Below, in pieces: positions 1-23,528 of a DNA stretch of 23,528 nt. The DNA is from a virus. The position numbers and the translations under genes were made by a program. The notes beneath the pieces are model-generated. The model was not told where the DNA came from. It did no database searches and saw nothing but the letters and a program-made list of their open reading frames with translations. How positions within the stretch are numbered: the first letter of the stretch is position 1; each line of letters begins with the position of its first letter. Where the stretch lies: positions 1-23,528 of IMG/VR virus record IMGVR_UViG_3300025626_000131, one strand, 5' to 3'.

Positions 1-269
1 GCTATCTCCCCACCAAGCGCAGCATAGCCAATAATATCCACCCAAGAGTCGTCCTTGCTTGTGTCCTCTGCAAGTCTAGCCAGCTTCAGACCAATCATGC
101 AGGCCACTACATCTTCCGGCGTAATTGCATGAACCAGCTTCTTCTCCAAGAACACATTCCAGATGGCAGCGATCCGCTCGTGGTTCATCTTAGCAGGACC
201 ATACTCCTTGGCCCTCGGACCGTTGATTAACTCTTCGGCCTTACTGAGGAAGTCTTCTCTAGTTTTCAT
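1..269 (-). CDS. DUF6378-like phage protein (3' end cut by window)
   Basis: The first 89 codons are present and the gene runs off the left edge. The product begins MKTREDFLSKAEELINGPRA and contains the pattern I associate with the DUF6378 family: an INGPRAKEYGP block, then NHERIAAIWNVFL, ITPEDVVACMIGLKLARLA and DSWVDIIGYAALGGE. The family is common in phages and has no established function. The ATG at 269 overlaps the TGA of the upstream helicase gene as ATGA, which suggests translational coupling and membership of the same leftward operon. Family assignment is from memory of the motif order, not from a search. Confidence 0.8.
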   Translation of the reverse strand, partial: MKTREDFLSKAEELINGPRAKEYGPAKMNHERIAAIWNVFLEKKLVHAITPEDVVACMIGLKLARLAEDTSKDDSWVDIIGYAALGGEI

Positions 270-1780
270 AATGCAAATCCATACTGTGTTTGAGGTTCAA
301 TAATATGCAACGATTTCTTGGCGCGAGTAAGCCCAACGTAGAACGTCCGAACCTCGGCGTCCTGATCCTCGCTATTCGCGCATGCTCGTGATGAATCTAA
401 GAGAAGGGCGACGTTATCCGCCTCGCCACCTTTTGCTTTGTGGATCGTCGATATCTTGATCCTCGGCGTCCCCGTCAAAATAGACTCGCCCATACGCCGT
501 ACTGACGAAATGTATATTCTCTCGTTCTCCGACACTTTCAACACTTCGTGCCACGGTGTCTCCGCAGTCGCGGATAGGGAGCACTGGTCTTGAATATCGG
601 TTAGCGTGTAGGTTAGTTCGGGATCTAAGCTTGCGAGGGCTTTCCTGCCAGATCTGGTAATAACGGTAGCCGTTAATAGGGGCGATAGTTTTTTTAATTC
701 TTGTGCCGACAGATGCTGTTGCTTGCATAGCTTTAACCATACCTCGATTCCGGTGAGAACATTTGGGGAAATGGACCAACCGGAGCCTTCACGCCAAAAC
801 AGGAATCCTTGCTCTTTAAGTGTGGTTGCGATTCTGTTGGCAATGAAATTGGTGCGGGCTAGGATTAGCCACTCTCCGGTTGTTATGTCCACATCAAGGA
901 TATCACGATGCCACACTACGGAGCCAGTTTCATCTGTTGGTTTCCAGAACTTTTTTTGTCTGGTAGCTAGCTGTTTTACCAGAGAATCCGCTATATTATG
1001 CACTGATATAGGCAAACGATATGACTTATCCAATATGATTTTGTTGTCTGATGCGTTGAGAAAATCCCTCACATCCACACCCATCCAAGAGTAAATGCAC
1101 TGGTCATCGTCTCCCGCGTAATACACGCGCTTTGACTTAGGTTTTATAACGTCATGAATCATTCGCCACTGCAATGGGACCAGATCCTGTGCCTCGTCTA
1201 CAATCAGGACATCGAACTGGGGACAGTGACCTTGGGTGATAAAGTCCTCGATCATGTCCACAAAGTCGACCTTGTTTGTTTCTTTCTTGTAATCCCTAAA
1301 CACCTGATCCACTAGCTTTAGCTGCTGAAAATGAAGCCGCTGGTCTGCTGTTTTTGAGAACTGCTCCTCAAGAGTACAATCAGTAACTCTAGCTATCTGA
1401 ATCATAGACAAGTACGCATCGCCGCTTCTTCCCGGGCTAAACAAAACACCGTCCTGCATTGACACTGAAGAGTTCGCGGTAAACTCAAGACCCAACAACT
1501 CACCTATACGCGAGTAATCAGGTCCCTGAAGGACCCTGTCTTTACTTAATCCAAGACATTGATAAGCAAACGAATGAAGAGTGCGAAACCAAACCATCTG
1601 ATCCGCATTCATGTTTAGCTTAACCGAAGCCCTAGTACGCGCTTCCTCTGCTGCTTTACGAGAGAAAGATACGAACGCAATATCATGCGGCTTGGTGCCA
1701 CTGGTTAGCTCGTCCTGAACAATCTGAATAAGACGAGTTGTCTTGCCCGTGCCCGGGGGTCCGAAGATAGTTGTTTCCAT
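266..1780 (-). CDS. UvrD/Rep-like superfamily 1 DNA helicase
   Basis: A 504-residue SF1A-type helicase expected to translocate on single-stranded DNA using ATP. Visible motifs in order: Walker A GPPGTGKT at residues 7-14; an SFSRKAAEEAR motif Ia region near 38-48; Walker B DEAQD at 195-199; motif III GDDDQCIYSW at 223-232; motif IV SYRLP at 253-257; motif V IHKAKGGE at 446-453; motif VI YVGLTRAKK at 481-489. All core motifs are intact, but the protein is shorter than cellular UvrD (about 700 residues), so the accessory 1B/2B insertions must be reduced. The start is an ATG shortly after the stop of the zinc-ribbon gene. The operon context with a primase and an ssDNA-binding protein suggests a role in phage replication or recombination rather than repair. 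Confidence in the helicase family is high; the exact role is inferred. Confidence 0.95.
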   Translation of the reverse strand: METTIFGPPGTGKTTRLIQIVQDELTSGTKPHDIAFVSFSRKAAEEARTRASVKLNMNADQMVWFRTLHSFAYQCLGLSKDRVLQGPDYSRIGELLGLEFTANSSVSMQDGVLFSPGRSGDAYLSMIQIARVTDCTLEEQFSKTADQRLHFQQLKLVDQVFRDYKKETNKVDFVDMIEDFITQGHCPQFDVLIVDEAQDLVPLQWRMIHDVIKPKSKRVYYAGDDDQCIYSWMGVDVRDFLNASDNKIILDKSYRLPISVHNIADSLVKQLATRQKKFWKPTDETGSVVWHRDILDVDITTGEWLILARTNFIANRIATTLKEQGFLFWREGSGWSISPNVLTGIEVWLKLCKQQHLSAQELKKLSPLLTATVITRSGRKALASLDPELTYTLTDIQDQCSLSATAETPWHEVLKVSENERIYISSVRRMGESILTGTPRIKISTIHKAKGGEADNVALLLDSSRACANSEDQDAEVRTFYVGLTRAKKSLHIIEPQTQYGFAL

Positions 1781-1781
1781 T

Positions 1782-1958
1782 TTAATCTACCTTCTCAAAA
1801 AAGTGTGGCTCAGAAACATACCCCCGAAAATCCTCTTTATAGGGAAGCTGGTCGATACAGTTGTCACAAGTATCGCCAAGCTCTAATAGCTTTATCTTGC
1901 CGTAATAAGTTTTCCAATGGTGACCACAGGTGTCACATAAAAAATAAGCTACATACAT
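1782..1958 (-). CDS. Small zinc-ribbon-like protein (58 aa)
   Basis: A 58-residue ORF beginning MYVAYFLCDTCGHHWKTYYG. It has two CxxC knuckles (C8/C11 and C31/C34), as expected for a small zinc ribbon. The ATG at 1958 overlaps the TAA of the primase gene as TAATG, and the stop at 1782 lies just before the helicase start at 1780, so it fills the gap between two clear genes exactly. Its 3' end carries GAGAAGG, which can serve as the helicase ribosome binding site. The function is unknown; such miniproteins often bind nucleic acid or partner proteins. The coding call rests on the cysteine pattern and the tight packing. Confidence 0.8.
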   Translation of the reverse strand: MYVAYFLCDTCGHHWKTYYGKIKLLELGDTCDNCIDQLPYKEDFRGYVSEPHFFEKVD

Positions 1959-3493
1959 TAGAACGGCACCCCATCACCTTGGACCTCGATCCTCGGAACT
2001 TGAACCTCTCTGTTAAAGGCAGGCACCCACCACACACGAATCTGCTTGGCTTCCCCCCGCGTAGTCTTAAACCTTTTATGACCGTTTGCTGTTCCATCCC
2101 CGTTGAGCTCCTTTAACCGCTCTTGTATTTGTCCACGGCTATAGCTGTCGAAGCGCTGATTGCGAAGGAACTTCATTAAGGCTTCAATCTTGAAGTAGGT
2201 TAAGCCTTCTTCTTCTTCCGTGTAGGGCTTGCCAAGACTGATCTCTTCAGCGGATTGCGCTTGCACCCGCCCATCACAAAACGCCTCGAGAAGATCCATA
2301 AACTGGCCCTTGTAGGTTAGCTCTTCGGGAACCTCGATCTCACTCATGTCTTCCATCAATGCGCCAACAATGTTCTGCCAGTCAGCCATCTTCATCATTG
2401 GTGGCATCTTGTGTATCTGTTCCATACACGCCTTCTGGAAACGCTGCGGTGTCTGAAGATCATCTGTGTCCAACTCAACACGCTGTCCACCCACATCACA
2501 GAACCATACTGGAGGCTCTGACTTCACAACGCAAAGACCTGTCACATCAATATTGGAAACGTGGCTACCGATACCAAACTTCTTTGTTTTACAAAGTGAC
2601 TTGTTGCAATAAGATTTGAGAGGCTCCTGATCACAGGGGAAGCCATACTCTTTCTTCTCATGCTGCTGCTGAATCGTCACAATCTCGGACGCTGGCAATG
2701 ACGGGTTGGCAAACTTGTTGTTAATCTCTTCGAGCCTAGCCTTCCAGTTTTCTGGCTGCTCTTTCTTACAACCAACGGCTGCGGCAAACATAACTGTGTT
2801 GCGTGTACCTTCGGGTATCCCCTGTCCGAACATGCAGTTCAGACAGGGGGCCCAATCCTTAAACTCGTCGACCTGCTCACCGAATGTTAAACCAACAAAA
2901 GCATCCGGATCCACACTCCTCCTGTCAACAAGCTCAAGAAATTCCTCTAGGGACGCTGGCTCTCCGTCTTCTTTAATCGCGTAGCGGAGAGTTTGTTCCT
3001 CATCAAAGTACGGCAGGTTAATAAAGTTACCCACATCGCCACGCTCGACAAGAATCTGTTCTTGCTTTGGGAAAATCTCACAGCCGCCATAACCAAGTAC
3101 GGCAGAAATCTCTGAAGCTTTATCACGGAACTCTCCTGCACTGATCCACTTTGTAAAGAAAAAGAATATGTGTGCGCCGCCAGACTTCGAGCGGCAGGTA
3201 ACACAAGGCACCTCCATCTTACGCAGCTTTTTATCAAGCGCCTCAAGATCTAGTGGGTACTTATCAATGTCGAGGGCACCAAACTTACACTGGTTGTCCT
3301 CGTTAATTGGGATAGAGCCTACGCCATTCTTGCCCTCAAGATGATGCTTGATAAGGTCTAAGGTTAGCGGCTGCCTAACGATTCTCGACTTAGCTTTTTG
3401 CTTACCGGCTCGTCGTTCATCTGATATCTGTGTCTGTCCATGCGCTGCACTAAATCCGGTAAATGCAGCCATGAACTTTTCTGCTTGGTTCAT
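1958..3493 (-). CDS. Archaeo-eukaryotic-type primase / primase-polymerase
   Basis: A 511-residue protein whose N-terminal half carries the AEP primase signature: GALDIDKY with the metal-binding DID at residues 75-77, SKSGGAHIFFFF with the sGGAH motif at 104-108, and GCEIFPKQ at 138-144 followed by NFINLPYF. The arrangement is closest, from memory, to the AEP domain found in TOTE-type conflict systems and in phage primases. A second cysteine-rich part includes CLNC (217-220) and a cluster at C287, C296 and C301, possibly metal binding. The expected role is synthesis of primers on phage DNA. The ATG at 3493 has AAGGGG upstream. Its 3' end overlaps the zinc-ribbon start. The last codons are built from in-phase heptamer repeats (1977-2011), and the protein ends GDGVPF, resembling the tip of SSB proteins. 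Confidence 0.85.
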   Translation of the reverse strand: MNQAEKFMAAFTGFSAAHGQTQISDERRAGKQKAKSRIVRQPLTLDLIKHHLEGKNGVGSIPINEDNQCKFGALDIDKYPLDLEALDKKLRKMEVPCVTCRSKSGGAHIFFFFTKWISAGEFRDKASEISAVLGYGGCEIFPKQEQILVERGDVGNFINLPYFDEEQTLRYAIKEDGEPASLEEFLELVDRRSVDPDAFVGLTFGEQVDEFKDWAPCLNCMFGQGIPEGTRNTVMFAAAVGCKKEQPENWKARLEEINNKFANPSLPASEIVTIQQQHEKKEYGFPCDQEPLKSYCNKSLCKTKKFGIGSHVSNIDVTGLCVVKSEPPVWFCDVGGQRVELDTDDLQTPQRFQKACMEQIHKMPPMMKMADWQNIVGALMEDMSEIEVPEELTYKGQFMDLLEAFCDGRVQAQSAEEISLGKPYTEEEEGLTYFKIEALMKFLRNQRFDSYSRGQIQERLKELNGDGTANGHKRFKTTRGEAKQIRVWWVPAFNREVQVPRIEVQGDGVPF

Positions 3494-3526
3494 AACTGTG
3501 CCCCTTATTGGTTTAAGGCAGGGGGT

Positions 3527-3611
3527 GGTTGTTGGGGTATGAGCCCCCCGAACAACCTTTCTGCTGCCCCCATTCAGCAGCTAGGGTGGAGTCGTATGCA
3601 CCCCCACCCTA
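3527..3611 (-). other. Three tandem hairpins between the ssDNA-binding protein and primase genes
   Basis: Three consecutive inverted repeats fill the 127-base gap between the genes ending at 3621 and starting at 3493. Hairpin C is TAGGGTGG at 3582-3589 with CCACCCTA at 3604-3611. Hairpin B is CTGCTG at 3561-3566 with CAGCAG at 3575-3580. Hairpin A is GGTTGTTGGGG at 3527-3537 with CCCC and AACAACC up to 3557, with one bulged base. None is followed by a U-run in the leftward direction, so a simple terminator is unlikely. A structured 5' leader or an attenuator for the primase mRNA is possible. Confidence 0.5.
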
Positions 3612-3620
3612 ATTTTTAGA

Positions 3621-4421
3621 CTAGAACGGGATATCGTCCGCTGGTGCCGACGATGCTGACTGCATCTCTTCTGCGGTGGCTCCAGAGGTCTTAATCTCAC
3701 CCTTTTGGAATAGATCGAACTTGCTCTTTGCTAGCGCAACTGCGCTTTCTGGAACATCTTCAATGTCGACATTGGATACGGCGTAATTGAACCACGTTCC
3801 TTTGTCGTTGCTTTCTTGCACAGACTTCAAGCGCCAAGCTGTCATCCATATTGGTGGGTTAAACAAACCCTCCGTCGGATGCATAATCTGAAGACCAGCG
3901 CGGCGAGTGTTCCATGCCTTTGCTACCTTCATCTGTGTTTTCTTCATGTCACAAATCAACTGAGACGTACGCCCCTCACTGTCGACTGCAACCACAAGGA
4001 ACTGAGCGGAGCGAACCAACTCGTTCCCAGAAGGAAGAATCTCGTTAGACCCCATGCGCTGAGTACGGCGGATGTCTGGATCCGTTGGATCTAGTTCACC
4101 CAAGTAGCCACCGCCGCTTTCACGAAGTTGAAACTCAAGATACTTCATCTGGTAGGCAAACGGTATAACAACAACACCCTCGTCTGCTTCCCAAAAATCT
4201 CCAGTGACATTGTTGAAGATGTCGCCTGCCGAAATACCATCAATGAACTTGATGTCTTTCTTCATGAGTTGTGGGGACAGAGGCTGCACAATCCGCATAA
4301 ACGGGATCTGCATGTCCTCCAAACCAATATCTTCCAGACCCTGCCCAGCATTCTTAAAGGCATCGTCCATAAAACTTGCCACCGCAGTGGACTTCTTTTC
4401 TGCTACAGCTAAATCAGCCAT
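3621..4421 (-). CDS. Probable phage single-stranded DNA-binding protein
   Basis: A 266-residue protein with an acidic C-terminus ending ADDIPF. The last five residues, DDIPF, match the C-terminal tip of bacterial SSB, which recruits replication and repair partners. The body (about residues 35-235) is rich in beta-forming segments such as GVVVIPFAYQMKYLEF and QFLVVAVDSEG, compatible with an OB-like fold, but I see no unambiguous family motif. An AAGAGGAA ribosome binding site precedes the ATG at 4421, and the gene starts 4 bases after the stop of its upstream neighbour. The neighbouring primase and helicase genes support a replication role. The alternative is another phage recombination or replication accessory protein that uses an SSB-like tip. 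Confidence 0.72.
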   Translation of the reverse strand: MADLAVAEKKSTAVASFMDDAFKNAGQGLEDIGLEDMQIPFMRIVQPLSPQLMKKDIKFIDGISAGDIFNNVTGDFWEADEGVVVIPFAYQMKYLEFQLRESGGGYLGELDPTDPDIRRTQRMGSNEILPSGNELVRSAQFLVVAVDSEGRTSQLICDMKKTQMKVAKAWNTRRAGLQIMHPTEGLFNPPIWMTAWRLKSVQESNDKGTWFNYAVSNVDIEDVPESAVALAKSKFDLFQKGEIKTSGATAEEMQSASSAPADDIPF

Positions 4422-4425
4422 CGTT

Positions 4426-4989
4426 CTAATTCCTCTTTATAGTTGCTTCGGTTCCGACAAAGACACCGAAGGTATCAAAGTCGATCTCTTTACCAGATTC
4501 AATACGTCCCTTAACCCAAGCCTTTAAGGTCTGGGGGTGAACGTGGGTTTTCTGCGCGGGGTCTAAACCCTGATTACGCAGGTCATCAACAACAGCGCCA
4601 GCAAGATTATCCTGACCGCTGCTGAAAGATACTGTCACATCATTCTTGATGATATCACCCTCGCCAACCGAGCGGATCCAAGCGAACGCTTCATCGCGCT
4701 TGTCTTCCGTGATACGAGCGTGAACAAATTGACGAAGGGCTACCTTATTACCATCAACGGTAATGCTGTCCATTCCCATCTCTTGCATAAGAGCCGGGAT
4801 GTCCTCTTCGTTAACTTTTCTTTTCTTGTACTTGAGGTCTTTTAGATACTGCTCTGCATCAGCAATCTTGCTGTCCAGATCCATAGACTCTCTAATGAGG
4901 TTTGATAGGCGAGACGCCCCCTCAGTGCTTACAGTGTCGAACTTGTTGGCTTCGACTGCCTCATCCATTAGCGAGAAAATATCGCTCAT
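4426..4989 (-). CDS. Conserved-looking phage protein with N-terminal coiled coil
   Basis: A 187-residue protein beginning MSDIFSLMDEAVEANKFDTV. Residues about 28-62 (SNLIRESMDLDSKIADAEQY and onward) are charged and heptad-like, predicting a coiled coil. A beta-rich middle (ITVDGNKVALRQFVHARI) and a basic C-terminal region follow. No family is recognised with certainty. The ATG at 4989 has a good AAGGAG ribosome binding site, and the stop lies 4 bases before the start of the ssDNA-binding protein gene, so the two are probably co-translated. That pairing suggests a role linked to replication or recombination, but this is inference only. Confidence 0.8.
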   Translation of the reverse strand: MSDIFSLMDEAVEANKFDTVSTEGASRLSNLIRESMDLDSKIADAEQYLKDLKYKKRKVNEEDIPALMQEMGMDSITVDGNKVALRQFVHARITEDKRDEAFAWIRSVGEGDIIKNDVTVSFSSGQDNLAGAVVDDLRNQGLDPAQKTHVHPQTLKAWVKGRIESGKEIDFDTFGVFVGTEATIKRN

Positions 4990-5040
4990 CCTACTTCTCC
5001 TTGGTTACACATTAAAGTTTGACCCCTTCGGGTTTAGAGA

Positions 5041-5066
5041 CCCGTACCTACACTAGCAGGTACGGG
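5041..5066. other. Perfect 9-bp inverted repeat between two leftward genes
   Basis: CCCGTACCT at 5041-5049 pairs perfectly with AGGTACGGG at 5058-5066 around an 8-base loop. It begins 15 bases after the stop of the ribbon-helix-helix gene and precedes the gene starting at 4989. No U-run follows on the minus strand, so it may be a weak terminator or RNA processing element, or an operator for the adjacent ribbon-helix-helix protein. A smaller hairpin (ACCC, loop GAAG, GGGT on the minus strand) lies just downstream. Confidence 0.5.
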
Positions 5067-5080
5067 GTAGTCAATAGGCT

Positions 5081-5254
5081 TTATGCTACGGCGTGTCTTT
5101 TTCTAGACTCTGAATGCTCCGCATCGATCGCTGCCATACGAACCAGATGCGCTACTTGTTTACTTAAACTGCGGTCATTCTTTTCTGCCATGTTCCGCAA
5201 CTCTTCATAAACTGTGACAGAAACTGCCACTGATTTCCACTTTGTGGTATCCAC
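5081..5254 (-). CDS. Ribbon-helix-helix (Arc/CopG-like) transcriptional regulator
   Basis: A 57-residue ORF with a GTG start at 5254 and a strong GGAGG ribosome binding site (within 5255-5266). The N-terminal part reads KWKSVAVSVTVYEELRNMAE, a beta strand followed by a helix, and continues NDRSLSKQVAHLVRMAA, a second helix. This is the layout of a ribbon-helix-helix DNA-binding domain, which acts as a dimer with the strand in the major groove. It is the first gene of the left leftward group and is divergent from the nuclease gene at 5325, so it may control both. The 9-bp inverted repeat at 5041-5066 is a candidate site. The fold is assigned by pattern only. Confidence 0.78.
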   Translation of the reverse strand: MDTTKWKSVAVSVTVYEELRNMAEKNDRSLSKQVAHLVRMAAIDAEHSESRKRHAVA

Positions 5255-5324
5255 CTATTTACCTCCATATATTCTGTGTGCTACGTTAACTTATCTTATA
5301 TTCACTTAGGGGGTCAAGTACCAA

Positions 5325-5780
5325 ATGAGACGATCTAAAAAAATAAGTGACGGCCCAGATAATAATATTGCGTCTGGCAAAAGATCGGAGCTTCTCGCTG
5401 CTGAGTACCTGATCGGTCAAGGTTGTTATGTTTACACACCCTTTATCGAGCAGGGGCCAGTTGATATTATAGCCCTCGATAAAAACGGAGTCTTTCATTA
5501 CTTCGATGTTAAGACTCTGTCCCGCCGCAGTGACGATAGTATTATATCTCGTACCCTTACTGACCTCCAACGAAAGCTTGGTGTTCAACTTCTTTATGTT
5601 TGCCTCGAAACTCATGACGTTCACAGATACCCTCATCATTTTAACCGTCACACTGCACCAAAAAATTCTGCACAAAACGCGGCTAACCGCCGATTCAACG
5701 GGGAGAAACCTGCAACCATTTCCGAGCTTCTTCACCCAGAGTCTTCGCAGACAGATCAATCTTTGCCCGAAGCGTCCTGA
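5325..5780 (+). CDS. PD-(D/E)XK nuclease, Holliday-junction-resolvase-like
   Basis: A 151-residue protein, the only rightward gene in the left 13 kb. The N-terminal 70 residues carry a PD-(D/E)XK core: GKRSELLAAEYL with E22, GPVDIIALD with D47, and FDVK with D61 and K63, so the acidic residue of the last motif is Asp. The layout resembles Hjc-type resolvases and the PDDEXK_5 group. A weak ribosome binding site (AGGGGG near 5309-5314) precedes the ATG. The last 86 bases overlap the 3' end of the SNF2 helicase gene on the other strand, and the C-terminal third (from about residue 105) looks unstructured. It could resolve branched DNA before packaging or act as a small nicking enzyme; both are inference. 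Confidence 0.8.
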   Translation: MRRSKKISDGPDNNIASGKRSELLAAEYLIGQGCYVYTPFIEQGPVDIIALDKNGVFHYFDVKTLSRRSDDSIISRTLTDLQRKLGVQLLYVCLETHDVHRYPHHFNRHTAPKNSAQNAANRRFNGEKPATISELLHPESSQTDQSLPEAS

Positions 5781-7140
5781 CAATATGCTCGTCAATAGAG
5801 TTTCGGGTAACCAAATCAACGTAGGTTACTGATTTCTTCTGACCGATTCGATGACATCGATCCTCGGACTGTATTCTTGTCTCAAGATTAAAGTCGTTGG
5901 CGTAGTAAATCACGTTAGTCGCAGCCGTCAGAGTCAAGCCATAACCTGCGGTCTGTGGGTTGGCAACAAAGAACCTCGCATCTCCAAACTGGAATGACGC
6001 TATAGCGTTTTGACGTTGTTCATCTGTTGTGTCCCCGAAGTACGACACGACAGAGTCAGCCCCATAAGTTTTAGCTAAAGTAGCTACAATAGCTTTTATG
6101 TCGTACCGGAATCTAGACCAGATGATAACCTTACCATCCATCTCCTCAACCGTCGCTAGTAGGGCAGACAGGCGGTTCGTAGGTATCTCGACTAGCTCAC
6201 CATCGTCTGACATCAAGTGGCCGCACAGCACCTGCTGAAGGCGCAGCAACTGGGTCATCACGGCTGGTGCCGATACCAGTTCTCCGTCCTCAAGCACTGC
6301 GATAGCCGCTTCCTTTAGTGACATATAGTGCCGATGTTGATCGTCAGTTAAAGATACTTCTCTAGTAGTGTAGATTTTGTCCGGAAGATCGAGTGCTTCT
6401 TCCTTCGTAACACGATACGAAAAAGTCTCAAGACGGCTCGAAAGCTCGTCAAGATTTCTATATCCCACGATTTGCTGAAAGCTGTGGCTGCCCATCCGTT
6501 GAGTTCTTGTGATGGCATACCGGCCTTGAAAAGAAAAGTATGAGTCGAATCCAAGCAGTCGCTTGTCCATAAATTCACATTGCGAGTAAAGATCCATTGG
6601 CGACTTAGTGACTGGCGACCCTGTGAGTATCCGGCGAAACGATGCCGACTTACCAAGCGCCACCAGAGCCTTAGTCCTTTTGGCTTTTGGGTTCTTAATA
6701 GTTGTTGACTCATCAATCGCAAGTAGGAACGGCGTTCCGCGAACGAATAGATCCACAAATTTCTTGACCTTCTGAGTTGCGAATCCTTCCACGTTGACCA
6801 GTAGGATGCGGAGCTTACCACGCTCCTCGATGCCAGCTTTGAGGCGTTGAGCTTCGGCTTTGTTTGGGTTCGGATTCCAAACATAAACCTCGTGTTCAAT
6901 GTCCTCTGGTAAATGAGCAGGTATTTCTGATATCTGCCAGTTTCTATAGACACCCTTCGGAGCGATGATGATTGCCGTATCAAGCCCCTTGTTAACGTGA
7001 AGCCACGCCAAGTTGTCGATAAGTACCTTTGATTTCCCGCACCCCATCTCCATGAAGTAGCCGTAATTGGTCTTATCATACGACCTTTGAAGAGCAACGA
7101 GTTGATGCTCATACGGTTTGGTTTTAAAGTCGAATTGCAT
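5695..7140 (-). CDS. SNF2-like superfamily 2 helicase/ATPase
   Basis: A 481-residue SF2 protein when started at the ATG at 7140. It has a Walker A region MGCGKS at residues 32-37, a DEAH-box variant DEST at 143-146, motif III LTGSP at 172-176, and the C-terminal SNF2 signature QSEDRCHRIGQ at 424-434 preceded by an AGYGLTLT motif V. Such proteins translocate on double-stranded DNA and remodel protein-DNA complexes; phage versions are of uncertain role. I chose the ATG at 7140 because GAGG lies 5 bases upstream and the MQFDFKTKPYEHQ opening is typical; an in-frame GTG at 7158, directly after the previous stop, would add six residues. The 3' end overlaps the rightward nuclease gene by 86 bases. 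Confidence 0.93.
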   Translation of the reverse strand: MQFDFKTKPYEHQLVALQRSYDKTNYGYFMEMGCGKSKVLIDNLAWLHVNKGLDTAIIIAPKGVYRNWQISEIPAHLPEDIEHEVYVWNPNPNKAEAQRLKAGIEERGKLRILLVNVEGFATQKVKKFVDLFVRGTPFLLAIDESTTIKNPKAKRTKALVALGKSASFRRILTGSPVTKSPMDLYSQCEFMDKRLLGFDSYFSFQGRYAITRTQRMGSHSFQQIVGYRNLDELSSRLETFSYRVTKEEALDLPDKIYTTREVSLTDDQHRHYMSLKEAAIAVLEDGELVSAPAVMTQLLRLQQVLCGHLMSDDGELVEIPTNRLSALLATVEEMDGKVIIWSRFRYDIKAIVATLAKTYGADSVVSYFGDTTDEQRQNAIASFQFGDARFFVANPQTAGYGLTLTAATNVIYYANDFNLETRIQSEDRCHRIGQKKSVTYVDLVTRNSIDEHIVRTLRAKIDLSAKTLGEEARKWLQVSPR

Positions 7141-7158
7141 ATGCCCCTCACAATACAC

Positions 7159-7407
7159 CTATTCTTCGTCTGGGTAGTCTAGCCCCTCAGACATAAGCGC
7201 GTGTTTTGCTGTTTCAAGATAGTATAAAATATCTGATACATCTTCCTGAGATGTGATCATCTTGATGCTGCCGTCTTGAGCAGTGCCAAGGATGACAACG
7301 TCCTCCAATGTTTTGCCTGCGATTTCACAGAGCAGAGGGACAGCGTCCATCTTAATCTCTATTCTCTTGGGCAGATAAACCACGTTGTCGTTATCTTCGG
7401 TTGTCAT
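7159..7407 (-). CDS. Unknown small acidic protein (82 aa)
   Basis: An 82-residue acidic protein beginning MTTEDNDNVVYLPKRIEIKM. The segment LEDVVILGTAQDGSIKMITS looks like a beta hairpin and is followed by a helix (VSDILYYLETAKHALM). I do not recognise a family. An AAAGGA ribosome binding site precedes the ATG at 7407, which lies inside the upstream gene with a 17-base overlap. The stop is immediately before the SNF2 gene, which suggests the two are translated together. Function unknown. Confidence 0.75.
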   Translation of the reverse strand: MTTEDNDNVVYLPKRIEIKMDAVPLLCEIAGKTLEDVVILGTAQDGSIKMITSQEDVSDILYYLETAKHALMSEGLDYPDEE

Positions 7408-7576
7408 TAGGAAGTTCCTTTATCAGACGTTGAGCAGTGGATCGCATATCGACATACGCTTCTAATCTTTTGCGTGTCTTTTCTGCTTCTTTGTACAAGC
7501 CAGCAGTCTGCAACTCCACAAGCTCCTCGTCAAGGATTCTTATGATCCTGTTCAACCCCTGAGTATTCTGTTCCAT
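7391..7576 (-). CDS. Small helical coiled-coil protein (61 aa)
   Basis: A 61-residue, strongly helical, charged protein (LNRIIRILDEELVELQTAGL, then YKEAEKTRKRLEAYVDMRS), probably one long coiled coil or a helical hairpin. A GAGG ribosome binding site lies 5 bases upstream of the ATG at 7576. The start overlaps the previous gene by 25 bases and the end overlaps the next by 17. The overlaps and ribosome binding site support real expression. No family recognised; a dimeric adaptor role is only a guess. Confidence 0.7.
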   Translation of the reverse strand: MEQNTQGLNRIIRILDEELVELQTAGLYKEAEKTRKRLEAYVDMRSTAQRLIKELPNDNRR

Positions 7577-7956
7577 GCCAACCTCAAATTTGGTAAATCT
7601 TCCTCAAGCACTACATCCGGGGTAGCCGGATCTTTCCGCATATCTACAATAAATTTGTGGATTGCAGCTTCGACATAGTGGACAGCGACAGACCACTCCA
7701 TCTGGCCTTCCTTATCTGCTATGTCCTCTTCTGTAGGCATCAACTTAGTCTCGTTCATGTCTGGCTCCCACTCAGATGGCATTGTACTATCCGTTATATT
7801 ATCAGACTGCGGCTTACTGTCAATGATCTGTAGCCCACAGGAGCTACAGATCTTTTTAAGTTTTGGCACAAGCTGCGTTTCAACAGATGCCCCGCACTTG
7901 GGGCATCGTCCTGCGCCCAACTTTTTCTGCCAAGACCCATCACCTTTTATGATCAT
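7552..7956 (-). CDS. Zinc-ribbon protein of unknown function
   Basis: A 134-residue protein from the ATG at 7956. Near the N-terminus two CxxC knuckles (CPKCG and, 16 residues further, CSSCG) form a classical zinc ribbon. A charged linker follows, then a helical C-terminal half (EWSVAVHYVEAAIHKFIVDM). An in-frame TTG at 7962 is also possible and better spaced from the GGGGAG at about 7970, so the start is uncertain by two residues. The gene follows its upstream neighbour by 2 bases. Zinc ribbons of this kind commonly mediate nucleic-acid or RNA polymerase contacts, but nothing here fixes a target. Confidence 0.75.
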   Translation of the reverse strand: MIIKGDGSWQKKLGAGRCPKCGASVETQLVPKLKKICSSCGLQIIDSKPQSDNITDSTMPSEWEPDMNETKLMPTEEDIADKEGQMEWSVAVHYVEAAIHKFIVDMRKDPATPDVVLEEDLPNLRLAWNRILRG

Positions 7957-7958
7957 AC

Positions 7959-8225
7959 TCAATGTTTTGTCTCCCCATTTTCTTCGGCTTTCATTAACTC
8001 GTTTGATGCGTGTGCAGAAGCATTCATGATCGCGGTGGAAAGCAAGTAGCTTACATAATGCGGATCATCCTTGTTGGTGTTCAGCATCAGCATCATGCCT
8101 GCTGTGATGAGAAGAAACGAAGCCGTGTCAGGGTCAATGTTCAACTCTTTAAAATCATCGAGCAAAGCCTCTAGTTTGTTTCCGGCCTCTGCCTCTTCTT
8201 TTGACGCTTCTTCTTTCATATACAT
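7959..8225 (-). CDS. Unknown helical protein (88 aa)
   Basis: The product from the ATG at 8225 begins MYMKEEASKEEAEAGNKLEA. It has an acidic N-terminal helix, a hydrophobic segment (SFLLITAGMMLMLN) and a second hydrophobic stretch (VSYLLSTAIMNASA), which could pack as a helical bundle or be weakly membrane associated. I preferred this start over the upstream TTG at 8285 because AGGGGT precedes it and the upstream gene ends only 4 bases before it. No family recognised. Confidence 0.7.
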   Translation of the reverse strand: MYMKEEASKEEAEAGNKLEALLDDFKELNIDPDTASFLLITAGMMLMLNTNKDDPHYVSYLLSTAIMNASAHASNELMKAEENGETKH

Positions 8226-8229
8226 TTTC

Positions 8230-8427
8230 TTACCCCTTTCGACTGAACGTACCGAACCGTACATTCTCAGCGATGCGCTTTGCATCTTTTTGTGCTTTGG
8301 TTAGCGGTGCATCCCCCTGATTCAGGGATGAAACCCCACCCATACGCGACATGACTTCGGTTGCCGGTCGGAAAATACGACCAATGTCTGGCTCGTTAAC
8401 CGCCGCTGGATCATCTTCAAAACCCAT
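8230..8427 (-). CDS. Unknown small protein (65 aa)
   Basis: A 65-residue protein beginning MGFEDDPAAVNEPDIGRIFR. It has a proline-rich acidic start and a basic C-terminal helix (LTKAQKDAKRIAENVRFGTF). The AAGGAG ribosome binding site is placed at the end of the preceding gene, and the stop lies 4 bases before the next start. Function not recognised. The charge distribution would suit a nucleic-acid or capsid-associated miniprotein, but that is not evidence. Confidence 0.68.
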   Translation of the reverse strand: MGFEDDPAAVNEPDIGRIFRPATEVMSRMGGVSSLNQGDAPLTKAQKDAKRIAENVRFGTFSRKG

Positions 8428-8429
8428 TG

Positions 8430-8693
8430 TTAAATGCTCCTTGTATTAACGTGGTAAATATCACTTTCAGTCCGCTTTCCTCTCAGGTTCTTGACTGATC
8501 GTAGCATTCTATTTCTGGCTAGGCTTGTCGCGTTTCGCTTACTCTTTGCTCGAATCTTGAACACTCGAAGATACTCCATACCAAAGACAACCTCGAAAGT
8601 ACCAGTCCTTTCATAGGACTGCTTGTCCTCGTACATTGCAGTCTTGCCACCCACCAAGAATTCCGAAATGTTCGGTACAGTATCAGGCTTCAT
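8430..8693 (-). CDS. Unknown basic protein (87 aa)
   Basis: From the ATG at 8693 the product begins MKPDTVPNISEFLVGGKTAM. It continues into a beta-rich part (RTGTFEVVFGMEYLRVFKIR) and a very basic helical C-terminus (AKSKRNATSLARNRMLRSVK), suggesting nucleic-acid binding. I rejected the upstream alternative start (8747), because the ATG at 8693 overlaps the previous gene's end by only 11 bases, typical of this operon. No family recognised. Confidence 0.68.
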   Translation of the reverse strand: MKPDTVPNISEFLVGGKTAMYEDKQSYERTGTFEVVFGMEYLRVFKIRAKSKRNATSLARNRMLRSVKNLRGKRTESDIYHVNTRSI

Positions 8694-8829
8694 CGTTCTC
8701 GAGCCTCTGCATCTGCGCCTCTTCCCAAATAGGCAAGTAATATTCACCGTGGATCTCGATCCACGAACCTTTGTCCATATGGAGCGCGTCTTCTTCCATC
8801 TCCATCATCCAACCTTTGACCTTACCCAT
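8683..8829 (-). CDS. Unknown miniprotein (48 aa)
   Basis: A 48-residue acidic protein from the ATG at 8829, beginning MGKVKGWMMEMEEDALHMDK and containing WIEIHGEYYLPIWEEAQMQR. GGAGG lies about 10 bases upstream, and the ATG comes one base after the TAG of the preceding gene. The longer reading from 8874 would run through the upstream gene and lacks comparable ribosome binding support. Function unknown. Confidence 0.65.
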   Translation of the reverse strand: MGKVKGWMMEMEEDALHMDKGSWIEIHGEYYLPIWEEAQMQRLENDEA

Positions 8830-8830
8830 T

Positions 8831-9034
8831 CTATTTATCCTCCCAGCTTGTCCCGCCGTTGTACTTATACCCATGCTTTTGAAACCCCATTGCGATATGG
8901 TTCATGTGTTTCAGCCGCTCTCTGACCTCCCGCTGCGCTGGAGTCTGAATGTCCCCTCGAACCTGCACCCTGCGTTTCGGTGGTACGATCTCCGGAATTT
9001 CCAGAGCCGCTCTCAACTGCTCTTTGCTAACCAT
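8831..9034 (-). CDS. Unknown small basic protein (67 aa)
   Basis: A 67-residue protein beginning MVSKEQLRAALEIPEIVPPK. It is helical and basic in the middle (TPAQREVRERLKHMNHIAMG). The ATG at 9034 directly follows the TAA of the HNH gene, with GGAGG just upstream. Codons for RRVQVRGDIQ are built from three in-phase heptamers (8955-8975) of the family described at 13917-14111. No family recognised. Confidence 0.72.
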   Translation of the reverse strand: MVSKEQLRAALEIPEIVPPKRRVQVRGDIQTPAQREVRERLKHMNHIAMGFQKHGYKYNGGTSWEDK

Positions 9035-10213
9035 TTACCTTTCCTCCTTAACTTTAGTTCTTACACCCTCAAAAACAAATGCTCTGTGATAGGCTAAATA
9101 TTCCTTGCACCTATCCCCTTTCAACAAAACCTTAGTGTTTAACTTTAACCCCAAGGATGACATCAAAGATCCATTAACACCAAACTTTGAACTCATCATC
9201 AAGACACCATCGTCAGTGAAAGAAATGTACCCACAGTCAAAAAGCTTATCAGCATTGGGCGAAAGCAAGAAACCATTTTGTGGATCTACTTTTTCCCCTG
9301 TGTTTTCACATGCTGCGTATGGTTTGATGTGACTAGCAATCAAAAATCTTATGTCACTGATTCCAGTAAAAGGACAGACTGGTCTGTAATTGGTGGCGTT
9401 TATTAGTCTATTTCTAAACATTGTTCTAAGCTTTTTTTCTTCCCGCATCTCTTCTGGTGTTTTGACAGGGTTATCCAGAAGCAAAGACATTAGTTCTTTT
9501 TTATGGTCAATCTGTGGTCTTTTTATTACCTCTGCCTGCACTTTCATTCCGCCGGTTGGCGCATCAGGTTTGGCAGGGGGGTCTTCTGCTAAAGCATCGT
9601 GCCTAATGTTTAAGGACTGCGCGTAGGTGTTTAACTCCACAAGCGAAGCCTGCTGCTGCTCATGACCGCCCTCGATGTATTCTTCTGTGCCAAATACAGC
9701 CAAAAAATTCAAGATCACCTTGGCTCCAATCGGGCTGCAAAGGGTAGCCCTTTGCTCATTGAAAAAAGGAAAGGCAATTGAAAAGAACTTTTTCTCTTCT
9801 TCGGTCAATTCATTTTCTTGATGATAAGGGGACAGGTCTTTAGATAAAATGGTTGACCCCAAGGCATCGCCTGTTGTCTTGATCCCCTTTATTAAACGAA
9901 TAACCTCTGTCCTTTTTCTTAAAGCAACAGGATCAAAAACCTCGTTCCTTATCATCGGGTTTATAATGATCTCAACCTCATTGATATTCTCCGCACAAAT
10001 CCCTGCGGTTATGTCGCCTGTCCGCAGTGCCTCACTGGTAATAAACCAAGGCACGTTGACTGGTGCTGCCGGAGCGCGGTTGCGCCGCACTTCAACTTGA
10101 ACCGCTTTGCGCGCACCACCAACTGATGGCCCTGCGCGTAACTTGCTGGCATCAATATTGCCAAGCGTCAATTTGCTGCCTGATAGGCTTAGTTTTCTTG
10201 GTTTCGATAACAT
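9035..10213 (-). CDS. HNH endonuclease-domain protein with an IF-2-like N-terminus
   Basis: A 392-residue protein. The C-terminal part (about 265-345) is an HNH_2-type domain: RNRLINATNYRPVCPFTG with C280, ASHIKPYA with H295, PQNGFLLSPN with N313, and KLFDCGYISF. Such domains cleave DNA with a single metal ion and occur both in restriction-like enzymes and in phage nucleases. The first 50 residues include SGSKLTL and GGARKAVQVEVRRNRAPAAP, which resembles the IF-2-associated segment (R-S-K-x-V-x-V-E-x-+-+-+-R) of bacterial translation initiation factor 2. The middle, residues 55-250, is unassigned. I chose the ATG at 10213 (GGGGGT upstream, 2 bases after the previous stop) over a TTG at 10225. 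Confidence 0.88.
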   Translation of the reverse strand: MLSKPRKLSLSGSKLTLGNIDASKLRAGPSVGGARKAVQVEVRRNRAPAAPVNVPWFITSEALRTGDITAGICAENINEVEIIINPMIRNEVFDPVALRKRTEVIRLIKGIKTTGDALGSTILSKDLSPYHQENELTEEEKKFFSIAFPFFNEQRATLCSPIGAKVILNFLAVFGTEEYIEGGHEQQQASLVELNTYAQSLNIRHDALAEDPPAKPDAPTGGMKVQAEVIKRPQIDHKKELMSLLLDNPVKTPEEMREEKKLRTMFRNRLINATNYRPVCPFTGISDIRFLIASHIKPYAACENTGEKVDPQNGFLLSPNADKLFDCGYISFTDDGVLMMSSKFGVNGSLMSSLGLKLNTKVLLKGDRCKEYLAYHRAFVFEGVRTKVKEER

Positions 10214-10215
10214 GA

Positions 10216-10419
10216 TTACCCCCAATCCTTTCTGTTTTCCTCTTCATTATAGCCCTTGGTGTAGGCAACAATCTCATCGGCTGACATATCTCGCAACTCG
10301 ATCCTCTGACCTTTGCCTGTCCCCTCTGGATACCAGTGGGGGCTGTAGCTGCGACCATAATACCTGTCCGCCGAACCTCGATCACGCGGACTACCGTGCT
10401 TTGTAGATAGATCAGTCAT
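10216..10419 (-). CDS. Conserved phage/plasmid-type small protein (67 aa)
   Basis: A 67-residue protein beginning MTDLSTKHGSPRDRGSADRY. The pattern KHGSP.DRGSAD.YYGR, PHWYP.GTGKG.RIE, EIVAYTKGY and final KDWG is one I recognise from many uncharacterised phage and plasmid proteins, without a known function. The ATG at 10419 overlaps the end of the previous gene by 8 bases. The first 63 codons of the longer reading are the preceding gene in another frame, so they were excluded. Confidence 0.8.
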   Translation of the reverse strand: MTDLSTKHGSPRDRGSADRYYGRSYSPHWYPEGTGKGQRIELRDMSADEIVAYTKGYNEEENRKDWG

Positions 10420-10690
10420 CGTTGCCCTCCAGATTAAACAGGCGGCGCAGTTGCCACATGCTTTCGTCAAGCTTCTTGACATCAGACATCCACAAATCCT
10501 GACAATCATGCATGCTTTGCATCGCACCGCTGATTGCTTCATAAGCTTCTTTGACTGCGTCTCGTTGCTCTTGCGACAGCTTGTTGATGCCCTTCTGACG
10601 CTCCGCACGATCCTTCACGCGCTGCTTATCCCAATATGCTGACTTCTCTTCCAACGTCCAATCCTGAAAACCCTCTGGTACATTACTCAT
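10412..10690 (-). CDS. Unknown helical protein (92 aa)
   Basis: A 92-residue, almost entirely helical protein (MSNVPEGFQDWTLEEKSAYW, then a charged helix LSQEQRDAVKEAYEAISGAM and a C-terminal helix VKKLDESMWQLRRLFNLEG). The ribosome binding site AGGAG lies 6 bases before the ATG at 10690, and the start overlaps the previous gene's TAA. It probably forms a helical bundle or coiled-coil dimer. No family recognised. Confidence 0.75.
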   Translation of the reverse strand: MSNVPEGFQDWTLEEKSAYWDKQRVKDRAERQKGINKLSQEQRDAVKEAYEAISGAMQSMHDCQDLWMSDVKKLDESMWQLRRLFNLEGNDD

Positions 10691-10823
10691 TGTCTTCTCC
10701 TACCCCTTGAAAAAAAATTGTTAGCTCTTCGTCATCATCGATGTCTTCATCGACAACCTGATAGATTATACCCTTACCATGCACGAGATCGTGAATGGCC
10801 TTAATCAACTCATCCTTAGTCAT
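10683..10823 (-). CDS. Acidic miniprotein (46 aa)
   Basis: A 46-residue ORF beginning MTKDELIKAIHDLVHGKGII and containing the acidic stretch DEDIDDDEEL. The ATG at 10823 overlaps the upstream TGA as TGATG, GGAGG lies about 10 bases upstream, and the stop overlaps the next gene's start by 8 bases. It fills an otherwise empty 130-base gap. The codons IFF cover a run of eight T on the coding strand (10710-10717), which is slippage prone. Function unknown. Confidence 0.7.
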   Translation of the reverse strand: MTKDELIKAIHDLVHGKGIIYQVVDEDIDDDEELTIFFQGVGEDNE

Positions 10824-11050
10824 CAGTCATAATCCTCCACGCTCACATCCTCTGGACGTTTGAAATCAAAATTCTGTGAAGCAGGGTAGTCAGGGTAGTA
10901 TGTCTCGAACGATCCTCCCTCATCCCACTGCACCTCGAGCCGATCATATTTCACATACCAATAATGTGCGTCATCGAGATCACGATCCAAGACCCACTCG
11001 CTGGCCTCTTGATATGTAGCCTTAACAAGCCACTGTTGTTTCTTAGGCAT
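10823..11050 (-). CDS. Unknown aromatic-rich protein (75 aa)
   Basis: A 75-residue protein from the ATG at 11050, beginning MPKKQQWLVKATYQEASEWV. It is rich in Trp, Tyr and Asp (DDAHYWYVKYDRLEVQWDEG), suggesting a small beta-rich fold. GGGAGG lies 8 bases upstream of the ATG, and the start overlaps the previous gene's end by 8 bases. The TTG at 11056 is an unlikely alternative. No family recognised. Confidence 0.72.
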   Translation of the reverse strand: MPKKQQWLVKATYQEASEWVLDRDLDDAHYWYVKYDRLEVQWDEGGSFETYYPDYPASQNFDFKRPEDVSVEDYD

Positions 11051-11468
11051 CTTCAACCTCCCTGCTTTTCACGCGCTTTGCATGACCATAATCGGTTTCG
11101 ATGTTCACGGCATCCATAGCCTTGACCATAAACTCCCCAGACACAGACCAGCGATCCACGCCGCCGTCCAGATTAAGACCACCGCCCTGCGACCAGTCTG
11201 TTCTGTTTAATGTGTCGAGATAGTAGCGGCTAACGAACTGCCCCCGCTCCGCGATGATATCATTCTCATCTGCCATGATCTTGGCGGCAGTCGAGTCCAT
11301 ATCGTAAAACTCGATCAGGGGATTGTCGTCACGATTGAAGCCATGACGATCGTCCTTGTTGTTGTATGTCAGACAATCACCAAGGCCGTAGCTGTCACCC
11401 AGAAACACTGCCCGAACGCACCACCGGATCCCTGACTCAGGATCAATTGATTTATATGTGTAAGCCAT
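11043..11468 (-). CDS. Unknown protein (141 aa)
   Basis: A 141-residue protein beginning MAYTYKSIDPESGIRWCVRA. It contains acidic and aromatic segments (SYGLGDCLTYNNKDDRHGFN) and a glycine-rich patch (WSQGGGLNLDGGVDRWSV). The ATG at 11468 overlaps the preceding TAA as TAATG, and a GGAGG site is present. No known domain is visible. Its place in a run of similar small genes suggests an early or middle phage function. Confidence 0.72.
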   Translation of the reverse strand: MAYTYKSIDPESGIRWCVRAVFLGDSYGLGDCLTYNNKDDRHGFNRDDNPLIEFYDMDSTAAKIMADENDIIAERGQFVSRYYLDTLNRTDWSQGGGLNLDGGVDRWSVSGEFMVKAMDAVNIETDYGHAKRVKSREVEDA

Positions 11469-11875
11469 TAGCAAAATACCTCCTTACCAAATGTACCTAG
11501 TTGAATGATCAGGTCATAGTCATAGGCATCCAGTTGACCAAGGTCACTGAACACCAAGCCCCTGCGATGATCGTCAAGCAGTGCAATGCCCTCGACAATT
11601 ACATCAAAAGAATTCCTGTACCAGCGTGTGGGCTGCGGCTCACCGTCATCCACATGCATGATGATTTCAAAATTCTTCTCGACAATTTCCTTGCCAGACT
11701 TCAGATCGTTGCCGCCAGTGTGGATGTACTCGATCCAGTGGTTGCTGCCACCCTCGAGCGCACCAATCCAAATGCCTTCGGCAATCTCTTCCCACTCCGC
11801 CCTGTTTGGCGAATACACCAAATGAATTGTTGGCACACCAGCGCAACCCATTTGAACTTCTGCATCAATACTCAT
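11468..11875 (-). CDS. Unknown protein with GALEGGSNHWIEY motif (135 aa)
   Basis: A 135-residue acidic protein from the ATG at 11875, beginning MSIDAEVQMGCAGVPTIHLV. The motif EGIWIGALEGGSNHWIEYIH resembles a short G-G-x-N-x-W pattern that I have seen in other uncharacterised phage proteins. An aromatic basic patch (PTRWYRNSFDVIVEGIALL) and an acidic tail follow. GGAGG precedes the ATG, which overlaps the previous TGA as TGATG. Function unknown. Confidence 0.74.
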   Translation of the reverse strand: MSIDAEVQMGCAGVPTIHLVYSPNRAEWEEIAEGIWIGALEGGSNHWIEYIHTGGNDLKSGKEIVEKNFEIIMHVDDGEPQPTRWYRNSFDVIVEGIALLDDHRRGLVFSDLGQLDAYDYDLIIQLGTFGKEVFC

Positions 11876-12078
11876 CACATTACCTCCTTCCAATTACGAA
11901 TGTTTGGCGAGTCGTCTTCCCAGATCTGGCTGGTCTGCTGGTCATACCGCTCCGGACAACCGTCCGCAGCCAGATTAAACATCTCATGCGCCAATGTTTC
12001 TGCGGCCTCGACCGACTCAGCGCGAACCTCGATCTGTTTCCAGACCACCGCATTTATTTCCACAAGATAGGTTTTCAT
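11875..12078 (-). CDS. DpnD/PcfM-like small protein, copy 2
   Basis: A 67-residue protein, MKTYLVEINAVVWKQIEVRA followed by ESVEAAETLAHEMF. The layout (a beta strand starting MK-x-x-x-V, a second strand ending in EV.A, then a helix with AE/EAA) matches the DpnD/PcfM-like domain, a small fold of unknown role. It is a clear paralogue of its upstream neighbour (12075-12257), sharing the MKTYLV start and the VW-x-x-x-E-V core. The ATG at 12078 overlaps the neighbour's TGA as ATGA, and a GGAG site lies 8 bases upstream. Confidence 0.78.
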   Translation of the reverse strand: MKTYLVEINAVVWKQIEVRAESVEAAETLAHEMFNLAADGCPERYDQQTSQIWEDDSPNIRNWKEVM

Positions 12079-12257
12079 TCGCCTGTCTCCTCAATGTCTA
12101 GCCTGTCTAACTCGTCATCAACTTCTGTCGATGGGCAATAATCAGGGTTTTCTGTCCACTGTTTTAAAAACAATGTTTTTGCAGCGTCAGCATCTGCCGC
12201 CTCGACTTCAACTTCATGCCAGACAATCCTTCTGGCCTTCACAAGATAGGTTTTCAT
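12075..12257 (-). CDS. DpnD/PcfM-like small protein, copy 1
   Basis: A 60-residue protein, MKTYLVKARRIVWHEVEVEA followed by ADADAAKTLFLKQW. Together with the gene at 11875-12078 it forms a tandem duplicated pair; the two share the opening six residues, the central VW and the spacing of strand, strand and helix, then diverge at the C-terminus. I chose the ATG at 12257 because it overlaps the previous TGA as ATGA; a GTG at 12269 would add four residues. Family assignment is by pattern only. Confidence 0.77.
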   Translation of the reverse strand: MKTYLVKARRIVWHEVEVEAADADAAKTLFLKQWTENPDYCPSTEVDDELDRLDIEETGE

Positions 12258-12460
12258 TCTATTACCCACCCTTCCTCGATTAACTGATGGGCAATGTCGT
12301 TGGCAAACCGCTGGTCAATGACCAACGCATCACCCCAACGAATATGAAAATCCTTAGTGCCTTCACACGCCTGATCCAAATTGTCCTTGGCTGCACCATT
12401 CAATGGCTGGCACAAGAATATAGAACCGTGGTTCTCGAACCTGTAATCAACTTGCTGCAT
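12254..12460 (-). CDS. Unknown protein (68 aa)
   Basis: A 68-residue protein, MQQVDYRFENHGSIFLCQPL, then helical (GAAKDNLDQACEGTKDFHIR), ending in ANDIAHQLIEEGWVIE. The ATG at 12460 overlaps the previous TAA as TAATG, with AAGGGGG upstream. The opening resembles a beta hairpin packing on helices. No family recognised. Confidence 0.72.
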   Translation of the reverse strand: MQQVDYRFENHGSIFLCQPLNGAAKDNLDQACEGTKDFHIRWGDALVIDQRFANDIAHQLIEEGWVIE

Positions 12461-12675
12461 TACTTCACCCCCTTTGCTGCGCGGATCATTTCGACCACCT
12501 CTTCATAAGAATGCTTCACGGCATAGCCATTGACCGATGCATAATGCTCGACAAAATGCTCGACCGCATTGATCTGCCTTCTGATCCTGCCAGACATAAC
12601 CGAAAACTTTGTGTCGCATAGATAGTAAGAACCACCATCACGAAGCTTAAACTCCAGTTCAATCATCTTATCCAT
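12460..12675 (-). CDS. Unknown protein (71 aa)
   Basis: A 71-residue protein from the ATG at 12675, MDKMIELEFKLRDGGSYYLC, with a second half of helices (QINAVEHFVEHYASVNGYAV). GGAGG lies a few bases upstream inside the preceding gene, whose end it overlaps by 8 bases. Longer readings from 12696 lack a ribosome binding site. Function unknown. Confidence 0.72.
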   Translation of the reverse strand: MDKMIELEFKLRDGGSYYLCDTKFSVMSGRIRRQINAVEHFVEHYASVNGYAVKHSYEEVVEMIRAAKGVK

Positions 12676-12808
12676 TCTTCTTACCTCCATAAGCAATTCG
12701 CTTGGACATAGCCGTCTTCAACCACGCCCGATTGTTAATAGCCAAATGCAAGACCCGCGCACCTAGTGTCGGCTTGCGTAGTCCTACGGTGTAAACCTTT
12801 GATTCCAT
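12668..12808 (-). CDS. Basic miniprotein, first gene of the leftward operon (46 aa)
   Basis: A 46-residue basic protein, MESKVYTVGLRKPTLGARVL, ending in RIAYGGKKNG. The ATG at 12808 has AAGGGG 8 bases upstream. It is the first gene downstream of the promoter-like sequence at 12867-12895, and its end overlaps the next gene by 8 bases. Net charge is strongly positive, compatible with nucleic-acid or ribosome contact, but no family is recognised. Confidence 0.68.
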   Translation of the reverse strand: MESKVYTVGLRKPTLGARVLHLAINNRAWLKTAMSKRIAYGGKKNG

Positions 12809-12866
12809 GTCGTTGCCCCTTGAACCTCGAACCTTGCACCTATATAGTTAGGTGACCTTATAGGAG

Positions 12867-12895
12867 ACCGTATCAGACTTATCCCATATAGTCAA
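12867..12895 (-). promoter_or_regulatory. Candidate leftward promoter of the small-gene operon
   Basis: On the minus strand TTGACT (12890-12895) is followed after 17 bases by TACGGT (12867-12872). The -10 match is weak. The motif TATGGGAT lies directly after the -35 box, as it does in the stronger promoter at 16189-16218. The region faces the gene starting at 12808. Confidence 0.4.
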
Positions 12896-12962
12896 AGCAT
12901 AAAATGCAGGGGCATATAGTGTTTTCTACGGGTTGTGAAAAAATAAAAAAAAAATTGAAAAT

Positions 12963-13044
12963 AGGTGTAACAAACGTAACAGCGTAACAAACCCTTATCC
13001 AGTAACAGTTGTAGCTGTTACACTTCTGTTACACTGTTACACCT
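12963..13044. repeat. Symmetric GTAACA/TGTTAC array: candidate origin or operator cluster
   Basis: Within the 306-base divergent gap 12809-13114, GTAACA occurs at 12967, 12976, 12984 and 13002, and its complement TGTTAC at 13016, 13027 and 13035. The outermost copies form a perfect 10-base inverted repeat, AGGTGTAACA (12963-12972) and TGTTACACCT (13035-13044). The centre (13001-13021) is a hairpin, AGTAACAG against CTGTTAC. An AT-rich tract of mostly A (about 12938-12963) lies on its left. The rest of the gap holds the leftward promoter candidate, heptamers at 12818-12845 and a purine-rich leader before terS, but no gene that I can support. Confidence 0.75.
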
Positions 13045-13114
13045 GTCATTCTCTGTTGATGGTCGCGAGATTGGATTTTTGATTTTAAAAAAATAGAAAG
13101 GCAAAAAAAACACT

Positions 13115-13717
13115 ATGGACACTGACGATAGTTTGCCCAAGAACAAGGGCGGCAGACCCGCTGGACTGACCCAAAGGCAGCGAGAGTTTGCAAAGTTTTA
13201 TGTTGATGGTCGATGGTCTAATGCTGAATGCGCTCGAAAGGCTGGCTATGCTGACGGCAGCGCAGCCCAACACGCAGCCAAGCTGCTCGATGGCAGATCA
13301 TTCCCTGACGTACCCGAATTGATAAAAGAACTACGCGAGGCACGAGAGCGCAAATATGGCGTGACCTTGATGAATCAGTTGAAGCGGTTCGATGAGTTGT
13401 CTCGATCGGCTGAAGAGGCTGGTCAGTTTTCCGCTGCCATCAATGCTGAGAAGATACGTTCGAGCCTTGGTGGTTTGACCATCGATCGGCGCGAGTCAAC
13501 GCACGTTCACCAGCTTGATAATATGTCGCGTGAAGATATCGTGGCGCGACTGTCTGCCATCCGCAAAGAATATCCGAACGCTTTCCCAGAGCCAGAAATG
13601 AAAAGGGTCGAAGATGCCAAAGACAGAACGGTCACTATGGACATCGTTGAAGCAGAATTTACCGAAGAAGAGCCACTTCCAGCGGGTGGAAAATCGGACA
13701 GGGGAGGGGATGCCTGA
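13115..13717 (+). CDS. terS: Terminase small subunit (Terminase_2 type)
   Basis: A 200-residue protein that would recognise phage DNA and present it to the large terminase subunit. The N-terminal pattern GLTQRQREFAKFYVDGRWSN followed by AECARKAGYADGSAAQHAAKLL (residues 18-58) is the helix-turn-helix signature of Terminase_2 proteins. A helical oligomerisation region follows (about 66-120) and the C-terminal 30 residues are acidic and probably contact TerL. The ribosome binding site is weak (AGAAAGG, about 14 bases upstream). Unusually, terL is not next to it but starts at 16407, behind a leftward gene block. Its last 34 codons are also read in another frame by the next gene. Confidence 0.93.
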   Translation: MDTDDSLPKNKGGRPAGLTQRQREFAKFYVDGRWSNAECARKAGYADGSAAQHAAKLLDGRSFPDVPELIKELREARERKYGVTLMNQLKRFDELSRSAEEAGQFSAAINAEKIRSSLGGLTIDRRESTHVHQLDNMSREDIVARLSAIRKEYPNAFPEPEMKRVEDAKDRTVTMDIVEAEFTEEEPLPAGGKSDRGGDA

Positions 13718-14027
13718 CGTTTATCTGTGCATAGATGGTGTGCCGATTTGGTGTGAGTTAAAAATAATTAAAGCCGGACGAGTTGCCCTATCAAAGTCAC
13801 AGATTGCATGGCATCTCTCGCATACCAGATGTAATGGCGTAAGTTTTTTCCTGTTACACTGCCCCTCTGAGGGTGATGTATATTTATTTGACGGCGGTTT
13901 TGCGGTCGAGTTGCAAGGATCGAGGATCGAGGATCTGCGGCCTGCGGCTCGATGGTGTGGTGATATACGATCTGCGCCCTTGGCACTGCGCGCCTGCGCC
14001 CTAGAGTCGTGGTTCGGGGCTCGATGA
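13614..14027 (+). CDS. VRR-NUC/PD-(D/E)XK-like nuclease overlapping terS
   Basis: A 137-residue protein. Residues 6-33 read RSLWTSLKQNLPKK, HFQRVENRTGEGMPDV, and the core continues CELK (E49, K51 motif), then KSQIAWHLSH and GDVYLFDG. The order E/R-N-x-x-x-x-G-x-PD, E-x-K, Q-x-x-W is that of phage VRR-NUC or resolvase-like nucleases. The ATG at 13614 with AAGGG 7 bases upstream is preferred over the ATG at 13710 because the family-typical N-terminal helix lies before it; this makes a 104-base overlap with terS. After residue 100 the frame enters heptamer repeats, so the 37-residue tail is likely repeat-derived rather than part of the fold. Confidence 0.8.
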   Translation: MPKTERSLWTSLKQNLPKKSHFQRVENRTGEGMPDVYLCIDGVPIWCELKIIKAGRVALSKSQIAWHLSHTRCNGVSFFLLHCPSEGDVYLFDGGFAVELQGSRIEDLRPAARWCGDIRSAPLALRACALESWFGAR

Positions 14028-14111
14028 CCTGCGGCCTGCGCCCTGCGCCCTCGATCCTGCGGCCTGCGGCCTGCGGCCTGCGGCCTGCGGCCTGCGGCCT
14101 GCGCCCTCGAT
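13917..14111. repeat. Heptamer repeat tract (CCTGCGG family)
   Basis: GGATCGA occurs twice in phase at 13917-13930, followed by GGATCTG, CGGCCTG and CGGCTCG. From 14028 to 14111 twelve heptamers run without a break: CCTGCGG, CCTGCGC twice, CCTCGAT, CCTGCGG six times, CCTGCGC, CCTCGAT. The second tract starts directly after the TGA of the nuclease gene. Both strands are open for long stretches here, but only because the repeat lacks stops. Confidence 0.95.
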
Positions 14112-14134
14112 CATATGATATAGGTATAAAGAAA

Positions 14135-14166
14135 ATACCCTGCCATCCTATCGGATGGCAGGGTAT
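14135..14166 (-). terminator. Rho-independent terminator of the DUF7227-like gene
   Basis: A perfect 14-bp stem (ATACCCTGCCATCC at 14135-14148 and its complement at 14153-14166) with a TATC loop. On the minus strand it starts 11 bases after the stop at 14178 and is followed by TTTTCTTTA. The strand is clear because the opposite direction has no T-run. Confidence 0.9.
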
Positions 14167-14177
14167 CAGGGGAAACC

Positions 14178-14903
14178 CTAGTGAAGAACGATTGCAATTG
14201 ATTTTGCTTTGATCGAAGCACCCGCGCAAAGCTTGCATGTGTCGCACGTTGCCCGCCGTCCTGCTTCCTTGCTGGCAGGGCATAGCACCTCTGACCCTTT
14301 CACGACCTCTTCAACGTCATTAATGACGCGGAATGTGCGCTTGCTGTCTTTCCAAGCTTGGACGGCCTGCGTTAATGTGTCCGCGCTGATCATATAACGG
14401 CCTGCGTCAACGTCAACGCCTGCAAGGTCGTCTTGATGGCTGTAGGCTGTATGGCCGTCGGCCTCGCTCAACAAGCTATCCCAAATATAATTTGGAACCG
14501 CTGCGCCGTCGCCGTATGTACCAACCCGAACCATGCGACCCGCGCCAAGCTTGGCTATAGCTTCATGACCCTGCGCCGTTGGATAGGCGTTTTTCTCAAC
14601 TTGTTTCCAGACATTAAGAACCCCTTGGAATAATGCAACGTAGCATGTGCGCCCCTTGGCATGCTTGCCCGGGGCGTCTATGTCTTGCGCTTCGCCCCTA
14701 TGCTTGCAATTGCCGCAGATTGAATAGTCATTGCCAAGCTTGTTGTTTAGCATTGGGTCAAGGCCGTTATCGCACAAGATATATGTTTGCACCATGTTAC
14801 CGGTTTTAGAATTGCTGCTTTTGGTTATAGCGACAACAACAATATTCTCGTTAGGGTCTATTTGTGATGGCCCGCGATATATGATTGAGTTTTGTGTTTT
14901 CAT
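14178..14903 (-). CDS. Cysteine-rich phage protein, DUF7227-like
   Basis: A 241-residue protein with two cysteine clusters: C63/C66 with C87 (SICGNCKHRG ... GRTCYVALFQGVLNVWK) and C208/C220/C223/C226 (CPASKEAGRRATCDTCKLC). Both probably bind zinc. The CGNCKHR ... CYV ... VW-x-x-x-x-x-x-YP pattern is one I associate with DUF7227, found in phages and plasmids without a proven role. The ATG at 14903 has AAGGGG upstream and a TATGGGATA motif lies 45 bases further out. A strong terminator follows. The gene is oriented against its terS-side neighbours and is flanked on both sides by heptamer repeats. Confidence 0.85.
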   Translation of the reverse strand: MKTQNSIIYRGPSQIDPNENIVVVAITKSSNSKTGNMVQTYILCDNGLDPMLNNKLGNDYSICGNCKHRGEAQDIDAPGKHAKGRTCYVALFQGVLNVWKQVEKNAYPTAQGHEAIAKLGAGRMVRVGTYGDGAAVPNYIWDSLLSEADGHTAYSHQDDLAGVDVDAGRYMISADTLTQAVQAWKDSKRTFRVINDVEEVVKGSEVLCPASKEAGRRATCDTCKLCAGASIKAKSIAIVLH

Positions 14904-14947
14904 GATTTTTCCCCTTCATGAGTTAATAGAGAAAGCTTATCGGATTT

Positions 14948-14956
14948 TATGGGATA
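14948..14956. promoter_or_regulatory. TATGGGATA motif upstream of the DUF7227-like gene
   Basis: The 9-mer TATGGGATA is shared with the promoter regions at 12881-12888 and 16205-16212, where it lies on the other strand. On the minus strand it sits between TTGTGA (-35-like) and a weak AT-rich -10 region before the ATG at 14903. It may be an operator or a phage promoter element. Confidence 0.4.
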
Positions 14957-14972
14957 TCACAAGCCCTAAAAT

Positions 14973-15043
14973 CCTGCGGCCTGCGGCCTTGTTCCTCTTT
15001 TTTTATATACAACGGCCTGCGGCCTGCGGCCTTGTTCCTCTGT
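14973..15043. repeat. Duplicated 28-base heptamer cluster
   Basis: CCTGCGG, CCTGCGG, CCTTGTT, CCTCTTT at 14973-15000 is repeated at 15016-15043 as the same four heptamers with one base changed (CCTCTGT). The copies are 43 bases apart. The intervening and following sequences, a T-run with ATATAC and GTATATA with an A-run, are complementary, so the pair could fold. Confidence 0.9.
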
Positions 15044-15044
15044 A

Positions 15045-15089
15045 TATAAAAAAAAAGAAAGAGGATCGAGCACCGTGGCACTCGATCCT
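15045..15089 (-). terminator. Rho-independent terminator of the gene at 15097
   Basis: On the minus strand a 9-bp stem (AGGATCGAG at 15062-15070 against CTCGATCCT at 15081-15089, 10-base loop) is followed by CTTTC and nine T. It lies 7 bases after the stop at 15097. The stem sequence GGATCGAG is itself a member of the heptamer family. Confidence 0.88.
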
Positions 15090-15096
15090 TTGTTAT

Positions 15097-15330
15097 TTAT
15101 TCCACCGTTCCGGTGCGCTGCCAGTTATCGATTAGCCGGTCAACAAGCTCGTCGGTCTGCTTTCGATTGCCACCGCAATGGCCTTCGGCCAATTGATAGC
15201 AGGCACCAAGCAATTCGCTGATCTTGTGTTTGGTACACTCGAGACTGGCTGCATCGCTATCCGTCCATACGACGCCGTGAAACAAGCCCAAGTGTTCGCC
15301 GCCGTGCAGCAATAAAGAATGTGTATGCAT
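15097..15330 (-). CDS. Unknown small protein (77 aa)
   Basis: A 77-residue protein beginning MHTHSLLLHGGEHLGLFHGV, histidine-rich at the N-terminus and helical afterwards (CTKHKISELLGACYQLAEGH, then DELVDRLIDNWQRTG). AGGGGA lies 8 bases before the ATG at 15330, inside the 3' end of the upstream gene, so the two are probably translated in sequence. A strong terminator follows. The protein may bind metal through its His residues, but there is no family match I can name. Confidence 0.78.
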   Translation of the reverse strand: MHTHSLLLHGGEHLGLFHGVVWTDSDAASLECTKHKISELLGACYQLAEGHCGGNRKQTDELVDRLIDNWQRTGTVE

Positions 15331-15332
15331 AA

Positions 15333-15566
15333 TTATCCCCTATTCATATCTTGAATGTTGAACAGACAGCCAAGGATCGACCAAGGCACTCCGACGCTAG
15401 CGATCGATATCATACCGATGCCAGTGACGATGGCGAACATGTCATCGATAAACAGACAGTGATAGCCAGCCAGTCCAACGGTGCCGGTGGCGATGATCAT
15501 CATGCCCCAAACGTATGTCATACGTTTGGCGACCGTTCTTCTATGTGCAACAAATGCGTGTCTCAT
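15333..15566 (-). CDS. Small membrane protein with two predicted TM helices
   Basis: A 77-residue protein with a basic N-terminus (MRHAFVAHRRTVAKRM) and two hydrophobic segments, VWGMMIIATGTVGLAGYHCL and FAIVTGIGMISIASVGVPWS, joined by a short acidic turn (IDDM). The positive-inside rule predicts both ends in the cytoplasm. AAGGGGA precedes the ATG at 15566. It is the first gene downstream of the hammerhead ribozyme, whose cleavage would leave a short leader with this ribosome binding site exposed. Function unknown; immunity, exclusion or lysis accessory roles are possible. Confidence 0.78.
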   Translation of the reverse strand: MRHAFVAHRRTVAKRMTYVWGMMIIATGTVGLAGYHCLFIDDMFAIVTGIGMISIASVGVPWSILGCLFNIQDMNRG

Positions 15567-15590
15567 AGTATAGTCCCCTTCTATTTGGTT

Positions 15591-15642
15591 TACCGTTTCG
15601 TCCTTCTGGACTCATCAGCGGCAGCGACACTGCCGGACGGTA
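15591..15642 (-). ncRNA. Type III hammerhead ribozyme
   Basis: On the minus strand, 5' to 3': stem III strand TACCGT with cleavage base C at 15636 (GUC site); stem I CGGCAG, loop TGTCG, CTGCCG; core CTGATGA at 15612-15618; stem II GTCC, loop AGAA, GGAC; core GAA at 15597-15599; stem III strand ACGGTA at 15591-15596. All invariant positions (C3 to A9, G12 to A14, A15.1-U16.1, C15.2-G16.2, G10.1-C11.1) match. Stems of 6, 6 and 4 bp pair perfectly. Cleavage would fall between 15636 and 15635. It lies between the genes ending at 15669 and starting at 15566. Confidence 0.95.
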
Positions 15643-15663
15643 GGGGCGACCGCCGCCGCCCCT
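15642..15663 (-). other. GC-rich hairpin directly upstream of the ribozyme
   Basis: AGGGGCG (15642-15648) pairs with CGCCCCT (15657-15663) around an 8-base GC-rich loop. After ribozyme cleavage this hairpin would lie a few bases from the new 3' end of the upstream mRNA, where it could block exonucleases. Confidence 0.65.
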
Positions 15664-15668
15664 TTATG

Positions 15669-15872
15669 CTAGTCGTCTTCTTGATTCCAGACTGTCACCA
15701 GTTTGCCTTGGATCATTTCCAGATCGCCTTGGATATCTTCGATATTGGCGACTAGGTCTTCGCACCAGTGGCCGCTGTCTTGTAATACATTCTCGATAAT
15801 TTCCAATGCATGGTCTACCTTGTCATTGGCTAGCGCGACTTCGTGAAGGATGGTTTGTAATGTTCTGGTCAT
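15669..15872 (-). CDS. Small acidic helical protein (67 aa)
   Basis: A 67-residue, acidic, helical protein (MTRTLQTILHEVALANDKVD, then DLVANIEDIQGDLEMIQGKL), probably a coiled-coil hairpin. AAGGGGA precedes the ATG at 15872. Its stop is followed within a few bases by the GC-rich hairpin and the ribozyme, so its mRNA would acquire a ribozyme-made 3' end. No family recognised. Confidence 0.76.
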   Translation of the reverse strand: MTRTLQTILHEVALANDKVDHALEIIENVLQDSGHWCEDLVANIEDIQGDLEMIQGKLVTVWNQEDD

Positions 15873-15884
15873 TGTTCAGTCCCC

Positions 15885-16157
15885 TTATGCTTGGTTTGAG
15901 ATGATAGTTTTGCCGGACTTGATCGTATAGGTTCCGGCTTCGAGCTTCATGCGGCGGATGTTTGACTTGCCAGCGTCGTGCATTTCCTTGGCGATCGAGT
16001 AATCAATATATGAGATTACGTTTGGATGATCGTCGGTCAAGCGATCATCAGCAATGATCTGGCCGTAGGCTTGACGGGTTGAACCGTCAAGCTTGGTGAA
16101 TGTTGCAGTAAACAGGCGTCCGCCTAATTGCTCGATGATTTGGTTTCTTAAAGTCAT
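15885..16157 (-). CDS. WYL_2 (Sm-like SH3 beta-barrel) type small protein
   Basis: A 90-residue protein from the ATG at 16157, beginning MTLRNQIIEQLGGRLFTATF. The pattern FTATFTKLDGSTRQAYGQII, followed by a strand YIDYSIAKEM and a late RRMKLEAGTYTIKSGKTI, is like the small phage proteins grouped as WYL_2 (DUF2693), predicted SH3-like barrels. AAGGGGA lies upstream of this ATG; the reading from 16199 was rejected for lack of a ribosome binding site and because it would include the promoter -10. It is the first gene of the ribozyme-containing operon. Confidence 0.76.
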   Translation of the reverse strand: MTLRNQIIEQLGGRLFTATFTKLDGSTRQAYGQIIADDRLTDDHPNVISYIDYSIAKEMHDAGKSNIRRMKLEAGTYTIKSGKTIISNQA

Positions 16158-16188
16158 AACGAATTCCCCTTCGTTGTTGTGATGACAT

Positions 16189-16218
16189 ATTATAATCACA
16201 GATCATCCCATAAGACAA
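16189..16218 (-). promoter_or_regulatory. Leftward promoter of the ribozyme operon
   Basis: On the minus strand TTGTCT (16213-16218) and a perfect TATAAT (16189-16194) are separated by 18 bases. The spacer begins with TATGGGAT. The start of the first gene is at 16157, giving a leader of about 25-30 bases. This is the best promoter-like sequence in the window. Confidence 0.65.
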
Positions 16219-16406
16219 CACGCAAAACCAATATAATCGCTGGATTTGCGCTTTTTTTTCTCGCGTTTTGGGGTTACTGGCAACGATCGGCAATCAGGAT
16301 CGGGATCGCTTGACCCCCTACCCCCTATATTTGGGGGGCAGCCTCTTGACATACGGGCGCATTTTGCTGGGTTGATAAATTCATTTGAGGGTATTATCAT
16401 TCGGAA
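16219..16406. other. Intergenic region between the leftward block and the structural operon
   Basis: No gene is supported here. It contains a C5/G5 inverted repeat (16321-16325 with 16333-16337), TTGACA at 16346-16351 without a well-placed -10, and TTGATA (16372-16377) with TATCAT (16395-16400) spaced 17 bases. The last pair would give an almost leaderless terL mRNA. The terL ATG has only GGAA directly before it, so its translation signal is weak. The rightward promoter probably lies here, but I cannot fix it. Confidence 0.35.
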
Positions 16407-17897
16407 ATGAATCAGATATCCAATCTAGACCTGCTGCCAGAGGAAGTCCTAAAGGAAATCCTGTTACTGGAAGAGCACCAGAAGCGCCTGTCAACTCGTG
16501 ACGAGGCCCAAGATAAATTTATGGCGTATGCAAAACATGTATACGAGGGTTTTATAGAGGGGACCCATCACCGAATTATCGCGGAGAAGCTCGAGAAGAT
16601 TGCCCGGGGGGAGCTAAAAAGACTGATTGTCAATATGCCACCCCGACATTCTAAATCAGAATTTGCATCCTATCTTATGCCATCTTGGTTTTTAGGTAGA
16701 AACCCAAAATTAAAAATTATTCAAGCTACAATGAACACGGAACTTGCTGTAAGATTCGGTAGAAAGGTCCGTGACCTAATTGCTGATCCCATTTACAAAG
16801 AGATCTTCCCTAATACGGATCTAAAACCGGACAGCCAAGCGGCAGGTCGTTGGGAGACTAGCGCTGGCGGGGAATATTTTGCAGCCGGGGTGGGTGCTGC
16901 AATGACTGGCCGTGGCGCTGACTTGTTAATTATTGACGATCCGCACTCGGAACAAGATGCTTTATCCTCAACAGCGTACGATAATGCGTACGAGTGGTAC
17001 ACTTCTGGTCCTCGACAGCGTTTGCAGCCGGGGGGAACCATCATTATTGTCCAGACCCGGTGGTCCAAGAAGGATATTACCGGGAGGTTACTGCAAGCAC
17101 AGCAGAAAGACATTATGGCTGACCAGTGGGAGGTGGTAGAATTCCCTGCAATTATGCCTTCGGGGGAACCATTATGGCCTGAATTCTGGCAAAAAGAAGA
17201 ATTACTAAAAGTAAAAGCCTCGCTGTCTATTGGTAAGTGGAATGCCCAGTGGCAACAGAATCCTACCTCAGAAGCAACCGCTATGGTCAAGCGGGATTGG
17301 TGGAAGGTGTGGGAGCACGATGATATTCCTGATTTGGACTACGTCATCCAGTCTTATGATACTGCCTATAGTAAAAAGGAAACCGCTGACTACTCTGCAA
17401 TTACAACTTGGGGAGTATTCCAGCCATTTGGTAATGGTGACCAGCACCTTATATTGATGGATGCCAAGAAGGGGCGGTGGAACTTTCCTGAACTAAAGGC
17501 CATTGCACAGGAAGAGTATGAGTATTGGGAGCCCGAGTTGATGCTGATTGAGGCGAAGGCTTCGGGTCAACCACTAGCTGACGAGATGAGGTTACTGAAC
17601 CTCCCTGTAGCTACATTTAGCCCGGGCCGAAAACGTGGGGGCGGGGGTATGGATAAAACAACCCGTATGCATATTGTGTCTCCTATATTCGAGTCGGGAA
17701 AAGTATGGTATCCTGAAGGCGAGAAGTTTGCAGAAGAAGTTATCGAGGAAGTAGCGTCATTCCCCAATGGCGAACACGATGACTTTTGTGATAGTATGAC
17801 GATGGCCTTGATGCGTTTCCGTCAGGGTGGCTTTATCAGTCTGAATGGCGAAGAGTTTGAAGATGACCCACCCCGCAAAGCTAGAGAATACTACTAA
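16407..17897 (+). CDS. terL: Terminase large subunit
   Basis: A 496-residue two-domain packaging motor. The ATPase domain has a Walker A variant PPRHSKS at residues 78-84, Walker B LLIIDDP at 173-179 and a TRWS coupling motif at 217-220. The RNase H-like nuclease domain shows SYDTAYS with D318, LIEAKASGQPL with E382, and HDDFCDSM with D458, D459 and D462, which together bind the catalytic metals. The length is usual for phage TerL. It starts the rightward late operon and its TAA overlaps the next gene as TAATG. The small subunit lies 2.7 kb upstream rather than adjacent. Confidence is very high. Confidence 0.97.
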   Translation: MNQISNLDLLPEEVLKEILLLEEHQKRLSTRDEAQDKFMAYAKHVYEGFIEGTHHRIIAEKLEKIARGELKRLIVNMPPRHSKSEFASYLMPSWFLGRNPKLKIIQATMNTELAVRFGRKVRDLIADPIYKEIFPNTDLKPDSQAAGRWETSAGGEYFAAGVGAAMTGRGADLLIIDDPHSEQDALSSTAYDNAYEWYTSGPRQRLQPGGTIIIVQTRWSKKDITGRLLQAQQKDIMADQWEVVEFPAIMPSGEPLWPEFWQKEELLKVKASLSIGKWNAQWQQNPTSEATAMVKRDWWKVWEHDDIPDLDYVIQSYDTAYSKKETADYSAITTWGVFQPFGNGDQHLILMDAKKGRWNFPELKAIAQEEYEYWEPELMLIEAKASGQPLADEMRLLNLPVATFSPGRKRGGGGMDKTTRMHIVSPIFESGKVWYPEGEKFAEEVIEEVASFPNGEHDDFCDSMTMALMRFRQGGFISLNGEEFEDDPPRKAREYY

Positions 17898-19687
17898 TGG
17901 CTGAACGTGATTTTGATCCAGAAGCATTTGATTTTGCAATGCCCCGCACCAGCACTGATCCAAAGCAGGCTGGGGACTTTGTTCGTGGCGCAAAGTACGC
18001 TCCTATGGATTTGCTCGGGGCACCCGTAGATATTGTCAACATGGCTATGGGCGCTGTTGGCGTACCTGTTTCTGACAAGCCTTTTCTTGGTTCTGAATAC
18101 CTGATTGATAAATACGCAGACTTAGGTGAGGCCATCGGTGTTAACTACGACCGTCCCACTGGTAGCACTGCCGAGACTGCTGGTCGTATAGTCGGCGGCG
18201 CTGCACTTGATCCGGGGTTACTGGCTGCTGGTATTGGCCTGAAGTTTGCCCAAACCACAAAAACCCGAGGTTCGGGGATCGAGAAGAAAGGCACTGGATC
18301 CGCGCAGCTAGAGGAACCGGTCCAGACCGTAAAAGCATTTAAGATGTTTCGCAAGGACAAGGATGGAAACCTACATCCGTTGTTTGTAAGGATGGGTGAC
18401 AAGCAGCCTCTTCCTGTAGGAAAGTGGGTTGATGCGGAGGCCGGGGAGTTAAATCCCAAGACTGGTAAGGTTAAGTCTTCTCTTGGTGACTTAGCTTACC
18501 GTCCCGGTTTTCATGCGGGGGACACTCCTAGTGCTACGCATATTGGGGGGAAAGTGGATCCAGCGACAGGGCTGCGTGTAAAAGGAAGCATGAAGCCTAA
18601 CATCAGAGAGGACAATCAGGTTTGGGCCGAGGTTGAAATGCCTGCTGATGTAGATTGGCAAAGTATCGCGGATGCTAGAGCCGTAATGACAAAGAAGGGG
18701 ACTCCGGATCCAAAGACGGCTCATATAACTGATGAAGTTCCTTTTGGTGGGTACTACCGTTATAAAACAAACCCGAATATGCAGGGTAACTGGCTTATTT
18801 CCGGTCAGATGAAAATTAACCGTGTTCTTGATGACGATGAAGTTCGAGCTATTAACGAAGCTGCTGGAACCTCGGATCTTCCTCGTTTGGCTGAGTTGAT
18901 GTCAAAAAGTGAAGCCCGTACCTCGGACCTCGCACCTGTGTCTAAGAAAGAAGTTCTTGAGGGCGATATCGTTGGGGAAAAAACTGCTGGGTACGAGAAA
19001 CTTCAAAAGGATATGGAAGCTTCTTCGTCCTCGGACCTCCGTTCTTTGAAGGGCTTGAAGATGGAGTTAAAAGGTGTTGAGGATGCGTTTAGTTTAAATG
19101 CGGGGGTTAACATTGACAAGTCGCTTGAGTTTGCAAGCAGTGGTGATTCTGTCCGCTATACTTCTGATGACTTTATTGCTGGTGTTCAGGATTCATTTGA
19201 ATATGCGCGGGATCAAGGCATAGATCGAGGAGAAGCCTTGCTATCTGCTCTTAGGGAGAATGTTGATAACTTTAACGACATCTATCCGGATGCGTTAGAC
19301 TTAAATTCTGTTCTCAGCGATATTTCAAAAAATGTAAATGACGACTTTGGTTTCGACAAAGCCCTTAGTCGTTTTCAGCAGGGGCAAGCCAATCGCAGCG
19401 CTATGGAGGCGGAGCTAAGTACCGCTAAAGCAACGGCTGCGGGTGAGAGGGCCGAGGCACAAAGTCTTCGTCTTCGTGAGTCTTTGGGTATTACAAAGGA
19501 CACTTCCCCGGAGGAAGCTCAAAGACTTATTATGGAGTACGCTAATAACCAGCAGTCCGGTATCGCTGGCGCAGGAATTCCTGACCCCGCCCCTCCGAAA
19601 CCAAACCTACGGCTTGTCAAAAAGGCAGCGGGTGGCAAGGTTGACTTACGTTCTGGTATCGGTGATATATTTAAGGTATATTCATAG
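17897..19687 (+). CDS. Large virion-associated or polyvalent-type protein
   Basis: A 596-residue protein between terL and portal. Residues 31-105 (YAPMDLLGAPVDIVNMAMGA, then PFLGSEYLIDKYADLGEAIG) are Gly- and Ala-rich and helical, as in internal or ejection proteins of marine phages. Residues about 146-330 contain YRPGFHAGDTPSATHIGG, NQVWAEVEMPADVDWQS, GGYYRYKTNPNMQGNWLISG and NRVLDDDEVRAIN. I know this block from phage large polyvalent proteins; its activity is undefined. The C-terminal third is helical and ends AAGGKVDLRSGIGDIFKVYS. Codons for three TSDL/SSDL motifs coincide with CCTCGGA heptamers. It is probably packaged or injected with the DNA; this is inference. Confidence 0.85.
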   Translation: MAERDFDPEAFDFAMPRTSTDPKQAGDFVRGAKYAPMDLLGAPVDIVNMAMGAVGVPVSDKPFLGSEYLIDKYADLGEAIGVNYDRPTGSTAETAGRIVGGAALDPGLLAAGIGLKFAQTTKTRGSGIEKKGTGSAQLEEPVQTVKAFKMFRKDKDGNLHPLFVRMGDKQPLPVGKWVDAEAGELNPKTGKVKSSLGDLAYRPGFHAGDTPSATHIGGKVDPATGLRVKGSMKPNIREDNQVWAEVEMPADVDWQSIADARAVMTKKGTPDPKTAHITDEVPFGGYYRYKTNPNMQGNWLISGQMKINRVLDDDEVRAINEAAGTSDLPRLAELMSKSEARTSDLAPVSKKEVLEGDIVGEKTAGYEKLQKDMEASSSSDLRSLKGLKMELKGVEDAFSLNAGVNIDKSLEFASSGDSVRYTSDDFIAGVQDSFEYARDQGIDRGEALLSALRENVDNFNDIYPDALDLNSVLSDISKNVNDDFGFDKALSRFQQGQANRSAMEAELSTAKATAAGERAEAQSLRLRESLGITKDTSPEEAQRLIMEYANNQQSGIAGAGIPDPAPPKPNLRLVKKAAGGKVDLRSGIGDIFKVYS

Positions 19688-19688
19688 G

Positions 19689-19871
19689 ATGCGAACAGAC
19701 AAACAGATTATGGCGACGGCGTTGAAGAATATTCAGTCTCTTACGGACGCTGAGTATGATCGTTACATTGAGATCAAGAAAGATCGTAAGGTACAAACCA
19801 GACGCAATGGCGGTATGATCAAGGGCTTCAGCCCTATTGCCCGTCCACAGAGATTTAAAGGAATATTCTAG
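19689..19871 (+). CDS. Small protein with Gly-Gly C-terminal motif (60 aa)
   Basis: A 60-residue protein, MRTDKQIMATALKNIQSLTD, ending RRNGGMIKGFSPIARPQRFK plus GIF. The ATG at 19689 comes one base after the previous TAG, and its TAG ends one base before the portal ATG. The first half is helical, the second basic and glycine-rich. The C-terminal shape (GG, basic, then aromatic-x-G-aromatic) recurs in the gene at 23023-23364. Likely a small virion or packaging accessory protein; not recognised. Confidence 0.75.
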   Translation: MRTDKQIMATALKNIQSLTDAEYDRYIEIKKDRKVQTRRNGGMIKGFSPIARPQRFKGIF

Positions 19872-19872
19872 T

Positions 19873-22272
19873 ATGGCATTACCTCCACAGATGGTTGAGT
19901 CTGCAATGGGTGCTGGTGGCCCCGGCATGACTATGGAAGAACAGATGACCGAGGTCCAAGTACCTATGGAAGAGTTACCTGCTGGCATTGAGATGGTTGG
20001 TGATGAGGAGTCTGTTGAGGTTGTAGCTGAAGAGTACGACCACAACGCAAACTTGGCAGAGGTTCTTGACGATTCTGTTCTTGGCTCTTTGTCCTCGGAC
20101 CTTGGTAATAGTGTTGATGAGGACAAGTCGTCCAGAGAAGATTGGGAAGAGTCTATTTCAAAGGGCTTGGTTCTGCTTGGTATTAATTATCAGGAGCGCA
20201 ACGAGCCGTTTCTGGGTGCTTCTGGTGTAACTCATCCGCTTTTGTCGGAGGCTGTAACGCAGTTTCAGGCGCAGGCTTACAAAGAGATGTTGCCGCCGGG
20301 TGGTCCTGTAAAGACGCAGATTATAGGGCAGCAGAGCAAAGAGGTTGAGGATCAGGCCCAGCGTGTCAAGGACTTTATGAATTACCAGATCACTGAGGTG
20401 ATGGAGGAGTTTGATCAGGACACCGATCAGATGCTGTTCTATTTACCTATCACTGGTTCTACTTTTAAGAAAGTTTATTTTGATCCGACACGGCAGAGGG
20501 CTGTGTCGAAGTTTGTCCCGGCTGAAGATTTGATTGTGCCTTATGCTGCATCAGATCTGCGTACAGCCGAGCGTTACACACATGTCGTTCGTATGAGCGA
20601 AAATGAAATCCGTAAGTTACAGGTAGGAGGTGTATATCGTGATGTTGACCTATCTCCATCAGAAGATGACGAGTCTGACACAACAATTAGAAGCAAGACT
20701 GACGAAATTCAGGGACTCCGTCCGGGATACAGTGACGAGCTTTATACTATATATGAAGTCCACGTTGATCTTGACCTTGAGGGATTTGAGGATCTGGATG
20801 AGATGGGTGAGCCTACGGGTATCCGCTTGCCGTATATCGTCACTATGGACGCTGATTCGGGACAGATTCTCTCGTTAGTACGGAACTATCGTGAGCAGGA
20901 TCCGCTTCGTCGCAAGCGTGATTTCTTTGTTCACTACAAGTTTTTGCCGGGCTTTGGGTTCTATGGCTTCGGTTTGTTGCACATGATTGGAGGGTTGAGC
21001 CGTGCTGCGACATCTATTCTCCGCCAGCTTATCGACGCTGGCACGTTATCGAATCTACCGGGCGGCTTTAAGGCACGGGGCGTTCGTATTAGAAATGACG
21101 ATGAGCCTGTTAACCCGGGTGAGTTCCGCGATCTTGATGTTCCCGGCGGTGATATTCGCAATGCTCTTATGCCGCTCCCGTACAAGGAGCCTTCTGCAAC
21201 GCTGGGTCAGCTACTCGGGGTGGTCGTTGATTCGGGCAGACGATTTGCACAGGTTGCGGACACAAAGGTCGCAGATGTCAACTCACAAGCTCCCGTGGGA
21301 ACTACAGTGGCACTTATCGAGCAGGGATCTAAAGTAATCTCAAGCATTCATAAGCGCCTACACTATGCACAAAAAGCAGAGTTCCGTATGTTGGCGGAGA
21401 TCTTTGCTAATAACCCAATGCCATATCCCTATCAGATCGGGCCGAACATCAACCCGCAGATTATGGCGCAGGACTTTGACGGGCGTGTAGATATTCTCCC
21501 AGTCTCTGACCCGTCAATCTTCTCTATGGCGCAGCGCCTGTCACTTGCACAGACACAGTTGCAGCTTGCACAGGCCGCGCCGCAGATGCACAACCTGTAC
21601 GAAGCCTATCGGCGGATGTATGATGCGCTAGATGTTAAGAACATTGATGCAATTCTACCGGCACCGCAGCCACCACAGGCTTTGGATCCGGCAATGGAGA
21701 ACTCGAATGCCTTGAAGGGTATGCCGAGTCAGGCGTTCAAGGAGCAAGATCACCGTGCCCACATTCGTGTGCATGCGTCGTTGATTCAGTCTCCTGCCAT
21801 TCAGGCCAACCCGCAAGCTTTTGGTATTTTGCAAGCCCACGTTCAGGAGCATGTGGCTTTGTTTGCTCGTGACATTGTTGAGGCTGTGTTGATGAAGGGT
21901 GTAGACGAGGCGCAGATGGCTGGTGAGCCAGTGCCTCAGATTGATCCGACGGTAACTGATGCAATGATTGCCCAGCAGATTGCTGAAACACTTGAGCAGT
22001 TGGCACCACTATTGATGCCACCCCAGCAACCAGATCCGCTTGTTCAGATCCGTCAGCAGGAGTTGCAGAACGACACTGCCGAGATTCAACGCAAGATGCA
22101 GAACGATCAGATGGATTATCAGATCGATCAGGCCAAGATGCAGCAGCAAATGGATTTGGCTATGCAGCGCCTGAGTGCACAGATGGATGTAGCAAATCAA
22201 CGTAACGATGTGAATGTGTATCGTATTAATACGCAGGCTGAGTTAGCTCGTGACAGGAACCGTGGACAGTGA
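19873..22272 (+). CDS. Portal protein (P22-like, large)
   Basis: A 799-residue head-tail connector expected to form the dodecameric DNA channel at one capsid vertex. The N-terminus is acidic (about 1-80). The core includes EDWEESISKGLVLLGINYQE, FYLPITGSTFKKVYFDPTRQ, FFVHYKFLPGFGFYGFGLLH, and STLxxGTTV-like VNSQAPVGTTVALIEQGSKV, typical of marine phage portals related to P22 gp1. The last 77 residues (723-799) are Gln- and Met-rich and strongly helical, matching the barrel extension of P22-type portals. I chose the ATG at 19873, with AAAGGA about 11 bases upstream and immediately after the preceding stop, rather than 19837. It follows terL and two accessory genes. Confidence 0.92.
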   Translation: MALPPQMVESAMGAGGPGMTMEEQMTEVQVPMEELPAGIEMVGDEESVEVVAEEYDHNANLAEVLDDSVLGSLSSDLGNSVDEDKSSREDWEESISKGLVLLGINYQERNEPFLGASGVTHPLLSEAVTQFQAQAYKEMLPPGGPVKTQIIGQQSKEVEDQAQRVKDFMNYQITEVMEEFDQDTDQMLFYLPITGSTFKKVYFDPTRQRAVSKFVPAEDLIVPYAASDLRTAERYTHVVRMSENEIRKLQVGGVYRDVDLSPSEDDESDTTIRSKTDEIQGLRPGYSDELYTIYEVHVDLDLEGFEDLDEMGEPTGIRLPYIVTMDADSGQILSLVRNYREQDPLRRKRDFFVHYKFLPGFGFYGFGLLHMIGGLSRAATSILRQLIDAGTLSNLPGGFKARGVRIRNDDEPVNPGEFRDLDVPGGDIRNALMPLPYKEPSATLGQLLGVVVDSGRRFAQVADTKVADVNSQAPVGTTVALIEQGSKVISSIHKRLHYAQKAEFRMLAEIFANNPMPYPYQIGPNINPQIMAQDFDGRVDILPVSDPSIFSMAQRLSLAQTQLQLAQAAPQMHNLYEAYRRMYDALDVKNIDAILPAPQPPQALDPAMENSNALKGMPSQAFKEQDHRAHIRVHASLIQSPAIQANPQAFGILQAHVQEHVALFARDIVEAVLMKGVDEAQMAGEPVPQIDPTVTDAMIAQQIAETLEQLAPLLMPPQQPDPLVQIRQQELQNDTAEIQRKMQNDQMDYQIDQAKMQQQMDLAMQRLSAQMDVANQRNDVNVYRINTQAELARDRNRGQ

Positions 22273-22333
22273 TCATGTGGGACATGCACAACCGCACGAC
22301 TAAAGAGCAGGCCGAAAAGAATCGGAGTGAAAA

Positions 22334-22729
22334 ATGTTACAAGCGTTAATTGGTCCGGCGACCGAATTGATTGGTAAGTTCGTCGAGGACAAAGACCAGA
22401 AGAACAAGCTGGCGCATGAGATTGCCACCATGGCGGAGCGTCATGCACAGGAGCTTGCCAAGGGTCAGTTGGCTATCAATGCTGAAGAAGCCAAGTCACG
22501 GAATATTTTTGTGGCGGGTTGGCGCCCAAGTGTGGGCTGGTGCTGTAGCTTGGCCTTATTCGCTCACTTTTTGGTCTTCCCTACTATGGATGTAGTAACT
22601 GCATATATGGGCGTTGAGCCAGTGGCTTACCCTCAGTTTGATATGGACAGCCTGATGACAGTCTTACTTGGCATGCTCGGGCTTGGTGGAATGCGTAGCT
22701 TTGAAAAGGCCAAGGGCCTAACAAAGTGA
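22334..22729 (+). CDS. Holin of the 3TM/gene-transfer-release type
   Basis: A 131-residue protein. An amphipathic N-terminal helix (about 1-50) is followed by AGWRPSVGW (61-69), the hallmark of the 3TM holin family named for gene-transfer-agent release, then a transmembrane helix (CCSLALFAHFLVFPTM) and a second hydrophobic stretch (SLMTVLLGMLGLGGMRSFEK). Such holins permeabilise the inner membrane so that endolysin can reach the wall. GGAG lies 5 bases before the ATG at 22334. Its TGA overlaps the next gene's GTG start. No endolysin is visible in the window, so it must lie further right. Confidence 0.9.
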   Translation: MLQALIGPATELIGKFVEDKDQKNKLAHEIATMAERHAQELAKGQLAINAEEAKSRNIFVAGWRPSVGWCCSLALFAHFLVFPTMDVVTAYMGVEPVAYPQFDMDSLMTVLLGMLGLGGMRSFEKAKGLTK

Positions 22730-22929
22730 GTGTAGAGACTTTTCTCAAGTGGAAGATCCTTCCGCGCTTTATGATGTTGATGAGTACCCTAATGTCGTGG
22801 CGCTGTGCTGAGTGGTTTATGGCTTTGCCGGAGCCTAGCTCACAGCAGTCGGCTTTTGTTAGCGTTGTTATGGGCGTCATGACTGGCGTCTTTGGAATTT
22901 GGATGGGTCATGAGCACAAAAAAGACTAG
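22726..22929 (+). CDS. Small two-TM membrane protein (67 aa)
   Basis: A 67-residue protein with a GTG start at 22726 that overlaps the holin TGA. It has two hydrophobic segments, FMMLMSTLMSWRCAEWFMAL and FVSVVMGVMTGVFGIWMG, with basic ends (KWKILPR, HEHKKD). The PEPSSQQSAFVSVV loop is one I have seen in marine phage genes next to holins. It may assist the holin or act as an antiholin; this is inference from position and topology. Confidence 0.82.
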   Translation: MSVETFLKWKILPRFMMLMSTLMSWRCAEWFMALPEPSSQQSAFVSVVMGVMTGVFGIWMGHEHKKD

Positions 22930-23041
22930 CCCGTGTGTAGGTATTTGTGTCTTGGACAAAGAACGTGTAAGATGTATTGGCTGTGGGCGTACCATAGATG
23001 AGATCATTAACTGGGGAAAGAAATGGCCGGACCAAGAATAA
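22910..23041 (+). CDS. DUF1289 cysteine miniprotein (43 aa)
   Basis: A 43-residue ORF, MSTKKTSPCVGICVLDKERV then RCIGCGRTIDEIINWGKKW. The spacing C9-x3-C13-x8-C22-x2-C25 and the GR-T-x-D-E-I-x-x-W tail match the DUF1289 family, bacterial proteins thought to bind an iron-sulphur cluster or metal. The ATG at 22910 overlaps the end of the membrane-protein gene by 20 bases, and the stop at 23041 overlaps the next start by 19. It is too short for a usual ORF cutoff. The function in phage is unknown. Confidence 0.9.
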   Translation: MSTKKTSPCVGICVLDKERVRCIGCGRTIDEIINWGKKWPDQE

Positions 23042-23364
23042 ATCAGTTTGCAGGTGATCTTGGTATCAACCGTTCTTCCGCAAAGAAACTTTTAAAGAAA
23101 GCCCGTGGTCGCAAAGACGGCGGGTCAGAGACATTGGAGAAATATATGTCTGGTGATTGGGAAAGCATTGTAAAGCCGCAGACCGAGGAAGAAGATGCGA
23201 AAACTAAAGAGCGGATGAAAAAGAAATCCGATCGTTATAAAAAGCTTCGTGAACAGCAAGCGAAAGAAATGGAAGAAGGCGTTAAAGCCAAGGACGGCAA
23301 GTATATGTCTTGCGGTGGAATGCGTAAAGCCGTCGGCGGCGGGAAGTTCACTGGAGTTTACTAA
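23023..23364 (+). CDS. Basic helical protein with glycine-rich end (113 aa)
   Basis: A 113-residue basic protein beginning MAGPRINQFAGDLGINRSSA. The first 30 residues (DLGINRSSAKKLLKKARGRK) look like a short helix-turn-helix or other DNA-contacting segment. A charged coiled coil follows (residues 57-90, EEDAKTKERMKKKSDRYKKL), and the protein ends YMSCGGMRKAVGGGKFTGVY. The start overlaps the DUF1289 gene by 19 bases. Similar small proteins are common next to structural genes of marine phages; a scaffolding-related or virion role is possible, but no family is recognised. Confidence 0.8.
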   Translation: MAGPRINQFAGDLGINRSSAKKLLKKARGRKDGGSETLEKYMSGDWESIVKPQTEEEDAKTKERMKKKSDRYKKLREQQAKEMEEGVKAKDGKYMSCGGMRKAVGGGKFTGVY

Positions 23365-23528
23365 TGGGCAACTGGAACCAAGATTCATCTGGCCTGTCCG
23401 ATGAGGATATGGATCAATCCCTCCAGCAAGATATTGCTGCGGCTAATTTTGCTGCCTCTGGGGGAGATCTTGGTAATTACACCTTTGGTGAAAACTTTGT
23501 AAACGACACAGACAGCCCGGGTTACACT
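23364..23528 (+). CDS. Unknown acidic protein (N-terminal part; 3' end cut by window)
   Basis: Fifty-five codons are present, beginning MGNWNQDSSGLSDEDMDQSL and reaching GYT at the window end without a stop. The ATG overlaps the TAA of the previous gene as TAATG. The segment is acidic, polar and probably disordered (IAAANFAASGGDLGNYTFGE), a common style for the N-terminus of phage scaffolding or tail proteins, but it is too short to call. Confidence 0.75.
   Translation, partial: MGNWNQDSSGLSDEDMDQSLQQDIAAANFAASGGDLGNYTFGENFVNDTDSPGYT

Follow-up and report, generated by a model that had tools for sequence, protein, structure and literature searches.

Hammerhead ribozymes of all types have been described in the intergenic regions of phages and prophages (PMC3088659, PMC6155905), where tandem, intercistronic copies are active in vitro and in E. 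coli and where, in haloviruses HF1 and HF2, a transcript 5' end lies no more than 3 nucleotides from the hammerhead cut (PMC3088659). Phage hammerheads have been known for more than ten years and have no accepted role, a question that the literature itself calls open (PMC6155905, PMC10085705). A hammerhead and a hairpin are combined in a bacterial 5' leader in RiboJ, which is cut constitutively and increases mRNA stability; RiboJ is, however, an engineered part, to which a 23-nt hairpin was added for folding of the ribozyme and which processes one leader (PMC7536230).

The window examined here is a 23,528-base IMG/VR virus record (IMGVR_UViG_3300025626_000131) that contains terminase, portal and replication genes, of which the terminase and portal genes support a phage origin. 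Its minus strand carries a type III hammerhead at 15591-15642 that has the same core, stems, cleavage site and intercistronic placement as the known phage and prophage type III hammerheads (RF00008; Perreault et al. 2011), and this ribozyme is a new member of that known class. Directly 5' of it stands a GC-rich hairpin (15643-15662) that may be a new feature: the texts of PMC3088659 and PMC6155905 mention no abutting hairpin, no tie to the stop codon and no contrast with type I, and a prior mention may exist elsewhere. The composite of hairpin and ribozyme, together with the positional rule that it follows, looks like an undescribed variant. A RiboJ-like insulator has its hammerhead close to the ribosome-binding site and its hairpin 3' of the ribozyme, whereas in the window the hairpin lies on the 5' side and is part of the upstream message, a comparison of function and not of homology. 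The composite also resembles a Rho-independent terminator, in that a stable GC hairpin follows a stop codon by a few nucleotides and would become the 3' end of the mRNA, but it has no U-tract, its 3' end is predicted to arise by self-cleavage, and transcription would continue past it.

Identity and gene context of the ribozyme

When the ribozyme is mapped base by base, stem III (UACCGU/ACGGUA, 15642-15637 with 15596-15591) is open, with no closing loop, stem I (CGGCAG/CUGCCG) is closed by the loop UGUCG and stem II (GUCC/GGAC) by the loop AGAA. The core consists of CUGAUGA at 15618-15612 and GAA at 15599-15597, the latter followed by A15.1 (GAAA, 15599-15596), and the GUC cleavage triplet at 15638-15636, which ends in C17 (15636), fits the NUH requirement before stem I. 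The earlier note had claimed a complete type III hammerhead on the minus strand, with all invariant bases and three stems, and a predicted cut between 15636 and 15635 at a canonical GUC site; the map bears out both statements, the first of which is further backed by the RF00008 match, the compensatory changes and the conservation described below.

Searched against the full set of Rfam families, the window as a whole returned an end-to-end match to RF00008 (44.7 bits, E 5.7e-7). This score lies 3.8 bits below the curated cut-off of 48.5 bits, which is a reporting threshold and not a defining feature of the hammerhead, and the relatives all score between 32 and 47 bits. Because 44.7 bits falls short of that cut-off, the default search of the window at the gathering threshold reported nothing and the ribozyme is visible in the E-value search only. 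The covariance-model check suggested in the earlier note gives a full-length match. A strict hammerhead descriptor found no match in any of 300 dinucleotide-shuffled windows, and the local fold of the ribozyme has hammerhead topology (-21.3 kcal/mol, z -2.3).

As had been reported for this locus, the ribozyme lies inside a 102-base gap (15567-15668) between two short genes of a leftward phage operon. The upstream gene (15669-15872, minus strand, 67 aa) has homologues in relatives L133, L135, L137, L153, L212 and L213, and the downstream gene (15333-15566, minus strand, 77 aa), the product of which has two hydrophobic stretches, has 21 relatives in viral contigs; protein-family searches matched neither of these flanking genes to a known family. 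The end of the ribozyme is separated from the ATG of the downstream gene by 24 nt. By pattern scan, the leftward unit begins at a promoter-like TTGTCT-18-TATAAT (16218-16189), and its first gene (15885-16199, minus strand) is listed as 104 aa from a GTG, with a weak match to PHROG 2267. The true start of this gene is likely to lie inside the listed ORF, since the promoter-like site overlaps the 5' end of that ORF. The downstream mRNA would also carry a second 77-aa gene (15097-15330, minus strand; homologues in L133, L134, L137 and L138), and its predicted 3' end is a terminator-like hairpin with a T-rich tail (15062-15089, minus strand), found by pattern scan and folding at -19.4 kcal/mol (z -5.7).

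Two other features of the window were recorded. GC-rich stretches in which a CCTGCGG unit is directly repeated occur at two sites, 14014-14121 and 14973-15055, the second of which lies between genes for 241-aa and 77-aa proteins and has a long inverted repeat (14992-15011/15041-15060). A 511-aa protein encoded at 1958-3493 on the minus strand shows weak similarity to CRISPR-associated primase-polymerase (NF040561), and is likely to be a phage primase of the PrimPol type.

Conservation among related phages

Searching viral contigs with the downstream 77-aa gene (15333-15566) yielded 21 relatives, 19 of which have a hammerhead at the same place; one further copy is lost to a contig end and one relative (L127) has none. 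The terminase recovered 80 relatives, and among the 50 of these records that were searched RF00008 was found in 11, to which the descriptor adds L212 (about 12 of 50) and others outside the 50-record set. Alignment of 26 distinct copies revealed changes on both sides in 12 of the 16 pairs (41 cells), a level reached in none of 500 shuffles, and 96.6% of cells are paired, whereas slid controls collapse. The core is intact in 25 of the 26 family copies; apart from position 7, where variation is tolerated, the one departure is A9C, in L130 and L131. The compensatory pair changes and the near-invariant core show selection for the folded RNA. The two A9C copies (L130 2950 and L131 2950; core CUGAAGC) sit at the same place as the other copies, are intact in other respects and could serve as a natural control; judged from the altered core, A9C should weaken cutting.

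The element is dispensable, because it is patchy among the terminase relatives and is missing from one close relative with the same neighbors: L056 and L127 share both neighboring genes, and the element is present in the former and cleanly absent from the latter. In relatives that lack the hammerhead, no other Rfam ribozyme was seen in its stead by a search at the gathering threshold, which also misses hammerheads like that of the window. Within this phage family the genes upstream of the element fall into 9 unrelated families and those downstream into 7, and the spacing hardly varies. The placement in this gene context had originally been put forward as novel, a claim that fails in that form now that the flanking genes prove interchangeable and given that intergenic hammerheads of phages and prophages had already been described (PMC3088659, PMC6155905). 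What survives of that first interpretation is the type III hammerhead itself, with its GUC site and its place between genes of a leftward phage operon; it had overlooked the abutting hairpin.

The hairpin abutting stem III

The hairpin of the window runs from 15662 to 15643 on the minus strand as 8 base pairs, GGGGCGGC-GGCG-GUCGCCCC, and stops exactly where stem III begins on its 5' side; a possible ninth pair (A15663-U15642) would have to use U15642, which is also a base of that stem. It folds at -19.1 kcal/mol (z -3.1), begins 6 nt 3' of the stop codon of the 67-aa gene and is followed by UACCGUCC, which is not a U-tract of the terminator type. The hairpins of the relatives have other loops (UUCG, GAAA, AUCC) and other stems, and they likewise end at, or a few bases away from, the base of stem III.

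Using hammerhead patterns that are blind to the surroundings of the ribozyme, we searched viral contigs, typed the copies by topology, and scored as abutting any hairpin of at least 6 pairs that ends no more than 3 nt from the base of the open stem. Over all patterns, such a hairpin accompanies 102 of 126 type III copies versus 4 of 96 type I copies, against a background of about 4-5% at positions further upstream and 3-6% in shuffles. The first pattern, which does not select for type, gave 50 of 62 for type III and 2 of 71 for type I (Fisher p 1.7e-22, a value that assumes independent copies after removal of near-duplicates and is optimistic because of shared phage ancestry). A second scan, for which the stem II sequence was changed, found the hairpin in 12 of 25 new type III copies and in none of 17 type I copies (background 6.5%), or in 15 of the 25 type III copies (60%) when a wider window with a background of 12-15% was allowed. 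The second-scan rate of 48% is below the at least 70% that had been predicted in advance; the association between hairpin and type III is real, though weaker than predicted in that scan. Among type III copies in bacterial genome bins, 1 of 6 has the hairpin.

The position of the hairpin follows the upstream gene, its first base lying a median of 7 nt 3' of the upstream stop codon (n=89), and the U-tract is absent class-wide, with no more than 3 T in the 8 nt after the hairpin in 84 of 90 copies. Genes downstream of 86 hairpin-bearing copies belong to 54 protein families, and the start codon mostly follows 19-30 nt after the end of the ribozyme. Hairpins 3' of the ribozyme are not enriched in either type (6/115; background 6.4%). 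Type I copies overlap the upstream stop codon or lie within 4 nt of it in 47 of 70 cases, an overlap from which it follows that their folding may await the terminating ribosome; examples of type I loci near a stop codon are L053, L058, L083 and L097.

Multiple copies per phage are common to the described phage hammerheads and to the hairpin-type III elements. Three of the latter occur in single phage stretches at L010, L028, L061, L071, L093, L110, L177, L188 and L202, where the elements precede successive genes and the hairpin is often identical, GUGUCUUCAAAGACAC.

Proposed transcript processing and competing explanations

The ends produced by a hammerhead cut are a 2',3'-cyclic phosphate and a 5'-hydroxyl, and hairpins at the 3' end of an RNA hinder 3'-5' exonucleases. 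PNPase requires a 3'-OH end (PMC3014915), an end that the hammerhead cut does not produce. Together with the hairpin that both types place at the stop codon, these properties suggest a terminator-like end that is made without termination. We consider it reasonably probable, with ample room for doubt, that the composite acts as a gene-independent constitutive processing site that would give the upstream mRNA a hairpin-capped 3' end as transcription continues. RNA polymerase would read through hairpin and hammerhead, and the ribozyme, which is presumed to be active in the cell in this copy as well, would then cut between 15636 and 15635. The upstream mRNA, with the 104-aa and 67-aa genes, would be left with the GC hairpin 6-7 nt from a new 3' end that bears a 2',3'-cyclic phosphate, and the downstream mRNA, with the two 77-aa genes, would carry a 5'-hydroxyl, start directly in the stem I hairpin and end in the terminator-like hairpin. 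The main benefit that we propose is a defined, exonuclease-resistant upstream 3' end with downstream transcription unbroken, from which a longer life of the upstream mRNA might be expected. Against this reading weigh the lower hairpin rate of the second scan, the patchy distribution of the element, the rarity of the hairpin in bacterial genome bins, the A9C copies and the alternative fold of the gap that is described below.

This processing scheme offers a reading of the difference between the two types. A type III cut would leave the upstream RNA ending single-stranded, in one half of stem III, and the added hairpin would provide the structured end, whereas after a type I cut the upstream RNA would end in hairpins of the ribozyme itself, stems II and III, and these copies sit on the stop codon with no hairpin added. 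In both types the upstream message would thus end in a hairpin a short way past its stop codon. We extend the argument tentatively, with somewhat less than even confidence, to the suggestion that self-cleaving ribozymes commonly serve in phages as transcription-independent terminators, type III by means of the added hairpin and type I by means of stem III over the stop. If true, this would supply a general function for phage hammerheads; if protected ends are indeed made, neither proteins nor terminators would be needed to divide a long transcript into messages of separate stability, and synthetic operons would gain a ready-made part. The regularity with which hairpin and ribozyme stand at stop codons, whatever the genes, turns this into a testable question, namely whether phage hammerheads produce protected mRNA ends.

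The main rival is a 5'-end insulator, a natural counterpart of RiboJ that would give the downstream mRNA a uniform leader and in which the hairpin aids ribozyme folding or stacks on stem III. The narrow spacing between ribozyme and start codon would suit such a device, as would a downstream product that opens directly with stem I, and RiboJ parts do standardize 5' leaders and raise mRNA stability (PMC7536230). Insulation of folding would, however, be expected of type I as well, which has the hairpin at near-background frequency in the first-pattern scan and whose downstream products are hairpin-capped in only 1 of 83 cases, and the hairpin keeps its position relative to the upstream stop codon. 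Both points, the difference from type I and the link to the stop codon, argue against insulation as the sole reason for the composite, and we regard it as unlikely, if still deserving of serious attention. A 5' cap formed by stem I would be a further property, confined to type III; copies of that type are also shaped to cap the downstream 5' end, so that the benefit may lie there.

Considerably less probable is that the element marks a recombination boundary, a conserved stretch between exchangeable genes that persists mainly by allowing homologous module swaps. Genes on both flanks have been exchanged around it and the L056/L127 pair is a precise presence and absence, but selection acts on pairing and not on letters, as the compensated pairs and the differing hairpin stems and loops attest, and an intact catalytic core is not needed for such a role. 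We give marginally less credence still to the hairpin being an independent signal (a weak terminator or attenuator, an RNase III site or a protein-binding operator) that adjoins the ribozyme by chance: a stable GC hairpin directly after a stop codon is terminator-like, yet the U-tract is missing, stems and loops vary between phages, the hairpin is placed so that its 3' end meets the base of the ribozyme, and it is missing from type I copies. An inactive relic or a ligand-controlled hammerhead in place of a constitutive processing site is very improbable, for although thermodynamic folding of the entire gap favors an alternative structure, with the cut site occluded by pairing to the ribosome-binding region, and the A9C variant exists in L130 and L131, the core is kept in all other family copies, the stems carry compensatory changes and no conserved aptamer-like domain lies beside the ribozyme. 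A pre-cleavage switch based on that alternative fold, with the GGAC of the ribosome-binding region hidden by the GUCC of the cut site, was considered and rejected, as relatives with other leaders cannot form the pairing.

Among named isolates, the closest by the large terminase are the Pelagibacter phages HTVC027P and HTVC023P (62% and 55% identity), which likewise have small genes between the terminase subunits; their genomes gave no hammerhead match, and a nucleotide search found no cultured phage with a hairpin-type III element. Rhizobium and Cellulophaga phages that were found by similarity proved not to be carriers of the composite, their hammerheads being of type I. Apparent type I hammerheads that are not annotated lie in two cultured phages, Rhizobium phage vB_RleA_TRX32-1 (L287, 2395-2450) and Cellulophaga phage phi18:3 (L145, 1500-1545), and the phi18:3 copy lies upstream of small genes leading to ardA, as reported for other hammerheads.
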